DNA of 64,000 nt from Candidatus Saccharimonadota bacterium (lineage in GTDB: Bacteria > Patescibacteriota > Saccharimonadia > Saccharimonadales > UBA4665), in assembly GCA_029288365.1 (NCBI GenBank), contig JARIHI010000005.1, positions 62,001-126,000 on the forward strand, given 5' to 3'. The notes under the pieces were generated by a model. That model was given only the letters and a program-made list of their open reading frames with translations. It did not search any database and was not told the origin of the DNA. Position numbers and translations under genes: made by a program. This document shows, piece after piece, positions 1-64,000 of the stretch; position 1 is the first letter of the stretch, and each line of letters opens with the position of its first letter.

Positions 1-1
1 A

Positions 2-3000
2 ACAAACGCCACTGACTCTTCTAGTCATGCGAACGACGGCACGGTAAGCTCGGGCACCTTTGGCAGCGGCAACTTAAACAACGGTCTGTCTTTCAACGGC
101 ACTAATAGTTCGGTATCAGTGCCAGATAGCTCTTCTTTGTCACTATCACAAGCTAATACGATTGAAGGTTGGTCAAAACTTTCTAGTGCATTTAGTGCGG
201 GTTCAAGCGCACAACGCCAACCAATTGTCGACAAGGGCGACTACGCTCTGTACTACGATAATGAAACCGGCAAAGTGGCCTATGAACTTGCTAATGGCAC
301 CGATACAGGATGGACGCGCGCCGCAGGCAACGATGTAAACGGTAGCTGGGATACTGATGGTAAGTCTGCTGTCACTGCTTCAGTGGCAATGGGGGGCAAC
401 CTGTACGCAGGGCTGGGTGCAGGGATCGGTGATGCAGAGGTTTGGCGATGGAATGGTAGTACGTGGAGTATGATCGGTGGTGATGGTGTCAATGACAGCT
501 GGGCCGATCAAACATATGAGTATGTCTATGCTATAGAAAGTGACGGTACAAATATTTATGCTGGATTGGGTACAACTGCTGGTGATGCGGAGGTGTGGAA
601 GTGGAACGGAAGTAGCTGGACGAAGATCGGTGGTGATGCTGTAAACAGCAGTTGGGCAGTGGGTACCTATGAAATAGTGGGAGCACTTAATTATTTCGGT
701 GGCAACCTATACGCCGGCCTCGGTAATAGCGCCAACGATGCTGAAGTGTGGCGGTGGAATGGCACGAGTTGGACGAAGATTGGTGGTGATTCTACGAATA
801 GTGGTTGGACGACGAATTATGAACTAGTAGGTTCCCTGGTAAATGATGGCACTAATCTATATGCTGGATTGGGTACAACTGCTGGTGACGGTGAAGTCTG
901 GCGGTGGAATGGTAGTACGTGGAGTATGATCGGTGGTGATGGTGTTAGTAGTAGCTGGAATACAAACTACGAAACTGTACGTTCACTATACTGGGCCGGC
1001 GGAGCCTTGTACGCTGGGCTAGGAGACTCTGCTGACGATGCCGAAGTGTGGCGGTTTTCTAGCGGCAGCTGGACACAAATAGGCGGCGATAGCCTAAACA
1101 GCAGTTGGGGCGCAGGATACGAAGGTATTTATGGTTTTTCCTATAATAGCGGTACATTATACGCCGGTCTTGGTACAAGCAATGGTGACGGCGAGGTATA
1201 CAGCTGGAATGGCACGAGTTGGACGAAGATTGGTGGTGACGGTGTGAATAGCAGTTGGGCGACTGCAGCGGGCGACACAGTATATTCTCTGACAAATATC
1301 AGTGGCACTATATACGCAAGTTTATATGATTCAGCCGGCGGTAGTTACGTATACAGCTGGAATGGTAGTACGTGGACACTCGTGGGGGGGCAGTACGTTA
1401 ATGACAGTTGGGGTTATTATGGCGAAGGGTCAGTTGAAACCCTGTTTACCGCAAGAGGCAATCTGTACGCTGGCATGGGTAGTACAGCCGGCAATGCGCA
1501 AGTATGGGAATACAACGGTGATACGGGCCGATGGCACATAGTAGGTGGTCAAGGACTTAATAATAGCTGGGCAGCAAATACGTACGAGCTTATCACTTCA
1601 ATGAATAGCTACAACGGTAATTTAGTAGTAGGTGTTGGCAATACGGCAAACGATGCGGAGGTGTGGTCATACGACGGAAGTAGTTGGACGAAGATTGGTG
1701 GAGATTCTACGAATAGTGGTTGGACGACGAATTATGAAGAAGTCAATTCCCTGGCAAGCTATGGCGGATATCTATACGCCGGCCTCGGTAATAGCGCCAA
1801 CGATGCTGAAGTGTGGCGGTGGAATGGCACGAGTTGGACGAAGATTGGTGGTGATTCTACGAATAGTGGTTGGACGACGAATTATGAACGGGTATCTTCA
1901 ATGACAATCTATAACGGAATGCTCTACGTTGGACTGGGAGCATCTGCTGGTGATGGTGAAGTCTGGCGGTGGAGCGGGTCTTCATGGGCAAAGGTAGGAG
2001 GTGATTCTATCAATAGTGGCTGGGATGCAACTATTGAGCAAATTGAAAGTATGGTGGCCTACAACGGCAAACTTTATGCCGGGCTCGGTAACAGTACTGG
2101 TGATGCAACCTTATGGCAATATAACGGCAGTACATGGACGAAGATTGGCGGAGATGAAGTTGGAAATTCTTGGGCAAGTGGTACATACGAAAATATCCGT
2201 AGTATGACAAGCTACAATGGCGATTTATATACCGGGCTGGGTAATAGCGCTGGTGACGGTGAAGCATGGAAATGGGATGGCAGTAGTTGGACAAAAATTG
2301 GTGGCAATTCTCTAAATAATGGCTGGGGGAATACCGCCGAGGAAGTTGAGTCAATGAGCAATTATCGTGGCAAACTTTATGTAGGAACCGGTAACACAGC
2401 GAACGCCGATGCAGCGGTATGGTCATGGGGAAACAATGGATTCTTGCAGTCTAGCACTAATTCATTTGATACAAACTGGCACCACATTGCTGGTACATAT
2501 GACGGCAGCACTATGCGTCTGTATGTAGACGGTGTTGAAGAAGCTTCCCAAGCTGTCACTATGACACTATCGGATTCAGACCATCCCCTTCTTATTGGCG
2601 CAGGATATGGCGGACGGGAGCAAGGCAAGCCCCAAGCTTACTTTAATGGCATGCTTGATGAAGTACGTATTAGTGATATCGCTCGCCCTACGCTCACTAC
2701 TAAGCCTTACACAACGACTGCCCAAACGGTGAGTCTTGCTACAGCTGCACTCACTGTTGGTGTTGAGTCGTATGACTCTTTTGATACCGACGAAGATCTC
2801 CAGGGCGGAACTATTAACTATCGCTTGAGCAACGATGACGGGACATCATGGAAGTACTGGAATGGCAGCGATTGGGTCACTTCAAGCACCACAACTGAAG
2901 CCAACGACGCTACAACTACCAACGCCCATATTGGTGATTTTCCTGTGACTTTTTATGGACTGAAGTGGCAAGCTGTATTACTTAGTAACGGAAACCAACG

Positions 3001-5611
3001 CACTTCATTACAAGATGTGACAATTGGATCAAACGCTGACGTAGATAGCCCCGACACCAACGCTCAAAACATTGTTGCGTATAAAAGTAATGGCGGACAA
3101 TCTTTAGCCAGCAATGGATGGACTAACAGCAGCTCACCTTACTTTAACTGGACACCAGGTAGCGATAGTGGATCAGGCATTCGAGGCTATTGCTTATACT
3201 TAGGTACTGATAATACCGCTGACCCAATTAGCACTAAAGGCTTACTCGGCACAACGCCAGCATATACCGGCAACTTGTGCCAATTTTTAATAACTGACCC
3301 GTCCCTTGACTTAGCTTCACCAGGACTTTTGGGTACAGCGATGACAACTTCTTCAAGTCCTTATTATTTGCGTATTAAGGCGATAGACAACGCAGGTAAT
3401 ATATCGGCTTCGGCAGCTCAATTTCAGTTCCGCTTTGATAATACGCCACCATCAAACCCAGGCTATATTACTGCTCCATCCGGATTTATTAATACAAAAG
3501 AAACTACCTTGACCTGGCCAACGAATGGCGCCCAAGCTCCTACCGATGCAAATTCCGGTTTAGCTGGTTTGCAATATCGAATTAATAGTTCGTCTTGGTA
3601 TGGCGATAGTCACAGTGGGACTGGTGATGCAAGCGATTTGCTTACCAACGATGGCAGTTACCAGACTACCGATCCACCAGACTTCGACAATATAGATGAA
3701 GGGGTTAATACTGTTTACTTCCGCACTTGGGACCAGGCTGGTAATGTAACAAGTTCGTATGTGACAGCCACACTTAAAGTCAACACTTCGGGCGCACCAA
3801 GTGAGCCGCAAAACCTTGATGTCAACCCCTCATACAACACCGAAAACTCATTCTCATTTGACTGGGATCATCCAAATACCTTTGTGGGTGATGCTAGCAA
3901 CCTCACTTACTGCTACACCATCAACGTTCTGCCAAGTTCTACTAACTGTACATACACGAATAGTGGTGTAACCAGTTTGGGCTCGGGGCCTTACGCCACC
4001 CAGCCCGGCAGCAATACGTTATATCTAGTAGCACGCGACGAATCCAGCAATATAAATTATGCCAATTACACCAGTGTTAACTTTACTGCCAATACTCCTG
4101 CGCCAGGCATACCGGGCAATGTAGATATAGTTGATGTGTCTATCAAGGCTACCGCAAAGTGGCGCCTGGCTCTTACTTGGGAAGAGCCGAGTTATGCCGG
4201 TAGCGGTATCAGTAATTATCGTATTTATCGCTCAATCAACAACACAAGCTTTAGTTTTGTTGGCAGCAGTAGCAGCACTACATATATTGATGCCGGTCTA
4301 TCACAGCAAACGTACTATTACTACGTAGAAGCTTGTGACAACACAAACAACTGCGGCGCTCATAGTACGTCGGTGTCTATGCTGCCAACCGGCAAGTTCA
4401 CCGAACCGGCAACCCTCACAAGTAACCCGAACACCAGCAATATAACTACTAAAAAGGCTAGTATAAACTGGACAACTGACCGCGCCAGTGACTCAAAGAT
4501 AGCTATCGGCACTACGAGTGGCAAATATGGTTCATCGGAGATTGGTAATTCCGACCAAGTTACTTCGCATACCATTCAGCTTGATAACTTGGCAGCTGGC
4601 ACTACATATTATTATGTTGCGAAGTGGACAGATGAAGATGGCAACACAGGCACCAGTCAAGAATATACCTTCACCACTGCCCCGGCGCCAGTAATCGGGC
4701 AAGTCGAAACATTGAACGTCGGGCTCACAAGCGCCTTGATCCAGTTTAGCTCCAAAGGCGCAAATAAGGTCAATCTATACTACGGCCCAAGCGACTCTTT
4801 CGGCGGTCTTAAAACAATTAACACTTCGTCTGCTGAGTCGCAATACAACTTCAGCCTGGAAGGCTTAAGCGATGGCACAAAATATTATTACCGCCTCAGC
4901 GCCTTTGATGGTGAGGGCAGCGAATACTTAGGCAACGTCTTTACCTTTACCACGCCACCTAGGCCGCGTATCACCAATCTGCGCTTCCAGCCAGTACCAG
5001 GAGAGCCGACAAGTACACAGTTAGTATCGTGGGAGACAAACGTGCCTTCAACTTCTACCGTAACCTATGGCAAAGTCGGCAGTGGTGGCAAAGATCTCCA
5101 AAACTCAGAATTACAGACCAGCCATCAAATGCGTATCTCCAATCTTGAAGATGATAGTACATACTTTATTATTGCCCAAGGTCGTGATAGAGATGGCAAC
5201 TTAGCGGTGTCTGATCGTCAACAATTCCGCACAGCGCTTGATACACGTCCACCAAAAGTCAGTGAAATCAGCGTTGAATCATCCGTACGTGGTACCGGCG
5301 CCGAAGCCCGCGGTCAGGTAGTTATATCGTGGAAAACAGATGAACCATCAATGAGCCAAGTCGGCTACACCGAAGGGTCCAACGCTACAGTATTTAACAG
5401 TAAAACTGCTGAAGACAGTAAGCTAACTACTGATCATTTAGTCATTGTATCTGACTTGCCTACTTCCAAAGTCTATAGCATGCAACCACTCTCAAAAGAC
5501 AAAGCCGGTAATGTCGGTAAAGGCGAGCCACAATCAGCTATTATCGGGCGAGCCAGCGAAAGTGTTCTCACGATCATTCTTAATACGTTGCAAAAGGTAT
5601 TTGGGCTATAG
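2..5611 (+). CDS. Giant cell-surface protein, 5'-truncated: LamG jelly roll with inserted repeat propeller, then Ig/FN3-like modules
   Basis: The frame is open from base 2 with no start, so the N-terminus and any signal peptide lie outside the window; 1,869 residues are visible. The GTG at 119 is internal. Bases 2-360 encode the first half of a LamG/concanavalin-type jelly roll (motifs SFNGTNSSVSV and YALYYDNETGKVAYEL). About 13.5 repeats of roughly 50 residues follow, with core LYAGLGNSANDAEVWRWNG then SWTKIGGD. The LamG fold resumes near base 2450 (WHHIAGTYDGSTMRLYVDG). Bases 2700-5560 encode several Ig/fibronectin-III-like modules (TTYYYV, TKYYYRL strands), and the protein ends in a short hydrophobic helix. 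Proteins of this kind act outside the cell in adhesion or glycan binding; the ligand cannot be told. No sortase motif is seen. Confidence 0.9.
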   Translation, partial: TNATDSSSHANDGTVSSGTFGSGNLNNGLSFNGTNSSVSVPDSSSLSLSQANTIEGWSKLSSAFSAGSSAQRQPIVDKGDYALYYDNETGKVAYELANGTDTGWTRAAGNDVNGSWDTDGKSAVTASVAMGGNLYAGLGAGIGDAEVWRWNGSTWSMIGGDGVNDSWADQTYEYVYAIESDGTNIYAGLGTTAGDAEVWKWNGSSWTKIGGDAVNSSWAVGTYEIVGALNYFGGNLYAGLGNSANDAEVWRWNGTSWTKIGGDSTNSGWTTNYELVGSLVNDGTNLYAGLGTTAGDGEVWRWNGSTWSMIGGDGVSSSWNTNYETVRSLYWAGGALYAGLGDSADDAEVWRFSSGSWTQIGGDSLNSSWGAGYEGIYGFSYNSGTLYAGLGTSNGDGEVYSWNGTSWTKIGGDGVNSSWATAAGDTVYSLTNISGTIYASLYDSAGGSYVYSWNGSTWTLVGGQYVNDSWGYYGEGSVETLFTARGNLYAGMGSTAGNAQVWEYNGDTGRWHIVGGQGLNNSWAANTYELITSMNSYNGNLVVGVGNTANDAEVWSYDGSSWTKIGGDSTNSGWTTNYEEVNSLASYGGYLYAGLGNSANDAEVWRWNGTSWTKIGGDSTNSGWTTNYERVSSMTIYNGMLYVGLGASAGDGEVWRWSGSSWAKVGGDSINSGWDATIEQIESMVAYNGKLYAGLGNSTGDATLWQYNGSTWTKIGGDEVGNSWASGTYENIRSMTSYNGDLYTGLGNSAGDGEAWKWDGSSWTKIGGNSLNNGWGNTAEEVESMSNYRGKLYVGTGNTANADAAVWSWGNNGFLQSSTNSFDTNWHHIAGTYDGSTMRLYVDGVEEASQAVTMTLSDSDHPLLIGAGYGGREQGKPQAYFNGMLDEVRISDIARPTLTTKPYTTTAQTVSLATAALTVGVESYDSFDTDEDLQGGTINYRLSNDDGTSWKYWNGSDWVTSSTTTEANDATTTNAHIGDFPVTFYGLKWQAVLLSNGNQRTSLQDVTIGSNADVDSPDTNAQNIVAYKSNGGQSLASNGWTNSSSPYFNWTPGSDSGSGIRGYCLYLGTDNTADPISTKGLLGTTPAYTGNLCQFLITDPSLDLASPGLLGTAMTTSSSPYYLRIKAIDNAGNISASAAQFQFRFDNTPPSNPGYITAPSGFINTKETTLTWPTNGAQAPTDANSGLAGLQYRINSSSWYGDSHSGTGDASDLLTNDGSYQTTDPPDFDNIDEGVNTVYFRTWDQAGNVTSSYVTATLKVNTSGAPSEPQNLDVNPSYNTENSFSFDWDHPNTFVGDASNLTYCYTINVLPSSTNCTYTNSGVTSLGSGPYATQPGSNTLYLVARDESSNINYANYTSVNFTANTPAPGIPGNVDIVDVSIKATAKWRLALTWEEPSYAGSGISNYRIYRSINNTSFSFVGSSSSTTYIDAGLSQQTYYYYVEACDNTNNCGAHSTSVSMLPTGKFTEPATLTSNPNTSNITTKKASINWTTDRASDSKIAIGTTSGKYGSSEIGNSDQVTSHTIQLDNLAAGTTYYYVAKWTDEDGNTGTSQEYTFTTAPAPVIGQVETLNVGLTSALIQFSSKGANKVNLYYGPSDSFGGLKTINTSSAESQYNFSLEGLSDGTKYYYRLSAFDGEGSEYLGNVFTFTTPPRPRITNLRFQPVPGEPTSTQLVSWETNVPSTSTVTYGKVGSGGKDLQNSELQTSHQMRISNLEDDSTYFIIAQGRDRDGNLAVSDRQQFRTALDTRPPKVSEISVESSVRGTGAEARGQVVISWKTDEPSMSQVGYTEGSNATVFNSKTAEDSKLTTDHLVIVSDLPTSKVYSMQPLSKDKAGNVGKGEPQSAIIGRASESVLTIILNTLQKVFGL
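385..2432 (+). repeat. Tandem ~150-bp coding repeats (about 13.5 copies)
   Basis: Each unit encodes about 50 residues with a conserved LYAGLG...AEVWRWNG..SWTKIGGD core and a diverged linker. Copies differ at most positions, but some segments are identical in DNA. Bases 707-824 and 1772-1889 are the same over 118 bp, and shorter exact copies occur near 559/861 and 451/907. The repeat length and W/G pattern resemble kelch- or tectonin-type propeller blades; the fold is inferred. Confidence 0.85.
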
Positions 5612-5612
5612 T

Positions 5613-6410
5613 ATGGCTGACGATGACAAAATTATAGTAAAAGCCAGTGAGATCGAGCAGCATTTTACGGTGGGCGAAGAAAGCTTTACCGTGCTCAAAA
5701 AGGCAGACTTTAAAATAAAGGAAAACACTTTCAATATCGTGTACGGCCAGTCAGGGTCAGGTAAGTCCACACTGCTTAATATTTTGACTGGCTTGCAAAA
5801 ACCGACGAAAGGCCAGGTTGAATTCGAGGGCAACAATGTTTACCAACTTTCTCCCAATGAACTCGCTTATTTTAGAGCGAACCGCATCGGTATTGTGTAT
5901 CAGCAAAATTTTTGGGTAAAAAGCCTAAATGTCATTGAAAATGTATCCTTGCCTTTGTATTTCTTAGGCTATAACAAGCCTATGGCCGCTAAAAAAGCCT
6001 ACGCAGCTCTTGAGCTTATTAATATGCAAAGTTATGAAAAGAAATATCCAATTTTATTGTCAGGTGGCGAGCAACAGCGTATCGCCGTGGCACGTGCCAT
6101 TGTCAATGATCCGATGTTTGTCATTGCTGACGAACCAACAGGAAGCCTGGACAGTACAACCGGTGATATGATTATGGAACTTTTGCATAACGCCAAGGTG
6201 AACTATGGTCGAACGATAATTCTGGTGACCCATAACATGGAGTATTTATCACTCGCTGACCATTTACTCCATATCCAAGACGGCGTCGTCGAAGAAATTC
6301 CTGATTCAGAAATCCACGAAGCCACCGACTCACTCATTCGTGGTATGCGAGACCGCATTAACCGCCTGGCACAAATAAAGGAAGAATCCGGTCATGCCAC
6401 AGCTGCCTAA
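5613..6410 (+). CDS. ABC transporter ATP-binding protein, LolD/MacB type
   Basis: A 265-residue ATPase with Walker [10 protein letters not shown] (residues 45-53), signature LSGGEQQR (149-156), Walker [13 protein letters not shown] (169-180) and the H-loop VTHN. The LSGGEQQR signature and overall length match the LolD/MacB/FtsE group, which powers mechanotransmission-type exporters rather than channel importers. It starts two bases after the stop of the giant surface protein and overlaps the permease downstream by 17 bases, so the three are probably co-transcribed. An in-frame extension upstream of ATG 5613 lies inside the previous gene and is unlikely. The cargo is unknown; adjacency suggests a link to surface-protein or lipoprotein handling. 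Confidence 0.95.
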
Positions 6411-7632
6411 AAAACTTACACAAGATCACCATAAGTATAGTTCGGTGCGTACCAAAGTCTTATTTACTATTGCCTGGAAAAACCTCACCGCTAAAAAACT
6501 TCGTTCGCTTCTTACAATCTTTGGTGTAGTGATCGGCATAGGTGCTATATTTTTCCTGTTAAGTTTTGGTTTAGGCTTACAAAAATTGGTCACCGACCAA
6601 GTTATTGGTGACCAATCTATCAAAAGTATCGACGTCAGTTCACCCAACTCAAAGCTCATACGGCTTGACGAAAAGGTCGTAAACGATATCAAGCAGTTTA
6701 ATCACGTTGAAAAAGTCGGCGTGCAATATTCGTTTCCCGGTAGTTTGCGACATAGCGGCGCTGAAATTGATAGCGTCGTGTACGGTATTGACGTACCTTA
6801 CCAAGAAATGACTTCACTGAACTTAGCAGCTGGGCGCTTATTGAATGGAGAGGATTTTAACTCCATCCTTGTCAACACGTCAACACTTGAAACACTTGGC
6901 ATCAAAGAAAATAAGAAAGCGCTCAACAAAGGCCTTACTATTGTGATCCCCTTGCAAGGCGCCAGTAAAAAAGCCGATAAAATACAAAAAACCTTTAAAA
7001 TTGTAGGTGTTATCGACTCAGGCTCTGGAACCGAAGTGTTCATGCCTAAAGACAACTTTGCAGTTGCCGGTGTTTCAGCTTTTAAAAACGTCAAGATTAT
7101 AGCCGACAATGCCGATAACGTCACACTTATCCGTAAGCAAGTCGAAAGCCGAGGTCTAGAAACCACCTCTCCGGTAGATACACTGGATCAGATTAATGAA
7201 ATCTTTAAATTCTTTACTATTATATTGATATCATTTGGCAGCATTGGCATGATCGTATCAATTTTGGGTATGTTTAATACGCTGACTATTTCTTTGCTTG
7301 AGCGCACTCGAGAAATTGGCCTGATGATTGCCCTTGGTGGCCGCAACAAGGATATGCGTAAACTATTTGTCTTAGAGGCCGTATTGATATCCTTCATAGG
7401 TGCTTTAACCGGTATCGGTCTAGCCATAATTGCGGGTAAAATTGTTACCTTTTTTATGAACCGCTTTGCGGCTGGACGTGGCGTACATGATCATTTTGAA
7501 ATGTTTTCTTCTCCGCTGTGGGCTATTGCAAGCCTGACGGCTTTTACTGTGCTCATCGGCCTACTAGTAGTGTACGCCCCTGCTCGTAGAGCCCAGAAAA
7601 TCAATCCGATAGACGCTCTCCGGCGCGAATAA
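6394..7632 (+). CDS. MacB/FtsX-family ABC transporter permease
   Basis: 412 residues with the MacB topology: one N-terminal membrane helix (about 39-62, after the conserved KNLTAKKLRSLLT lead), a large extracytoplasmic MacB_PCD-like domain (about 65-265) and three C-terminal helices. The FtsX-type motif ERTREIGLMIALGG and the terminal ARRAQKINPIDALRRE are diagnostic. It overlaps its ATPase by 17 bases. Proteins of this family move lipoproteins, peptides or macrolides out of the membrane, or transmit force. A rho-independent terminator follows 22 bases after the stop and closes the operon. Confidence 0.93.
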   Translation: MPQLPKKLTQDHHKYSSVRTKVLFTIAWKNLTAKKLRSLLTIFGVVIGIGAIFFLLSFGLGLQKLVTDQVIGDQSIKSIDVSSPNSKLIRLDEKVVNDIKQFNHVEKVGVQYSFPGSLRHSGAEIDSVVYGIDVPYQEMTSLNLAAGRLLNGEDFNSILVNTSTLETLGIKENKKALNKGLTIVIPLQGASKKADKIQKTFKIVGVIDSGSGTEVFMPKDNFAVAGVSAFKNVKIIADNADNVTLIRKQVESRGLETTSPVDTLDQINEIFKFFTIILISFGSIGMIVSILGMFNTLTISLLERTREIGLMIALGGRNKDMRKLFVLEAVLISFIGALTGIGLAIIAGKIVTFFMNRFAAGRGVHDHFEMFSSPLWAIASLTAFTVLIGLLVVYAPARRAQKINPIDALRRE

Positions 7633-7654
7633 ATTCGTAGTGATTTACATACAG

Positions 7655-7682
7655 AAAAAACCTCTCATAGAGAGGTTTTTTC
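7655..7682. terminator. Bidirectional rho-independent terminator
   Basis: A-run, six-base-pair stem CCTCTC/GAGAGG with loop ATA, then a T-run; because an A-run precedes the stem it works on both strands. On the plus strand it ends the MacB-like operon, and on the minus strand it ends the 30-codon gene at 7700-7792. Confidence 0.9.
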
Positions 7683-7699
7683 TTGAAAATCCAGATAGC

Positions 7700-7792
7700 T
7701 TAGAGGCTTTTAAACCAACTATCTAGTTTTGCTATCTTTTTGTTGTTGGTCGGAACCAACTCAAAAGATAAGGCGTTTTCGCCTATTTTCAT
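7700..7792 (-). CDS. Small hypothetical protein, 30 residues
   Basis: ATG at 7792 follows AAAGGACCAAA, a good Shine-Dalgarno with normal spacing. The 30-residue product begins MKIGENALSFEL and ends AKLDSWFKSL; it is basic, soluble and has no membrane helix. A near-consensus promoter (TTGACT, 16 bp, TATAAT) sits about 75 bases upstream and a strong terminator lies 18 bases after the stop, so promoter, leader, RBS, ORF and terminator form one complete small transcription unit. I know of no family. The leader holds the hairpin GTTTG-ATAATT-CAAAC and the palindrome AAAAGGTACCTTTT (7818-7831). It could instead be an sRNA with a chance ORF, but the RBS argues for translation. Confidence 0.65.
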   Translation of the reverse strand: MKIGENALSFELVPTNNKKIAKLDSWFKSL

Positions 7793-7869
7793 TTTGGTCC
7801 TTTCGTTTTTGTTTTTTAAAAGGTACCTTTTATTTTATATGTGTTTGTTTGAATTATCAAACACTTTTA

Positions 7870-7897
7870 ATTATACATGATTTTACAGAAAAGTCAA
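7870..7897 (-). promoter_or_regulatory. Sigma70-type promoter for the 30-codon gene
   Basis: On the minus strand TTGACT (7892-7897), a 16-bp spacer and a perfect TATAAT (7870-7875). The predicted start is near 7863, giving a 5' leader of about 70 bases. Confidence 0.8.
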
Positions 7898-7905
7898 TAC
7901 CTCTA

Positions 7906-8211
7906 CTATTCTGTTTCCTCGGTCTTCCGTTGAACCGTACGTTTTGCTCGTTGGGCACCACCCTTCACCGCCTCAGTAGCTTCCCTGCCTCCTTGCCGAA
8001 CAGTCTCAGCGGCACTTTTTAACTCTTCTTTTGTTTCTGAAGATTGGCGCCTTAGCTCATCTTTGGCGCTACGCATACGCAATTTGGCTTCGTCAGCTTG
8101 TTCTCGTAACCTAGCTCTAGTTTCTTCACCGCTCCGAGGAGCAACCAGCAACCCGAATGCAAATCCTACGGTGGCCGCTAATAGTAATTTAGTTGGATCT
8201 TGGGTACCCAT
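7906..8211 (-). CDS. YtxH-domain small membrane-associated protein
   Basis: 101 residues: one hydrophobic N-terminal segment with the YtxH signature (LLLAATVGFAFGLLVAPRSG, residues 9-28), then a long charged helix rich in K, E, R and A that should form an amphipathic or coiled-coil tail. YtxH-family proteins are induced in general stress in Firmicutes; their molecular role is not settled. Clear AAGGAG sits 6 bases before ATG 8211. It is the last gene of a four-gene minus-strand operon (8866 to 7906) whose genes are only a few bases apart except for the first. Confidence 0.85.
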   Translation of the reverse strand: MGTQDPTKLLLAATVGFAFGLLVAPRSGEETRARLREQADEAKLRMRSAKDELRRQSSETKEELKSAAETVRQGGREATEAVKGGAQRAKRTVQRKTEETE

Positions 8212-8215
8212 ATGA

Positions 8216-8452
8216 TTATCTCCTTTTCATTATTACCCTCATTGCCTGAAAAACCCCAAGTCCTGCTACGCCAAGGGGAGTAAAAACTTCTGCCACTTTT
8301 GTACCTTTATCAGCCACTATTTGTACTTGATCTGTTACATGGTTTATCTTTCGGGCAATGGCAAGGATTACTACTAAAACACTTATAGCAATGGCTACCA
8401 AAATAACGATCACTACGGTCAATATTGTCAACAATATCTCTTCAGTTGTCAT
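8216..8452 (-). CDS. Small single-pass membrane protein, DUF948-like
   Basis: 78 residues. A long hydrophobic helix covers about residues 6-33, followed by a short amphipathic stretch (INHVTDQVQIVADKGTKVAEVF) that resembles the start of DUF948-type stress proteins, and a basic C-terminus. GGAGGG lies 9 bases before the ATG. It sits between the GlsB-like and YtxH-like genes, an arrangement consistent with a small envelope-stress operon. The family assignment is tentative. Confidence 0.75.
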   Translation of the reverse strand: MTTEEILLTILTVVIVILVAIAISVLVVILAIARKINHVTDQVQIVADKGTKVAEVFTPLGVAGLGVFQAMRVIMKRR

Positions 8453-8456
8453 ACAT

Positions 8457-8708
8457 TTAAGCCCTCCGCAAAGACTTCACAATTGCGATCAAAACTATCG
8501 CACCAAAGAGGGACACTAAAAAGCTATATATATTAAACCCATTAACGCCTTCACCCCCCAAAATTGATAAGATAAAGCCGCCTAATAAAGCCCCTATAAT
8601 TCCAGTTATTATATTCAGAAAAGCCCCTTGCTCGGCATCTGTCTTCATGATCATTGATGCTACCCAGCCTGCTAGTCCACCCAGAATAATCCATCCTATT
8701 ATGCCCAT
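8457..8708 (-). CDS. GlsB/YeaQ/YmgE family stress-response membrane protein
   Basis: 83 residues with three hydrophobic segments. The start GIIGWIILGGLAGWVASMIM and the middle GAFLNIITGIIGALLGGFIL are the pattern of the transglycosylase-associated protein family. Members are integral membrane proteins tied to stress resistance (acid, osmotic); the biochemical role is unknown. RBS AAGGAG precedes ATG 8708. A downstream start overlapping in another frame is a shadow. Confidence 0.9.
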   Translation of the reverse strand: MGIIGWIILGGLAGWVASMIMKTDAEQGAFLNIITGIIGALLGGFILSILGGEGVNGFNIYSFLVSLFGAIVLIAIVKSLRRA

Positions 8709-8758
8709 ATACTACAACTCCTTGCCTAGTTTGCAATTCTTTATTTATAAAGGGTTTG

Positions 8759-8866
8759 CTACAGCCGAGAAATATCCTGTGCATATTCGTCAATTTCCGG
8801 ATATTGCGAAGTCTTTCGACTAATGAATGAATCTATCTTGTACTGTAATTGTTTACTATGTCGCAT
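8759..8866 (-). CDS. Small hypothetical protein, 35 residues
   Basis: ATG 8866 is preceded by a very strong Shine-Dalgarno (AAGGAGGG, 4 bases spacing). The product begins MRHSKQLQYKIDSF and ends IDEYAQDISRL; it is polar, helical by composition, with no membrane segment. It is the first gene of the stress operon running to 7906, 50 bases upstream of the GlsB-like gene. No family is recognised. The RBS strength and operon position support it; length alone does not. Confidence 0.55.
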   Translation of the reverse strand: MRHSKQLQYKIDSFISRKTSQYPEIDEYAQDISRL

Positions 8867-9004
8867 ACTACCCTCCTTATGCTCTTTATCTGGTGCTAGC
8901 ATTTGCCAACATATTTGTATACTACAAAGTTTCTGTGGGGCAGGCTGTGGCGTGCTTTACAGTGGGTGTGTAAAATAGTCCACAAACAAGTTACACTATA
9001 GGGT

Positions 9005-9670
9005 ATGGCACCAGCAATTGATCATACCAAGATAAAATCGATTTGTGACTCTGTGCGCCGTTACGGTAAAGGGAATATTATATATTTTCAGGGTGAAGCG
9101 CCCCGGCAAGCTTTTCTGGTTACAGAAGGTGCCGTTCGAGTGTATGCCATTGATGATCAAGGCGAAGAATACGTCGTTGGCTTTTATACAGAAGGTGATA
9201 TATTCCCCATGGATTGGCTACACAATTACACCACGACTGCCAGTTTTTACTACGAAGCTCTCACACCTTGCGAACTCGCACCCATTGAGAAATCCTCTTA
9301 TGAACTGGCTCGTACAAAGCCAGAAGTCGTTACATATATGCTAGATCGTTTTTTGCACGAATCCAATAGCAGCCTTATTCGTAATCTTGCTTTGCAGCAA
9401 CCTCGAGCTAAAGATAAAATAATTTATTTCTTTTATTTTTTGGCTATCCGACATGGCAACGAAATGGTGAGTGGCCTATATACGCTCGGCATCCCTTTGA
9501 CACATCAAACTATTGCTGACTGCTTGGGCTTAACCCGTGAAACTGTTGCTACAGAACTGGGCAATTTAAAGCGCTCCGGAACAGTAGCTTATAGAAATAA
9601 AAAATACGTTGTTGACAAAAAACTGGTCATCAAGGCAGTTGGCAAGGAAATTACCAATCTTGACAGCTAA
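9005..9670 (+). CDS. Crp/Fnr-family transcription regulator
   Basis: 221 residues: N-terminal cyclic-nucleotide-type beta barrel (about 20-125; FQGEAPRQAFLVTEGAVRVY), a dimerisation helix, and a C-terminal winged helix (about 160-215) with recognition segment LTHQTIADCLGLTRETVATE. The Fnr cysteine set for an iron-sulfur cluster is absent, and no cAMP-pocket arginine pattern is clear, so the effector is unknown. It diverges from the small stress operon and is a plausible regulator of it. The start has no RBS; TACACT (8992-8997) lies 7 bases before ATG, which suggests a leaderless mRNA. Confidence 0.92.
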   Translation: MAPAIDHTKIKSICDSVRRYGKGNIIYFQGEAPRQAFLVTEGAVRVYAIDDQGEEYVVGFYTEGDIFPMDWLHNYTTTASFYYEALTPCELAPIEKSSYELARTKPEVVTYMLDRFLHESNSSLIRNLALQQPRAKDKIIYFFYFLAIRHGNEMVSGLYTLGIPLTHQTIADCLGLTRETVATELGNLKRSGTVAYRNKKYVVDKKLVIKAVGKEITNLDS

Positions 9671-9676
9671 AGTAGT

Positions 9677-10060
9677 CTAACTTTTATCTATTTCGCTAAC
9701 TATTTTCAATAAATCTTTCGGCGCAGCCCACGCTTTTAAGACATACTTGTCCGCCCCCAAGCTAAACGCCCGATCAATTTCGTCTTGCAAATCGAAATTA
9801 CTAAAGACTAAGATTTTGGGCTTCCTTTTTAGAAGATGTGGTTGATAAGCTTCCAAAAATGCAATGCCGTCCATACGAGGCATCTTAAGATCTAGCAGTA
9901 TGATGTCAGGATCTTCTTTTGCAACTTCGTTCAAAGCCTCTTTGCCATCAAAAGCGGTCTGTACTTGGTACCCTGCACTTTCTAGAATTATTTTGTAAGC
10001 GGCACTGAGAGCTTGTTCGTCTTCTACGACCAAGACCTTCTTTGAGACTTTTTTACTCAT
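9677..10060 (-). CDS. Stand-alone response-regulator receiver domain
   Basis: 127 residues, a single CheY-like receiver with no output domain. The acidic pair is E13-D14, the phosphoacceptor is D57 (LLDLKMP), the switch Ser is S87 and the conserved Lys is K109. It lies 14 bases downstream of the histidine kinase in the same orientation, so it is most likely that kinase's phosphorylation partner. Without an output domain it must act by protein contact or phosphorelay. An ATG at 10060 fits; a weak AGTAA lies upstream. Confidence 0.93.
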   Translation of the reverse strand: MSKKVSKKVLVVEDEQALSAAYKIILESAGYQVQTAFDGKEALNEVAKEDPDIILLDLKMPRMDGIAFLEAYQPHLLKRKPKILVFSNFDLQDEIDRAFSLGADKYVLKAWAAPKDLLKIVSEIDKS

Positions 10061-10074
10061 TACTATTTACTCTA

Positions 10075-11868
10075 TCATGAAACTTTACGTTTAGTGGTAA
10101 GATTTTTCACAGATTTCTTCGGCAAATGGAGCGTAAAAACGGAGCCTTCCCCAAGCTCACTGACCACACTTATAGAACCTCCGTTAAGACCCGCTAGCTG
10201 CTGGGACAAGTACAGCCCGATACCGCTACCGTTCACATTGACCGAAAATTCATTGGGTATGCGTGAAAACTGCTTAAATAAAAGGTGCTGGTCTCGCTTG
10301 TCTATGCCCACGCCGTTGTCTTTTACCATAACCTGGACTTCAGTTGCCATTTTACGAAGTACAACTTCTACCTTCCCCTGGTCAGATGTATATTTTATGG
10401 CGTTTGACAGCATGTTTTCGAGAATCATACGTACACTATGCTCATCAGCCATAACGAAAGAAGTTTGCGGTATGATAACTTTAAGTTTGTGGCCCTTCTC
10501 TTTAACTTCCAGGCTCATTTCTTCGACCACATCTTTTACAACGGGTACCAGATCGAACTTTTGTGTCGTTGTCGTGAGGCTGCCAGAGCCTAGCTTGGCA
10601 ACATACAGAAATTCGTTAATTATTTGTAATTGCCTTTCGTTGGATTTATAAGCTTGATCAAGTAGTTTAACCTGACCCTTGAGCAAGCGACCTCCGAACC
10701 CATCAAGCACCATGCCAATATACTGCTTAACCCCTGTCGCCGGCGTACGAAGCTGATGAGAAGCCAAAGACAGTAACTCGTCTTTTGCCTGTTGCAGTTT
10801 CCTCTCTTCCATCAGGGCAAATGATCGGGTACGAAATTGGATAAGCAAGTACACAGCAACACTTGCAATTAAAGATATAGCAACGCCGGCAGTCAAAATA
10901 GTAGAAGGGCGTTCGTCATCAGTAGCAGAAACTATACCATTGCTTGCCAAGAGTTCTATTTCCCATTTTTGTCCAAGTACTTCAAAACCGGATGTGCGTA
11001 CTGGCTTTGTTAATAACTCATCACTATTTAGGTTATTTTTATCTATAGAAGTGAATAGTAGTTCTTGCTTGCCACTTTCTCCCGTGTCCTTAACTGCGAA
11101 GTTGAATCTGCTAGTCGCACTCAGAGACTGGGCAAAAAGTTCTTTAGGGCGTATTGTAGCAAATACAAATCCTTTCAGGGCTTTTCTCCGCTCTTCAACA
11201 GACGCCAGCGAAGCCCCTCGCATATATACAGGCATATATTGAAATACTCCGGATGATTTGCCATTAAATAAACGAAGCTTCGTCGTCATTATTGGCGCGC
11301 CTGTAGCAGCAGCCTTATCCATCGCAATGCGAGAAGCCGCATCGCTATTCATATTGTAGCCCAGGCCATCCGACGTATAAGTGCCAAAATGCTCAAGATA
11401 CATAACCGGTACATAGCGTCGTTGATTGTCTGATTGTTTAATGACGAGGCTGGGGTTATTATTTTCAGCCCTCAAAGTTGCTTCAAACGCAGACTTGCCT
11501 GAAGCCTCCACTACCGGGGCATAGCCAATGGTATCAACACCGGCAAACTTACGTTGTACGTCAAAGTTACTGTACAATTGTGTCCATTCTTTTGCGCTCA
11601 CTGCTTCAGAGGCGCCAAACAAGCCGGTACCTGCCCGTAGTAACACATCGCTAGCTTGTGTACGACTTTTTAACGTATCCTGAAATCCAGCCATTTTCTC
11701 GTTTATGGTTTGGTTTTTTTGAGCTTGCAGAGTGGCTTCCGCGCTGCGCCAACTAACAATAGCAAAGGCAAATAGTACCAAAAATACTACTAACGTTGGT
11801 ACCACTTGCAGCAACAACACATCGCGTTTCAACAGCTTACCAATAGGCGGAATGATGAACATACACAT
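10075..11868 (-). CDS. Membrane sensor histidine kinase with CHASE domain
   Basis: About 597 residues: TM1 (about 20-40), an extracytoplasmic CHASE-type sensor (about 75-250, with RKFAGVDTIGYAPVV and YMPVYM), TM2 (about 323-345), a HisKA dimerisation domain with phospho-His H371 (LASHQLRTP), and a HATPase_c domain with N-box NAIKYT, G1 DNGVGI and G2 GSGIGLYL. The ligand is unknown; CHASE domains bind small molecules. ATG 11868 and ATG 11862 are both possible. TACAAT (11872-11877) lies 9 bases before the latter, as at other leaderless starts here. It is coupled with the receiver gene downstream. Confidence 0.95.
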   Translation of the reverse strand: MCMFIIPPIGKLLKRDVLLLQVVPTLVVFLVLFAFAIVSWRSAEATLQAQKNQTINEKMAGFQDTLKSRTQASDVLLRAGTGLFGASEAVSAKEWTQLYSNFDVQRKFAGVDTIGYAPVVEASGKSAFEATLRAENNNPSLVIKQSDNQRRYVPVMYLEHFGTYTSDGLGYNMNSDAASRIAMDKAAATGAPIMTTKLRLFNGKSSGVFQYMPVYMRGASLASVEERRKALKGFVFATIRPKELFAQSLSATSRFNFAVKDTGESGKQELLFTSIDKNNLNSDELLTKPVRTSGFEVLGQKWEIELLASNGIVSATDDERPSTILTAGVAISLIASVAVYLLIQFRTRSFALMEERKLQQAKDELLSLASHQLRTPATGVKQYIGMVLDGFGGRLLKGQVKLLDQAYKSNERQLQIINEFLYVAKLGSGSLTTTTQKFDLVPVVKDVVEEMSLEVKEKGHKLKVIIPQTSFVMADEHSVRMILENMLSNAIKYTSDQGKVEVVLRKMATEVQVMVKDNGVGIDKRDQHLLFKQFSRIPNEFSVNVNGSGIGLYLSQQLAGLNGGSISVVSELGEGSVFTLHLPKKSVKNLTTKRKVS

Positions 11869-11929
11869 TCAATTGTATACCTGATAGGTAAGTAATGTAC
11901 ACCGTACCAGATGTGCATCGCCTGATATC

Positions 11930-12670
11930 TTACCTATACACAAGTAACAATACTTGAGTTGTAGCTATAGCTAACACTGCCATAATTACTGTTCGGCCAA
12001 AAATATTGTTTGACATATTGTTTTCTAATCTATTGCCTACCCAAATCCCTGCAATAACACCACATAGAGCCGCAACTAAAACTTGCAAGGGGATGTCCTT
12101 GTGAATCACGCCAACGGAGAGCAGCACTGCTATACTCACCATATTTGTTATGAAAAATAAAGAAGAAACCGTTGCTAGAAATGCTCGCTTGCTGAGACGG
12201 CTGTTCTCAAAAAATAAAATCACTATGGGGCCGTTCATAGCTGATACCGTGTTGGAAACACCTGCTAGCAACCCTACCGCTAATTCTGTAGATTTTTCGT
12301 GTGTAATTTTTATTTTATGCCCAAGTAATAAAGAAATCGCCGTAATGATAATAAAGCTGTAGATGATAATTTCCAATACAGCACTATTGACCTTTCCGAT
12401 GAAAAATATCGGGGTTATCGCACCGATAATCAGCCATACGCCAAGTGTTTTATAGTTTGCTGCTTTATTGTAGCTACGGTATTTAGCCGCGAGCCATATG
12501 TTAACTAGTGCCCCGAGTAATAGTACGATTAAAACAGCCTGGCTTATGGGGAGCATAAAACTAAGTAACGGTAAACTGATGAGTGCAAAACCAAAACCTA
12601 ACGACGACTGGACCGTAGAAGCAAAAAATACAATAGCAAAGACAAGTTCTGCGCTCATAAGCTTTAGCAT
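11930..12670 (-). CDS. TauE/SafE-family permease (sulfite/sulfonate exporter-like)
   Basis: 246 residues from ATG 12670, about eight membrane helices in two similar halves. The family-typical segments SSLGFGFALISLPLL (first half) and GLLAGVSNTVSAMNGP (second half) are present. TauE/SafE proteins are thought to export organosulfur anions such as sulfite or sulfoacetate; substrate cannot be inferred here. An in-frame GTG at 12688 is the other possible start. No RBS is seen and TATAAC lies 9 bases before ATG 12670. Neighbours give no functional hint. Confidence 0.85.
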   Translation of the reverse strand: MLKLMSAELVFAIVFFASTVQSSLGFGFALISLPLLSFMLPISQAVLIVLLLGALVNIWLAAKYRSYNKAANYKTLGVWLIIGAITPIFFIGKVNSAVLEIIIYSFIIITAISLLLGHKIKITHEKSTELAVGLLAGVSNTVSAMNGPIVILFFENSRLSKRAFLATVSSLFFITNMVSIAVLLSVGVIHKDIPLQVLVAALCGVIAGIWVGNRLENNMSNNIFGRTVIMAVLAIATTQVLLLVYR

Positions 12671-12758
12671 AGCAAAAGCGTTATACACGTACCAACTTTG
12701 ATCTCTGAGACACTTCTACATCTTAAGGTCAGTCACTCTAATATGCCCTTAGAAAGTA

Positions 12759-13616
12759 CTATGCAATAGATACAGTCATAACCCCCGCCACCATAAGTAC
12801 CGCAGCTACTACTTCGGAGCGGTTTAAGCGTTCTTTGAAGAAATACGCGGCCAACAATAAAGACAGCAAGGCCCAAGAGTTACTTAACGCCGCAACTATG
12901 CCTACATTATATTTGGTAACTCCAACTGTAAACGCTATTGTGCCAAGTACTATGCCAAGTCCATTCCCAACCATACCAGGAGTTAATGCATGCTTAAAAC
13001 GTATCGCTTCTTTGCTTACTAACAAATGGATGCCAGCACCAATTATCACGCCAAGTTCCACTATAAATGCCGACAGCCAGGGTCCAAGCGTATGCGCCGG
13101 ATAAATAAAGGCAAAATAAAATAAACCCCAGCCAATAGCTGCCAGTAATGCATAAGGAATACCGCTAGCGAGGTTAATGATATTCGAGTCTTTCAGGCTT
13201 TTTGGATTTATTGAAGCCCAAATATTTGCCATAACGATCAAAAGAATAGCGAACCACTGCGCCTTGGAAAGTGACGTATGAAGTATCAAGAAAGCCAGCC
13301 ATACCGTCACAAACGGTGAGCTGCCCGCAATTGGCGATATGATCCCCACTCGGCTTATCTTAATACCATGCGTAAAGGCCAGCAGAGGAAGATACCCCGC
13401 TATCCCAAGAATTAAAGCGTACAGCACATACTGTACATTGCTTAGGTAATGAAAGCTGGGAATGGAGACTATCGCCAAAGCTACGATTACCGTCACCCCT
13501 CTCAGAAGAATAGTTTGGGCGATACCAAATTTTCTAGCTAAAGGCTGTGAAAAGACATTTGCAAACGCATACCCAGTCATCGACAATATGCCGAATAAAA
13601 CCGCCCAAAGAATCAT
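12759..13616 (-). CDS. DMT/EamA-family transporter
   Basis: 285 residues with about ten membrane helices in two EamA repeats (first half about 1-135, second about 150-285). The conserved run GIISPIAGSSPFVTVWLAFL in half one and ALSNSWALLSLLLAAYFFKERL in half two are typical of drug/metabolite transporters. The frame stays open back into the tRNA gene, but ATG 13616 is preferred: it begins the first helix and has TACACT six bases upstream, fitting leaderless transcription. The substrate is unknown. Confidence 0.88.
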   Translation of the reverse strand: MILWAVLFGILSMTGYAFANVFSQPLARKFGIAQTILLRGVTVIVALAIVSIPSFHYLSNVQYVLYALILGIAGYLPLLAFTHGIKISRVGIISPIAGSSPFVTVWLAFLILHTSLSKAQWFAILLIVMANIWASINPKSLKDSNIINLASGIPYALLAAIGWGLFYFAFIYPAHTLGPWLSAFIVELGVIIGAGIHLLVSKEAIRFKHALTPGMVGNGLGIVLGTIAFTVGVTKYNVGIVAALSNSWALLSLLLAAYFFKERLNRSEVVAAVLMVAGVMTVSIA

Positions 13617-13685
13617 GCGTTCAGTGTAACAACTGGCTAAAAATACACCAAGAAAAATACCCGTCACAAGGACGGGCACTTTTCT

Positions 13686-13760
13686 TGGTTGCGGGGGCAG
13701 GACTCGAACCTGCGACCTTGTGGTTATGAGCCACACGAGCTGCCGCTGCTCCACCCCGCG
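13686..13760 (-). tRNA. Initiator tRNA-fMet (CAU), CCA encoded
   Basis: A 75-nt cloverleaf reading CGCGGGG at the 5' end and CCCCGCA-A-CCA at the 3' end. C1 faces A72 without pairing, and the D stem has A11-U24; both are initiator marks. The anticodon loop is CTCATAA. The anticodon stem TGTGG/CCACA has only two consecutive G-C pairs next to the loop, because the 29-41 pair is U-A instead of the usual G-C. Position 17 is absent. The CCA end is in the DNA. Confidence 0.95.
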
Positions 13761-13770
13761 TCATAATCAT

Positions 13771-13822
13771 GAGACAAACCAAGGTTTTTCTCATCGCGCC
13801 GGGGAATGAAGTGAATTCATTC
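13771..13822 (-). other. Structured leader in front of initiator tRNA
   Basis: Between the promoter at 13863-13891 and the tRNA lie two hairpins: arms GAATGAA/TTCATTC (13804-13810 and 13816-13822) and GAGA.AAACC/GGTTT.TCTC (13771-13792 with a two-base loop). Neither carries a T-run, so they look like processing or stability elements, not terminators. No T-box motif is present. Confidence 0.5.
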
Positions 13823-13862
13823 TCTCGGGCTGCTCTTTTCCTTCCTTGGATGTCAAAGTATT

Positions 13863-13891
13863 ATTTTAGCAAACAGAGGTGATATTGTCAA
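13863..13891 (-). promoter_or_regulatory. Consensus promoter for initiator tRNA
   Basis: On the minus strand TTGACA (13886-13891), 17-bp spacer, TAAAAT (13863-13868). The -35 box overlaps the stop codon of the FtsB/DivIC gene. Predicted start is near 13856, about 95 bases before the mature tRNA. Confidence 0.8.
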
Positions 13892-14346
13892 TCGTTGCTA
13901 TTTTTGTGCAAAAGGAAATCAAACCAGGCAGTGATATTTTGCTGCCACTTTGGTTGGTTTTTGTTTTGAGTCGTTCTTGAGACGTCAGCCTCATCTTTAA
14001 TAGTTACATTTTTCAGTGCAACTATTTTAGGCACCACTAAGACCGTTTCGCCCGGAGCGGCCAAACCAAAATTCTTTCGGGCTTCTAACTCTAAATACTC
14101 ATCAGTTTCAAAATATTGATTTTCAAGTGCCAAGTTACGATTTTCCAAACGACGAACCTCGGTTTCTTGTTGCATGCGAGCGATTTCTTTTTGCAAACGA
14201 TAATTTGTTTCAATAACCTTTACGCCGCTCCAACTTATTAGTAGTGCGATTACCAAAAACATTACGATACCAAGCGCCCTCACGTCTTGAAATACGCGCG
14301 CTTCTTGGATTATTTTATTTTGGTAGGTTTTAATTTTTCCAAACAC
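13888..14346 (-). CDS. FtsB/DivIC-family septum formation initiator
   Basis: 152 residues with the family architecture: short basic cytoplasmic tail, one membrane helix (about 26-46, LGIVMFLVIALLISWSGVKV), a coiled coil (about 48-78, EIARMQQETEVRRLENRNLALE) and the DivIC tail YLELEARKNFGLAAPGE. These proteins bridge FtsL and FtsQ in the divisome. The last 50 residues are longer than usual and not conserved in appearance. The start is GTG 14346; a perfect TATAAT lies 8 bases upstream (14355-14360) with no RBS, so it should be leaderless. Confidence 0.88.
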   Translation of the reverse strand: MFGKIKTYQNKIIQEARVFQDVRALGIVMFLVIALLISWSGVKVIETNYRLQKEIARMQQETEVRRLENRNLALENQYFETDEYLELEARKNFGLAAPGETVLVVPKIVALKNVTIKDEADVSRTTQNKNQPKWQQNITAWFDFLLHKNSND

Positions 14347-14377
14347 GTATATACATTATATAACTTCTGTAAAAATC

Positions 14378-14386
14378 TGCTATACT
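14378..14386 (+). promoter_or_regulatory. Extended -10 promoter upstream of CAU tRNA
   Basis: TG-C-TATACT (14378-14386) is an extended -10 element with no good -35. It would start transcription near 14393 and give a leader of about 140 bases before the tRNA at 14532. It diverges from the TATAAT of the FtsB/DivIC gene. Confidence 0.45.
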
Positions 14387-14436
14387 CGTATCTGTTACGT
14401 ATGTGCAAATAGTTGAAATATACGTATTTAGTGCAG

Positions 14437-14508
14437 GAACAAGGCATTTGCGAGAAGCACAGCGAGCCGTACTAAGGTACAGTGAGCGAGCATCACAGTA
14501 AATAACGT
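14437..14508 (+). other. Structured or repeat-like intergenic element
   Basis: This stretch has AGCGAGC twice in direct orientation (ACAGCGAGC, ACAGTGAGCGAGC) flanking a GTAC-TAAG-GTAC hairpin, with matching outer ends (GAAC near 14441 and GTTC near 14512; ATTT and AAAT inside). It is unlike the AT-rich spacers nearby and encodes no plausible protein. It may be a dispersed genomic repeat or a structured tRNA leader. Confidence 0.4.
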
Positions 14509-14531
14509 CGTTCATGCCTAAAAGTATTTCA

Positions 14532-14607
14532 GGGGGTGTAGCTCATCGGTCAGAGCAGGCGGCTCATAACCGCTTGGTAGTTGGTTCGATTCCAACCACC
14601 CCCACCA
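14532..14607 (+). tRNA. tRNA with CAU anticodon: tRNA-Ile2 (lysidine-modified) or elongator tRNA-Met
   Basis: A 76-nt cloverleaf with acceptor GGGGGTG/CACCCCC, A73 and encoded CCA. G1-C72 pairs, so it is not an initiator. The anticodon loop is CTCATAA. The D arm to variable region (AGAGCAGGCGGCTCATAACC, then GCTTGGT) is close to bacterial tRNA-Ile2 whose CAU is modified by TilS, so I lean to Ile2, but elongator Met cannot be excluded by reading alone. Confidence 0.93.
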
Positions 14608-14625
14608 ATAAACTTGTTATTGCTT

Positions 14626-15096
14626 TTATCCAGGAGTGTCCACTACAGCTCTCTCGGCTTCAATATCTGGAGTCAGTCTTTCAATTGCAGCCTCCCATAT
14701 TGGTATTGAAGAACTTGTAATAGGAATAGAACCTGCAGCATAACGCGTATCTTCAGCTGCATGCGCCAAGCTTGTACTACTAGTAGTCCTTGGATTTTCT
14801 CGCAAGGCGACTGCGAAACCACGAGTAAATAATTCCGCGGCATCAACTGCTTGACCGTCATCTAATCGCCCTTCATCTCTGAGTTCATGTATCAACCGTA
14901 TTGCCTCATAATGCGTATTCGACCATTCTGGGTCTGCAGGCGAAGGCGTGATAGCATCTACTGCATCATAAAATCCTTTAGCCCTTACTTCTAATTCCGC
15001 CTGGGTCTCTAACCCTTCGGCATATAAATTAACTCCAGGCAAAAGTTCTACCTGAGCCGGAGTATCAGTAATTGTATCGAGTGGGGATACTTGCAT
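14626..15096 (-). CDS. Hypothetical protein, 156 residues
   Basis: Acidic soluble protein with no membrane segment or signal peptide. It reads as mostly helical (KGFYDAVDAITPS, HYEAIRLIHELRDEGRL, AAELFTRGFAVALREN), followed by a Ser/Thr-rich linker and a last short helix (IWEAAIERL). Start ATG 15096 has only a weak AGCGAG upstream. It stands alone between a tRNA and dus, and ends 18 bases from the tRNA's CCA end in convergent orientation. No known family is recognised. Confidence 0.65.
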   Translation of the reverse strand: MQVSPLDTITDTPAQVELLPGVNLYAEGLETQAELEVRAKGFYDAVDAITPSPADPEWSNTHYEAIRLIHELRDEGRLDDGQAVDAAELFTRGFAVALRENPRTTSSTSLAHAAEDTRYAAGSIPITSSSIPIWEAAIERLTPDIEAERAVVDTPG

Positions 15097-15156
15097 ATTT
15101 TTCTCGCTTATTTTTGTTTTTTGATAATTACATGCTCTATAATAGCAAATATTTAA

Positions 15157-16125
15157 CTATTTGTCAATTCCATTATATTGAATATTCTCTAGAAGCTCTT
15201 TTAACTCATTAATATTTTGGGCTTGCATAAAGCTTTCACGAAGCTGTTTGGCTCCATCGAAGCCCTGAATATAGATTTTGCAAAATTTATTGAGTGTGTG
15301 GATAGGACGTTCGCCTTCTTGCCACGTGTTCGCAAACAGCTCAACGTGTTTTTTATAAAGTGTAATTCGTTCGTCTTGTGGCATGTCCTGCCAAGGACTT
15401 GTTTCTGTAAAGGCATAGGGATCTTGGAATACGCCGCGACCAATCATGATGCCATCTAGCCGGTATTCTTTTGTCAATTTCAAACCATGCTGGCGGGATT
15501 CGACATCGCCGTTGCCAACAATCAGCGTAGCTACGTCTACATCATCACGCATTTGTCGTATGTGGCCAATGTTTTGCCAATTTGCGGGCACTTTGCTCAT
15601 TTCTTTTTTTGTGCGGCCATGAATGGTCAACATATCGAGGTTTTGTCGCAATAGTAGTTCGTGCCAGGTAAAATCGACTTCGTTAAAGCCGAGGCGTGTC
15701 TTGACACTTACCGGCACGCGGCCAGCAGCGCCTTCCTGAGTAGCCCTAATAATTTCTACTGCCAAAGGTCGGTTATTAATGAGTGCACTACATGTGCCAG
15801 CCTTAACTTCGGACTTCGCTGGGCAACCCATATTAATATCCACACCGGCAAAACCCATTTCGACTAATTCTTTAGTGGTTTTGTAATAATTTTCTGGATT
15901 TTTGCCCCATATTTGTGCCACTATTGGCCGCTCTGCGTCAGTAAAGCGTAGTTTTTTCATGAGCTTCTGGCGACCAGGACTTTGCAGGCCATCAACATTT
16001 ACAAACTCTGTAAAATACAAATCCGGAGCAGCACAAGAGCTAATGATTCGGCGAAATACCGTATCGGTCACATCGTCCATCGGCGCCAATATAAAGAAAG
16101 GCTTTGGTAGATTTGTATACGTCAT
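15157..16125 (-). CDS. dus: tRNA-dihydrouridine synthase
   Basis: 322 residues, FMN-dependent TIM barrel. The N-terminal FILAPMDDVTDTVFRR, the active-site region INMGCPAKSEVKAGTCSALI with the catalytic Cys in NMGCP, KTRLGF, the HGRT motif and IVGNGDVES are all Dus hallmarks. The enzyme reduces uridine in the tRNA D loop using NADPH. The N-terminus lies close to ATG 16125, and TACAAT (16133-16138) sits 7 bases before it, with no RBS, so a leaderless start is likely. The subtype (DusA/B/C-like) is not clear. Confidence 0.93.
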   Translation of the reverse strand: MTYTNLPKPFFILAPMDDVTDTVFRRIISSCAAPDLYFTEFVNVDGLQSPGRQKLMKKLRFTDAERPIVAQIWGKNPENYYKTTKELVEMGFAGVDINMGCPAKSEVKAGTCSALINNRPLAVEIIRATQEGAAGRVPVSVKTRLGFNEVDFTWHELLLRQNLDMLTIHGRTKKEMSKVPANWQNIGHIRQMRDDVDVATLIVGNGDVESRQHGLKLTKEYRLDGIMIGRGVFQDPYAFTETSPWQDMPQDERITLYKKHVELFANTWQEGERPIHTLNKFCKIYIQGFDGAKQLRESFMQAQNINELKELLENIQYNGIDK

Positions 16126-16196
16126 CTATTAAATTGTACCTGGTATTTCTGGGGTTATTAAGAAGGTGCGAATAGTACAGTGCTTATTCCGGCGAG

Positions 16197-16580
16197 TTAT
16201 TGCCTGCCTAAAACAGCTCTGCGAGCCTCGCCATAGGGGATGTTACGTTTCTCGACAAGCTCATCTATTGCTTGTTCTTGCTCAGAAGTAAGCTCTGATG
16301 GCACTTCTGGTCGCGTACGGGCGTCGGTTATCTGTATCTCAGAAGGTCCATCCTCGGGTAGCTGCACGCCAGCGCCATCGAGTACCCATGACCTTTCGCC
16401 ACCGCTAATAATCCCTGTGTCATAAAGTGCTTCAGGGTCTACATGGGCCAATGCATCTTCACGGTCATGATAGACGGGCGCACCCTCGCTTTCATATCCA
16501 TCAGCTTCGTGCTCGTGAACAGATGCAGTGGTATGCGCTTCTGCGGCAAAGCGTGAAAGATGTTCTTCTATACCGTTCAT
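16197..16580 (-). CDS. Hypothetical acidic protein, 127 residues
   Basis: Starting at ATG 16580 (MNGIEEHLSRF) the product is strongly acidic and soluble. The middle is low-complexity with many H, E and D, and the C-terminal 35 residues are a likely helical pair (LTSEQEQAIDELVEKRNIPYGEARRAVLG), similar in look to a small UBA- or HTH-like domain. The frame is open further upstream, but the promoter at 16588-16616 sits inside that extension, so the longer version is rejected. No family is recognised. Confidence 0.65.
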   Translation of the reverse strand: MNGIEEHLSRFAAEAHTTASVHEHEADGYESEGAPVYHDREDALAHVDPEALYDTGIISGGERSWVLDGAGVQLPEDGPSEIQITDARTRPEVPSELTSEQEQAIDELVEKRNIPYGEARRAVLGRQ

Positions 16581-16586
16581 GCTTTT

Positions 16587-16616
16587 AATTATAACACATC
16601 TGTTATAATTTTGCAA
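16587..16616 (-). promoter_or_regulatory. Leaderless promoter overlapped by a perfect 10-bp inverted repeat
   Basis: On the minus strand TTGCAA (16611-16616), 17 bp, TATAAT (16588-16593), seven bases before ATG 16580. The inverted repeat AATTATAACA-CATC-TGTTATAATT (16587-16610) covers the -10 and spacer and places a TATAAT on each strand. It is a candidate operator or a two-way -10. Confidence 0.65.
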
Positions 16617-16641
16617 TATATCCTTAAATTTTTCTTCACTT

Positions 16642-17748
16642 CTATTCCCAGCGGAATACACGAAAAGCTATTGCGTAAATGACAATCATCCAGAGACCAA
16701 TTAAGCCGATTTGTGGCAAAATATCTATAAGGTGCTTGCCTTCTGTAGCGAGCAACCTAATGCCGTCAATCACTGGAGTAAGTGGCAAGAAACTTGAAAT
16801 AGTCTGCAGCCACTCCGGCATTAAAAATCGAGGGAAGAAAGTACCTGAAAGAAAAAACATCGGGAATACCACAATATTTGCCAGTGGAGCTACCTGGCGC
16901 TCGTTCTTAGCCCAGCCTCCCATAGCCAACCCAATACCCAAGATCATGATGATACTAAATATAAGGAACACTAACAGCTCAGCGTAATTGCCAATAACCT
17001 TGAGGTGGAACAACACCATTGATACTATAAACATTAAACTTAGTGACAACAGGCCAATAATAAGCTGCGACAACATAGTCGATAGAAAATATTGCCACAC
17101 ACGCAGCGGCGTGGTGTGGAGGCGACGTAAAATACCCATTTTCTTAAGCTCTGGGAAAACGTTTACAGGACCAAAAATACCCATGCCAACAATAGCGAAA
17201 CCAAGTAACCCTGCAAAGGTGTAGTCAAAGGCTGAAAGGCTGCGCTGATTATTGCGTACTGCTTCTACCGTAAACGGTGTGTCAGCTTTTACAAATTTGG
17301 CATTGATACTCTTGAATTGAGTATTAAGGATAGATACTAGCGTTTGCCCGGCCTGTTCACTGTTTTGAGTATAGTGCACTTCTGCTGTGCCCGAGGGGTA
17401 TTTTTGGTTTTTTAGTTTACCAAAATCCGACGGTAGTACTACGGCAGCGTCAAGAGTGCCTTGGCTTAATTTTTCGTTGGCGGCACTGAGTGTCGTAACT
17501 TTTTTATCGACTTCTAAAACTTTTTGCTGTTTCGCGTCAGTGACAAAACTTTTTGCGAACTGTGTATTTGAGTTATTGATAAGCGCAACTTTAAAAGATA
17601 CGTCTGAGCTGCCACTATTTAGGCTACCGAATACTAGTAAAAATATCAGCGGGAAAGCAAACCCGAAAAAGATTGCTAATCTATCCCGGAAAAATCGGCG
17701 GCTATTAATACGCGTAAACGTCCAGACTGTCCATAGCTGCTGTTTCAT
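16642..17748 (-). CDS. ABC-2 type exporter permease
   Basis: 368 residues: TM1 near 25-45, a large extracytoplasmic loop (about 50-170, with the HlyD/YhgE-like NNSNTQFAKSFV region), then five helices in the C-terminal half. LKKMGILRRLHTTPLRVWQY is the ABC-2 coupling segment and NIVVFPMFFLSGTFFP is the typical penultimate helix. It overlaps its ATPase by 4 bases (ATGA-type coupling). Such pairs export drugs, polysaccharides or lipids; the substrate is not evident. Confidence 0.92.
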   Translation of the reverse strand: MKQQLWTVWTFTRINSRRFFRDRLAIFFGFAFPLIFLLVFGSLNSGSSDVSFKVALINNSNTQFAKSFVTDAKQQKVLEVDKKVTTLSAANEKLSQGTLDAAVVLPSDFGKLKNQKYPSGTAEVHYTQNSEQAGQTLVSILNTQFKSINAKFVKADTPFTVEAVRNNQRSLSAFDYTFAGLLGFAIVGMGIFGPVNVFPELKKMGILRRLHTTPLRVWQYFLSTMLSQLIIGLLSLSLMFIVSMVLFHLKVIGNYAELLVFLIFSIIMILGIGLAMGGWAKNERQVAPLANIVVFPMFFLSGTFFPRFLMPEWLQTISSFLPLTPVIDGIRLLATEGKHLIDILPQIGLIGLWMIVIYAIAFRVFRWE

Positions 17749-18503
17749 GCTCGTAACTCCCTACCGGTCAAATCAATAAAGACGTCCTCTAAATTAGCTT
17801 GTTCAACATGCTGTTTCTTCTTGAAACCTCGGCCTAAGAGATCCTTGATCAGTTTCTTGGGTGTATCGAGCGCAATGATATTGCCGTTGTCCATAACTGC
17901 AATCCGATCACAAAGTATTTCAGCTTCATCCATATAATGCGTAGTCATGATTACGCTAATACCTCGTTTGCGTACATCTTCGATCAAGTCCCACAGGTGG
18001 CGTCTCGCTTGTGGGTCAAGTCCGGTTGTTGGTTCATCAAGGAAAAAAACTTTGGGGCTATGTACTAGCGCCGTCGTGATGCTAAACCGCTGTTTCTGAC
18101 CACCCGAAAGACTCTCTACGTAACTGTCTTTTTTGTCGCCAAGCTGCACGTCATCCAGGAATTTCTGTGCATCAACTTTCTCACCATATGCCGCTGCAAA
18201 CATTTCAATCAACTCTGTTAACTTGGTTTTATCCTGGAATCCTGGCGTCTGAGGCTGGACGCCAATTATGCTGCGAATTTTGTACGGCTGTGTCGCTACA
18301 TCAATTCCGTCAATGGTTGCCGTACCGCCATCAATCGGACGTAATGTTTCTATCATTTCGAGCGTCGTAGTTTTGCCGGCGCCATTCGGCCCTAAGATAC
18401 CAAAAATCTCGCCTTTTTTGACATCGAAGCTAATACCATTAACTACTTTTTTGTCGTCGTAAGTTTTTTGTAGATTTCTAACACTTAGAATTGCTTTTGA
18501 CAT
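17745..18503 (-). CDS. ABC transporter ATP-binding protein (ABC-2 exporter, DrrA/CcmA-like)
   Basis: 252 residues with Walker A GPNGAGKTT (about 39-47), Q-loop VQPQTPGF, signature LSGGQKQR, Walker B VFFLDEPTTGLD and the H-loop TTHYMDEAE. The C-terminal ANLEDVFIDLTGRELR is the tail typical of ATPases paired with ABC-2 permeases. It is translationally coupled with the permease. TACCAT lies 8 bases before ATG 18503, so the mRNA may be leaderless, though AGGGC before the ATG could serve as a weak RBS. Confidence 0.95.
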   Translation of the reverse strand: MSKAILSVRNLQKTYDDKKVVNGISFDVKKGEIFGILGPNGAGKTTTLEMIETLRPIDGGTATIDGIDVATQPYKIRSIIGVQPQTPGFQDKTKLTELIEMFAAAYGEKVDAQKFLDDVQLGDKKDSYVESLSGGQKQRFSITTALVHSPKVFFLDEPTTGLDPQARRHLWDLIEDVRKRGISVIMTTHYMDEAEILCDRIAVMDNGNIIALDTPKKLIKDLLGRGFKKKQHVEQANLEDVFIDLTGRELRA

Positions 18504-18533
18504 ACTGCCCTATGGTATCAAGGTTAAGGAAAT

Positions 18534-18573
18534 AAAAAAATACCCAAATCGCCTGGGGCATCTGGGTATTTTT
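18534..18573. terminator. Bidirectional rho-independent terminator
   Basis: Stem AAAAATACCCA / TGGGTATTTTT around a 16-base loop that itself contains GCC-TGGG-GC. It lies just after the stop of the 65-residue gene (minus strand). Confidence 0.88.
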
Positions 18574-18587
18574 AAGAAATAAATCGA

Positions 18588-18785
18588 TTATTTGCGCTTT
18601 ACGGTCAAGAAACCGTTGCGTGGATTTTCGTTTACTTCGTAACCTGCAGGCAGCTCAGTGCCAGTATCTTTTCGTTCGTCTTTACTGAAATAGTAAATTG
18701 TTTGTTCCTTGCCACCACGAAGTGTTACCTTCTTTGAGTTTAGGTAGTATGTTACTCCCTTTGAGTTTGTGTGCTTGTATGCCAT
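18588..18785 (-). CDS. Small conserved-looking hypothetical protein, 65 residues
   Basis: Starting at ATG 18785 the protein is basic and soluble (starts MAYKHTNSKGVTYYLNSKKV, ends NGFLTVKRK), with beta-strand character, KEQTIYYFSKD in the middle and P-G-Y-E-V near the end. I have the impression of similar unnamed small proteins in other Patescibacteria, but no function is known. The frame is open upstream, but the promoter at 18828-18857 fixes transcription start near 18821, so only the 65-residue version can be made. GGGAG lies 12 bases before the ATG. Own promoter and own terminator make it monocistronic. Confidence 0.75.
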   Translation of the reverse strand: MAYKHTNSKGVTYYLNSKKVTLRGGKEQTIYYFSKDERKDTGTELPAGYEVNENPRNGFLTVKRK

Positions 18786-18827
18786 TACGTATGGTCTCCC
18801 TCTCTTATAATTAGTGGTAGTACCCCT

Positions 18828-18857
18828 AACATACTCTGGTAGTATTTTGTTTGTCAA
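18828..18857 (-). promoter_or_regulatory. Promoter for the 65-residue protein
   Basis: On the minus strand a perfect TTGACA (18852-18857), 18-bp spacer and TATGTT (18828-18833). The 5' leader would be about 35 bases. Confidence 0.75.
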
Positions 18858-18886
18858 CCCTTTTACACTTCTTTTAGCGTGCGAAG

Positions 18887-18916
18887 TTGCATGAGATCCT
18901 GCTTATGTATTACACT
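18887..18916 (+). promoter_or_regulatory. Promoter for the Ser/Thr-rich membrane protein
   Basis: TTGCAT (18887-18892), 18-bp spacer, TACACT (18911-18916). The predicted start near 18923 gives a leader of about 33 bases containing AGGTGG, the RBS of the gene at 18956. Confidence 0.65.
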
Positions 18917-18955
18917 TATGGTTGTATCTAAAGTTAATAAATAGGTGGAAATTAC

Positions 18956-19729
18956 ATGGAATTTTCTTCTCGTGGCTTTCAGCGGAACAGCGCTCAGCCG
19001 GCAAACGCCTCTACGAATGTAGCCGGATCAAGCGACTCAGATAAGCCAACTGCAAAAAAAACTTTACAAAAAATAAAACTAGGACGACCTTTCGCAGTAT
19101 TGTTTATTTGTCTTCTGATATCTGTGGTGGTACTCATCGTAGCGCTCATCCTAGGGCTATCAACTAAATCAATTAAGCCCGAGGGTTCCTATGTAGATAC
19201 AAATAACTACCAGGTAGTTGCACTCGTGGATAAGCAGGCATATTTTGGTAAAATTGGCACGATCAACAGCCACTACATTGTTTTATACGACGTGTATTAC
19301 ATTCAGGATAATGGTTCCGCTCAAGATGTTAATAGCACAAATGCAACAAACAGCACTCTTGTAAAGCGTGGTTGTGAAATTCACAAGCCACAGGATAAAA
19401 TGATAATCTCAAGAGATCAAGTGAACTTCTGGGAAAACCTCCAGTCAGATGGCCAAGTAGCCAAAGCAATTAAGCAGTGGCAAAGTGAAAATAAAAATGG
19501 CCAGAAGTGTGATAGTCAATCTTCTACTACTCAAAATCAAAGTAGTAATTCCGCCACTGACTCCTCAACCAATACAGATGAAAGCTCTGCGACAGATACT
19601 TCGAGCGACAGCGCTTCATCCAACGACTCTTCTGCAACAGATACTTCCGCAAACTCATCAACGTCAAATAATAACAGCAACACTCCAACTAGCCCTGGCA
19701 CAAGTACCCCTTCCACTCCATCTAACTAA
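18956..19729 (+). CDS. Hypothetical single-pass membrane protein with Ser/Thr/Asn-rich tail
   Basis: 257 residues. A cytoplasmic N-terminus of about 45 residues is followed by one strong membrane helix (about 47-70, AVLFICLLISVVVLIVALIL), an extracytoplasmic domain (about 75-180) with two Cys (in RGCEIHK and GQKCDSQ) that could form a disulfide, and a low-complexity S/T/N/D tail of about 75 residues. The tail looks like a surface spacer. RBS AGGTGG precedes ATG 18956. The final TAA interlocks with the stop of the convergent gene. No family is recognised. Confidence 0.75.
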   Translation: MEFSSRGFQRNSAQPANASTNVAGSSDSDKPTAKKTLQKIKLGRPFAVLFICLLISVVVLIVALILGLSTKSIKPEGSYVDTNNYQVVALVDKQAYFGKIGTINSHYIVLYDVYYIQDNGSAQDVNSTNATNSTLVKRGCEIHKPQDKMIISRDQVNFWENLQSDGQVAKAIKQWQSENKNGQKCDSQSSTTQNQSSNSATDSSTNTDESSATDTSSDSASSNDSSATDTSANSSTSNNNSNTPTSPGTSTPSTPSN

Positions 19730-20343
19730 AGTACGTGTAATCTTTTTAGGATAAATTGGATCCCTATTCGCAGTACTACCAATATGCCTATAAATGCCGT
19801 TGCCACAATGCTCCATCCAGCTAGGTCGGGTGACCACTTTGGTGATGTGAAGTCAAACTTATAAAGACTGTCGGGTATAGGAGCAATGTGCACCCCTTTG
19901 CCTGCGACATATTCACGTATACATGGAACCCTTGGGCCGCCTGAAAAACTTTCGGGGTGTAATCGTTCGCAGTATTTCTGAGCCTCCGTATAAATTTGCT
20001 GATTGGCTTGTTTGACCTGCGCTTGCTGAGCTTCTATTAACCTTGCGTATGTGTGTTCTAGCTGAATAGGAGGATAAACAGCTGTTTTTCCAGTGCTGAG
20101 ATCAGTATTCATATGCGCGTAAACGTATTTGCGCAGTTCGCGTAAAGTGCCTTCTACATCCCCATTTTTTTCATCAGCAGTGAATACCGCTTGACGTAAT
20201 TCCAGCATACGTTCATTGTTGTGTCGTAAGGCAAATGCCGTAAAGATAAGCAGACATATAAACAGTACGAATAGGTATTCTGCCCGGATAAACCGTAGTT
20301 TTGTCCAAAGGTGGTGAAATTGTTTTTTTTGGCGTGTTTCCAT
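19726..20343 (-). CDS. Hypothetical two-helix membrane protein, 205 residues
   Basis: TM1 lies at about 23-40 (YLFVLFICLLIFTAFAL) and TM2 near the C-terminus (about 175-195, GWSIVATAFIGILVVLRIGI). The loop between them is largely helical (ELRQAVFTADEKNGDVEGTLRE; RLIEAQQAQVKQANQQ) and has two Cys (KYCERLHPESFSGG and VPCIREYV) spaced 18 apart, perhaps a disulfide. It may act as a small sensor or envelope factor, but that is a guess. It diverges from murC; its 3' end overlaps the convergent gene by four bases. Confidence 0.72.
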   Translation of the reverse strand: METRQKKQFHHLWTKLRFIRAEYLFVLFICLLIFTAFALRHNNERMLELRQAVFTADEKNGDVEGTLRELRKYVYAHMNTDLSTGKTAVYPPIQLEHTYARLIEAQQAQVKQANQQIYTEAQKYCERLHPESFSGGPRVPCIREYVAGKGVHIAPIPDSLYKFDFTSPKWSPDLAGWSIVATAFIGILVVLRIGIQFILKRLHVL

Positions 20344-20405
20344 ATTTTTATTTTACGTATTCTACGCTCAGTGTAACATATCTGATGACATGATAGACTG
20401 AGAGC

Positions 20406-21704
20406 ATGCATATTTACTTCTCTGGTATTGGGGGCACCGGGTTAGGCCCCTTGTCCTTGATCGCAAAGCAAGCTGGGTTTCAAGTATCGGGCTCGGACAA
20501 GCAAGATTCTCAATATATCCACTACTTGCAAAAACAAGGCATAGGCAATATTCATATTGGCCAAACATACGACGATATTGCAGCTGTACATGCTAAAGAA
20601 CCTATAGACTGGCTCGTTTATACCACAGCCGTTACCAGCGAGCAGCTTAATCCTCCCGAACTCAAGTTTTGCAAAGAAAACTCAATCCGCACCAGTAAGA
20701 GAGATGAATTGCTAAATCATATCCTGCACGAAAAAAGCCTGAAACTTATTGCAATAGCCGGAACTCACGGAAAAACCACTACTACAGCTATGGCAATCTG
20801 GCTCTTCAAGCAATTGAATCTGCCGGTCAGTTACTCGGTGGGTGCTAAGCTGCCATTTGGTGATATGGGTATCTATGATTCCGCGAGTGAGTATTTTATC
20901 TACGAAGCGGATGAATACGCGCGGAATTTTTTGGCATTTCACCCACAAGTATCCATGATTACAGGCGTTGATTGGGATCACCCTGATGTATACAAAACTC
21001 AATCAGAGTACGAAGACGCTTTTCGTACATTCGTACAGCAATCGGCGTTAACTGTGGCTTGGAACACCGATATACAACGCCTACAGTTGCCTGTGGAGCC
21101 TAACCTATTGCCTCTCGACGAGAACGATACGATGCTTAGCAAAGTAACGCTAACTGGGAAAGTCAACCGACATAATGCGCTTCAGGTTGCTAGCGCTATC
21201 CACTCGATCACCCAAATACCGCTTGGTGAACTTTTAGGACATTTGAATAAGTTTCCGGGCATAAGCCGCAGATTTGAGCAGATTGTTCCCGGGCTTTACA
21301 CAGATTACGCGCACACACCCCCTAAAATTCAAGGAGCCCTGCAAACAGCCCAGGAAGTAGCCGGGAAAAAGGTTGTGGTGGTATATGAAGGTTTGCATAA
21401 TACTCGTCAGCACTTTATCAAAGAACATTTGAGGCATTTGTTTGACGAAGCAGAAAAACTTTATATTGTACCAAGCTACCTTGCACGCGAAGATCCTAAC
21501 CTGTCATTGTTGAGTCCTGAAGATCTGCGTGCTATGTTGAGTGATAAAGCTCAGGCCATAGCTACACCAAGCCGTTTGGACGAAAAACTGCACCAAAACA
21601 TACAACACCACCTCGAAGCAGGTGAACTTGTACTTTGCCTCACTGCTGGAGGTGGGGGAAGTTTGGACGAATGGCTTCGGCAAACGTTTACAATAGAGCA
21701 ATAA
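20406..21704 (+). CDS. murC: Mur ligase, UDP-N-acetylmuramate--L-alanine ligase type
   Basis: 432 residues. The N-terminal Rossmann motif FSGIGGTGLGPLS (5-17), ATP-binding GTHGKTTTT (119-127), central DWDHPDVY and the C-terminal domain with YTDYAHTPPKIQGAL show a Mur ligase; the start IYFSGIGGTG fits MurC or its recycling relative Mpl. The reaction adds the first amino acid of the peptidoglycan stem in the cytoplasm. Length is slightly below the usual 450-480. TAGACT lies 6 bases before ATG with no RBS. The 3' end overlaps the convergent gene by 17 bases. Confidence 0.88.
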   Translation: MHIYFSGIGGTGLGPLSLIAKQAGFQVSGSDKQDSQYIHYLQKQGIGNIHIGQTYDDIAAVHAKEPIDWLVYTTAVTSEQLNPPELKFCKENSIRTSKRDELLNHILHEKSLKLIAIAGTHGKTTTTAMAIWLFKQLNLPVSYSVGAKLPFGDMGIYDSASEYFIYEADEYARNFLAFHPQVSMITGVDWDHPDVYKTQSEYEDAFRTFVQQSALTVAWNTDIQRLQLPVEPNLLPLDENDTMLSKVTLTGKVNRHNALQVASAIHSITQIPLGELLGHLNKFPGISRRFEQIVPGLYTDYAHTPPKIQGALQTAQEVAGKKVVVVYEGLHNTRQHFIKEHLRHLFDEAEKLYIVPSYLAREDPNLSLLSPEDLRAMLSDKAQAIATPSRLDEKLHQNIQHHLEAGELVLCLTAGGGGSLDEWLRQTFTIEQ

Positions 21705-23418
21705 TTGCAAGCACGATAAAGAAAAAGACGACCCAAAGGATAATATCTAGTCCGCTACTATCAGATGCTTTGTCTCGCATGGTATGAAAGGCGTTATTGA
21801 CTGGTGAAGTGGGCTCTGCTTTCTGAGAAGCGACAGGCGGGTCATGAGTTTCAACCGTTGTGCTGGTTGTTTTATCTACCATAGGCAAATAACTTTTTTT
21901 AACTTGCTCGCTCTCCACACTAGCTTCAGCAATTTGGCGTCGCAATTGCTCTTGGTGCTGTTCATTTTGAAATTCTTCGCCGTATGCGAGTGTGGGATTT
22001 TCAACGGCTTTGCCTGTTTTTTTATCTACCTCAATGCGATGCCAGGCACTTGTCTCAACTCGTCTATCTGGAGGCACTTCTAGCAGCTCATCAGTAGGCT
22101 CGAGCTGTTCTGGTGCTGGAGCCTGTTTTTCAGGTACATGTATATCTTGGCGGCCAACCAGCGTTGTTTCGGAGGTACGAAACTTTTGCTTATATTCTTC
22201 GTAAAAAGTTGATTGAATTTCTTGCTGTGGTGATTTTTTTTCTTTGCGATTTTTGACTTTGCCCGCTTCGCTTTGGCTAGCAGCTTCCTTTTCTTTAGAA
22301 ACTGATTGGGTTAAGCGTTCAATCTGCTGCTCTAGTGTGGTTTTGGTGCGCTTCGCTTTTTGTTCAGCTTGGTAGTTCTCTGCTTGTTGGAATTGTTGCT
22401 CTTTTTTTAGCTCTTTGACTTCTTTTTTATGTACAGCTTTCATGCGCTTCTCACGGCGTTTGTGGCGAATGTGCTCTATAACCCCACCCAAGATGATTCC
22501 TGCCACAAGATTACGCCGTTCGGCATTTCTATCACGCCCAGGCGCACGATTGGCAGCAGCGGGTACGGCTGCAGTGTACGCAGCTGGTGCAAGATTTGCT
22601 GCTGCAGGGCCCCCTCCAAAGCCCGCTGGCTGAGCAGCAATTGGCGGCGTATGGGGTGGTGCTGTACCGCCACCCGCAGTGGTTGGAGTTGGAACTCGTC
22701 CTTGCCCTGTTCCCGGAGCAGCAGTCGATCCACCCAAACTCCTAGAAGTAGGCAACGTAGAAGAACCTGTTGCCTGTGGAGATGAGGCAGGAGTTGAGGT
22801 GGCTGTTACGATAGGTAATTCGTCATCTTCATCTGCTTCGCTATCCATAGCTCCTTGCTCTGGTGCTGGTACCGAGTCATCCGACTCTCTATCAAGCTTT
22901 TGCTGCAATCGATCCGACACAAATAGTTCACCTTCCTCTTCACCAACTTCATGAGGTAAAATAACCTTTTCAGCAAAGGTATCATCTGTTTTTTCAGACG
23001 TTTCTACCGTATGCGCAGACTCATCTGACTCTGGCATTTGCTCATCTACAAACGCTCCTTCCGAAATTGCGTCAGGTACAACCGAAGCTTGCTCTTTGCC
23101 TGCCTTTTTGGGCGAAGGTTTTTCTGTAGACTCTGCTTCATTGCCTGCGCTACTCGTCTCTGCCGCTGGTGTTCCAGCTTCTGAGACAGCAGTCGTTTTG
23201 GGTCTTTTCTTGGTCTTTTTTGATTTCAGAGCCTTTTCCCCGCCCTTGGATTTTTTATCTTCATCAGCAATTATTTCTAAAGGCACAGGAGCAGAAATTC
23301 GCTTTTTGCTTGTGCGTTTTTTCTTCTTTTCTTTGCTTGAAGCAGAAAGCTCACCACTAGCCTCGCTGATATTAGCAGGCTTATTCGTTTCGGAACGAGG
23401 TGTTTTATCAAATTCCAT
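21688..23418 (-). CDS. Large low-complexity, tail-anchored protein
   Basis: 576 residues. Most of it is charged and disordered: Lys/Glu/Ser-rich 1-200, a Pro/Gly/Ala/Thr-rich stretch (about 205-285), a basic segment (about 290-335, RHKRREKRMKAVHKK) and a coiled coil (about 340-385, EQQFQQAENYQAEQKAKR). A single hydrophobic helix forms the C-terminus (about 555-576, DIILWVVFFFIVLAII). The layout suggests a tail-anchored scaffold with its bulk in the cytoplasm. A short conserved-looking unit (TSAWHRIEVDKKTGKAVE) precedes the tail. No family is recognised. It overlaps murC convergently by 17 bases. Confidence 0.75.
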   Translation of the reverse strand: MEFDKTPRSETNKPANISEASGELSASSKEKKKKRTSKKRISAPVPLEIIADEDKKSKGGEKALKSKKTKKRPKTTAVSEAGTPAAETSSAGNEAESTEKPSPKKAGKEQASVVPDAISEGAFVDEQMPESDESAHTVETSEKTDDTFAEKVILPHEVGEEEGELFVSDRLQQKLDRESDDSVPAPEQGAMDSEADEDDELPIVTATSTPASSPQATGSSTLPTSRSLGGSTAAPGTGQGRVPTPTTAGGGTAPPHTPPIAAQPAGFGGGPAAANLAPAAYTAAVPAAANRAPGRDRNAERRNLVAGIILGGVIEHIRHKRREKRMKAVHKKEVKELKKEQQFQQAENYQAEQKAKRTKTTLEQQIERLTQSVSKEKEAASQSEAGKVKNRKEKKSPQQEIQSTFYEEYKQKFRTSETTLVGRQDIHVPEKQAPAPEQLEPTDELLEVPPDRRVETSAWHRIEVDKKTGKAVENPTLAYGEEFQNEQHQEQLRRQIAEASVESEQVKKSYLPMVDKTTSTTVETHDPPVASQKAEPTSPVNNAFHTMRDKASDSSGLDIILWVVFFFIVLAIIALL

Positions 23419-23477
23419 ATATCAAAATTCTATGACTTATACTCTTTAATATATTTTACCATAAAATACAGATTTTA

Positions 23478-23933
23478 CTACTTTTTCCAGCCCCATTCAG
23501 CAAATTTCTTACCTTCAGCCATAAAGCCGAAAGCTGCTCGAACACAAGGGACAATGTTCTTTGGTAAATTTTGTGGGTCTAACCAAGCTAAGTTGCCGTG
23601 TTTAGTAGGCTCAGCATTGTAAGGTTCATTTCTGAAACTAGTCAGCTCAAAGTATATATCTACCCAGGTATTATCATCAGTGTATTTTTCTTTTCTATGT
23701 ACTGTGAGCACTTGTTTCAAATTATCTTTGTTAGCTGTTACCCCAACCTCCTCTAGTACTTCGCGGATAGCGGTGTCTGTAAAAGCCTCTCCTATTTCTA
23801 CTTTGCCAGCTGGCAAAGTATAGTATCCGTCCATCCAGCCGGTATTACTGCGTAGTAGGAATACGATCTTGCCTTCCTCGTTTTTGATAATCATGTAGCT
23901 TGCAATTCGTGGTTGGGCAGTGTCGTATTTCAC
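23478..23933 (-). CDS. Nudix hydrolase (MutT-like)
   Basis: 151 residues with a complete Nudix box: GKVEIGEAFTDTAIREVLEE (43-62), then VGV, carrying the REVLEEVG helix. These enzymes hydrolyse nucleoside diphosphates linked to another group, often damaged nucleotides. It is translationally coupled to the MazG-like gene upstream (4-base overlap), which suggests a joint role in nucleotide-pool cleaning. Upstream in the same direction are tsaC and the MutY homologue. The exact substrate is not evident. Confidence 0.92.
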   Translation of the reverse strand: MKYDTAQPRIASYMIIKNEEGKIVFLLRSNTGWMDGYYTLPAGKVEIGEAFTDTAIREVLEEVGVTANKDNLKQVLTVHRKEKYTDDNTWVDIYFELTSFRNEPYNAEPTKHGNLAWLDPQNLPKNIVPCVRAAFGFMAEGKKFAEWGWKK

Positions 23934-24259
23934 CGATTATCTCCTGCTCCCTTAATAACGTTTCGTTTTTGGCGGTCTTTGAGTTTTTCAGTATTTAATT
24001 TTATAACTTCTTCAAATGAGAGTCCCAAGCTGTGCGCCAAAACCGCCACATACCACACAACATCGCCAAGCTCTTTTTTAATTTCGAGAATATCCGTATC
24101 AGACACTTTACCACCTTGGTAGACCAAAATTTTCTTCCATTTTTCCAGTACTTCTCCAGCCTCACCGGCGATACCCATAGCTGTAATGGTTTTACCTAGT
24201 GTAGAGGTAGTATCGTGTGCAGTAACCAATGCTTGTTTTTGGTACTCGTCAAAGGTCAT
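23930..24259 (-). CDS. MazG-like nucleotide pyrophosphohydrolase
   Basis: About 109 residues from ATG 24259. The MazG-type metal-binding helices are visible: GIAGEAGEVLEKWKK (EXXE) and KKELGDVVWYVAV (EXXD), followed by SFEEVIKLNTEKLKDRQK. Such proteins hydrolyse (d)NTPs, often non-canonical ones, to monophosphates. AAAGGG lies 8 bases before the ATG; an in-frame GTG three codons upstream would overlap that RBS and is less likely. It is the first of a two-gene coupled pair with the Nudix hydrolase. Confidence 0.88.
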   Translation of the reverse strand: MTFDEYQKQALVTAHDTTSTLGKTITAMGIAGEAGEVLEKWKKILVYQGGKVSDTDILEIKKELGDVVWYVAVLAHSLGLSFEEVIKLNTEKLKDRQKRNVIKGAGDNR

Positions 24260-24272
24260 AATAGACACCCTT

Positions 24273-24857
24273 TCATACTATCCCTCCACTTTCGTTTATC
24301 TTCATTGCCCCCTCACGTAAAACTTCTACGGCGTCATCGACTATGCGGATTACTGTTGAAGGTGGGTTATCTATTTTACCCCTATCGACATAAAAGTCTA
24401 TTGAGTCACCAAAATATACTTGTGCTTCCTGGACAGTAGTTGCTGGTGCTTCACCGGCATGGTTCGCACTAGTCGTTAGAAGCGGACCGGTTTGCACAAG
24501 TAGCTTTTGTAACACATCGTCTGCTGGAATGCGCATCGCTAGAGAAAATTTGTCTAAATCAAGGTATGCAAGCCCAGGGGAAGTAGGAATAACAATGCTA
24601 ATGGGATTAGGCCAATAGCTAGCAACTGGCGCTATATAACGCTTTGGTATACCTAATTCTGCTAATTGTTCTATATTTGCCGCTATAAGAGTGCCTGGTT
24701 TGTAGTCGCGTTTTTTAAGGCTATACAGCCTTGCTACGGCTGCCTGATCTGTTGCAGTAGCCACCAAACCATATACTGTGTCAGTGGGCATCACGCCAAC
24801 TGCGCCAGGCGTCTGTAATGCTGTGATCGCTTGTTTTGCGTGCTTAAAAACTCTCAT
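24273..24857 (-). CDS. tsaC: L-threonylcarbamoyladenylate synthase (Sua5/YciO/YrdC family)
   Basis: 194 residues with the YrdC fold: the opening GAVGVMPTDTVYGLVATA, KKRDYKPGT, the segment FSLAMRIPADDVLQKLL and the SANHAGEAPATT loop. The enzyme makes threonylcarbamoyl-AMP from threonine, bicarbonate and ATP for the t6A37 modification of ANN-decoding tRNAs. At 194 residues it lacks the extra Sua5 C-terminal domain, so TsaC is the fitting name. TACAAT lies 9 bases before ATG with no RBS. It is probably co-transcribed with the MazG/Nudix pair. Confidence 0.9.
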   Translation of the reverse strand: MRVFKHAKQAITALQTPGAVGVMPTDTVYGLVATATDQAAVARLYSLKKRDYKPGTLIAANIEQLAELGIPKRYIAPVASYWPNPISIVIPTSPGLAYLDLDKFSLAMRIPADDVLQKLLVQTGPLLTTSANHAGEAPATTVQEAQVYFGDSIDFYVDRGKIDNPPSTVIRIVDDAVEVLREGAMKINESGGIV

Positions 24858-24877
24858 GTACGCTGTATTGTAACAGA

Positions 24878-25693
24878 TTAGAGTAGGTAGCTCGCACCGT
24901 TTTTGGCTATCATACCCTCTGACTCCAACGCACCCAGTACCTCAGCCAGTCGTTTATCCTGAATGACGTATTGTAGCTCTTCGTATGTCTGCGAATGAAT
25001 ACTCAGCAGCCGAATAACTTTGCCGCGAATTTGGCGCATGGAACCGTGAAAACGACTTTGCTTGGTATACGCTTTGCTGAGTCTAGTAAAGTTACCCTGC
25101 GTTTGCTTAAGGTAGGACCCATAGTCCATCAAGGCCCAGTAAAATACGCGCGGTTCCTTAGAGTCTATGGTCTGCGTAATTATTGGTGTTAATTCTTTAT
25201 CAGAAATAGCTTGTTGATCGGCAAAAAAATGATGAATATAAACTGTACGGATATTGGTTTCGATAAAAATGGCTGGTTGGTTAAACGCATAGGCCAAAAT
25301 AGCGCCAGCAGTATTTTTGCCAATACCGGGTAGCTTGACCAGCTCTGCTTCGATGACAGGAACGCGGCCATTGTATTCTTTATAAATTACTTGTGCAGCT
25401 TGCCACAGGAATTTCGCTCGTCGGTTATACCCTAATCCTTGCCAGAGTCGCAATACATCGCCTAAAGGTGCTTCTGCAAGTAGTCGAACGTTTGGAAACT
25501 GCTTTAAAAAACTATGGTACTTTGGAATAACTCTGTTGACCTGGGTTTGCTGGAGCATAATTTCACTTACCATGATCTTGTATGGATCAAAGTTCCCGTT
25601 ACGATCAGGCTGGCGCCATGGCAAGTCATGACGTCCAAACCTCTTATAGTAATTCCGTAATTCCTGATGAAAATAATGGTAGCGATCACTCAT
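24878..25693 (-). CDS. MutY-like A/G-specific adenine glycosylase lacking cysteines
   Basis: 271 residues, HhH-GPD fold. LPWR (24-27), MVSEIMLQQTQV (41-52, with E44 matching MutY Glu37), LWQGLGYNRRA (84-94) and the hairpin LPGIGKNTAGA (121-131) are MutY features. Two things are odd. The protein has no cysteine at all, so the usual C-terminal [4Fe-4S] cluster is absent. Also the catalytic Asp of the DGNV motif is Glu145 in IETNIRTV. The NUDIX-like 8-oxoG recognition domain is also missing, as the protein is shorter than classical MutY (about 350). TATGAT lies 9 bases before ATG. Confidence 0.85.
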   Translation of the reverse strand: MSDRYHYFHQELRNYYKRFGRHDLPWRQPDRNGNFDPYKIMVSEIMLQQTQVNRVIPKYHSFLKQFPNVRLLAEAPLGDVLRLWQGLGYNRRAKFLWQAAQVIYKEYNGRVPVIEAELVKLPGIGKNTAGAILAYAFNQPAIFIETNIRTVYIHHFFADQQAISDKELTPIITQTIDSKEPRVFYWALMDYGSYLKQTQGNFTRLSKAYTKQSRFHGSMRQIRGKVIRLLSIHSQTYEELQYVIQDKRLAEVLGALESEGMIAKNGASYLL

Positions 25694-25756
25694 CTTAGAG
25701 CTATCATAACAATTTATGATATAGGCTGAAATACAGTCATCTATGGCAGCATAAAT

Positions 25757-27802
25757 TTAATAATTTATGAGAAGTCCAGTAGTTGCCGTGACATCGCTGA
25801 TTTTCTTTGGCTCGCCCCCATCAATATTAACTACGTAGTCGGCGGTTTCATTATTGTTTTGCACGCGATATAAAATAGTATTTTTATTCATCCAGTGTAG
25901 CGGCATTGTTAACCCGCTGACGGTAACTATAACCTTGTCTTCCGATTTTTGTTTATGCAAAAGTAGCACTCCTTTACCGTCGCGATTATCTACCGATACG
26001 CTCTGATTGCCACCAGGAGCCAATACATATTGATGATTAGCGTACAGATCGGCAGGTGGATTACCTTTTTTAGCAGCGTTATTGCCAACAGTATATATGT
26101 ACCAGCCGTCAGGTGTTTCAAGCGCCAGGTCAGTTGCGTTAGTGCGTACTAGCGTACCAATTTGTTTGTTAGCAAGTATGGTTTGTTTGCCACCGCCATC
26201 AATACGAGCTTTGTAAAAACCCGGCTGTATTTTTGGGTCACTCGGAGCAACAACGTAATATATTGAGCTGTCTATACTGGCAATCCCATTGAAATAATCA
26301 CTTGCCGCTACAAGGCTCTGAGCGTTCTCCTCAGTATTGTACGAAGCAAGGCGTTGGCGTTGGGCATATGCCGCACTAGGTGCAGCATAAGTGGCTACGT
26401 AAACCAAGTGGTTGCCCGACCAATCAATGAGCTGTATCCGTGCTGCATCATCAACAACTTTTGATTGACCTGATTTTGTATCTATTAGCGTTAATGTATC
26501 AAGCAAATATTTATTAGCGTCACGCTTGTTCCCGCGTGATGATACTAAAGCTGCCAACGCTCCGTCAGGACTGACTGAAACACTCATGCCATCCCGCCGT
26601 TCAGAACCGGTCCCGGCAAGTAATAGTTGTTTGTTTTTCCCGTCTACGTCTACTTTGTATACGTCATATTTACCACTTTGCTTACTGACATATACCACCG
26701 GTTGTGCTGGAACCATTCGCACTGTAAAGACAGTTTTAGTAGTTGCATTGAAGTTTAGCACCTCACTGCGATAACCTTTTGACGTAACTTTTGCTTTGAT
26801 AGTGTCATTTTCGGGGTTGCTAAGCGTAAGTACTACCTTCCCATTCTTATCCGCAAACGCGCTAGCTTCACCATTGACAACCTCTGCTTCACCTATTGGT
26901 TTGCCTGACAGATAATCAGTTAACCGAAAAACATATTGTGCACCTACTGCCTGTAAAGAAACATTCGGTAATGGATTTGACCCCCAGCCAATAGTAATTT
27001 GCTTGTGTACTGGCGCAAAAGCTACTCTTTCAATTGTAAGCTCTTGCGATCCAAGCTTGATTTGGTGAAATGCAGCAAGGCCATCTCCGTTGGTTTTGGT
27101 CTTGAGTAAGCCTAAGTTTACCGTGACGTTTTTTAGCGGCAAACCGGAAGATTGGTCAATGATTTTTATAGAAGCACTGCTTCGTACCCCTACACTGTTT
27201 AATATAAAGTAACGACTCGTCGGCCATGCAACCGAGCCAACAAGCAGCATGATAATTGTTAAAATTGTACCCCATCGCGTCCACTTGTTTGCCCACCAGC
27301 CAGAGAAAAAACTTTTCACTCTTTCTTTCAGTGATGGCTTTGTAGCACCGATTGCCTTTGTGGCTGTTGCGGCATCTTCGGCAGCCAAAACTTTGTCTGA
27401 TTCTTCACGGGTAATTTCATCGACAGTCTTGTCGATCCCTGGATCATCCAAAGGATCTTTTTCTTTCATTGTGCTTTCGGTTACCAATTCAGCCTCTTCT
27501 GTTTTCTCTGGCTCTGTTGCTGCTTCTGATACCCCTTCTGATGGCAAGGGTATCACTTTTTCGTGGGTAGATAGTGCCAAACCTTTTTTCAGATCCCCGG
27601 GTACTTCAGGTGCAGTTTTAGTGCCCGCAAAGATATCAATTTCCGGCGGTACAGCATCAACTGGTTCTACCGATTTTATCGGTTCATTGACCTTTTCCGG
27701 TACAGCGTCGGGTTGATGCAAGTCCATCATGGCATCAACCTTTTTTTCTAACTCTTCATGAGTTGATGAGTTTTTATCATCTTTGTTTTTACTTAAACGC
27801 AT
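25757..27802 (-). CDS. Large membrane-anchored protein with PEGA/carboxypeptidase-regulatory-like and propeller-like domains
   Basis: 681 residues. An acidic cytoplasmic region (1-165) precedes one membrane helix (about 178-200). Outside, a domain about 205-275 (SIKIIDQSSGLPLKNVTVNLG) and another about 285-360 look like carboxypeptidase-regulatory or PEGA-type beta sandwiches. The rest (about 370-675) has TolB/PD40-like blade motifs: VYVSKQSGKYDVYKVDVDGK, MSVSVSPDGALAALVSS, YVVNIDGGEPKKISD. This layout suggests an envelope sensor or scaffold; the function is unknown. A promoter TTGATA-18-TATACT lies upstream, with AGGA before ATG. Confidence 0.78.
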   Translation of the reverse strand: MRLSKNKDDKNSSTHEELEKKVDAMMDLHQPDAVPEKVNEPIKSVEPVDAVPPEIDIFAGTKTAPEVPGDLKKGLALSTHEKVIPLPSEGVSEAATEPEKTEEAELVTESTMKEKDPLDDPGIDKTVDEITREESDKVLAAEDAATATKAIGATKPSLKERVKSFFSGWWANKWTRWGTILTIIMLLVGSVAWPTSRYFILNSVGVRSSASIKIIDQSSGLPLKNVTVNLGLLKTKTNGDGLAAFHQIKLGSQELTIERVAFAPVHKQITIGWGSNPLPNVSLQAVGAQYVFRLTDYLSGKPIGEAEVVNGEASAFADKNGKVVLTLSNPENDTIKAKVTSKGYRSEVLNFNATTKTVFTVRMVPAQPVVYVSKQSGKYDVYKVDVDGKNKQLLLAGTGSERRDGMSVSVSPDGALAALVSSRGNKRDANKYLLDTLTLIDTKSGQSKVVDDAARIQLIDWSGNHLVYVATYAAPSAAYAQRQRLASYNTEENAQSLVAASDYFNGIASIDSSIYYVVAPSDPKIQPGFYKARIDGGGKQTILANKQIGTLVRTNATDLALETPDGWYIYTVGNNAAKKGNPPADLYANHQYVLAPGGNQSVSVDNRDGKGVLLLHKQKSEDKVIVTVSGLTMPLHWMNKNTILYRVQNNNETADYVVNIDGGEPKKISDVTATTGLLINY

Positions 27803-27821
27803 ATGCTTTTCCTAGAGCTAT

Positions 27822-27862
27822 AGTATACCAGTTAGCAGGTTATTGTATCAATCTGATACTAT
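27822..27862. promoter_or_regulatory. Divergent promoter region with inverted repeat between 27802 gene and pyrE
   Basis: Minus strand: TTGATA (27846-27851), 18 bp, TATACT (27822-27827). Plus strand: TACTAT (27857-27862) upstream of pyrE. A perfect inverted repeat GTATCA-ATC-TGATAC (27845-27859) overlaps the minus -35 and the plus -10 and may be an operator acting on both genes. Confidence 0.6.
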
Positions 27863-27885
27863 GGAAGAAATAAGTTGGAGGAGCT

Positions 27886-28500
27886 ATGAGTCGCATATCA
27901 GATGCAACGAAAAAACGTGTCGCAGAAACTTTTGCTAAAAATGGACTGTTAAAATTTGGTGAATTTACTTTGAAGAGCGGTATTGTGTCACCATTTTACA
28001 TTGACTTACGTAAAGCGCAGTCTCATCCTGAAGTATTCCACGCAGTTACCGATGCTTACGCTGAAATAATTAATGACACTGACCCTTCAGTTCTTATAGC
28101 TGGTATTCCGGAAGCTGCAACTCCGCTAGCAGCGGCTGTTGGCTATAAAATGAACCGCATCCTAGTGCAACCCAGAAAAGTTGTTAAAGATCATGGTACA
28201 AAAAGTTCTGTGGAAGGAGATTTTAAGCCAGGTGATCAGGTAATTTTGCTTGACGACCTTATTACAAAAGGTGATTCAAAAATTGAAGCAATTAAACAAG
28301 TTGAAGACGCTGGCCTGAAAGTTTCCAAGCTTATCATACTTATTGATCGTGAACAGGGCGGCATGCAAATGATCCGAAATGCTGGCTACGAAGTTGAGGC
28401 CGCTTTTACCATTTCCGAGCTGATGGACGCATTATTAGAGCTTGGTAAGCTTGATCAGTCTCAATACGATGCTATTACCACCTTTATCAAAAACAACTAG
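27886..28500 (+). CDS. pyrE: Orotate phosphoribosyltransferase
   Basis: 204 residues with the type I phosphoribosyltransferase fold. LKSGIVSPFYIDLRKA (29-44) binds orotate, VLVQPRKVVKDHGTKS-like region follows, and the PRPP loop is VILLDDLITKGDS (119-131). It converts orotate and PRPP to OMP. A strong RBS (GGAGG, 5 bases) precedes ATG 27886. It is convergent with pyrF, and their stop codons interlock in CTAG (28497-28500). Confidence 0.95.
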   Translation: MSRISDATKKRVAETFAKNGLLKFGEFTLKSGIVSPFYIDLRKAQSHPEVFHAVTDAYAEIINDTDPSVLIAGIPEAATPLAAAVGYKMNRILVQPRKVVKDHGTKSSVEGDFKPGDQVILLDDLITKGDSKIEAIKQVEDAGLKVSKLIILIDREQGGMQMIRNAGYEVEAAFTISELMDALLELGKLDQSQYDAITTFIKNN

Positions 28501-29318
28501 TTACGATAAAGATTAATTGTGTTGCGCAGCGTCTGGGTTTCTTTACGAGCATTTTTGGCAAAATCTTTGTCACTTGATGCGTAAATGATATTTCGAGCAG
28601 AATTAATAATGATACCCTGGCCCTTACTATTGCAACCTGCCTTTACTGTTTGTTCAATGTTGCCTCCCTGTGCACCAATACCAGGCACCAAAAATAGCAT
28701 GTCTTCACCAACAAGTTCGCGAATTTCTGCTATTTCCTGCGGATATGTGCCACCAGCAACTAAGGCACAATTATTATTTCCGTTCCATTCGTCTCGAACT
28801 TTTTCTGCTACAACCTGGTACAACCTTTTACCATTCACCCGTAAGTCTTGAAACTCACCAGCTCCTGGATTAGACGTTCGACAAAGAACAATGATACCTT
28901 TATCGGTTCGATCTAAGAAGGGTTTGAGCGATTCACGGCCCATATACGGATGTATCGTAATGGCATCAACTTGTAAATATTCGAAAGCATACTCAATGTA
29001 CCCAAGGTTAGTTGTGCCAATATCGGCTCGTTTAGCATCTAGAATAATTGGTACATTAGGCGCTATTCTGTGGATATAATCACAGGTCTGTTTTAGCTCA
29101 TGTAAGCCTTCTGCTCCTGTAGCCTCATAAAAGGCACTGTTAGGTTTATAGGCGCACACCAGGTCTTTCGTTGCATCAATAATGGCTGCATTAAATTCCA
29201 CACGAGCTTGCGGGCCACGTAAATGTTTAGGCAGCTTTTCGGGGTCACTATCTAGCCCTACACATACTAGTGAGTTATTTTGCTTTACAGCTCTTGCTAT
29301 TTTTTCCCGAAAGTTCAT
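28497..29318 (-). CDS. pyrF: Orotidine 5'-phosphate decarboxylase, type II
   Basis: 273 residues. VGLDSDPEKLP (20-30), the catalytic ILDAKRADIGTT (92-103; D94, K96, D99 tetrad) and HPYMGRESLKPF are those of the longer type II enzymes. It decarboxylates OMP to UMP. It lies six bases after prs in the same orientation, so the two are co-transcribed, linking PRPP supply to its use. It ends head-on with pyrE. Confidence 0.95.
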   Translation of the reverse strand: MNFREKIARAVKQNNSLVCVGLDSDPEKLPKHLRGPQARVEFNAAIIDATKDLVCAYKPNSAFYEATGAEGLHELKQTCDYIHRIAPNVPIILDAKRADIGTTNLGYIEYAFEYLQVDAITIHPYMGRESLKPFLDRTDKGIIVLCRTSNPGAGEFQDLRVNGKRLYQVVAEKVRDEWNGNNNCALVAGGTYPQEIAEIRELVGEDMLFLVPGIGAQGGNIEQTVKAGCNSKGQGIIINSARNIIYASSDKDFAKNARKETQTLRNTINLYRN

Positions 29319-29324
29319 ATATTT

Positions 29325-30293
29325 TTACCTCTGATTTTTACCGTCGAATAGTGCCGAAACCGACGACCCGGCAAATATAGCACGGATCGCGTCTGCAATC
29401 AGTGGTGCAATTGTAACTATTTCAATTTTTGCTTGATCATCAGGTACCGGCAATGTATTCGTCACGATAACTTTTTTGAACGCTGACTTTTCAATCCTTG
29501 TGACCGCAGGATCAGATAAAACTCCGTGAGTTGCCAGGCCATAAATATCCTTTGCGCCATGTTCAGCTAACAAATCTGCTGCGGCGCAAAGTGTACCAGC
29601 TGTGTCAATCATGTCATCAACCACAATACAATTTTTGCCTTTGACTTCTCCTATCAAGTATTTTGCTTCTACACTATTTTTTACTGTTGCCGAACGATGC
29701 TTATGTATAATAGCCATATCACAATCTAGTGCACTAGCATATCGTTCTGCAGTTTTTACGCCACCTGCATCTGGTGATACTATAATTAAATTGCTTATGT
29801 CTATACTTTCTTTTACGTACGTAATGAGCGCGGGCATAGCAATGAGATGATCGAATGGACCTTCAAAAAATCCCTGAGTTTGCCCCGAGTGTAAGTCAAC
29901 ACTCATAATACGATCAGCGCCAGCAGAGGCCAGCAAGTCAATAATCAGCCGTGCTGCAATTGGTTCACGACCGTTAGCCTTACGATCTTGACGGGCATAT
30001 CCTAAGAACGGGCAAACAGCAGTAATAGAGTGGGCAGAAGAGCGTTTTGCGGCATCAATCATAAGTGCTTGCTCTACAATTGCGTCATTAATAGCGCCGC
30101 TATGTGTTTGCATAACGAATACATCAGTACCCCTGACTGATTCATCTAGTCGACATCCGATTTCGCCATTTGCAAAATTTTCTAAACTAACTTTTGCAAG
30201 CGGGATACCTAGACATTCAGCAATTTCGTCGGCAAGCCCTGGGTAGGTACGGCCTGTCATAAGCTTCAGTTGGCGGTCACCTACCTTTGTCAT
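29325..30293 (-). CDS. prs: Ribose-phosphate pyrophosphokinase
   Basis: 322 residues, the usual length. FANGEIGCRLDESVRG (40-55), LGYARQDRK (98-106), the catalytic DLHSGQTQGFF (133-143, His134) and the PRPP loop VVDDMIDTAGTL (223-234) are present. It makes PRPP from ribose-5-phosphate and ATP for nucleotide, NAD and tRNA-related pathways. It diverges from pyrC over 57 bp. TACACT (30300-30305) lies 6 bases before ATG, without RBS, so the mRNA is probably leaderless. Confidence 0.95.
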   Translation of the reverse strand: MTKVGDRQLKLMTGRTYPGLADEIAECLGIPLAKVSLENFANGEIGCRLDESVRGTDVFVMQTHSGAINDAIVEQALMIDAAKRSSAHSITAVCPFLGYARQDRKANGREPIAARLIIDLLASAGADRIMSVDLHSGQTQGFFEGPFDHLIAMPALITYVKESIDISNLIIVSPDAGGVKTAERYASALDCDMAIIHKHRSATVKNSVEAKYLIGEVKGKNCIVVDDMIDTAGTLCAAADLLAEHGAKDIYGLATHGVLSDPAVTRIEKSAFKKVIVTNTLPVPDDQAKIEIVTIAPLIADAIRAIFAGSSVSALFDGKNQR

Positions 30294-30350
30294 GTCGTCA
30301 GTGTATCACATCCTTTGTCGAGGCATATAATGAGGTGGTATAGTGAAGTT

Positions 30351-31409
30351 ATGGTCGACACAATTACTTTGCCTGGACTAATCGACCCTCATGTACACTT
30401 GCGTGACCCCGGACAAACTCATAAAGAAGACTTTTATACTGGCACCGTGGCAGCACTTGCTGGCGGCTATACAACTGTCGTTGATATGCCAAACAATAGC
30501 GAACCGATTACTACCGCGGATCGCTTAGAAGCTAAAATAGCCAGTGCTCAAGCAAAAACCGTAGCGAACATAGGATTTCATTTTGGTACGCTCGGTGATA
30601 ATTTTGGTGAATTCGAAAAGGTAATAGATAAGGTTATCGGACTCAAAATTTACATGAATGTAACTACCGGTGGTTATAAAATCGACGCTTATAAACTTAT
30701 CGAAATATATAAAGCGTGGCCAAATCAAAAACCTATCCTGTTGCATGCTGAGGACGATGTATCGGACATAGTACTAAAAACACTCAGAGAAGTACCGACT
30801 AAGACTCATATATGTCATGTATCCAGCCAAGCTGAGTTAGAGTTTGTTATACGTGCCAAAGAAGCCGGACTGCCTATTAGTTGCGGCGTCACCCCTCACC
30901 ACCTCTTTTTAACTGATGAGGATGCAAAACGACTCGGTCCATATGGACACATGAAGCCCTATTTAAAAAAGCAAAAAGATGTCGATTTCTTGTGGAGTCA
31001 CATGGACGCCATTGACATTATCGAATCAGATCATGCACCACATACCAAAGCGGAAAAAACTGGCACTACTCCGCCATTTGGTGTTCCAGGATTAGAGACT
31101 ACCCTACCACTCATGTTGACTGCGCAACAGGAAGGGAAAATATCTCATAATAAATTGCTATCGTTACTATATGAAAAACCAAAACATCTATTTAATATCC
31201 CGACTGACGACACGACTCGCATTGAGGTAAGTATGGAGCCTTATGAAATTAAAGATGAAGATTTGCACACGAAAGCCGGCTGGAGCCCGTTTACCGGTAA
31301 ACAAGTAATTGGCAAAGTTAGGAAAGTTTACATCCGCGATAAATTAGTTTTCGCCGATAATAGGGTTACTATTCGGCCCGGCGAGGGAAATATTATACCT
31401 GCTCTTTGA
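30351..31409 (+). CDS. pyrC: Dihydroorotase
   Basis: 352 residues from ATG 30351. GLIDPHVHLRDPG (9-21, zinc ligands H14 and H16), the HAEDD segment, HICHVSS, and ESDHAPHTK (catalytic Asp) show a class I-type amidohydrolase. It cyclises carbamoyl-aspartate to dihydroorotate. The upstream in-frame ATGs are rejected because TATAGT (30339-30344) lies 6 bases before ATG 30351, a leaderless arrangement. It overlaps pyrD convergently by 17 bases. At 352 residues it is on the short side for the class I family (about 420). Confidence 0.92.
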   Translation: MVDTITLPGLIDPHVHLRDPGQTHKEDFYTGTVAALAGGYTTVVDMPNNSEPITTADRLEAKIASAQAKTVANIGFHFGTLGDNFGEFEKVIDKVIGLKIYMNVTTGGYKIDAYKLIEIYKAWPNQKPILLHAEDDVSDIVLKTLREVPTKTHICHVSSQAELEFVIRAKEAGLPISCGVTPHHLFLTDEDAKRLGPYGHMKPYLKKQKDVDFLWSHMDAIDIIESDHAPHTKAEKTGTTPPFGVPGLETTLPLMLTAQQEGKISHNKLLSLLYEKPKHLFNIPTDDTTRIEVSMEPYEIKDEDLHTKAGWSPFTGKQVIGKVRKVYIRDKLVFADNRVTIRPGEGNIIPAL

Positions 31410-32469
31410 TTTCTTGGGCCAACTTTGGGTTCCACATGGCGCCAGTTACTGATAGTACGATATCTGCACCCTTATCTTGGTATGCCTGAAAATTTGCTGC
31501 ACTCTGTACTCCACCGATACCAATAATTTTATAATCAAGGCCGAACTCTTGACGGTAATTTGCAAGCTGAGCAACCATTTCAAGCCCCGCACTTAGGATG
31601 GCATGACCGCTAATACCAGGTTTAGTCCTCGCCGCTCCTCCTGGAAATGCTTGCTTACCAGTTTCATCCACTAAACGAGCTGCGATGGTATTAATAGCAC
31701 TTATGCCATCAACCAATGGACCAATTTCTTGTACAAAACCCTTCAGTGCTAATTTGTCAGTAAAGTATGTAATCTTAACGACAAGCTTTACATCGTCAAC
31801 TGCCGCTCTTACTGTTTCTACAATTTGTTTAGTTGCCTTAGTATCAAAACAAAGTAATTCACTACTGCCTTCATTGGGACAGCTTAAGTTAATTTCAATG
31901 ACACGAGCACCTGTTTCTTTCAAAAGTTTCACACCCTCAACATGGTCCTGGACAAACGCCTCGTGTCCATGCCCGCGATCAGTACCCTGAAAAGCTACTA
32001 ACATTGCCTGCCCCTTACCCACTGTTTGGAATGCCCGTTTTATTTCCGGCTGCCATACCTCTGGCTCAAACGAGGGAATGCCGTATGAGTTTGCTATAGA
32101 AAGTGGCATAGCATAATCACTCGCTGTTTGTAGAGGCGTGTCCGTAGCAAAAGGATCTAGCTGCTCAGCCAGGGCTACAGGCAGAACGTTAGGGACAGGA
32201 TGACAGGGATAGTCATGAGTACGAACCGATTTGAATGTAACAATATCAAAACCCTTGTCAAAGGCAGCTTTCACAAATCGAGCGCCTGGGAGAGGACCAG
32301 CAGCAATACCAAACGGCAAATATACGGGGGTACCAAAAAAGTCATACTGCGGCTCACCAGTATTGTGGAACACTCCGTTGTCTGCGAAGTCACCGAATGG
32401 CCCTTGTTCTAAATTTTCATAATAGGTTTTTGTTGTATCGTACAATGGCTTTAAACCGACTTGCGACAT
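31393..32469 (-). CDS. pyrD: Dihydroorotate dehydrogenase
   Basis: 358 residues, FMN TIM barrel. LPFGIAAGPLPGARFV, VIEINLSCPNEGSSELLC and IIGIGGVQSA with ADIVLSVTGAMW are the DHOD signature regions. The NLSCPN motif is that of the wider family. No N-terminal membrane helix is seen, so it is not a typical class 2 enzyme, and the electron acceptor is uncertain. It oxidises dihydroorotate to orotate. TATGAT lies 6 bases before ATG 32469. No carAB or pyrB is in the window. Confidence 0.88.
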   Translation of the reverse strand: MSQVGLKPLYDTTKTYYENLEQGPFGDFADNGVFHNTGEPQYDFFGTPVYLPFGIAAGPLPGARFVKAAFDKGFDIVTFKSVRTHDYPCHPVPNVLPVALAEQLDPFATDTPLQTASDYAMPLSIANSYGIPSFEPEVWQPEIKRAFQTVGKGQAMLVAFQGTDRGHGHEAFVQDHVEGVKLLKETGARVIEINLSCPNEGSSELLCFDTKATKQIVETVRAAVDDVKLVVKITYFTDKLALKGFVQEIGPLVDGISAINTIAARLVDETGKQAFPGGAARTKPGISGHAILSAGLEMVAQLANYRQEFGLDYKIIGIGGVQSAANFQAYQDKGADIVLSVTGAMWNPKLAQEIKEQV

Positions 32470-32525
32470 ACTTTCATCATATCAGCTACTGACGTGCCCT
32501 GCTAATAAAGCGTATACTTAGACGT

Positions 32526-33053
32526 ATGGAAACGTTTGTATTAGGTGGCGGATGTTTTTGGTGTCTGGACCCGGTGTTTCGCAGGCTTAAAGGTGTTACT
32601 AATGTGGTAGTTGGCTATGCTGGTGGCAATGTGGAGTCGCCAGATTATTATCAAGTCTCCTCAGGAACTACCGGACACGCCGAAGTGGTCAAGGTTAACT
32701 TTGATGCAGCTACTCTACCCGCAGAAGATCTACTCGATTTGTTTTTCTTGATTCATGACCCGACTACACTGAATCGCCAAGGTAACGACGTTGGTACTCA
32801 ATATCGCTCAATTATGCTGTATAGCGATGGCACGCAAAAAGCTGTTTTTGAAAAGGCTATTCAACGCGCTACAAAACATTGGAATGACCCTATCGTAACC
32901 GAGCTAAAACCACTTGAAGTATTTTATGAAGCAGAGGCTGAACATCAAGATTACTTCAATAAGAATCCGGCTGCTGGTTATTGTACTATTGTTATCGAGC
33001 CTAAAATTATTAAAGCCCGTAAGGCTTACAAAAAATACTTCAAAGAGTCCTGA
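32526..33053 (+). CDS. msrA: Peptide-methionine (S)-S-oxide reductase
   Basis: 175 residues. The MsrA active site GGGCFWCLDPVFRRLKGV (7-24) has the catalytic Cys10 and Cys13 nearby; GYAGG, HAEVVKV and the YEAEAEHQDYF motif near the C-terminus agree. It repairs oxidised methionine S-epimers using thioredoxin-type reductants. TATACT (32513-32518) lies 7 bases before ATG 32526 with a TGACG-type -35, a leaderless arrangement. It diverges from pyrD. Confidence 0.95.
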   Translation: METFVLGGGCFWCLDPVFRRLKGVTNVVVGYAGGNVESPDYYQVSSGTTGHAEVVKVNFDAATLPAEDLLDLFFLIHDPTTLNRQGNDVGTQYRSIMLYSDGTQKAVFEKAIQRATKHWNDPIVTELKPLEVFYEAEAEHQDYFNKNPAAGYCTIVIEPKIIKARKAYKKYFKES

Positions 33054-33084
33054 GCTTGCCGCATAAAATCTACCACTAAAGTGC

Positions 33085-34398
33085 TTACGGCATTAAGCGA
33101 TTAATATCGCGAGGGAAGAGCGTGGCTTCTTTTACATTATTAAGTCCGATAGTTTTTTGGACTAAGCGGTCAATACCATACCCGCAGCCGCCATGTTGCG
33201 GCAAACCATATTTAAAAGCTTGCAGGTAATATTTGAAGCCTTCGTGGTTAATATCAATGCCAGCTGCAGTCATTTGCTCAATCATTTTTTCATAATTGTT
33301 TTCCCGCAGCGGTACGGTAGCGATTTCGATGCCGCGGAATAGCAGGTCACCCCAGGCAACTGTGCCGTTTTCTTTGAACTTATGATAAAACTTACCCGCT
33401 TCAGCAGGAAAATCGGTGGCATATACTAAGTCGCTTTCTAACTTTTTGCGAGCATAGTCAGAAATCCATCGCTCTTCGTCGGGGGTAAGATCTTTTTCAG
33501 CAGTGGTATCAATTTTAGTCGCGTTGGTATACATATCGTGGATTTCAGCCACCGTAAAACGTGGCACTTTACCATCAGTCGGCAGCACCAATTCTGGAGC
33601 GTTCAGGCTTTTTAGGTTTGCGGCATGATCTTCATAGGTACGCTTGAGTGCATACTGAGTCATCTCGGCTACTAAGTCTAGGACTTCGTCGTGATCCTCG
33701 ACAAAACCTATTTCAATGTCAAGCATCGTTAGCTCAGTCAGGTGACGCGTAGTAGCGCTTGGCTCCGCTCGATAGCTATGTCCGATTTCAAAGACCCGCT
33801 CAAAGGCGCCAACCATGATTTGCTTATAAAACTGCGGACTTTGAGCAAGCGTTGCGGTCTTGCCGAAATAGTCCAACTTAAACACTTCGGCACCACCCTC
33901 TGTTGGTTCAGCTAAGAGTTTCGGGGTATCAATTTCAACAAACTCATGCTCTATCAAGAAATTACGAATGTGCTGGACTTGTGTAGCGCGAATTTTAAAT
34001 ATTTTTTGTTCCTGTAGACTGCGTACATTGAGTACGCGATATTCAAACAACGTATCAAGGTTCTCTGGTTTATGAGAAATTGGTTTATCAATTTCGATAG
34101 GCGGCTCATCGGTAACCGGCACCAGTACTTCAATAGTAGGTTTGTGTAATTCAGCTCCACCTGGAGCACGCGGCTCTTCTACGGCATTACCGGTTACAGC
34201 AATAACTGTGCCGATTTGCAAACCGCGTAGTTTTTCAACTTCATGCTTATCTTCAACTACTGCCTGGACAAGCCCACTGCGGTCACGCACGTTTATGAAA
34301 GTAAGTCCTCCTAAAAGACGTTTTTTATGGATCCAACCCTGGACAGTGACAATACTTCCAGTGTTATCTTTGACATTTTTCGCTAACGTTCGACTCAT
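33085..34398 (-). CDS. aspS: Aspartyl-tRNA synthetase, archaeal-type, probably non-discriminating
   Basis: 437 residues, the short archaeal/AspRS2 length; bacterial-type AspRS with its GAD insert is about 590. An OB-fold anticodon domain (GWIHKKRLLGGLTFINVRDR, about 21-40) is followed by class II motif 2 (IGHSYRAEPSATTRH) and motif 3 (GCGYGIDRLVQKTIG). His in GWIH and the APGG after the OB fold are features linked to relaxed specificity for tRNA-Asp and tRNA-Asn. If so, Asn-tRNA would come from the GatCAB route. It begins 6 bases after the CBS-protein gene stops; TAGAAT lies 8 bases before ATG. Confidence 0.9.
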   Translation of the reverse strand: MSRTLAKNVKDNTGSIVTVQGWIHKKRLLGGLTFINVRDRSGLVQAVVEDKHEVEKLRGLQIGTVIAVTGNAVEEPRAPGGAELHKPTIEVLVPVTDEPPIEIDKPISHKPENLDTLFEYRVLNVRSLQEQKIFKIRATQVQHIRNFLIEHEFVEIDTPKLLAEPTEGGAEVFKLDYFGKTATLAQSPQFYKQIMVGAFERVFEIGHSYRAEPSATTRHLTELTMLDIEIGFVEDHDEVLDLVAEMTQYALKRTYEDHAANLKSLNAPELVLPTDGKVPRFTVAEIHDMYTNATKIDTTAEKDLTPDEERWISDYARKKLESDLVYATDFPAEAGKFYHKFKENGTVAWGDLLFRGIEIATVPLRENNYEKMIEQMTAAGIDINHEGFKYYLQAFKYGLPQHGGCGYGIDRLVQKTIGLNNVKEATLFPRDINRLMP

Positions 34399-34404
34399 AG
34401 CCTT

Positions 34405-35448
34405 TTATTCTACCACCTCTGTTGGTTCAGATGAAGTCTTTTGGCGTTCTTCATGCTCTTTCTGAGCTGCCGTTGCTGCGACAGCTCGCATATTTTCATA
34501 CTGGTCAAATTCATCTACGATTTGTTTGCCAATTATCTGCTCTAAAATATCTTCTATCGTGATGATCCCGACAAATTCTTCGAAACTATTAACTACGATA
34601 AACAAATGGTGTTTGGTTTTTAAAAACGCCTGCAAAGCTTGATGAAGCGTAAAATCCTCATGTACGTAAAATACTTCCTTGCGCATAACGTCGCGCACGT
34701 GGCCCCCAGCTTTTTTCTTAACCAAATCTTTCATATATAAGGTCGCCACTATAGTAGACTGATCTTTTTCATATACAGGGAATCGTGAATAACCGCTCTT
34801 GTATAGATCATCCATGAGCTTTGGCCCTATCGCTTCTGAGCTATCGACTAAGACGACTGTACGAAGTGGCACATAGGCATCACTTACAAATTTGTCACCA
34901 AATTGTAAAGTATGCATCAATAAATCAATATCTTTTTTTGCAATACGATTATCCGGCAAGTCGCGCTGATTTTCTAAAAGATCTTTGAGGTCTTCTTTTT
35001 CGTATAAATGCGTACGAATACTGAGGTGACGATGCGTACGGAAAAAGTTACCAATCCACTCCAAAGGCACATGCAAATAATTGAGTAGCCAATTTATTAC
35101 AGGTGTTAGCCAAGTAGCTATATGGGTGCTAACGGTGGTAAGTCTGCTTGATGGAAGCCACAAAAAACCCACCCAAAGCAGAAAGGCTACTACTAATATA
35201 GAAAACCAAGTGTTAAATGCCTGGGTCAGAAGCACAAAAGAAGTCGCCGCGCTTACAATAACGACAGCCCATAATAGTACCTGTACGCTTACGCCGTAAC
35301 TCACTGGTTTGTACAGTACCTGGGCAAGCGGGTCGCCATGACGTGCGCGACGTTTCAGTTCCTTAACCGGGTAATGGTAGTATGTGCGCTGCAAACCGAT
35401 TGCCAGCAAAGTAATGCCAGCAAATATGAGACCGAAAACGAAGTTCAT
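34405..35448 (-). CDS. CBS-domain membrane protein (CNNM/CorC-like)
   Basis: 347 residues. Three hydrophobic segments (about 3-20, 52-75 and 80-100) precede a cytoplasmic part with a cystathionine-beta-synthase pair (about 190-320; SGYSRFPVYEKDQSTIVATL and TKHHLFIVVNSFEEFVGIITIEDILEQIIG). The CBS pair with the DILEQIIG ending is that of the HlyC/CorC and CNNM group, tied to Mg2+/Co2+ homeostasis, but the membrane region is shorter than a full CNNM domain, so transport is uncertain. TAAGAT lies 6 bases before ATG. Upstream of aspS in one operon. Confidence 0.82.
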   Translation of the reverse strand: MNFVFGLIFAGITLLAIGLQRTYYHYPVKELKRRARHGDPLAQVLYKPVSYGVSVQVLLWAVVIVSAATSFVLLTQAFNTWFSILVVAFLLWVGFLWLPSSRLTTVSTHIATWLTPVINWLLNYLHVPLEWIGNFFRTHRHLSIRTHLYEKEDLKDLLENQRDLPDNRIAKKDIDLLMHTLQFGDKFVSDAYVPLRTVVLVDSSEAIGPKLMDDLYKSGYSRFPVYEKDQSTIVATLYMKDLVKKKAGGHVRDVMRKEVFYVHEDFTLHQALQAFLKTKHHLFIVVNSFEEFVGIITIEDILEQIIGKQIVDEFDQYENMRAVAATAAQKEHEERQKTSSEPTEVVE

Positions 35449-35551
35449 ACCACCATCTTACTTGTTTCACCGCAATTTTTGAAGCTCGCGCGAATTTACG
35501 AACCACTGTATACTGAATATACTAAGCAGTGATTGCAAAAGTGGAGGATCT

Positions 35552-36181
35552 ATGGATAAACGTTTTTGGGCAATAGTGGGGGTTATTATTCTTGTGTTTG
35601 TGGGAATTTTAGCGTTCCGTGGTAATGACGCTTCGGCACCACAAACCAAAGGCAAGCCAACAAATCATATCAAAGGAGAAGGTGCAGTTACTTTGGTAGA
35701 GTACGGTGACTTTCAATGTCCTGCCTGTGGGCAGTACTACCCTATAGTCGAACAAGTTACCGATAAATACGCTTCTGACGTTACGTTCCAGTTCCGTAAT
35801 AATCCGCTCGTTTCTCTCCACCCGAACGCATTTGCCGGGTCGCGGGCAGCTGAAGCAGCAAGCAAACAAGGCAAGTTTTGGGAAATGTATGACAAGCTTT
35901 TTGGCAATCAGCAAGACTGGGCGGAAGCAAGCAATCCGATGAAGGTATTTGAAACCTACGCTAAGCAGCTCGGATTAAACGTTGCTCAATTCAAAAAAGA
36001 TTTTTCAAGTAGCGCTGTTAACGATGCCGTGCAGGCAGATCTTGCCGCGGGTAAAAAGATCGGCGTGAAAGCAACGCCAACATTTGTACTGAATGGCAAA
36101 GTTATTGATAACCCGCAGCCAACCGTAGAAGCTTTTTCTCAAGTACTTGACCAGGCTATCGCTGATAAAAAACAACAATAG
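35552..36181 (+). CDS. DsbA-like thioredoxin-fold oxidoreductase, membrane-anchored
   Basis: 209 residues: an uncleaved-looking signal anchor (about 5-23), then a thioredoxin fold with CPAC active site (C56 and C59, in YGDFQCPACGQYYP), helical insert, and the cis-Pro loop KATPTFVLNGKVI. It resembles the BdbD/DsbA group that oxidises exported proteins. A strong RBS (GGAGG, 5 bases) precedes ATG. It could support the disulfides implied by the Cys pairs of nearby secreted proteins. The redox partner DsbB/VKOR is not in the window. Confidence 0.93.
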   Translation: MDKRFWAIVGVIILVFVGILAFRGNDASAPQTKGKPTNHIKGEGAVTLVEYGDFQCPACGQYYPIVEQVTDKYASDVTFQFRNNPLVSLHPNAFAGSRAAEAASKQGKFWEMYDKLFGNQQDWAEASNPMKVFETYAKQLGLNVAQFKKDFSSSAVNDAVQADLAAGKKIGVKATPTFVLNGKVIDNPQPTVEAFSQVLDQAIADKKQQ

Positions 36182-36215
36182 CCTCGCAATCAGCCGGAAA
36201 TACACACTGCAGGAA

Positions 36216-36305
36216 TTAATACTCCAAAAACTGTTGCCACGATGGGCGAAAGACCGTAACGGCAATATGTTCGCGGCGTGAAATAACCTTTACTTTAACT
36301 GACAT
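36216..36305 (-). CDS. Small hypothetical protein, 29 residues
   Basis: ATG 36305 follows TTTGGAGAAAAAG, a good Shine-Dalgarno. The product starts MSVKVKVISRREHIAVT and ends SWQQFLEY; it is basic with no membrane helix. A near-consensus promoter (36414-36443) lies about 100 bases upstream, and the leader has the hairpin GCAGC-ATGCGGG-GCTGC. No other gene uses that promoter on this strand. No family is known. It could be an sRNA with a fortuitous ORF. Confidence 0.5.
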   Translation of the reverse strand: MSVKVKVISRREHIAVTVFRPSWQQFLEY

Positions 36306-36413
36306 CTTTTTCTCCAAACATCCAGTAACCCCGCAATATTACTAGTGTTTTTTGCTTGTTTTAATGTGTTTTTGTCTCTTAGCAGCCCCGCATGCTGCAT
36401 TAGAAGTGCTTAC

Positions 36414-36443
36414 ACTATACTTATTTGTGCTTATGTTTGTCAA
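36414..36443 (-). promoter_or_regulatory. Consensus promoter inside the 36182-36456 gap
   Basis: On the minus strand a perfect TTGACA (36438-36443), 18 bp, TATAGT (36414-36419), predicted start near 36407. It reads away from nadD's end into the gap that holds the 29-codon ORF. Confidence 0.75.
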
Positions 36444-36456
36444 CCAGGAAGTACAT

Positions 36457-37053
36457 TTATCGGATACTTGCGTATAGCCACTCCTTTTTGGCATATCTAA
36501 CAACACTTGTAAGTAACCCATCAGTGTAAGCATTGTGTCGAATCGCATGACGCATTTTTGTACTTGATACACCGGGACACAAATTGTCTACAATACGTAT
36601 AAATCTTGGTGGAATACGAAGCACCTGAATCGTAGTAAGTACTGCCCGTAGTTCGTCTTTTGTATCTGCGGCCACTATAAACTCGGCCTTTCGTACTAGC
36701 CAATCTATATGCTGCCATTCAGGCATCTGTGTAAACATATCTGCTCCCGTGAGAAATACTAATTGGCTATCAGGAAATGCTTGCTGCAGTTGCCGTACCG
36801 TACGCTTTACAGTAAACTGCCGGTCAACTAATTCAAGTACAGACAAGTCTTTGTGAGGCTTTATGGCCTGACGAAGCATCGCCACACGATGCCCATAATG
36901 TTCGGCTCCGGGCTTACGAAATGGTTTTCGCTCAGGTAAAAAATATACCCCACCTAAGTCAGCTTGCTCTAAGGTCTGTAGCGCAAAACTAATATGTCCA
37001 CTATGCACCGGATCAAAAACTCCGGCATAAACGCCAATCCGTACTTGCTTCAT
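36457..37053 (-). CDS. nadD: Nicotinate-nucleotide adenylyltransferase
   Basis: 198 residues. GVYAGVFDPVHSGH (7-20) holds the nucleotidylyltransferase HxGH motif (H17, H20), FLPERKPFRK follows, and the C-terminal PGVSSTKMRHAI is the ISSTxxR-type motif. The enzyme adenylates nicotinate mononucleotide to deamido-NAD. A perfect TATAAT (37061-37066) lies 7 bases before ATG 37053 and overlaps the last codons of the upstream gene, so it has its own leaderless promoter although both genes point the same way. Confidence 0.9.
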   Translation of the reverse strand: MKQVRIGVYAGVFDPVHSGHISFALQTLEQADLGGVYFLPERKPFRKPGAEHYGHRVAMLRQAIKPHKDLSVLELVDRQFTVKRTVRQLQQAFPDSQLVFLTGADMFTQMPEWQHIDWLVRKAEFIVAADTKDELRAVLTTIQVLRIPPRFIRIVDNLCPGVSSTKMRHAIRHNAYTDGLLTSVVRYAKKEWLYASIR

Positions 37054-37061
37054 GGTACTAA

Positions 37062-38498
37062 TTATACGCTTTTACTTTTACTGGCTGTACACCCACACGT
37101 GCCCTTAATCTTTGTTGCAGTTACTGTCGTTAAGACGTTTTTCGCACCACATTTAGGGCATTTTTTAGATACAAACGTGCATGATTCATCATCGTCTCTG
37201 GACTCTGAAGTTCGTCCGCTAACGCCTCCAGGACAGGAGTCTGACTGGTCGTTTTGCTTAGCGCGATACATATATTCTAACCCTCGTTCTACTTCTCCAG
37301 CCTCCATGGCCCTACGGGCCCTGTATATGTCCTCAGCAGACAAGTATCCAAAGACTTGGGGGTCAATAGAATAGTCAAAAATTGCCTGCTCAATCATATG
37401 TTTGCCGCTAATTTCGTTAAGCATTTGACATGCGTGTACTTCATCACGCATTTGTGGATACAAACGTACTATCTCATTCGTAATGGCATCAACCTTTGGC
37501 TTAAACGCCGCTTCACGTTCTCTGCATTCAGTTTTGTATGTAATATAATTTTTTGGTTTCTGATCTTGCCCAAAAAATGTGGCTCTTGATCCAGCGCCAC
37601 TATCAGCATCTACTTCGATATCAAATCTTTCCGCAATATCTACACCGCCGTTTTGAATATTTTCGTTTGATACAAGTATTGGCGAGTTCAGCATTTCCGT
37701 TACTGATTTGTTAGAAAAATCTACGCCGAAGCTTTGTGCTATTGCTCGCACAGCCCTGATATCATGACGTGTTCCGCCCGGCTGCTTTATCCCCGCCACG
37801 AATACGGACTCCGTTACAAGTTTGCCATTCCTAACAGTAGTTACTTGGATTGAGCAACTCATTGTATCTGTGAAGAAACCTGCTTGTTTCATTTCTGCTG
37901 CAGTCATATCATCTGGTGCACATGAAAAAACTACAAAACTGTGGCCTTCAAGCATGCCTGTTCTCTGATAGTGCTCTAACCTGAAGTGATTTGTTACTTC
38001 GGCTTCAGTTCGGGCGCGCATCTGGGGGGTTTTAGCAGCAAATTTCAAAGCATTTGCTTGCACAGAATACATGCTCTGACCACTCTGGTGTGACACGCCA
38101 TTATCTCCCACATTTACTGCAACTTCAATCACATGCCCTGCCTTTATGGTACGTTCAACCACATCGGTCTTGACGTTAAGCCTTACCAGAGACAACGCTT
38201 CAGGATCACCATGGTATGCCGCTTGCATTGCTTCAAATAAAGAATTAAAACGTGATGCGTGCGCTTTTAACTCAAAGGTAGCCGAGGTAGCAACAGATCC
38301 TATAAACCGCGCTGCTTTTTGCTGAATCTCGCAATCTTCTGGTGCCTCACTAATGGCAATGGCTTGTGAATCTACCGGAAAATCAAGATGGTCAATGGAA
38401 TGACGAGCAAGTGCTCGCTGTGTTGCTTCACTGGGTTCAAAGTCAAGGTGAGCTATTGGATCATTTTGCTCTACTCTTTCCTTTTCTAAAACGCTCAC
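37062..38498 (-). CDS. Unknown protein with C-terminal zinc ribbon, under a cobalamin riboswitch
   Basis: 478 residues, soluble, with no signal peptide or membrane helix. An acidic N-terminus (1-50) precedes a large alpha/beta region (about 60-290; TVVEV-type strands around VIEVAVNVGDNGVSHQSGQS, HSFVVFSCAPDDMTAAEMKQ and NGKLVTESVFVAGIKQPGG), a helical region (about 320-420; YLSAEDIYRARRAMEAGEVE) and a C-terminal ribbon of CPKCG...TCGC type. No RNR, MetE, Cob, Btu or transporter motif is seen, so the usual B12-controlled products do not fit. The start is GTG 38498 with TGAGGG upstream. The cobalamin aptamer at 38571-38718 should turn it down when B12 is plentiful. Confidence 0.75.
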   Translation of the reverse strand: MSVLEKERVEQNDPIAHLDFEPSEATQRALARHSIDHLDFPVDSQAIAISEAPEDCEIQQKAARFIGSVATSATFELKAHASRFNSLFEAMQAAYHGDPEALSLVRLNVKTDVVERTIKAGHVIEVAVNVGDNGVSHQSGQSMYSVQANALKFAAKTPQMRARTEAEVTNHFRLEHYQRTGMLEGHSFVVFSCAPDDMTAAEMKQAGFFTDTMSCSIQVTTVRNGKLVTESVFVAGIKQPGGTRHDIRAVRAIAQSFGVDFSNKSVTEMLNSPILVSNENIQNGGVDIAERFDIEVDADSGAGSRATFFGQDQKPKNYITYKTECREREAAFKPKVDAITNEIVRLYPQMRDEVHACQMLNEISGKHMIEQAIFDYSIDPQVFGYLSAEDIYRARRAMEAGEVERGLEYMYRAKQNDQSDSCPGGVSGRTSESRDDDESCTFVSKKCPKCGAKNVLTTVTATKIKGTCGCTASKSKSV

Positions 38499-38570
38499 TC
38501 TACCCTCACTTATTCCGAGCGAAAGATAGATACCTCAATATGAGGTCATTGCTCCTGCTCGGGAGTCTCA

Positions 38571-38718
38571 TTAGCTGTATCGGACTTGTCGCTTGACGTA
38601 AGCGTTATATACACCTATTGTCAAGCACATCACCGTAGCGGCACTGCCTGCGGATTCTCACCACACTTCCAGCTTTTTTATTTATAAAAGTAACTAATGC
38701 TAAGTGTAGCAGCTCAAT
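38571..38718 (-). ncRNA. Cobalamin (B12) riboswitch
   Basis: Read on the minus strand, the conserved parts occur in order: GGAAGTGTGGTGAGAATCC (38652-38670), the B12 box GGCAGTGCCGCTACGGTGA (within 38628-38648), a P7-type stem GCTTGAC/GTCAAGC (38591-38597 with 38620-38626), and AGTCCGATACAGC (38574-38586), equivalent to the consensus AGTC.GNNNACC.GC end. AGCTG near 38711-38715 pairs with CAGCT near 38573-38577 to close the element. Downstream, ACCTCA-TAT-TGAGGT (near 38532-38546) may compete with TGAGGG of the RBS at 38504-38510, so control is probably translational. TACTAT (38731-38736) is the likely -10. Confidence 0.85.
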
Positions 38719-38767
38719 CGCACACTAGATATAGTATTTTTCAACACAATTCTTACGCTATTTTTAC

Positions 38768-39460
38768 TTAATGCACCGTAAAGCTCTCAAGCGCGTTTTC
38801 AAGGATTTGATAATCAGGATTACTATTATGATCAATGTATTTGAAGTAGAACGTGTGCTTGCTTGAGGGACTGGCGAGTATCAGGTTGTGGCTGGTCGCC
38901 GTCGTACCTACACCTACTACATTACGCGTGTAATTGCCCATATCGCACAAAAAGTCGACGCCTTGCCACTTGGCAGCTAGCTTATCAACCCCGGCTGCTG
39001 CGGGATTACCTTTCGGTCCGGTGAATTCTACGCAATTTTCTGAAACCGAACCGGTTACAACGATTTTATTACTCTCGATAATAACTGGCAAAATCTTGTT
39101 AAATGCCACGCCTGTCGGCACACGATCAACATATACTTCCAGCCAACGGTTATCAGCATTCTTCTTCGTAGCTTGGTAGGAGTAAATATTATATGGTGCT
39201 TCGTTGTTGCCTTTAAATACCCAATCACTCGGTAAGGTTACGGTAAATGTATCTTGATTAAAGTTCCGTGTTTCTTCGCCCTTGGGTGGCGCGTACTCAC
39301 GAGTAATAGCTTGAGTGGTCGTTATTTGTTCATCGGGTTCGTTTAAAAATGTAATGACTGTATAGGCTACCACTGCGCCAAGCGCAAGCAAAACGAATAA
39401 AATAACTACCCATAGCTTTCGTTTGGTTTTTTTCTTGCTGCGCCGTCCTAGCCTATACAT
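38768..39460 (-). CDS. Hypothetical single-pass membrane protein, 230 residues
   Basis: A very basic N-terminus (YRLGRRSKKKTKRK) precedes one membrane helix (about 16-38, LWVVILFVLLALGAVVAYTVI), followed by an extracytoplasmic alpha/beta domain (about 60-230) with NFNQDTFTVTLPSDWVFKG, reminiscent of the PsbP/LpqN-like fold used for small secreted binders. Two Cys (ENCVEF and DFLCDM) could pair. No RBS is obvious; TATACT lies about 27 bases before ATG. No known family is recognised. It lies upstream of the riboswitch, in the same orientation. Confidence 0.72.
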   Translation of the reverse strand: MYRLGRRSKKKTKRKLWVVILFVLLALGAVVAYTVITFLNEPDEQITTTQAITREYAPPKGEETRNFNQDTFTVTLPSDWVFKGNNEAPYNIYSYQATKKNADNRWLEVYVDRVPTGVAFNKILPVIIESNKIVVTGSVSENCVEFTGPKGNPAAAGVDKLAAKWQGVDFLCDMGNYTRNVVGVGTTATSHNLILASPSSKHTFYFKYIDHNSNPDYQILENALESFTVH

Positions 39461-39501
39461 ATATGTTGCCCACTTGCTTTAGAAAAAGTATACACCAGGT
39501 C

Positions 39502-39969
39502 TTATTCTTCGGGTAAGGTGCCGGTATTAGCACGAAGCTGCTTGAGCCGCTCAGTGTAACTCTGTGCTGCCCCTTCTAAGCCTAAAACCTTTAGAGCATT
39601 TAAAAGCGTTTGAAGATTGTTAAGTATCGTCGGATCATTCTGCCCACTTTGTTCGGCTTCGTGAAAAAAATGATCAACTTTTTCTACCAGCCATTTTTCT
39701 TCGGATGGCTTGATTTGATTAGTGCTAAGAGGCAACTTGCTGGTTTGCCCGTTTACCACCTCTAAAGAGCGTGCATTGTGTTCGCGTTTACGCAAGTGTC
39801 CTCTTTTAATAAGGTTATTTACATGGAGCGCAACTGTCGCCACTGAAGTATAGTCACAGCCAGCCATGATTTCACGGTAACTGGGACTATAGCCGTGTTC
39901 GCCGATAAATTGTTGAATAAACGTTAAGAGTTTTTGTTGTTTTTTGCTTGGACGTATTATATCGGTCAT
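39502..39969 (-). CDS. LexA-like DNA-binding protein without the S24 protease domain
   Basis: 155 residues from ATG 39969. The N-terminal 65 residues have the LexA winged-helix pattern (KKQQKLLTFIQQFIGEHGYS, SYREIMAGCDYTSVATVALH, NNLIKRGHLRKREHNARSLE). The rest is a short helical domain (about 85-150) with no Ala-Gly cleavage site or Ser/Lys dyad, so it cannot be an autocleaving SOS repressor. TATACT (39977-39982) lies 7 bases before this ATG; an ATG further upstream lies inside the promoter and is rejected. A perfect inverted repeat at 39982-40088 covers the promoter and suggests autoregulation. Confidence 0.82.
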   Translation of the reverse strand: MTDIIRPSKKQQKLLTFIQQFIGEHGYSPSYREIMAGCDYTSVATVALHVNNLIKRGHLRKREHNARSLEVVNGQTSKLPLSTNQIKPSEEKWLVEKVDHFFHEAEQSGQNDPTILNNLQTLLNALKVLGLEGAAQSYTERLKQLRANTGTLPEE

Positions 39970-39981
39970 GATTTTAAGTAT

Positions 39982-40088
39982 ATCGAAACTTGATACATTT
40001 CTCACGGCACGTACGGGTCACTTTTTGTGTTTTTTGTAACACGAAAAGCGCTTCCGAGGCGCCTTAGAGAAATGTATCAAGTTTCGAT
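39982..40088. repeat. Perfect 22-bp inverted repeat, arms 39982-40003 and 40067-40088
   Basis: The arms match at all 22 positions and are separated by 63 bases. Each contains ATCGAAACTTGATAC, itself an imperfect dyad (TATC-N7-GATA on the left). The left arm covers the spacer and upstream edge of the -10 of the LexA-like gene; the right arm ends at the stop codon of the GtrA gene. Best reading is a pair of operators, but a small mobile relic is not excluded. Confidence 0.9.
40044..40065 (-). terminator. Weak rho-independent terminator after the GtrA gene
   Basis: On the minus strand AAGGCGC-CTCGGA-AGCGCTT with one bulge, followed by TTTTC. It lies in the middle of the 22-bp inverted repeat's loop and would separate the polysaccharide operon from the LexA-like gene. 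Confidence 0.45.
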
Positions 40089-40501
40089 CACTGAGAGCCG
40101 GGCACTTTGAATACCCAAAACTTGTACCAAAGAAACTTCCAAATCGTAAAGAACCATGCCGCAATAAATAAGCCAACGAACGGCGATATGCCCAGCCATT
40201 TCAAGCCACCAACAATCGCATAGTCAATCACAACATTTATTAAACTTATGGCGCTGAATCGTACCAGTAGTTTCTTTTCGCTGTGGCCTTTACTCTCCTC
40301 ACGAAAGGCTAAGAAGCGTTGAATCATATAATTAACCGCCCAACCACTTAGATCGCCAATTATCTTTGCGATCCACCACTTCCATGAAAACAAACCGTAC
40401 AGTAATGAAAATACGGCGTAACCTACAACAAAAAAGCTCACCCCGCCTATGTTGTACAATGCAAATTGCCAGATTGTTCGTTTAGACGGTTTTTTTGGCA
40501 T
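40088..40501 (-). CDS. GtrA-family membrane protein
   Basis: 137 residues from ATG 40501. Four membrane helices and the GtrA features (QFALYNIGGVSFFVVGYAVFS; GDLSGWAVNYMIQRFLAFR; LVRFSAISLINVVIDYAIV) are present. GtrA-like proteins flip or deliver polyprenyl-linked sugars for surface glycan modification. The start overlaps the end of the upstream Wzy/WaaL-like gene by 20 bases; an upstream in-frame start would overlap further and lacks support. It is the last gene of this arm of the polysaccharide locus. Confidence 0.88.
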   Translation of the reverse strand: MPKKPSKRTIWQFALYNIGGVSFFVVGYAVFSLLYGLFSWKWWIAKIIGDLSGWAVNYMIQRFLAFREESKGHSEKKLLVRFSAISLINVVIDYAIVGGLKWLGISPFVGLFIAAWFFTIWKFLWYKFWVFKVPGSQ

Positions 40502-41837
40502 TTCTTTTACTCTTCTCTTCAACAAACAGTGCAGCACCAATGGTTAAGCCAGCAAAGCCCCACCACAAATATGCTAATGTGTCATCGGCCCAAGCATGCG
40601 ACAGAAGATTAACGCCACTAATGCCTATAAGGCTGGCTAGCAAAATCAAAGGCAGTACGCCTAGCTCACGAACACGCCACAATGCCCGGCCAACTAGGCC
40701 ACAAATCGCTATAAATAATATGCCCCCAAGTACGCCCACCTCTTGACCAATTTGCAAGAAATAATTTTCTGCAACACGGACATTGCCGTCATTATATACT
40801 GAAGCTGGTCCTGCAGTACCAGGCCCGCGACCAAATGGTTGCTCGCCAATATCTCGCAGACCGTCTAGCATTACTGAAGCACGAGAAGCATTGGAACTAT
40901 TCGCTGCCAAAGAGTGCTCATCGGTATGAAACAAAACATTCTGTACGTGATCGTTATTGCGCAAAGCAAAGGTCAGGCCGGCGCCGATAACGAGTAATAA
41001 GCCACTAACAACCAGAAATAGCTTTCGAAAATGTGTCGAACGGGTGCATAGCCACGCTACCACTGCGAGCCCCAGGAGAAGTCCGATATACGCGCTCCGA
41101 GAATACGTACCATATAAAACTGTCAGCGTTGCAACAATTCCTAATGATAGTTTCCAAGACTTCATCCGTTTGACAAACAAAAGCCCGACAAGCGCAACCC
41201 CTATAAAGACAAGGTAGGCACCGAGTGGATTGGGGCCTCGTAAGGTGGACTGTATGCGAGCGTACTCAATTTTTTGATCAACGGCGATATAGGGGGCGAT
41301 GGTGTCAGGGCCAAAGCCTGCATGCCTCAATACATCTACCGGCAAAATGAACGCTTGGAATAATCCGAACATTACAACAATGCCAGCCGGCCATAGTAAT
41401 AACGGCTTCCAACGCACAATAAACCATTTGCTATAGTGGGCTCCGACTATAATGCAAATCATAAAAAAGAAGAAAAATCGCAAGTTACTTACCAACCCAT
41501 AGCCAAGTGCGCGAAGTGTCACATCATCACGAAGCAACACAATTCCTCCAATAAGAATGTGCAAGGCAATATACAGCCCCATAAAGATAAGTATTGGACG
41601 GATTAGTGAGTGCTGTACTATTTTTTGCCGTAAGGCAGTATTTTTAATAAGCAGGATTATTGTTGCCCCTGCCGCCAAAAATAATAGAAATTCTTTCCAT
41701 AGGCGCAAAGCGGTATAGTGACCGAGCAGGCTTGCAAGCCACACAGTTATGGTAGCGTGAAATGGCAATACTACAAGTATCAATACTACGAACAACAACA
41801 AGCCACGAGTTAATAAAGAGTCAGATATAAGCCGCAT
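40482..41837 (-). CDS. O-antigen ligase / Wzy-like polymerase membrane protein
   Basis: 451 residues from ATG 41837 with about 11-12 membrane helices. The large extracytoplasmic loop has the Wzy_C/WaaL pattern: STLRGPNPLGAYLVFIGVAL, YGTYSRSAYIGLLLGLAVV, and GRGPGTAGPASVYNDG with VAENYFLQIGQEVGVLGGIL. Such proteins join or polymerise lipid-linked glycans on the outer face of the membrane. It diverges from the priming transferase, and the two promoters overlap. Ligase or polymerase cannot be decided from sequence. Confidence 0.9.
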   Translation of the reverse strand: MRLISDSLLTRGLLLFVVLILVVLPFHATITVWLASLLGHYTALRLWKEFLLFLAAGATIILLIKNTALRQKIVQHSLIRPILIFMGLYIALHILIGGIVLLRDDVTLRALGYGLVSNLRFFFFFMICIIVGAHYSKWFIVRWKPLLLWPAGIVVMFGLFQAFILPVDVLRHAGFGPDTIAPYIAVDQKIEYARIQSTLRGPNPLGAYLVFIGVALVGLLFVKRMKSWKLSLGIVATLTVLYGTYSRSAYIGLLLGLAVVAWLCTRSTHFRKLFLVVSGLLLVIGAGLTFALRNNDHVQNVLFHTDEHSLAANSSNASRASVMLDGLRDIGEQPFGRGPGTAGPASVYNDGNVRVAENYFLQIGQEVGVLGGILFIAICGLVGRALWRVRELGVLPLILLASLIGISGVNLLSHAWADDTLAYLWWGFAGLTIGAALFVEEKSKRNAKKTV

Positions 41838-41843
41838 AAGTGA

Positions 41844-41857
41844 TACAATCAATTATA
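41844..41857. promoter_or_regulatory. Head-to-head -10 boxes of the glycan ligase and priming transferase genes
   Basis: Plus strand TACAAT (41844-41849), 11 bases before ATG 41861. Minus strand TATAAT (41852-41857), 14 bases before ATG 41837. Only 23 bases separate the two start codons, so polymerase binding should be mutually exclusive and the two arms of the locus may be coupled. Confidence 0.55.
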
Positions 41858-41860
41858 GCA

Positions 41861-43288
41861 ATGAAAAGTAGTATCTCCTTTATCTACAATCTGTGTTTGG
41901 TAGTGGGAGACTTCTTAGCGTTAGTGGCAGCATTTATTGGAGCATACGTGCTTCGAGTGAGTGTTAGCAACGATCCATTCCCACACCAAATTCCCGCTAC
42001 AACGTACTTAGGTGTGTTCTTAACCCTTTTGCCTTTCTGGATAATAATATTTGCTCTTCTCGGCCTCTATAACAACTCTATTTACGAAAAACGTTTTGCA
42101 GAGTTTGGTCGCTTGGCTATGGGCTCTTTTATTGGTTTTTTGTTTGTTATTTTTTGGAACTTCGTTACTGTAGACCCAATTTTCCCGGCCAAGCTTGTTC
42201 CTGTATATGGGCTAGTATTAGCATTTCTTTTCTTGGTGCTTTTCCGTACAATGGCGCGGGCGGTCCGGACGATGTTATTTCGATACAACGTTGGTATTAC
42301 TCATGTACTGATTGTGGGTAATACTCAAATAGCAGCTGAGCTTGTGGCATCTTTGTCTGATAGCCGTCAGTCTGGCTACAAGGTGCTCGGAGTAGTCGGT
42401 GATAAGCGTCGGACTATTACTTCAAACTTTGTTTCGTTTGAAGAAGCTTTGGAAAAAATTCATGGACAGCCACTCCACGGCATTATTCAGACTGAACTAT
42501 ACGCTGACGAAACACGCAATCAAGAAATTCTTGAATATGCCCAGACTCATCACATCAGCTACCGGTTCGTGCCAGGCAATACCGAACTGTTTGTGGGTAA
42601 TATCGACGTAGAGCTATTCCGATCATCAGTACCTGTTATTAATGTCCATCAAACCGCCCTGCTCGGATGGGGCCGAGTTATTAAGCGGCTTTTCGATATT
42701 ATGATCAGTGCTTTGCTCATAATTATTGCTTCTCCGGTTATGCTCGTCGTGGGGTTTGCAAATGCAATTAGAAATAGAGGTTCTGTTGTTTTCCGACAAA
42801 CACGACTTACTCGATACAATCACGAATTTCAGACTTTCAAGTTTCAGACAGTTAAGAGACAGTACAACGGCCTCACTCCTGAGGAAGCGTTTACTAAAAT
42901 GGGTAAGCCAGAACTTATAAAAAAATATCGAGATAATGGCGACTACCTTGCAGATGATCCTCGGTATTCTGCATTCAGTAAATTTTTACGTGCTACAAGC
43001 CTTGATGAATTGCCACAATTATTCAATGTAATACGCGGTGATATTAGCCTTGTTGGACCTCGAGCACTTATTCCGCAGGAGCTTGCTATATATAAAAAAC
43101 GTCACGCAATTTTGAGCGTTAAATCTGGCTTAACCGGCTTAGCCCAAGTGTCTGGCCGACGCAACATTTCATTTGATGAGCGGCGAAAACTTGACTTGTT
43201 CTATGTGCAAAATTGGAGCTTCTGGCTCGATGTCGTTATCTTGTTTAAGACAATTCGTATTGTCTTTGATCGCACCGGAGCAAAATAA
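41861..43288 (+). CDS. Polyprenyl-phosphate sugar-1-phosphate transferase (priming glycosyltransferase)
   Basis: 475 residues from ATG 41861. Four N-terminal helices (about 7-125), a CoA-binding-like middle domain (VLIVGNTQIAAELVASL) and the C-terminal bacterial sugar transferase domain: the membrane hairpin RLFDIMISALLIIIASPVML, VVFRQTRLTRYNHEFQTFK, SLDELPQLFNVIRGDISLVG, PRALIPQE and GLTGLAQVSGR. It is of the WbaP/WcaJ type and loads the first sugar phosphate on undecaprenyl phosphate. The next gene starts on the base after its stop. Confidence 0.95.
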   Translation: MKSSISFIYNLCLVVGDFLALVAAFIGAYVLRVSVSNDPFPHQIPATTYLGVFLTLLPFWIIIFALLGLYNNSIYEKRFAEFGRLAMGSFIGFLFVIFWNFVTVDPIFPAKLVPVYGLVLAFLFLVLFRTMARAVRTMLFRYNVGITHVLIVGNTQIAAELVASLSDSRQSGYKVLGVVGDKRRTITSNFVSFEEALEKIHGQPLHGIIQTELYADETRNQEILEYAQTHHISYRFVPGNTELFVGNIDVELFRSSVPVINVHQTALLGWGRVIKRLFDIMISALLIIIASPVMLVVGFANAIRNRGSVVFRQTRLTRYNHEFQTFKFQTVKRQYNGLTPEEAFTKMGKPELIKKYRDNGDYLADDPRYSAFSKFLRATSLDELPQLFNVIRGDISLVGPRALIPQELAIYKKRHAILSVKSGLTGLAQVSGRRNISFDERRKLDLFYVQNWSFWLDVVILFKTIRIVFDRTGAK

Positions 43289-44380
43289 ATGGCTGATAAA
43301 AAACTGAAAGTTGCTATCGTGCATGATTGGCTCATTGGTGGCGGAGCTGAACTGGTTGTCGAACAATTACATAAAATGTACCCTGATGCGCCAATTTATA
43401 CATCCTACTGCACCCCAGAGTGGAAAGCACGAATGAACGGAAAAGTTGTTACCGGATGGCTCCAGCATTTGGGCAAATTCCGTAAGTTTATCCCCCTTTT
43501 GCGCATTTGGTGGTTCACCAACCTCAAGCTTGATAATTACGATTTAGTAATCAGCAGCTCGGGTGCCGAAGCGAAAGGCATAAAGACCAAAGCTTTACAC
43601 ATAAACTACTGCCACGCGCCGACCCATTACTATTGGAGTCGTTACGATGAATACATGAATCAACCTGGGTTTGGTAAGTTTGATTGGCTTGCGCGTTTTG
43701 GGCTTAGGTTGCTAGTCGGTCCTCTCAGAAAATGGGATTACAAAGCTGCCCAGCGGCCAGACCATATCATTGCTAATTCGACCCATACGCAGACTGCTAT
43801 TAAAAAATGTTACGGCCGCGATTCGACTGTCATATTCCCACCCGTCTATTTTGAACGGTTTCAAAAGCCCGCAAACAAGAACTTATCACGTACAGGCTTT
43901 GTTATTTCCGGACGCCAGACTCCCTATAAACGCTTTGACTTAGCCATCCAGGCTTGTACAAAACTCGGATTGCCACTCAAGGTTATTGGCGGCGGACCAG
44001 ATAATACTCGCTTGCGCTCACTAGCTGGCCCATCCGTAGAATTTATTGGGCGTGCACCCGACGATGAGCTGGAGCGTGTCTTTGCCAGCTCCGAAGCTCT
44101 AATATTTCCTGGACTTGATGACTTTGGTATCACAGCTGTCGAAGCCCTTGCCTCAGGCACACCAGTCATAGCACATAAAGCTGGTGGCGCACTGGATTAT
44201 ATAAAACCTGGTAAAACCGGTGAGTTTTTTGATAACAAATCAGTCGAAAGTCTCTGCAATGCCTTGCAGGCCTTTCAGAAACTATCTTTTGATCACACCG
44301 TAATACGCGCATCGGCAAAAGTTTTTGCCCCAGCATCCTTTCAACAAAACATGCACACCTATTTGCAAAATGTACGCTGA
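43289..44380 (+). CDS. Glycosyltransferase family 4
   Basis: 363 residues, GT-B fold. HDWLIGGGAELVVEQLHKMY at the N-terminus, HAPTHYYWSRYDEYM near 115, and in the C-terminal half VISGRQTPYKRFDLAIQAC, LKVIGGGPD and the donor-binding FPGLDDFGITAVEALASGTP with the EX7E pattern. GT4 enzymes are retaining and use activated sugars such as GDP-mannose. TAA-ATG contact with the priming transferase means the second sugar is probably added by this protein. Confidence 0.93.
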   Translation: MADKKLKVAIVHDWLIGGGAELVVEQLHKMYPDAPIYTSYCTPEWKARMNGKVVTGWLQHLGKFRKFIPLLRIWWFTNLKLDNYDLVISSSGAEAKGIKTKALHINYCHAPTHYYWSRYDEYMNQPGFGKFDWLARFGLRLLVGPLRKWDYKAAQRPDHIIANSTHTQTAIKKCYGRDSTVIFPPVYFERFQKPANKNLSRTGFVISGRQTPYKRFDLAIQACTKLGLPLKVIGGGPDNTRLRSLAGPSVEFIGRAPDDELERVFASSEALIFPGLDDFGITAVEALASGTPVIAHKAGGALDYIKPGKTGEFFDNKSVESLCNALQAFQKLSFDHTVIRASAKVFAPASFQQNMHTYLQNVR

Positions 44381-44390
44381 GTGCAACAAA

Positions 44391-45152
44391 TTATAAGCTT
44401 TGCCATAAATTCTCAAATAGTAACTTTTGCATGGCAGCGGTGCCTGCATCTTCAATCACAACACCATACGGTGTAAAATCTTTAGCAATAGATATATGTG
44501 CTACTTTATTGCCATACAGCAAAGTGTAGCTTGAGATATTGCTCTTGGGTGGCTCAACTAGCCATCTCCGCTCGGATATCGCGGCTGGATCACCGCCCTC
44601 ACCGATAGCAATCACTTTGACGGCTATACCCTCCGTGATACGCCGTTCGGTAAATTGAGGGAACTTGCGATAGAGGTACTGGCGCAATGGACGCGAAGAA
44701 TAAACATAATACTGAGGCGTAGTAAGTTTGCTACAAGTCTGTAAGACATCTCTTAAGATTGTTACTATACCTTCGTCATCTTCATAATATTTCACCATCG
44801 GGCTACCTTGTGGTCGAGCTGAGCGAACTAATAGTTTAGGTACAACATCGGCAGCAAGCTTTTGAGTCTCTAGTAATTCTTTACGCTTATCGCGGATGAT
44901 GTCGTAGATTTTTTCTGGTGTTTCAGCCGAGTAATATTCGCGCTTGCCACTGGTGCGAACTGTTACTAAACCCTCTCCAACCAGACGTTTGATGATGTCG
45001 TAGGTGGTACCTCGGTTTATACCTGTCGCTTGGGCAACCTTACGAATTGACACCGCTTCAAGTTCTAGCAGAGCTAAGTAAATAGCGGCCTCTGAGGCAT
45101 CAAGCCCTAACTGTAAAAGCATACGATGTGCATCATTTTTGTCACTTTTCAT
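44391..45152 (-). CDS. TrmB-family sugar-responsive transcription regulator
   Basis: 253 residues. The N-terminal winged helix (about 12-80; LGLDASEAAIYLALLELEAV, IRKVAQATGINRGTTYDIIK, RLVGEGLVTVRTSGKREYYS) and the following coiled coil (KIYDIIRDKRKELLETQKLA) are the TrmB pattern, with a C-terminal ligand domain (about 120-250). TrmB regulators are best known from archaea, where they sense sugars. Here it stands between two polysaccharide gene blocks and diverges from the 45266 gene and glmS. Its own promoter is TTGACA-17-TAGTAT, 8 bases before ATG, so leaderless. Confidence 0.88.
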   Translation of the reverse strand: MKSDKNDAHRMLLQLGLDASEAAIYLALLELEAVSIRKVAQATGINRGTTYDIIKRLVGEGLVTVRTSGKREYYSAETPEKIYDIIRDKRKELLETQKLAADVVPKLLVRSARPQGSPMVKYYEDDEGIVTILRDVLQTCSKLTTPQYYVYSSRPLRQYLYRKFPQFTERRITEGIAVKVIAIGEGGDPAAISERRWLVEPPKSNISSYTLLYGNKVAHISIAKDFTPYGVVIEDAGTAAMQKLLFENLWQSL

Positions 45153-45160
45153 ATAAATAT

Positions 45161-45189
45161 ATACTATATTAATCTATTAAACTTGTCAA
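45161..45189 (-). promoter_or_regulatory. Leaderless promoter of the TrmB-like gene
   Basis: On the minus strand a perfect TTGACA (45184-45189), 17 bp, TAGTAT (45161-45166), 8 bases before ATG 45152. The spacer holds the palindrome TTAAT-AG-ATTAA and the -10 lies in ATATACTATAT, both possible TrmB sites. Confidence 0.8.
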
Positions 45190-45208
45190 TAAATTGTTGC
45201 CAATTTTA

Positions 45209-45237
45209 TTGCACTAGCTTAAAAATAAGCGTATAAG
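45209..45237 (+). promoter_or_regulatory. Promoter of the 45266-glmS operon
   Basis: TTGCAC (45209-45214), 17-bp spacer with CTTAAAAATAAG, TATAAG (45232-45237). The start near 45244 gives a leader of about 22 bases containing AAAAGGAG. It is back-to-back with the TrmB promoter, 20 bp apart. Confidence 0.7.
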
Positions 45238-45265
45238 TAAAGCTTATCCTCTAAAAGGAGCTACT

Positions 45266-45592
45266 ATGAGCGAATTAATTGGACAAATAATACTATACGA
45301 AGAAGGATCGATATTAGGCGTAAGTGAAGCAGCTGTCAGAACTGGCCGCGAAGAAGATGTTATTACTTTATTGGCCAAGCACGGACACAAAGTAAAGCCA
45401 ACTGCTTACCAACCTGAGAGTGGCGAAACCAGCAGGCATTTCGCTGTGGAGCCACCCGTTAGTGCTGACTTCTTTGAAGAATTAACAGAACACTGTAAAG
45501 GCACCTGGGATGATGACCAGCTTGGCGCACTTGATCCGCCGCTTGACACACGCCAACACGCAGTAGCAAGCTTAGCGGTGCAAGCCTGTTAG
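45266..45592 (+). CDS. Hypothetical protein, 108 residues
   Basis: Soluble acidic protein. GSILGVSEAAVRTGREEDVITLLA reads like helices, then KPTAYQPESGETSRHFAV, and a C-terminal part FFEELTEHCKGTWDDDQLG. It has a good RBS (AAAAGGAG, 5 bases) and its own promoter, and glmS starts 16 bases after its stop, so it is probably translated as the first gene of a glmS operon. It may be a small regulator of amino-sugar flux, but nothing in the sequence proves this. No family is recognised. Confidence 0.65.
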   Translation: MSELIGQIILYEEGSILGVSEAAVRTGREEDVITLLAKHGHKVKPTAYQPESGETSRHFAVEPPVSADFFEELTEHCKGTWDDDQLGALDPPLDTRQHAVASLAVQAC

Positions 45593-45607
45593 CGGAAAGG
45601 AGTAGGT

Positions 45608-47449
45608 ATGTGTGGTATCGTCGGCTATATTGGCAAAACCCAAAAAGGTGCGGATATCGTGTTAGATGGTTTAGCAGCGTTGGAGTATCGCGGTTATGAC
45701 TCTGCAGGTCTGGCTTTTTTAGACAAAAGTAATGCTATTGTAGTAAGTAAGCAAGTTGGCAGAGTGCAGGCTTTACGTACTGCCCTCACCCAAACAAAAA
45801 CTGCTTTATCTACTAGTACAACTATCGGTCAAACTAGATGGGCGACGCACGGTGCTCCAAGTATCACCAACGCGCACCCGCATTACAACGCTGATCGCAC
45901 AATCACTGTAGTGCACAATGGTATCATTGAAAATCATCAAGAGTTACGCGAACACTTAGAGGACAAAGGATACAAGTTTGTATCAGATACTGACACAGAA
46001 GTCATTCCTCACTTGATTGATTACTATACTCACGAATGCAAAACTTTCGGACAAGCCGTAGAAAAGTCTTTAGGTAAATTACGAGGAGCCTATGCAGTGC
46101 TAGTCATGACCTCAAAACAGCCCGATACTTTATACGCCGCTCGCCTCTCTAGTCCACTCGTGATTGGGATAAAAAAGGATGCTATATTTATTGCCTCAGA
46201 TGCTACGGCCTTAATTGAACACACAAAAGAAGTAGTGTATTTGAATGATTATGAGTTAGCCACACTCAAGCAAGATGGCACGTATACAGTTAAGGATTAC
46301 AAGCGCTCATTGTATATAAATCGGGATACGGAAACACTCGACTACGACGCCCAGGAATCGAACCTTGGTAACTTCCCCCATTACATGCTGAAAGAAATGC
46401 ATGAAGCGCCCGATACTATCCGCATGGCTACAAGCGGACGAATCCGTTTACAAAACAACACCGTAAAATTAGGTGGTCTAGAAAGTGTTGCTGATCAATT
46501 AAAATATATTGACCGTGTGGTTATTGTCGCCTGTGGCACCTCTTACTATGCGGGATTAGTAGGCGAATATTTAATTGAAGAGTTAGCTGGTATCCCGGTA
46601 GAAGTTCAACTGGCAAGCGAATTTAAATATCGTAACGAACCATTTTCCCGTGGTACAGCCATAGTGGCTATTTCACAATCCGGTGAAACTGCCGATACTA
46701 TTGCAGCATTGAAAAAAGTTGAAAACTACGGCGTGCTTCGCCTCGGTGTAGTCAATGCTGTGGGCAGTACTATTGCCCGTATAACTGATGCTGGCGTATA
46801 CTGTCATGCCGGTCCAGAACAAGCTGTGGCGTCAACCAAAGCTTTTATTGCGCAAGTGACTGTACTGACACTTATTGCACTACACCTAAGCCAGGGTAAA
46901 AGTCCTCTTTTCAAACCTATACTAAACGAGTTAGCCGCATTGCCGGCTAAAACTGAAGCTATCCTTGCCCAAGCAGAAGCTATTAAAAAACTTGCCGATA
47001 AGTATAAAGATTATAATGATTTCCTGTTTATTGGGCGAACGTATGGCTACCCATGCGCCCATGAAGGCGCGCTTAAATTAAAAGAGGTCAGCTACATACA
47101 CGCTGAAGCTTATGCAGCCGGTGAAATGAAGCATGGTCCATTAGCTATGATTGACGAAAGTTTTCCAACGCTTGCAGTTGCTACAGATTCACCCGTATTA
47201 GAAAAAACCCTTTCAAATATGCAGGAAATCAAAGCTCGAAAAGGTAAGATTATAGCAATAGCTAGCGAAGGTAACACGTCGGTCAAAAAACTTGCTTCTG
47301 ACGTTTTGTACATCCCTGAATCACCCGAACAAACCCAGCCAATATTAATAGCTCTTGTCGAACAATTATTTGCCTACTACGTCGCGCTAGCAAATGGTCA
47401 TGACGTAGACCGCCCGCGCAATTTGGCCAAATCAGTGACAGTAGAATAA
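45608..47449 (+). CDS. glmS: Glutamine--fructose-6-phosphate aminotransferase (isomerising)
   Basis: 613 residues, full length. Class II glutaminase domain with the N-terminal nucleophile Cys (MCGIVGYIG), TRWATHGAP and HNGIIENHQELR; then two SIS domains (VACGTSYYAGLVGEYLIEEL, ISQSGETADTIAALK, and the C-terminal KSVTVE end). It makes glucosamine-6-phosphate from fructose-6-phosphate and glutamine, feeding UDP-GlcNAc and so both peptidoglycan and the WecB/WecC branch of this locus. RBS AAAGGAG. No glmS ribozyme is present upstream. Confidence 0.97.
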   Translation: MCGIVGYIGKTQKGADIVLDGLAALEYRGYDSAGLAFLDKSNAIVVSKQVGRVQALRTALTQTKTALSTSTTIGQTRWATHGAPSITNAHPHYNADRTITVVHNGIIENHQELREHLEDKGYKFVSDTDTEVIPHLIDYYTHECKTFGQAVEKSLGKLRGAYAVLVMTSKQPDTLYAARLSSPLVIGIKKDAIFIASDATALIEHTKEVVYLNDYELATLKQDGTYTVKDYKRSLYINRDTETLDYDAQESNLGNFPHYMLKEMHEAPDTIRMATSGRIRLQNNTVKLGGLESVADQLKYIDRVVIVACGTSYYAGLVGEYLIEELAGIPVEVQLASEFKYRNEPFSRGTAIVAISQSGETADTIAALKKVENYGVLRLGVVNAVGSTIARITDAGVYCHAGPEQAVASTKAFIAQVTVLTLIALHLSQGKSPLFKPILNELAALPAKTEAILAQAEAIKKLADKYKDYNDFLFIGRTYGYPCAHEGALKLKEVSYIHAEAYAAGEMKHGPLAMIDESFPTLAVATDSPVLEKTLSNMQEIKARKGKIIAIASEGNTSVKKLASDVLYIPESPEQTQPILIALVEQLFAYYVALANGHDVDRPRNLAKSVTVE

Positions 47450-47507
47450 ATCAACTTTATGAGTTTTCAATACATGCTACGCTAGATATAGCCGAAAGGA
47501 GGGACCC

Positions 47508-47846
47508 ATGATCCATACAACTATCAACGTACATAAAGGCAGCGAAGGTACTGATATGGTTATCTTCAATGACCCTGAGCTAGCGAATAGCCAGGGAGTC
47601 CTTGATCACCTACAGTCCGATGGTCGGGAAATTGTAGGACAAGATCCAAGACAAGGCCCGATTGATCGTTGTGTGCGTTGTCGTCCACCAATGGATAAAG
47701 CCGGTTTACAGAAATTAGCAGATACTGCGTTCGAGGCTGTGGGACAAACTGGAAGTTTTATGATGTATGATCGCCGAGAAGGATCTATCGGAGAAGCAGT
47801 AGTTCCCGCTGTTCTTCAAGGAACTCCTGATGAAGTTTGTCGATAG
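47508..47846 (+). CDS. Hypothetical protein, 112 residues
   Basis: Soluble, with a strong RBS (AAAGGAGGG) before ATG 47508. CVRCRPPMDKAGLQKLADTA has a Cys pair (CVRC) and another Cys is near the end (DEVCR). MVIFNDPELANSQGVLDHLQ and SGSFMMYDRREGS suggest an alpha/beta fold. It lies between glmS and the phosphomannomutase gene, possibly in the same operon. No known family is recognised. Confidence 0.65.
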   Translation: MIHTTINVHKGSEGTDMVIFNDPELANSQGVLDHLQSDGREIVGQDPRQGPIDRCVRCRPPMDKAGLQKLADTAFEAVGQTGSFMMYDRREGSIGEAVVPAVLQGTPDEVCR

Positions 47847-47930
47847 CCCCGGTTAGGCCTGCAATAATTATATACCTGGTTTATAATTTGAAACGTAATC
47901 TATAAATAAAGATCGGAGTACAACCCCATT

Positions 47931-49370
47931 ATGCAAGTCAACCCTAACATTTTTCGTGGCTATGATTTACGTGGAGTTGTTGACGAAGATTTAAGCCCTG
48001 AACTTGCCGAACACCTCGGCAAAGCCTTCGGTACTTTTTTGAAACGGAAAGGCATCACTGAAGCTGTAGTTGGGCGCGACTGTCGTGCTACTGGACCTGA
48101 GTATAGCACCAGCATTACAAAAGGCTTAAGTTGGGCGGGGATTGATGTGATCGATATTGGCATGCAGTTAGTCGGCACATTCTATTGGGCTCAACATTAC
48201 CTGAAAAGACGCGGCGGCGTATACGTCAGTGCATCACATAATCCTCCTGAGTACAATGGATTCAAATTTGCAAACGATTACTCAGAAACTCTGGTAAGCG
48301 AGAGTATTCAGGAGCTCCGCCGTATGGTTGAAGCTGAAGATTATGAACCAGCAGAGACACCAGGCACTGTGCAATCACAAGACATTAGATCAGCGTACAT
48401 TGCAGACATCACCAAGCGCTTGCCCCTTACAAAAAAGTTCAAGGTAGTAGTAGACGCTTCTTGTGCTACAGCAGGCGATATCGCCCCACAATTACTGAAA
48501 GATGCCGGCTGTGAAGTTATTGAATACAATACTAGCGTTGACGCTTCTTTCCCACTTGGTGTAGCCGACCCGACCAAATCACGGATTTTGAGCCGCTTAA
48601 GCGACGAGGTGAAAGAATCCGGTGCAGATATTGGCTTTACGTATGATGCCGATGGCGACAGGATTGGCATCGTCGATGAAAAGGGCGGCATTATATGGAA
48701 CGACGTGTTAGTGGCTTTATTTGCAAGCGACGTGCTGCGAGATCATCCTGGTGCAAAAATAATGTACAACACCATGTGTTCAAAAGTAGTGGAAGATACC
48801 ATTATACAAAATGACGGTAAGCCATTTATGTGGCGAACAGGGCACTCTTTCCTTAAGAAAAAGAACCAAGATGTTCAAGCAGCCTTTATTGGTGAGCTAT
48901 CTGGACATTTCTTCTTTTCAGCAGACTTCTATAACCACGACGATGGCCTGTATTCCACGCTCCGTTTACTTCGATACCTTGCTTCAACCAATAAGCCTGT
49001 CAGCGAAGTTGTAGCTGACTTGCCCCAATACGTCTCAAGTCCAAGCATCGGCATCGGTTGTGCGGACGACCAAAAGGTTGCACTGATCACCAAGTTAGCA
49101 ACCGTACTCAAGCAAGATTTCCCTGAAGCCGAAGTTATAGATGATGAACGAGCAGGCGATGGGCTACGATTGAACCTGCCTGATAGAATGTTTGTCCTGC
49201 GTTATTCGCAAAACGGTCCGTACATTACTGTAAAATTTGAAGCTAAAACACACGAAACCTATGAAGAGCTACGACAATACATCTCCTCGCTGCTTCACAA
49301 GTATCCTGAAGTTGATTGGACAGCAACAATTAACGTCAATCTAGAAGCACTTGAATCCGCAGACGCTTAA
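47931..49370 (+). CDS. manB: Phosphomannomutase/phosphoglucomutase
   Basis: 479 residues, four-domain alpha-D-phosphohexomutase. FRGYDLRGVVDEDL (8-21), the catalytic phosphoserine loop VSASHNPPEYNGFKFA, the metal loop TYDADGDRIGIVDEKG and the C-terminal phosphate loop region (LRYSQNGPYITVKFEAK) are present. It interconverts mannose-6- and mannose-1-phosphate (or glucose phosphates), feeding the guanylyltransferase encoded just after it on the other strand. Their stop codons interlock (TTAA at 49367-49370). Substrate range is not certain. Confidence 0.92.
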   Translation: MQVNPNIFRGYDLRGVVDEDLSPELAEHLGKAFGTFLKRKGITEAVVGRDCRATGPEYSTSITKGLSWAGIDVIDIGMQLVGTFYWAQHYLKRRGGVYVSASHNPPEYNGFKFANDYSETLVSESIQELRRMVEAEDYEPAETPGTVQSQDIRSAYIADITKRLPLTKKFKVVVDASCATAGDIAPQLLKDAGCEVIEYNTSVDASFPLGVADPTKSRILSRLSDEVKESGADIGFTYDADGDRIGIVDEKGGIIWNDVLVALFASDVLRDHPGAKIMYNTMCSKVVEDTIIQNDGKPFMWRTGHSFLKKKNQDVQAAFIGELSGHFFFSADFYNHDDGLYSTLRLLRYLASTNKPVSEVVADLPQYVSSPSIGIGCADDQKVALITKLATVLKQDFPEAEVIDDERAGDGLRLNLPDRMFVLRYSQNGPYITVKFEAKTHETYEELRQYISSLLHKYPEVDWTATINVNLEALESADA

Positions 49371-50410
49371 AGCTTTTCACTGCTAAGTCGTTTACTCAAA
49401 CTCCCAACTTTTTGAGACAAGTCTTTTCGGGACACCAATACGCCTTTCGGCGTATTCACCACGACGATATTATCAAGCCCTATTACAATGACCGGCTTAT
49501 CTTCTTCATTTTGGATAAAAGAATTTTCAACCCCTTCGACTTCTATAGCATCGCCGCTCAAATGATTTCCACATTCGTCACTATCAGTTACTTTATGCAG
49601 GTCTGCATAGGATCCTAAATCTATCCAGTCAAAGTTGGCTGGCACTACAAGCAAGCCATCCATCCGCTCAATCAAAGCATTGTCGATATTAGCAGGCTCT
49701 AAAGCGGTGTAGATTTTATCAAAAGTATCCTTATTTGCTGCGAGTAATTTTTGATAGTTACTGAGCAACGCGGGCGCATATTGACCCATGCTTGCCTCAA
49801 AAGCGTTGATAGAAGCAATAAAATAACCACAATTCCACAAATAATTACCGGTTTTTAGATAATCTTTGGCTGTTTGGTAGTCTGGCTTTTCCTGAAAAGA
49901 TTTCACGTTATATACAAATTTTTTTGCATCAAAAACGCTACCTTTTTGAATATACCCAAAGCCTGTCGCCGCATAATCCGGCTCTACGCCAATGAGAGCT
50001 ATTTTGTTTTCAGTTTTGGAAACTTCAGCAGCTATTTGAATACTATGGGAAAAACCCTCAATATCACGAACGTAGTGATCGGCCCAGAGTATAAAAACTG
50101 GCTCATCCTTAGGGTGTTTTTTACCCAAAGCCACAAGTGCGGCTATGGTACAGTTGGCTGTGCCTTTTCGCGTTGGCTCTACTAAAATATTTGCACCGTC
50201 AAGATTTGGCAATTGCTCGACAACGTGCTCTGCATGACTTTGTTCAGTCAGTACATATACAGTATCTGCAAAACTCTGTACTCTTTGATACGTTTTTTGC
50301 AGCAAAGACTCTGCTTCGCCATTAATCTTCAGTAGATGCTTGGGGTAACAAGGTGTTGATAATGGCCACAGTCTAGTGCCGGATCCACCCGCAATAATAA
50401 CGGCTATCAT
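49367..50410 (-). CDS. manC: Mannose-1-phosphate guanylyltransferase
   Basis: 347 residues. [21 protein letters not shown] (5-25) is the nucleotide-binding signature with PKH, then LQKTYQRV, NILVEPTRKGTANCTIAALV, VFILWADHYV and SFQEKPD. It makes GDP-mannose from mannose-1-phosphate and GTP. The C-terminal isomerase (cupin) domain of bifunctional ManC is absent. TACTAT (50417-50422) lies 6 bases before ATG with no RBS. GDP-mannose would serve the GT4 in the locus. Confidence 0.93.
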   Translation of the reverse strand: MIAVIIAGGSGTRLWPLSTPCYPKHLLKINGEAESLLQKTYQRVQSFADTVYVLTEQSHAEHVVEQLPNLDGANILVEPTRKGTANCTIAALVALGKKHPKDEPVFILWADHYVRDIEGFSHSIQIAAEVSKTENKIALIGVEPDYAATGFGYIQKGSVFDAKKFVYNVKSFQEKPDYQTAKDYLKTGNYLWNCGYFIASINAFEASMGQYAPALLSNYQKLLAANKDTFDKIYTALEPANIDNALIERMDGLLVVPANFDWIDLGSYADLHKVTDSDECGNHLSGDAIEVEGVENSFIQNEEDKPVIVIGLDNIVVVNTPKGVLVSRKDLSQKVGSLSKRLSSEKL

Positions 50411-50475
50411 GTATCAATAGTAACCCAAAGCCTGTAAACCCTACTTTTTTACTAATAGTTTTATAATATTTATAG

Positions 50476-51561
<1,086 letters not shown>

Positions 51562-51577
51562 TGTACAATTAGTACCA

Positions 51578-52153
51578 ATGTCATTTGACCCAAGCCACTA
51601 CAGTGAGTTGACTTCACGTAAAACTAGTATCCCAGGCCTCATAGAATTTAAGCTCCCCGTGCACGGAGATAACCGTGGCTGGTTTAAAGAAAATTACCAA
51701 CGCGAGAAATTAGTCACTCACGGTCTACCTGAAGATTTTCAGGTAGTACAAAACAATGTGTCATATAACGAAAAAGCTGGAGTTACTCGAGGTATCCATG
51801 CTGAGCCCTGGGAGAAATTTATCTCAGTTGTGTACGGAACTGCTTTCGCTGCTATTGTAGACTTTCGCCCTACCGGCAACTTCGGTGCTATCGAAGTATT
51901 TGAACTCAACCCTGGTACCGCCATTTTTGTACCGCGTGGTCTCGGTAATTCGTTTCAAACGCTTGAAGATAACACTGTGTATACGTACCTGGTGAATGAC
52001 CACTGGTCTCCAGAGGCAACATACACATTGGTAAATTTGGCCGACCCAGACCTAGCTATTGACTGGCCTATCCCGCTTGCACAAGCCGAAATTTCCGACA
52101 AGGACAAAAACCATCCGATGCTCAACGAACTTAGAAAGCAACTAGGGCTATAA
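51578..52153 (+). CDS. rmlC: dTDP-4-dehydrorhamnose 3,5-epimerase-like protein
   Basis: 191 residues, RmlC cupin. GDNRGWFKENYQREKL, GVTRGIHAEPWEKFISVVYG (with the catalytic-type His), FVPRGLGNSFQTLEDNTVYT and DPDLAIDWPIPL are the family signature. It epimerises at C3 and C5 of the dTDP-sugar. TACAAT lies 8 bases before ATG, so an internal promoter is possible in the 16-bp gap after rmlB. Confidence 0.92.
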   Translation: MSFDPSHYSELTSRKTSIPGLIEFKLPVHGDNRGWFKENYQREKLVTHGLPEDFQVVQNNVSYNEKAGVTRGIHAEPWEKFISVVYGTAFAAIVDFRPTGNFGAIEVFELNPGTAIFVPRGLGNSFQTLEDNTVYTYLVNDHWSPEATYTLVNLADPDLAIDWPIPLAQAEISDKDKNHPMLNELRKQLGL

Positions 52154-52158
52154 AGCAC

Positions 52159-53016
52159 ATGGATGATAGTACTTTCTTAATTGTCGGAGCCAATGGGCAA
52201 CTTGGACAAGCGCTCCAGGCAAAATATCCGCAAGCACAGACAATGAGTGCCACTGAGTTAGACATTACTGATTTCTCCGTCTTAGAAAGTTTTAACTGGC
52301 AACCCATAACAACCGTAGTAAATGCGGCTGGATTCACCAATGTAGATGGAGCTGAAACCGCTGAAGGCCGCCTTGCTGCCTGGGCTGTCAATGCCACCGG
52401 TGCTGCCAACCTTGCTAAAATTGCCGCCGCCCGCAACATCACTTTGGTACATATTTCTACTGATTATGTCTTTGATGGTACGCAAGATATGCATACCGAA
52501 AGCGAAGCCTTTTCGCCACTTTCTGTATATGGCGCCAGTAAAGCTGCTGGCGATATTGCTGTTGCTTTGCATACTAACCATTACATATTGCGTACGAGCT
52601 GGGTAATCGGCGAAGGTAAAAACTTTGTTCGTACTATGCTCGGGTTAGGTCAAAAAAGTATTAGCCCTACCGTCGTAGCCGATCAAGTTGGCCGTCTTAC
52701 TTTTACTAGTGAACTTGTGAAGGCCATTGATCACTTGCTGGTTACCAAAGCAGCTTTTGGTACATATAACGTTAGCAACGCTGGCGACCCAATAAGTTGG
52801 GCTGATATAACTCGAGTTATTTTTGAAGAAGCCGGTTTTATGCAACTTAGTGTTGCTGACACTACCACAGCTGAATATTTTGTTGGCAAAGAAGGAGTTG
52901 CACCGCGACCATTAAAAAGTACGCTTGATCTTAGCAAAATCCAGAATACAGGCTTTACATCTACCGATTGGCGTGTAGACTTAAAAACGTACGTTGCAAA
53001 GGAGTTAGCACAATGA
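52159..53016 (+). CDS. rmlD: dTDP-4-dehydrorhamnose reductase
   Basis: 285 residues, SDR-type reductase. [20 protein letters not shown] (5-24) is the NADPH site, [16 protein letters not shown] and [10 protein letters not shown] precede the YGASKAAGD active site. It makes dTDP-L-rhamnose. It starts five bases after rmlC and its TGA overlaps the rmlA start (ATGA), so it is tightly coupled. Confidence 0.95.
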
Positions 53017-53870
53017 AAGGGATTATTCTCGCTGGTGGATCTGGTACTCGATTGTACCCGATCACGAAAGGCATATCAAAGCAGCTGATACCAATCTATG
53101 ACAAGCCGATGATTTACTATCCTCTGAGCACACTGATGATGGCTGGCATCCGGGATATTTTGATTATCACGACACCTCACGATCAAGACCAATTCCAACG
53201 CTTGCTAGGGGATGGGTCTGACTGGGGTGTCAACTTGCAGTACGCCGCTCAACCCTCGCCTGACGGCTTGGCTCAAGCCTTTATTATTGGGGAGCAATTT
53301 ATTGGTAATGACAAAGTTGCCCTTATTCTGGGTGACAATGTTTTTTATGGCCACGCTTTTGGCGAAAGCCTCAAAGAGTCGACTGACCCGGATGGTGGCG
53401 TAGTATTTGCGTACCAAGTATCTGACCCAGAACGATATGGTGTCGTAGAATTTGATAAAGATCTTAACGCTGTTTCTATTGAAGAAAAACCTCACGAACC
53501 AAAATCGAGTTATGCGGTAGTCGGCCTTTACTTTTACGATAACGATGTCATAGAAATTGCCAAAAATGTCAAACCAAGCCATCGGGGGGAAATAGAAATT
53601 ACTTCAGTCAACGAAGAGTACTTGAAGCGCGGTAAACTAAAAGTTCAAATTATGGACCGCGGCTCTGCTTGGCTTGATACCGGAACATTTGGCTCTATGA
53701 ACGACGCTTCCGAATACATTCGAGTTATTGAAAAGCGTACTGGCCTAAAAATCGGCTGCCCAGAAGAAATCGCATACCGAGAAGGATTCATTAGCAAAGA
53801 ACAACTGCTCAAAATCGCTGAACCACTTGTTAAAAGCGGGTATGGCAAATATCTGACTAAGCTTAGTTGA
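53013..53870 (+). CDS. rmlA: Glucose-1-phosphate thymidylyltransferase
   Basis: 285 residues from ATG 53013. [20 protein letters not shown] (3-22), [20 protein letters not shown], the LGDNVFYGH metal motif and the [20 protein letters not shown] segment are RmlA hallmarks. It makes dTDP-glucose. RBS AAAGGAG lies inside the end of rmlD. Gene order B-C-D-A places the first enzyme last, a common variation. Confidence 0.96.
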
Positions 53871-53876
53871 GGCACT

Positions 53877-55019
53877 CTATGCACCGTTTTGCCTAGCTGC
53901 CTCTACCGCAATTTCAGCAGCTAGTTGTTCAGCACTCTTCCACTGCGTTCCAAAATAACCTTTCTCAACTCTTTCACGCAATACTTTGAGATCTCGGGTA
54001 TCTTTTATCCAATTAAAACCTTTTATGAGTGAGCCTTGTTCACGCGTGCACGAGCTTTTATAGGTCTCCTCGTTCAACCCAGGGTTACTTTCCACTACAG
54101 TTATATTTACTTTGTCAGGCATAATATGATCAGCTATCCACGTTGTTCGTGGCAAGTGGTCGCTACCAGCAACAATGACTACATTTGCAACAGGCCTACC
54201 TTCTTTTTCTTCAATAAGCCGTATAGCTGCCATTGTATACAACAGGCTAGAAATGGTGTCGAATGAGCCATTTTCTTCGTATAGAGAACTAGGGTCTACC
54301 CCTAGTTCAAGCACTCTTTCCCGCATAAGCTGTGATGTGCTAAGTTTGGGGTATTGCCTAAGCTCAGCAATTAAAGCGTGTACAGCCTGCTCGGTAACTG
54401 GAAGCTCCTGGCCAATCTCTATGCCTAAAATTGACTTCAAGGCGTCATAATAAATCTGGGTGTCCCTATCAGGTTTATCGTGGCGTAAACGACCTAACGC
54501 TTCCGGTGTAAGTTGCTTTTTCAGCAAAGTTTCGAGCATCCTTTCGGGTAAGTGAATAACCGTGTCCATATCCACTCCTAGCATTTCACCTACAACAGGC
54601 AAAGCGAGCATCGTCCGAACACTCCGATTGTGCATACGGCCTGTTACAATCATTCGTACATTTTCGTTGCCATTAGCTTTTGCAAGATTATACAAATCTA
54701 CGGCTCTACCAGTGTTAGCTCGACTAGATGCTGTTAATACCGTGTTCCGACTAGGCTGTGTATCATCGTATTCTGTGTTGGGATCTTCATCACGCGAGAG
54801 GCAAATAATTACATCTGCTTGCCGTACAGTTTGACCAATGGCCGCTTCGTCTAAGTAGCGTAAATGACTGATTTCTCCTACTCTCTGCTCATGAGTTAAC
54901 GGCAGATAGCTGATTGCATGATTAGGGACCAGCCTATCCTCCAGTGTAGCCATAAGCGTCACATATTCTGGTGTAGCCAGATTATATTCAGGATTTGCAT
55001 GAGCTTCTTCGTATGCCAT
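53877..55019 (-). CDS. DUF218/YdcF-like protein, 380 residues
   Basis: A soluble protein with DUF218-like marks: DVIICLSRDEDP, RMIVTGRMHNRSVRTML, and VVIVAGSDHLPRTTWIADHI with VVESNPGLNEETYKSS. The ElyC/YdcF/SanA family acts in envelope and polyprenyl-phosphate metabolism, but its reaction is not settled. It is longer than usual and has no signal anchor. TATAAT (55047-55052) lies 27 bases upstream of ATG without a clear RBS. The place inside a polysaccharide locus agrees with an envelope role. Confidence 0.7.
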   Translation of the reverse strand: MAYEEAHANPEYNLATPEYVTLMATLEDRLVPNHAISYLPLTHEQRVGEISHLRYLDEAAIGQTVRQADVIICLSRDEDPNTEYDDTQPSRNTVLTASSRANTGRAVDLYNLAKANGNENVRMIVTGRMHNRSVRTMLALPVVGEMLGVDMDTVIHLPERMLETLLKKQLTPEALGRLRHDKPDRDTQIYYDALKSILGIEIGQELPVTEQAVHALIAELRQYPKLSTSQLMRERVLELGVDPSSLYEENGSFDTISSLLYTMAAIRLIEEKEGRPVANVVIVAGSDHLPRTTWIADHIMPDKVNITVVESNPGLNEETYKSSCTREQGSLIKGFNWIKDTRDLKVLRERVEKGYFGTQWKSAEQLAAEIAVEAARQNGA

Positions 55020-55185
55020 TTTTGTTTTACTTTATTTATATGATTCATTATAGCATTTTTAGAAATATAGGTCAATTTTATTATATAAATTAATTTATCC
55101 ATTCGGGAGTGTATATTCCAGCTTTGTTAAATTATTGAGTTACAGAAGTATTTGACAAACTTACTGGTATAATAGGCCTATACAT

Positions 55186-56469
55186 ATGGGAAAAGTAGAA
55201 AAGTTTGCAGTTATTGGGCTTGGCTATGTTGGCCTACCCCTTGCCCTTCAAGGCGAGCAAAAGGACTTTAGTGTAATCGGCGTTGATTTGAACGAAGCTA
55301 GGATTACACAACTGCAAAATGGTATATCGCCAATTGACGAAGAACATCTAAACAAACTGGTCTCTGAATCAAGTATACAGTTCACGACTAGCTTCCAAGA
55401 TATAGAAGATGCAGACGCTGTCATTATCTGCGTACCAACTCCTGTACACGAAAATAAAGAACCCGACCTTGAGCCGCTTATACATGCAGTGAAATCTACC
55501 CTCAGCCATATGCGAGAAGGTGTATTACTTGTCATAGAATCTACTATTAATCCCGGCGTATGCGACGAGGTCATCGTACCGCTTATAGAAAAAAATTCTG
55601 ATTTTATCGTTGGCAAAACCTTACATTTGGCCCACTGCCCGGAACGTATTAATCCTGGCGATCCGAAATGGCATGTTGGTAACATTAACCGTGTGTTGGG
55701 CGCAGATACCAAGCAAGGTCTTGAATTAGCACTCAATCTCTACACTAGGCTAATTGACGCCAAAATTAAACCTATGGCTAGCCTCAAAGAGGCTGAAGCA
55801 GTAAAAATAGTCGAAAACTCTTTTAGGGACATTAACATCGCGTTTGTGAACGAATTGGCCATGTCGTTTAATATCTTAGGCATTAGCGTCAACAATGTCA
55901 TTGAAGGTGCAGCAACCAAGCCGTTCGCCTTCATCCCCCACTATCCTGGTATGGGCGTAGGTGGTCATTGTATCCCGGTTGACCCATATTACCTTATCCA
56001 ACACGCACGCCACAAAGGCTTTGAACATAAATTCCTGTCACTTGCCCGTTCCATTAATGAATCTATGCCTGTGTACTCAGTGAGTCTTTTGGAAAAGGCA
56101 TTTACCGAAAAAACTGGTCAAACTTTAGCGGATGCCACAGTGGCTGTGTTAGGCTTGTCTTATAAGGCCAATGTCGGTGATGATCGTGAAAGCCCTGCGT
56201 ATCCAGCCATACAAGAGCTAGAGCGCCGAGGCGCTACTGTTGTAAGCTACGATCCCTTTATACCTGAAAAATCAAATTGTAAAACTTTGGTAGAAGCCGT
56301 GCAGCAAGCAGATGCGATTTTATTGGCTACAGCTCACGAAAGCTTTTTGTCTATAGATCCCAAAAACCTGAGTAATATCAAAATATTTCTTGACGGACGT
56401 AATGCTCTACAAGCCAAAAAAGCAGCATTTGAATCAGCCGGTATTGAATATCTCGGAATCGGCTTGTAG
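55186..56469 (+). CDS. Nucleotide-sugar dehydrogenase, UDP-ManNAc/UDP-glucose 6-dehydrogenase type
   Basis: 427 residues. VIGLGYVGLPLALQGE (8-23) binds NAD, VIICVPTPVHENKEPDL, the ESTINPGVCDEV region, VKIVENSFRDINIAFVNELA, and the catalytic Cys in GVGGHCIPVDPYYLIQHA identify the family. The C-terminal part has VLGLSYKANVGDDRESPA. Its motif set is closest to WecC (UDP-ManNAc to UDP-ManNAcA), which fits the WecB-like epimerase at 60536. TATAAT lies 12 bases before ATG. Confidence 0.9.
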   Translation: MGKVEKFAVIGLGYVGLPLALQGEQKDFSVIGVDLNEARITQLQNGISPIDEEHLNKLVSESSIQFTTSFQDIEDADAVIICVPTPVHENKEPDLEPLIHAVKSTLSHMREGVLLVIESTINPGVCDEVIVPLIEKNSDFIVGKTLHLAHCPERINPGDPKWHVGNINRVLGADTKQGLELALNLYTRLIDAKIKPMASLKEAEAVKIVENSFRDINIAFVNELAMSFNILGISVNNVIEGAATKPFAFIPHYPGMGVGGHCIPVDPYYLIQHARHKGFEHKFLSLARSINESMPVYSVSLLEKAFTEKTGQTLADATVAVLGLSYKANVGDDRESPAYPAIQELERRGATVVSYDPFIPEKSNCKTLVEAVQQADAILLATAHESFLSIDPKNLSNIKIFLDGRNALQAKKAAFESAGIEYLGIGL

Positions 56470-56474
56470 CACTG

Positions 56475-57440
56475 CTACTTTTTTAAGGCGTTACGACGTA
56501 AGTGTTCGTAAATCTTTTCCTGGTTGTTCAGCACGCGGGCCAACATATCAGCCATAAGCCCTAAGCCCCATAAAAACAGAGCTAGCGAAACCAAATAAAC
56601 ACCAGTAAATCCTACTGCTTTATAGGGGCTAAACTGGCTTGTTACCAAATAGTGGCCGATGAAAAAACCAAGACATATGGCGCCCAGCACAAACGGAACC
56701 AATCCTAAAGTTATAAAAAACCGAAGCGGTGCAAAATCTCGAAAAGCCCGTAAAATGTTAACAGCGCTTGTAAGCATATATTTTGGCACGCTTGTTACTA
56801 CCCTGGATTTGCGATCTGGATAATATTTTACCGTTGTAGGCACAGTAACGATACGCATGTGTTTTGCTGCAAGCACTTGAAACGATTCTTGTGTATAGGT
56901 GTGTTTGGTATTGATATTAAGCGCTATCAACGCCTTTTGGTTATAAGCTCGGAAACCACAGGTAACATCATTAAATGTTCTTTTGCTTAAATTACTGACA
57001 ATCTTTGCCCCCAATTTATTACCGTAGTACTTTGCAGGAGGCATGTTTTCTGGTCGGCGTACTTTACCGGTTTTAGGATCGCTAAACCTATCAGAAGCAA
57101 CAAAATCAGCCTTACCCTCTACAATCGGAGCTACTAAAAAGGGGATTTCTTCAGGTAAAAACTGTAAATCACCATCAATGTTTACTAAGATATCAGTACC
57201 CTGTTCGAGCGCATAATCAACCATTTCTCGAAATCGATACGCTAAACCCCTGCTATGATCATCGCCAAGCACTGTGGCACCAGCCTGCTTAGCAATAGCA
57301 GCAGTATCATCAGTGCTACCGTCGTTCATAACCACTACATCTACTTTGGTAATGCCTTTTATTTTTTTTGGAATGCGGTCAATAAGTTCTGTGATGGTTG
57401 CCGCTTCGTTTTTACATATTGATACAACGGTAAGTTTCAT
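56475..57440 (-). CDS. Membrane-bound GT2 glycosyltransferase (DPM/GtrB-like)
   Basis: 321 residues from ATG 57440 (GGAG, 3 bases before). GT-A domain: VVSICKNEAATITELIDRIP, VVMNDGSTDDTAAIAKQ, NIDGDLQFLPEEIP (a DXD-type site), and VTCGFRAYNQKALIALN. Two C-terminal membrane helices (about 235-290) resemble GtrB or polyprenyl-phosphate-mannose/glucose synthases. It would load a sugar on the lipid carrier; GtrA in the locus is a possible partner. An in-frame TTG upstream is rejected because it overlaps the RBS. Confidence 0.9.
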   Translation of the reverse strand: MKLTVVSICKNEAATITELIDRIPKKIKGITKVDVVVMNDGSTDDTAAIAKQAGATVLGDDHSRGLAYRFREMVDYALEQGTDILVNIDGDLQFLPEEIPFLVAPIVEGKADFVASDRFSDPKTGKVRRPENMPPAKYYGNKLGAKIVSNLSKRTFNDVTCGFRAYNQKALIALNINTKHTYTQESFQVLAAKHMRIVTVPTTVKYYPDRKSRVVTSVPKYMLTSAVNILRAFRDFAPLRFFITLGLVPFVLGAICLGFFIGHYLVTSQFSPYKAVGFTGVYLVSLALFLWGLGLMADMLARVLNNQEKIYEHLRRNALKK

Positions 57441-57602
57441 ATTCTCCAAACTTCTTTTCTAAAATCTTTCTCTATCATACCACTTTACAAAGGTATCGCC
57501 ATGCTTGTTTAAAGCTAGGTTCTCGTGTAAACTTTGGGAAGAATCTTATGCTAATTCTGGGTATGACTGCTAGCAAAAAGGGGTATAAAAAGTAAGGGTT
57601 GT

Positions 57603-58496
57603 ATGAATAGTGTAGCGAGCCAAAACAAATCTGTTATAACTTCAAATAAACAACAAAAAACTAAGTCGCCTGGTACTACTTTTAAAAATCTTAGGCAAAT
57701 TCACCCGGTAAAAAGAAATGTTTGCTGGTGGCAAGGCAAACATTCAGCTTCACATAAACTTAGTTATTATCCTGCCTTTTTATCTTCGTACTTAAAATTT
57801 GCTTATAGCCAAAAAAAGGAAATCCACTACCTTGGGTCTAAGTTGACATACGATAATATCGTAGCTCCACTTACGCTTATGTACTATCCACACGAAGTAA
57901 GCGAAAAAATCCTTTCTAATATTACTACTCCTATTAAGAGCTTGTTAGATATTGGTGGTAATATTGGTCAGTTCTCTATTACTTTTAACCACTTGTCTCC
58001 TCACACATCTATTGATATTTTTGAGCCTAATCCCGTTAGTTTTAAAATGCTAAAAACTAATATAGCCGATAAAAAGAAAATAAAGATATACAACTACGGC
58101 ATTGGGCCTCACAAAAAACAAACCCTGCATTTTTCGCCCAACCAAACTAGTATTGCCTCGATCCTTGCCAATAATTCACATACCACTACTACAAAGAATC
58201 TCAGCAAGGTAGCTATACAAACAGTCAATAACATTCATAATTACACAAAAAGACACACTTATGATTTGATAAAAATTGATGTCGAAGGCTACGAGTATAA
58301 CGTTATAAAAAACCTGAAAGGTATACGAACAAGGTACCTGTTTTTAGAAATGTCGGGCTATAACCGAGATAGCGATATGTCGAGCTCAAAAGTACTACAC
58401 GCAATACAATCTGTATTTGGGCCATTCAATGTGATTAATATTTCCAGCGCCAACGTACAAAGTGAAAATTTTGACGTACTCTTGAAGTTTGATTAG
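57603..58496 (+). CDS. FkbM-family SAM-dependent methyltransferase
   Basis: 297 residues. The SAM-binding SLLDIGGNIGQFSITFN (about 115-131), DIFEPNPVSFKMLKTNI, and the DLIKIDVEGYEYNVIKNL motif are FkbM features. In glycan loci such enzymes O-methylate sugars. A low-complexity Lys/Thr/Asn-rich N-terminus (1-40) precedes the domain. RBS AAGGG lies near ATG 57603. It is the only plus-strand gene between minus-strand glycosyltransferases and reads AT-richer than its neighbours by eye, which may point to transfer. Confidence 0.88.
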   Translation: MNSVASQNKSVITSNKQQKTKSPGTTFKNLRQIHPVKRNVCWWQGKHSASHKLSYYPAFLSSYLKFAYSQKKEIHYLGSKLTYDNIVAPLTLMYYPHEVSEKILSNITTPIKSLLDIGGNIGQFSITFNHLSPHTSIDIFEPNPVSFKMLKTNIADKKKIKIYNYGIGPHKKQTLHFSPNQTSIASILANNSHTTTTKNLSKVAIQTVNNIHNYTKRHTYDLIKIDVEGYEYNVIKNLKGIRTRYLFLEMSGYNRDSDMSSSKVLHAIQSVFGPFNVINISSANVQSENFDVLLKFD

Positions 58497-58504
58497 CCCT
58501 AACT

Positions 58505-59485
58505 TTACGGAAATACTCGTTTATTATTCGTAGTCCGGTTAATATTTAGTTGTCTATAAAAGCTTTTGCCATAGACTACCCACAAGAAGAAAAGTACAAA
58601 AAACAAAACCGCCCTATCTACTAACGCTGCTGACAAAATTTGAGCTGTAGTAAGGCCAATGATACTCGAAAAAGCTATGTATACAGCTTCTTTGATACCA
58701 AGGTTACCTGGGGTAATATTTATAAATACACTGAGTGAGCCGAGGACACTAAATAAAATAAGTCCTTCTATCGAAAGTGTAACGTTAATCGCTCGCATAA
58801 TAAAATAGGTGTCCGCTATCATAAGACTGGTGTTTATTATAGTTAATACAAACAAATACACTGTCACCCTTTTGTTAGATAATATGAGATGCCAGCCTTT
58901 AGTGACCTGAAGTAATACTGCGTAAGATTTGCGAATAAATTTGTTTTTGTAACGATTTGTACGGTCTTTTTTTACTCGGATAAATAACATAGCGAATGAC
59001 ACCAAAAACAGTCCCAAAAATACACTCAACAGCAGTTTGGAGCCTGGCGAATTTTGTGCATGTAGGGCATACAATGCTACCAAACCCAAAGCAGCATTAA
59101 GCACAAAAACCAGTACGTAATTACAGAATACTATTGAGACATAATCACCATAGGCTAAGCTATGCCTCTTTTTTAGATATACTGCACGAAACCCCAAACC
59201 ACTGCCAGCTGGCGCAAAAAAGTTGCCCGCCGAAGATATGAGTGATATCCTTACGCCTTCGTGAATAGTAATCATTTTATGAAATAGACTTAGTATGGAT
59301 TTAAGAAATAGCCCATTCGTTACACTCACTGCCAAGTTCACCCCCACAAGCAATAACAAGAATATGGGATTAATGTGTAGCAATGGCTTAAAGTCTTCTA
59401 TGTTAAAGAAGAAATACAGACTAAAGAGTACAATCACACTAACTGTGATGATTCTGCTGACCGTCTTTTTATTTACGCGTATCAC
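58505..59485 (-). CDS. Lysylphosphatidylglycerol synthase TM region / UPF0104-type membrane protein
   Basis: 326 residues with about eight membrane helices and the UPF0104/AglD-type conserved run APAGSGLGFRAVYLKKRHSL and TPGNLGIKEAVYIAFSSIIG. This group includes flippase-like proteins in archaeal and bacterial glycan pathways, so a lipid-linked sugar role is plausible. The start is GTG 59485, with TATACT (59494-59499) eight bases upstream and TTGCTA (59516-59521) 16 bp further, a leaderless arrangement. Confidence 0.85.
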   Translation of the reverse strand: MIRVNKKTVSRIITVSVIVLFSLYFFFNIEDFKPLLHINPIFLLLLVGVNLAVSVTNGLFLKSILSLFHKMITIHEGVRISLISSAGNFFAPAGSGLGFRAVYLKKRHSLAYGDYVSIVFCNYVLVFVLNAALGLVALYALHAQNSPGSKLLLSVFLGLFLVSFAMLFIRVKKDRTNRYKNKFIRKSYAVLLQVTKGWHLILSNKRVTVYLFVLTIINTSLMIADTYFIMRAINVTLSIEGLILFSVLGSLSVFINITPGNLGIKEAVYIAFSSIIGLTTAQILSAALVDRAVLFFVLFFLWVVYGKSFYRQLNINRTTNNKRVFP

Positions 59486-59493
59486 TTGGAATT

Positions 59494-59521
59494 AGTATAG
59501 AGGTTATATAGCGACTAGCAA
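59494..59521 (-). promoter_or_regulatory. Leaderless promoter of the UPF0104-type gene
   Basis: On the minus strand TTGCTA (59516-59521), 16 bp, TATACT (59494-59499), 8 bases before GTG 59485. Confidence 0.65.
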
Positions 59522-59532
59522 AGGCTTCTTGC

Positions 59533-60546
59533 TTATGTATTTCGGTAGGCAACCTTTTGGGCGCAGCCTTTTATAACACCTGTGCCAAATGTTAGCACCA
59601 CTAATGGTATCAGTATAAGGTCAAGGACGAAATCTTTTATAGTTTCGGCTACATACAAACTTAACAGTACTATTACCAAAATAATCCCCCCTGCAAAGTA
59701 AAGCCCGCTCTGTGGGTAGGACACCGCACACACCACCAAAAGCAATAGCACTACTACCAACCCAACACTATGCCTAAAGAATCGGGTGCCTGGCTTCAGG
59801 TAATAATCTACAAATAATGGACCTCTACGATACAGATGTCTTAACTCATTCGCAAACCCTGAACGTGGGTGATAATAAATCTTAGTATCACTACGCCGAT
59901 AGATTGAGCCTGCTATATCTAAAATGATACGCAAAAGCTTAGTGTCGTCACTACTTCGCTTGATCCCTTCGGCACTGTATTGCTTTTGCATGATGGCACA
60001 GGCATGCATAAACACAGTCTTCGTAACCCATAAGCTGGTAGTGCCTTTTGGGCTAGTTTCAAAATTTTCTTCTGTAATGTAGTAGCTCTCGAAGTCACTG
60101 CCCCATTTTTTGCTGCCATAAATCTTTTTTCTGAACAAGTAGAGCAGACGGCTCAGCGAGTTCGGATGATAGGCCTCAAGTACATTTGGTATCATGATGT
60201 TCTTTTCTGTTGCCACCTTTTTAAGAAAATCTTGCTCCAATGTTATGCGATCATCAACAAATAGTAAGTTCTCATACTGGGCAAGCTCGGCGCACTTTTG
60301 GCGAGCTACAAAACGTCCTTGATTTTTCTTGAATTGATGAACACGTAACGGTGCATCTGTGGCTTTATGTACTTCTTTTTGGCTATCAACGATCTGCCTC
60401 AAACGCTGGTTTGGTCCATCAATTACCACTACAATTTCTATGTTTTTTTTATTTTTAGCCTGATCTACTATACTTTCCAGACACTTTTGGAAATATTCTT
60501 CGCCTGTATATGCAGGTATAACGACGGATATACCACTACTTGCCAT
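59533..60546 (-). CDS. GT2 family glycosyltransferase with membrane tail
   Basis: 337 residues. GISVVIPAYTGEEYFQKCLE (5-24), IEIVVVIDGPNQRLRQIV, and LLFVDDRITLEQDFLKKV (DD acceptor of metal) form a GT-A core; the C-terminal part has three hydrophobic helices (about 255-335). It overlaps the WecB-like epimerase gene by 11 bases and is translationally coupled to it. The sugar is unknown; UDP-ManNAc or ManNAcA is plausible from the neighbour. Confidence 0.88.
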   Translation of the reverse strand: MASSGISVVIPAYTGEEYFQKCLESIVDQAKNKKNIEIVVVIDGPNQRLRQIVDSQKEVHKATDAPLRVHQFKKNQGRFVARQKCAELAQYENLLFVDDRITLEQDFLKKVATEKNIMIPNVLEAYHPNSLSRLLYLFRKKIYGSKKWGSDFESYYITEENFETSPKGTTSLWVTKTVFMHACAIMQKQYSAEGIKRSSDDTKLLRIILDIAGSIYRRSDTKIYYHPRSGFANELRHLYRRGPLFVDYYLKPGTRFFRHSVGLVVVLLLLVVCAVSYPQSGLYFAGGIILVIVLLSLYVAETIKDFVLDLILIPLVVLTFGTGVIKGCAQKVAYRNT

Positions 60547-61636
60547 AGCCTGCTTTCTCGAGGGCGTCTACTATGATAGCTGAGGGCGAAGCTCCACCGG
60601 ACGCAAAAGCTTTTTGCTGATATTTTGTATAGTTCTTTAGAAAATCTTTGATAACTTTAGGATCAAGTTTGGAGATAACCGCCGTGACGTTGAGCCCCTC
60701 CTGGCGCTCGGTTTCGTTACGAAAAATTAATGTTGGCTTGCCCATGTGATACAACTCTTCTTGATTACCACCGCCATCAGTTATCACAAACTCGCTATGT
60801 TTAACCAGCTTAATAAACTGCAAATACTCTAGCCGTGGTAAAAGCGTAATATTTTTATTTGCTTCCAACTTGTCTAAAAGTTCGGGGAGTTTTTTGAGCT
60901 GTTCTTTGGTAGCTGGATGCTGCACCCAATATACTGGAAATTTCTTAGCGATATCTTCAGTACGATCAATGACTTCGCTGAATCGATCTGTATTAAAAAT
61001 ATTCTCGTAACGGTGCAGGCTGGCTACTACGTACTTTTCTTTTGGTAGGTCGATATCTGCTTTCTCGCAGTGTTTCAGGCCAAATCGTAATACATCCATC
61101 TGGGTGTTCTCTACAGTGTTTACTTTCGTGCCTTTATATTTCTTCAGGTTGCCCATAGCCCATTCTCCTGGGCAAGCGTAAATAGTGCTAAGCCGGAAAG
61201 TAATAAGCCGATTTATCTCTTCGGGGAAAGGCTTCATAAGGTTAAAGCTGCGTAAGCCTGATTCTACGTGCATCACTTGGCAGCGATTCAGACGTCCTAG
61301 TAACGCCCCCCACCAGGTGGTAAGCGTATCGCCATGAGTAAGCACAATGTGTTGTTTGCCGGTATAACCGCCCAGGATTTTTTTGCCTTTGCCAAGTTGC
61401 AGCATACTTTTACCGAACCAATACCAAATTTTTGACATGGTCTTGGCTTCCGTATCCCAATCAAATAAGACATAGTCAGGCTGCTTCAGCTCAAAGACTT
61501 TTAGAGTATTTTCCATGGTGTCTTTATGTTGTGTCGTGTAAATCCAGCGCCATTGTAGCCCACGCTTATCGCATTGGCGCATAATTGGCGCCATTTTAAA
61601 TAACTGTGCTCTCGTACCTATAACAAAATGGATCAT
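60536..61636 (-). CDS. wecB: UDP-N-acetylglucosamine 2-epimerase (non-hydrolysing)-like
   Basis: 366 residues, GT-B-like fold. VIGTRAQLFKMAPIM (5-19), THGDTLTTWWGALLG, HVESGLRSFNLMKPFPEEIN and SLHRYEN carry the catalytic Asp, Glu, Glu and His positions of WecB/MnaA, and ITDGGGNQEELYHMGKPTLI binds UDP-sugar. It converts UDP-GlcNAc to UDP-ManNAc. Its sequence is more diverged than usual (no canonical GTRPEAIKMAP but GTRAQLFKMAP), so a related epimerase activity is possible. It is coupled to the GT2 gene downstream. Confidence 0.82.
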   Translation of the reverse strand: MIHFVIGTRAQLFKMAPIMRQCDKRGLQWRWIYTTQHKDTMENTLKVFELKQPDYVLFDWDTEAKTMSKIWYWFGKSMLQLGKGKKILGGYTGKQHIVLTHGDTLTTWWGALLGRLNRCQVMHVESGLRSFNLMKPFPEEINRLITFRLSTIYACPGEWAMGNLKKYKGTKVNTVENTQMDVLRFGLKHCEKADIDLPKEKYVVASLHRYENIFNTDRFSEVIDRTEDIAKKFPVYWVQHPATKEQLKKLPELLDKLEANKNITLLPRLEYLQFIKLVKHSEFVITDGGGNQEELYHMGKPTLIFRNETERQEGLNVTAVISKLDPKVIKDFLKNYTKYQQKAFASGGASPSAIIVDALEKAGYGK

Positions 61637-61683
61637 GATAAGTTATGTTCTTTCAATTCTACACTAATTTATACATAGCTAGA

Positions 61684-63150
61684 CTACTCATTTTCCTTAA
61701 CAAGTGGTGCCAGTATTTTTTTAGCAGCATTATTCGCCTTAGTAACCGAAGTATTTTGCCAATGATCAGCATCATTGCTGCGTAATATGTAGGTAACCGC
61801 TCCTCCGCCTTGTGAGAACAGCAGAATCATTATTATGAAAGCTGCCAGCTTTATATTTCTATGATTTCGAAGGGCCACTCCAATAGCTACTACGCACATA
61901 ACTGTAAGTATAGGAATTACAGTTAGCAAGTATCTTGGCTGGGTGGCGTAGGGTTGGTGGTATTTTAGATACTCACTATGATTATTAAGAAATAGCAACA
62001 CCACTAAACCAGCCGTCATAGCTGCTAAATAGTACCAGGTGGAATTTTTTTTAATGGAACGCCATGAATATGCAAGCGCCGCTAGGCAAGCAAAGACTGT
62101 GAAAAACAACACGGATGCAAATAGTGGTACATACCCGCCCTTTTGCCGTACGTCTATACTTGAGGAGAATTTAACCATATTACTAAACCATAGCGAAGTG
62201 TAGTCTGGAAGGCTTAGCAGTTCTACCTGATCTCTTACAGCTAGAGCATCTTGGGATCTTTTTGTTACAAAATTTACACTGCACCGTTTTGCCCCCAGCA
62301 TCCGCTCACAGCCGGGTACAAGAGCATGGTAGCGCACTACATTTTGGACGTACACTGTAGCGAAGGCTCCTGTCGCCACGATAAAAACAACCACTATGCC
62401 ACCAATAACATATTTATTTGTTTTACGAATAGACTGATTGAACTGCTGCAAAAATGCCTTGCCATAACGTATCCCCATAAACACACCTAGATAGATGAGG
62501 CTTGCGGCAAATACAGGCAGGAATACAACTTTAACCAGTGATGTTATGCAGCCGAGAACCACTAGCCACACGTAGTTTGTCCAAATTATTTTTTTTGCTG
62601 TGAGTATTCTGGAAAAAAGTAAAAAGAATAGAGCTGTCAGTGGGAACAGCATATTATCGTAATTAACGTGCGCCGCCACAAGCGGAACCATAGGCAAGAG
62701 CACAAAAAATAATAACGCGATATTTATATATATCCCTCGGATACCGATTTCACGAAAAAGCTTCGCAAATAGCCACAACCCCCAAACTACTAAAAGTATA
62801 TTGATTGTTCTCATAAATAGTATCTGAGCAGGGTAGCTATCTGTAAATAATCTGATGAATCGTAGTGGATAGCTCATTACATAGTGATATAGAGTGGCTC
62901 CGCCATGCGAAAGGCTTCCTAAAATATCGTAAGATTGCGGCTGATGCGAAATAAGTGGGGAAAATTGATACGAGAAAATCTTGGTTACTTCCATATGAAA
63001 ATATTCATCGTATATCATGGGATATGCATATGAGTATGCTATCCATAGCGCGTTGCCAATAAAAAAAAGTATAACGAGCCAGAAAAACTTCTTTGAACCA
63101 GCAAAAGTATGTAGCTTTTGATATATATTCTGTGGGTTTTGTTTAGTCAT
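61684..63150 (-). CDS. GT-C fold membrane glycosyltransferase-like protein
   Basis: 488 residues from ATG 63150, about 11-12 membrane helices. The first extracytoplasmic loop has YPMIYDEYFHMEVTK, an acidic pair (DE) like the catalytic site of ArnT/PMT-type GT-C enzymes that use polyprenyl-phosphate sugars. A second large loop (about 300-340) precedes the last helices. It may add sugars outside the cell. TATACT lies 11 bases upstream of ATG 63150 without an RBS. Confidence 0.78.
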   Translation of the reverse strand: MTKQNPQNIYQKLHTFAGSKKFFWLVILFFIGNALWIAYSYAYPMIYDEYFHMEVTKIFSYQFSPLISHQPQSYDILGSLSHGGATLYHYVMSYPLRFIRLFTDSYPAQILFMRTINILLVVWGLWLFAKLFREIGIRGIYINIALLFFVLLPMVPLVAAHVNYDNMLFPLTALFFLLFSRILTAKKIIWTNYVWLVVLGCITSLVKVVFLPVFAASLIYLGVFMGIRYGKAFLQQFNQSIRKTNKYVIGGIVVVFIVATGAFATVYVQNVVRYHALVPGCERMLGAKRCSVNFVTKRSQDALAVRDQVELLSLPDYTSLWFSNMVKFSSSIDVRQKGGYVPLFASVLFFTVFACLAALAYSWRSIKKNSTWYYLAAMTAGLVVLLFLNNHSEYLKYHQPYATQPRYLLTVIPILTVMCVVAIGVALRNHRNIKLAAFIIMILLFSQGGGAVTYILRSNDADHWQNTSVTKANNAAKKILAPLVKENE

Positions 63151-63252
63151 TTGCTTGGTATAGTATAGCACCGGACTTGCATTGCTGTTTAGTAATGTCC
63201 GAGATACATAAGCATAAACTAAATTTGCATAAGCGTGATATAATAAGTATTA

Positions 63253-63813
63253 GTGGTAAATGTTCAAAGAAAAACAAAAAATAAATCATTCAAGCACAAA
63301 AAATTGGCGCTTTTACTAGCGATAGTGCTTCTGAGTGGAGCAGCTTATGCGTTGATTGTACTTAAAAACCACAATACTGCTGTTACAGGTAAAGTTAATT
63401 ATGGCCCACCAACTGCGCAAGAGAAAAAAGCCGGTGACACCGTTAAAGACGATGTTATAGCTCGCCAGAAACAAGAACAAGAAGCTCAGCAGCAATCTGA
63501 AGATAACGCTAGTGCAAATAAAAAAGCTAGTGTTATAATTACTGATGCAAACCAATACGATAATACTGTCGAAGTTCGCGCTTTCATCCCAGATTACTAC
63601 CAGAACGGCACCTGCACTATTACCTTTAAGAAAGACAGCTATACTGTAGCTAAAACAACTCCCGCCTATAAAGACGCTACCACTACCATCTGTACTAACC
63701 CTCTCATTAGTAGGACTGAATTTGCCACCGCAGGTACCTGGCAACTCACGGTTGCTTATACTGCTCAAGGTGCCAGCGGACAATCAGAAGTAAAAAATGT
63801 AATGATTAAGTAG
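63253..63813 (+). CDS. Hypothetical secreted or anchored protein, 186 residues
   Basis: A basic N-terminus (QRKTKNKSFKHKK) and one helix (about 17-36, LALLLAIVLLSGAAYALIVL) form a signal anchor. A low-complexity K/E/Q linker (about 60-95) leads to a small beta domain (about 95-186; VEVRAFIPDYYQNGTCTITF, TWQLTVAYTAQG) with two Cys (GTCTI and TTICTN), probably a disulfide. The domain reads like an Ig-type sandwich. Start is GTG 63253 with TATAAT (63239-63244) eight bases upstream. Five bases separate it from the next secreted protein gene. Confidence 0.7.
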   Translation: MVNVQRKTKNKSFKHKKLALLLAIVLLSGAAYALIVLKNHNTAVTGKVNYGPPTAQEKKAGDTVKDDVIARQKQEQEAQQQSEDNASANKKASVIITDANQYDNTVEVRAFIPDYYQNGTCTITFKKDSYTVAKTTPAYKDATTTICTNPLISRTEFATAGTWQLTVAYTAQGASGQSEVKNVMIK

Positions 63814-63817
63814 GGCC

Positions 63818-64000
63818 ATGCAAATACAATTCTCTCTAACAAAAAGTTCGTTTAAAAAAACTCTCCTATTTGTAAGTGTTCTATTTGCTGTTAGCGGCTT
63901 TATGCTAAGCATTAACCAAGCACAAACAGAGGCACTGAGTGGATCTTCGTTCAAAGCTGGCCGCATTATAGACGACGCAGTTTTTACGAATACCCACTCT
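63818..64000 (+). CDS. Secreted surface protein, 3'-truncated by the window
   Basis: 61 codons are visible from ATG 63818. Residues 1-40 are a signal peptide (KSSFKKTLLFVSVLFAVSGF then AQT), followed by SFKAGRIIDDAVFTNTHS, a motif I associate with the start of large TM7 secreted proteins. It begins five bases after the previous stop and may be co-transcribed with it. The rest lies outside the window. Confidence 0.72.
   Translation, partial: MQIQFSLTKSSFKKTLLFVSVLFAVSGFMLSINQAQTEALSGSSFKAGRIIDDAVFTNTHS

Follow-up and report, generated by a model that had tools for sequence, protein, structure and literature searches.

The minus strand of a contig from Candidatus Saccharimonadota carries an open reading frame for a 478-residue protein, hereafter termed X, behind a gap of 269 bp. 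It was originally predicted that this gap holds the core of a cobalamin (B12) riboswitch, and that X is a protein of import, salvage or B12 sparing that belongs to none of the known B12 families. Which RNA occupies the gap, how it could control the gene, and what X may contribute to B12 metabolism were examined in the 64,000-nucleotide segment that surrounds the locus (the window) and in related genomes. The open reading frame itself (37062–38498, minus strand, GTG start) was found as described. The gene on the far side of the gap (38768–39460, minus strand) encodes 230 residues with an N-terminal hydrophobic stretch, and has no family match over the cut-off.

Identification of the aptamer

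A search of the whole window with Rfam at the gathering thresholds returned two tRNAs and otherwise no match. With reporting by E-value, RF00174 (Cobalamin) was the sole family matched between 38450 and 38800. The match extends from 38708 to 38561 on the minus strand and covers the full length of the model (1–189), with an E-value of 0.0014 for the whole library. Its score of 21.4 bits is below the gathering score of 31.5 bits, so that the predicted family was recovered from end to end, although at a sub-threshold level. As this match was suggestive yet below the curated threshold, the aptamers of relatives were used. RF00174 matches were present in 52 of 60 related genomes, nearly always once per genome, and 16 exceeded the gathering score. 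In the order as a whole, 114 of 198 genomes had a match, 37 above the gathering score.

A covariance model, R1, was made from an alignment of the aptamers of 58 relatives, with the window left out. R1 picks positions 38677–38569 of the minus strand with 51.1 bits and an E-value of 9.8e-12, and its runner-up in the 64 kb reaches 18.9 bits. The second R1 match (21607–21727) lies mostly within a coding frame and was taken as chance. In the 58-sequence alignment, 16 core pairs are formed in 98.3% of the cells, and the covariation score of these pairs is 0.513, compared to 0.156 upon shuffling and less than 0.1 when the partners are slid. The core, which consists of P3–P6 and the B12 box AAGTCCGATAC, spans 38569–38677 on the minus strand, and not 38571–38718 as in the original prediction. 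Judging from the R1 score and the covariation, the leader element is a genuine corrinoid (B12) riboswitch aptamer, as had been proposed.

Several of the aptamers have an insert of roughly 90–150 nt in P6. A recurring pattern resembling AAAAGAGCAGCC...TGAGAAAAACC is found in four of these inserts (L074, L088, L162 and L163), which have no Rfam match at the gathering thresholds.

Putative promoter and operator, and the expression platform

The aptamer had been held to be the only explanation of the 269-bp gap. This does not hold, as the gap also contains a putative promoter, a palindrome resembling an NrdR box, a P13 hairpin and a hairpin over the ribosome-binding site.

The palindrome ATACTATATCTAGTGT is 16 bp long and occupies the −35 position (38722–38737, minus strand). 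With a matrix derived from 43 other leaders, it is the top site of the 64 kb, scoring 27.1 compared to 15.5 for the next one. It fits an NrdR-box consensus at 14 of 16 positions. The second-best NrdR-box-like site of the window, with the score of 15.5, is at 47479–47494 on the minus strand. Across the leaders, C4 of the palindrome is present in 44 of 44 and G13 in 43 of 44; positions 4 and 13 of NrdR boxes are occupied by GC pairs that are conserved (PMC9110341). The sequence TGCTACACT (38703–38711, minus strand) corresponds to the consensus TGnTAnACT of the leaders, which sits at a fixed distance 3′ of the palindrome, and may be read as an extended −10 promoter element. In most leaders, the 16-bp palindrome is at about −35 of this element.

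In several relatives, nrdR or nrdJ is also preceded by sites that the leader matrix detects. Such sites are paired, 32–33 bp apart, at five loci (L166, L168, L181, L182 and L185), and a site upstream of nrdR in a genome of Ca. Levybacteria (L180) scores 20.4. The second box of the X leaders is only half conserved, with start-to-start offsets of 30–33. NrdR requires a pair of boxes (PMC12051234), and the regulon was defined here by two boxes with a spacer of 14–17 bp. Because of the half-conserved second box, NrdR control of the X leaders is likely rather than certain.

The P13 hairpin (38552–38565, minus strand), delineated by conservation and covariation, is located 3′ of the B12 box and reads CTCC-CGAGCA-GGAG. 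Its loop, L13, can pair with L5 (UGCCG) if one base is bulged. In 87.5% of the leaders, compared to 0.25% of shuffled sequences, a CGNGCA loop is closed by a stem of 4 bp or more. The stem covaries, and all four bases occur at the position N of the loop across leaders. Once N bulges out, the loop can pair with UGCCG of L5, and this contact corresponds to the kissing loop known from corrinoid riboswitches. Farther downstream, folding of the leader with RNAfold and the pattern in relatives delineate a hairpin (38499–38530, minus strand) that buries the ribosome-binding site GAGGG (38507–38503) beside the GTG start codon. The pattern CCCTC...GAGGG-TATTTTT-ATG recurs in most relatives, and the hairpin with its TATTTTT tract could double as a terminator.

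A candidate ON-state helix may be formed by CCGAGC (38562–38557) and GCTCGG (38520–38515), spanning 38515–38562 of the minus strand. This helix is mutually exclusive with both P13 and the hairpin of the ribosome-binding site, and the minimum-free-energy fold of the window leader contains this pairing. For 60 leaders in aggregate, the longest complement between the 3′ side of P13 and the 5′ side of the ribosome-site hairpin is 4.95 nt, compared to 3.80 nt for shuffled sequences; for the window leader alone, the difference is not significant (p = 0.11). The repressing corrinoid riboswitch of Priestia megaterium metE has complementary sequences on the 3′ side of P13 and the 5′ side of its OFF hairpin, and the kissing loop is predicted to set the state of the switch (PMC10653944). 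As the arrangement of the X leader is that of the metE switch, we infer a B12-OFF switch, with regard to both the ligand and the direction of control.

Protein X, its spread and its association with NrdJ

The AlphaFold2 model of X (pLDDT 82, pTM 0.74) consists of an α/β domain (residues ~45–300) and a helical domain (~315–415), followed by a cysteine-rich ribbon. The prediction is a confident one, and a second subfamily yielded a model too. X has no match in Pfam or NCBIfam, which includes the absence of a ribonucleotide reductase (RNR) domain. The two models of the family found no fold match in the PDB with Foldseek, and one model found none among viral proteins. The original placement of X outside the known B12 families is upheld by these searches. 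Profile matches of X in the PDB were weak, concerned zinc ribbons of ribosomal proteins, and were rejected as generic. Since no relative of X could be detected by fold or sequence, there is no residue-level support for the binding of corrinoid or NrdJ.

The zinc-ribbon-like segment (C447, C450, C468 and C470; 37089–37160, minus strand) is defined by the conservation of its cysteines. In the 18 closer members of the family, C468 and C470 are invariant and C447 is nearly so; C422, in the linker that precedes the ribbon, is invariant too. Across the whole family the ribbon is variable. It is presumed that it binds zinc. The X protein of the window has no membrane-like segment (maximum 19-residue hydropathy of 0.78). 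Nearly all other members also lack such a segment, and no signal peptide was seen by eye. A C-terminal LAA-like degron, present in 7 of 48 X proteins compared to 3.8% of other long open reading frames, was considered too weak.

The next gene, nadD (36457–37053, minus strand), encodes nicotinate-nucleotide adenylyltransferase, with 110.2 bits for TIGR00482 against a cut-off of 112.45. It is a conserved neighbour, found 3′ of X in many relatives. The median pairwise identity is 16% for X and 37% for the neighbouring NadD.

X is downstream of 72 of the 79 aptamers examined. This bears out both that the riboswitch is fixed to a family of unknown function and that orthologues in related genomes also follow the aptamer. 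Among the seven remaining aptamers, four precede a membrane-protein pair DUF4430–DUF6580 (G008, G031, G400 and the first copy of G001). The others precede a class I RNR (G027), an unassigned frame of 533 residues (G377) and a truncated frame at a contig end (G047), the latter having been called X by an earlier profile. The DUF4430–DUF6580 genes are under the same leader in G001, G008, G011, G028, G031 and G400. X does not follow in G008, G031 and G400; in G011 and G028, X and the membrane pair are behind one shared leader and are therefore not simply interchangeable. At six loci (L054, L065, L071, L075, L099 and L156), a DUF4430 protein, which resembles an anchored B12 binder, and a DUF6580 membrane protein were noted downstream of aptamers. 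The pair is a candidate B12 importer that would function without EcfT. The aptamer of G027 (L091:145–235) is a second corrinoid riboswitch in a genome that has CobA and X, and the class I RNR genes behind it form an operon.

Among 287 genomes of the phylum that were searched with profiles, X was confined to the order of the window, with the exception of Ca. Levybacteria. The membership of Ca. Levybacteria in this phylum assigns the genome of the window to the Patescibacteria. A scan of genome contigs with a single X protein retrieved no relative, and a second scan retrieved the Levybacteria genome only. No X was found on plasmids or phages.

The adenosylcobalamin (AdoCbl)-dependent class II RNR, NrdJ, exceeds the cut-off in 55 of the 60 relatives, where it is almost always the sole RNR match, and a CobA adenosyltransferase is present in 57. 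The PduO-type adenosyltransferase is absent from these 60 genomes, which have the CobA type instead. Neither the B12-binding domain PF02310 nor EcfT is above the cut-off in any of them. The BtuC-type permease gave a few weak partial matches in this set and none in the genome of the window.

In one family (f26), the three aptamer-bearing genomes are the three that have NrdJ. The genomes of this family with a class I-type RNR or without an RNR match are absent from the aptamer positives, their inclusion in the scan being confirmed for G068 (negative) and not for most others. The RNR class is thus not uniform in f26: three genomes have class II, others have a class I-type enzyme, and a few complete genomes gave no RNR match. 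G046, which has a class I RNR, lacks both the aptamer and CobA. The gene order in G034 is nrdJ–cobA–aptamer–X. Outside the order, Ca. Levybacteria CG2_30_37_29 has the order nrdR–nrdJ–AdoCbl-II riboswitch–pduO–X-like. This riboswitch scores 43.7 bits, above gathering, and the match of the X-like protein is weak outside the ribbon. Four of the 55 NrdJ-positive relatives (G037, G053, G054 and G056) have no RF00174 match, so that either X is perhaps non-essential or detection fails in these genomes. Two genomes with the aptamer and CobA (G003 and G055) have no NrdJ match, possibly due to assembly gaps.

A proposed role for X in AdoCbl supply and comparison with known systems

The favoured model, which is more likely than not as a whole, combines a repressing corrinoid riboswitch with an NrdR-controlled promoter: X would be made when dNTPs and B12 are both short and would help to bring the coenzyme to NrdJ. 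The regulatory part of the model, supported in silico, is very probable. The mRNA of X would start at the extended −10 promoter, with the NrdR-box-like operator, presumably bound by NrdR, acting as the −35 region. Owing to this position of the operator, X would follow the demand for dNTPs. With a corrinoid bound, L5 would kiss L13, P13 would form and the downstream hairpin would hide GAGGG, possibly also causing termination (OFF). When no corrinoid is bound, the 3′ side of P13 would pair with the 5′ side of the hairpin, and the start would be freed (ON). The pairings themselves were observed; that they alternate in this manner is suggested by the metE precedent of P. megaterium (PMC10653944).

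That X belongs to the supply of AdoCbl for NrdJ is probable from its genomic associations. The soluble X protein with its cysteine-rich ribbon would act between the corrinoid and holo-NrdJ, most likely by feeding the adenosyltransferase (CobA or PduO) and NrdJ. A cytosolic corrinoid-handling role is favoured, X being soluble and both the adenosyltransferase and NrdJ being assigned to other genes. The specific designation of X as a cytosolic corrinoid-handling or processing factor, which is drawn from genomic linkage, is tentative, and two other functions are close rivals. The original interpretation is supported, and its range of import, salvage or B12 sparing becomes narrower through the link to NrdJ, adenosyltransferase and the NrdR box.

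The first rival is a function in B12 uptake. X would, for example, scavenge the vitamin in the cytoplasm or as an exported component, in place of the missing importer of an epibiont that draws its corrinoid from the host. The use of one leader for X or the DUF4430–DUF6580 pair, at times with only one of them, and the scarcity of EcfT and BtuC-type proteins are consistent with uptake, and the fast divergence of X is as expected for a partner-facing protein. However, the general lack of membrane-like segments and signal peptides, together with the two genomes where both gene types share a leader, makes this function unlikely. It is equally doubtful that X acts directly on NrdJ, as a reactivating factor, a chaperone or an inhibitor that is needed more when AdoCbl is short. 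The linkage of X to nrdR–nrdJ, its NrdR-like box, its co-occurrence with NrdJ, and the cysteine-rich tail with the invariant C422 would suit such a factor, but some NrdJ genomes are devoid of X, some have the membrane pair under the leader instead, and X has no homology to known reactivases.

A B12-sparing enzyme that substitutes for a B12-dependent step is improbable. Although B12-OFF control suits a B12-independent substitute, as with the class I RNR that a corrinoid riboswitch precedes in G027, X occurs together with NrdJ and not in its place, X is devoid of an RNR domain, and NrdJ is the only B12 enzyme detected. Finally, the sub-threshold RF00174 score of the window copy could mean that the element is a decayed cobalamin riboswitch or a chance resemblance and binds no ligand, which is most improbable in view of the strong covariation, the fixed kissing-loop hairpin, the E-value of about 1e-11 with an independent model, and the orthologous elements that exceed gathering scores.

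It is quite possible that X founds a new class of AdoCbl-supply proteins, without known fold relatives, serving NrdJ in Patescibacteria devoid of known B12 importers, under the double control of a dNTP-sensing repressor and a B12 riboswitch. A literature search, with most subscription journals outside its scope, found no paper that links Saccharibacteria or the CPR with a cobalamin riboswitch or a class II RNR. The riboswitch is of a known class, and both the target family X and an orphan gene under such double control seem to be undescribed. These bacteria with reduced genomes are apparently dependent on B12 for their DNA precursors, as NrdJ is nearly always their sole RNR match, an adenosyltransferase is present and importers of known families are nearly absent. 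X, or the DUF4430–DUF6580 pair in some genomes, stands out as the most clearly marked candidate for the step that is missing in B12 acquisition or use. The riboswitch and the NrdR box, which would subject one gene to an RNA switch as well as a dNTP sensor, make the role of X testable. The leader is also a predicted B12-responsive element native to Patescibacteria, for which an inducible-expression system is still to be developed (PMC11665869).

The X leader shares with RF00174 and the AdoCbl-II riboswitch (RF01689) the P3–P6 core, the B12 box, the L5–L13 kissing loop, P13, and a ribosome-site or terminator hairpin. It differs from them by a P6 arm that is mostly short, by the combination of L5 UGCCG with a bulged L13 CGNGCA instead of L5 UCCCG, by its position in front of an orphan gene, and by the score of the window copy below the RF00174 gathering threshold. 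The complementarity between P13 and the OFF hairpin is shared with the P. megaterium metE switch (PMC10653944). In contrast to metE, the OFF hairpin contains the ribosome-binding site and the start codon, so that control is probably translational or mixed. With the NrdR regulon, the leader has in common the 16-bp palindrome with C4 and G13; sites of this type also precede nrdR and nrdJ in these genomes. Unlike that regulon, the X leaders combine a single strong box with a second one that is half conserved, and X is no reductase.

In Streptomyces, a B12 riboswitch controls class I RNR genes while a class II RNR is also present. A corrinoid riboswitch is found there, as in the X leaders, together with NrdR-type control on a gene of RNR supply, and G027 presents a parallel case. 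The difference is that X, no reductase itself, occurs alongside the class II RNR rather than in its place.
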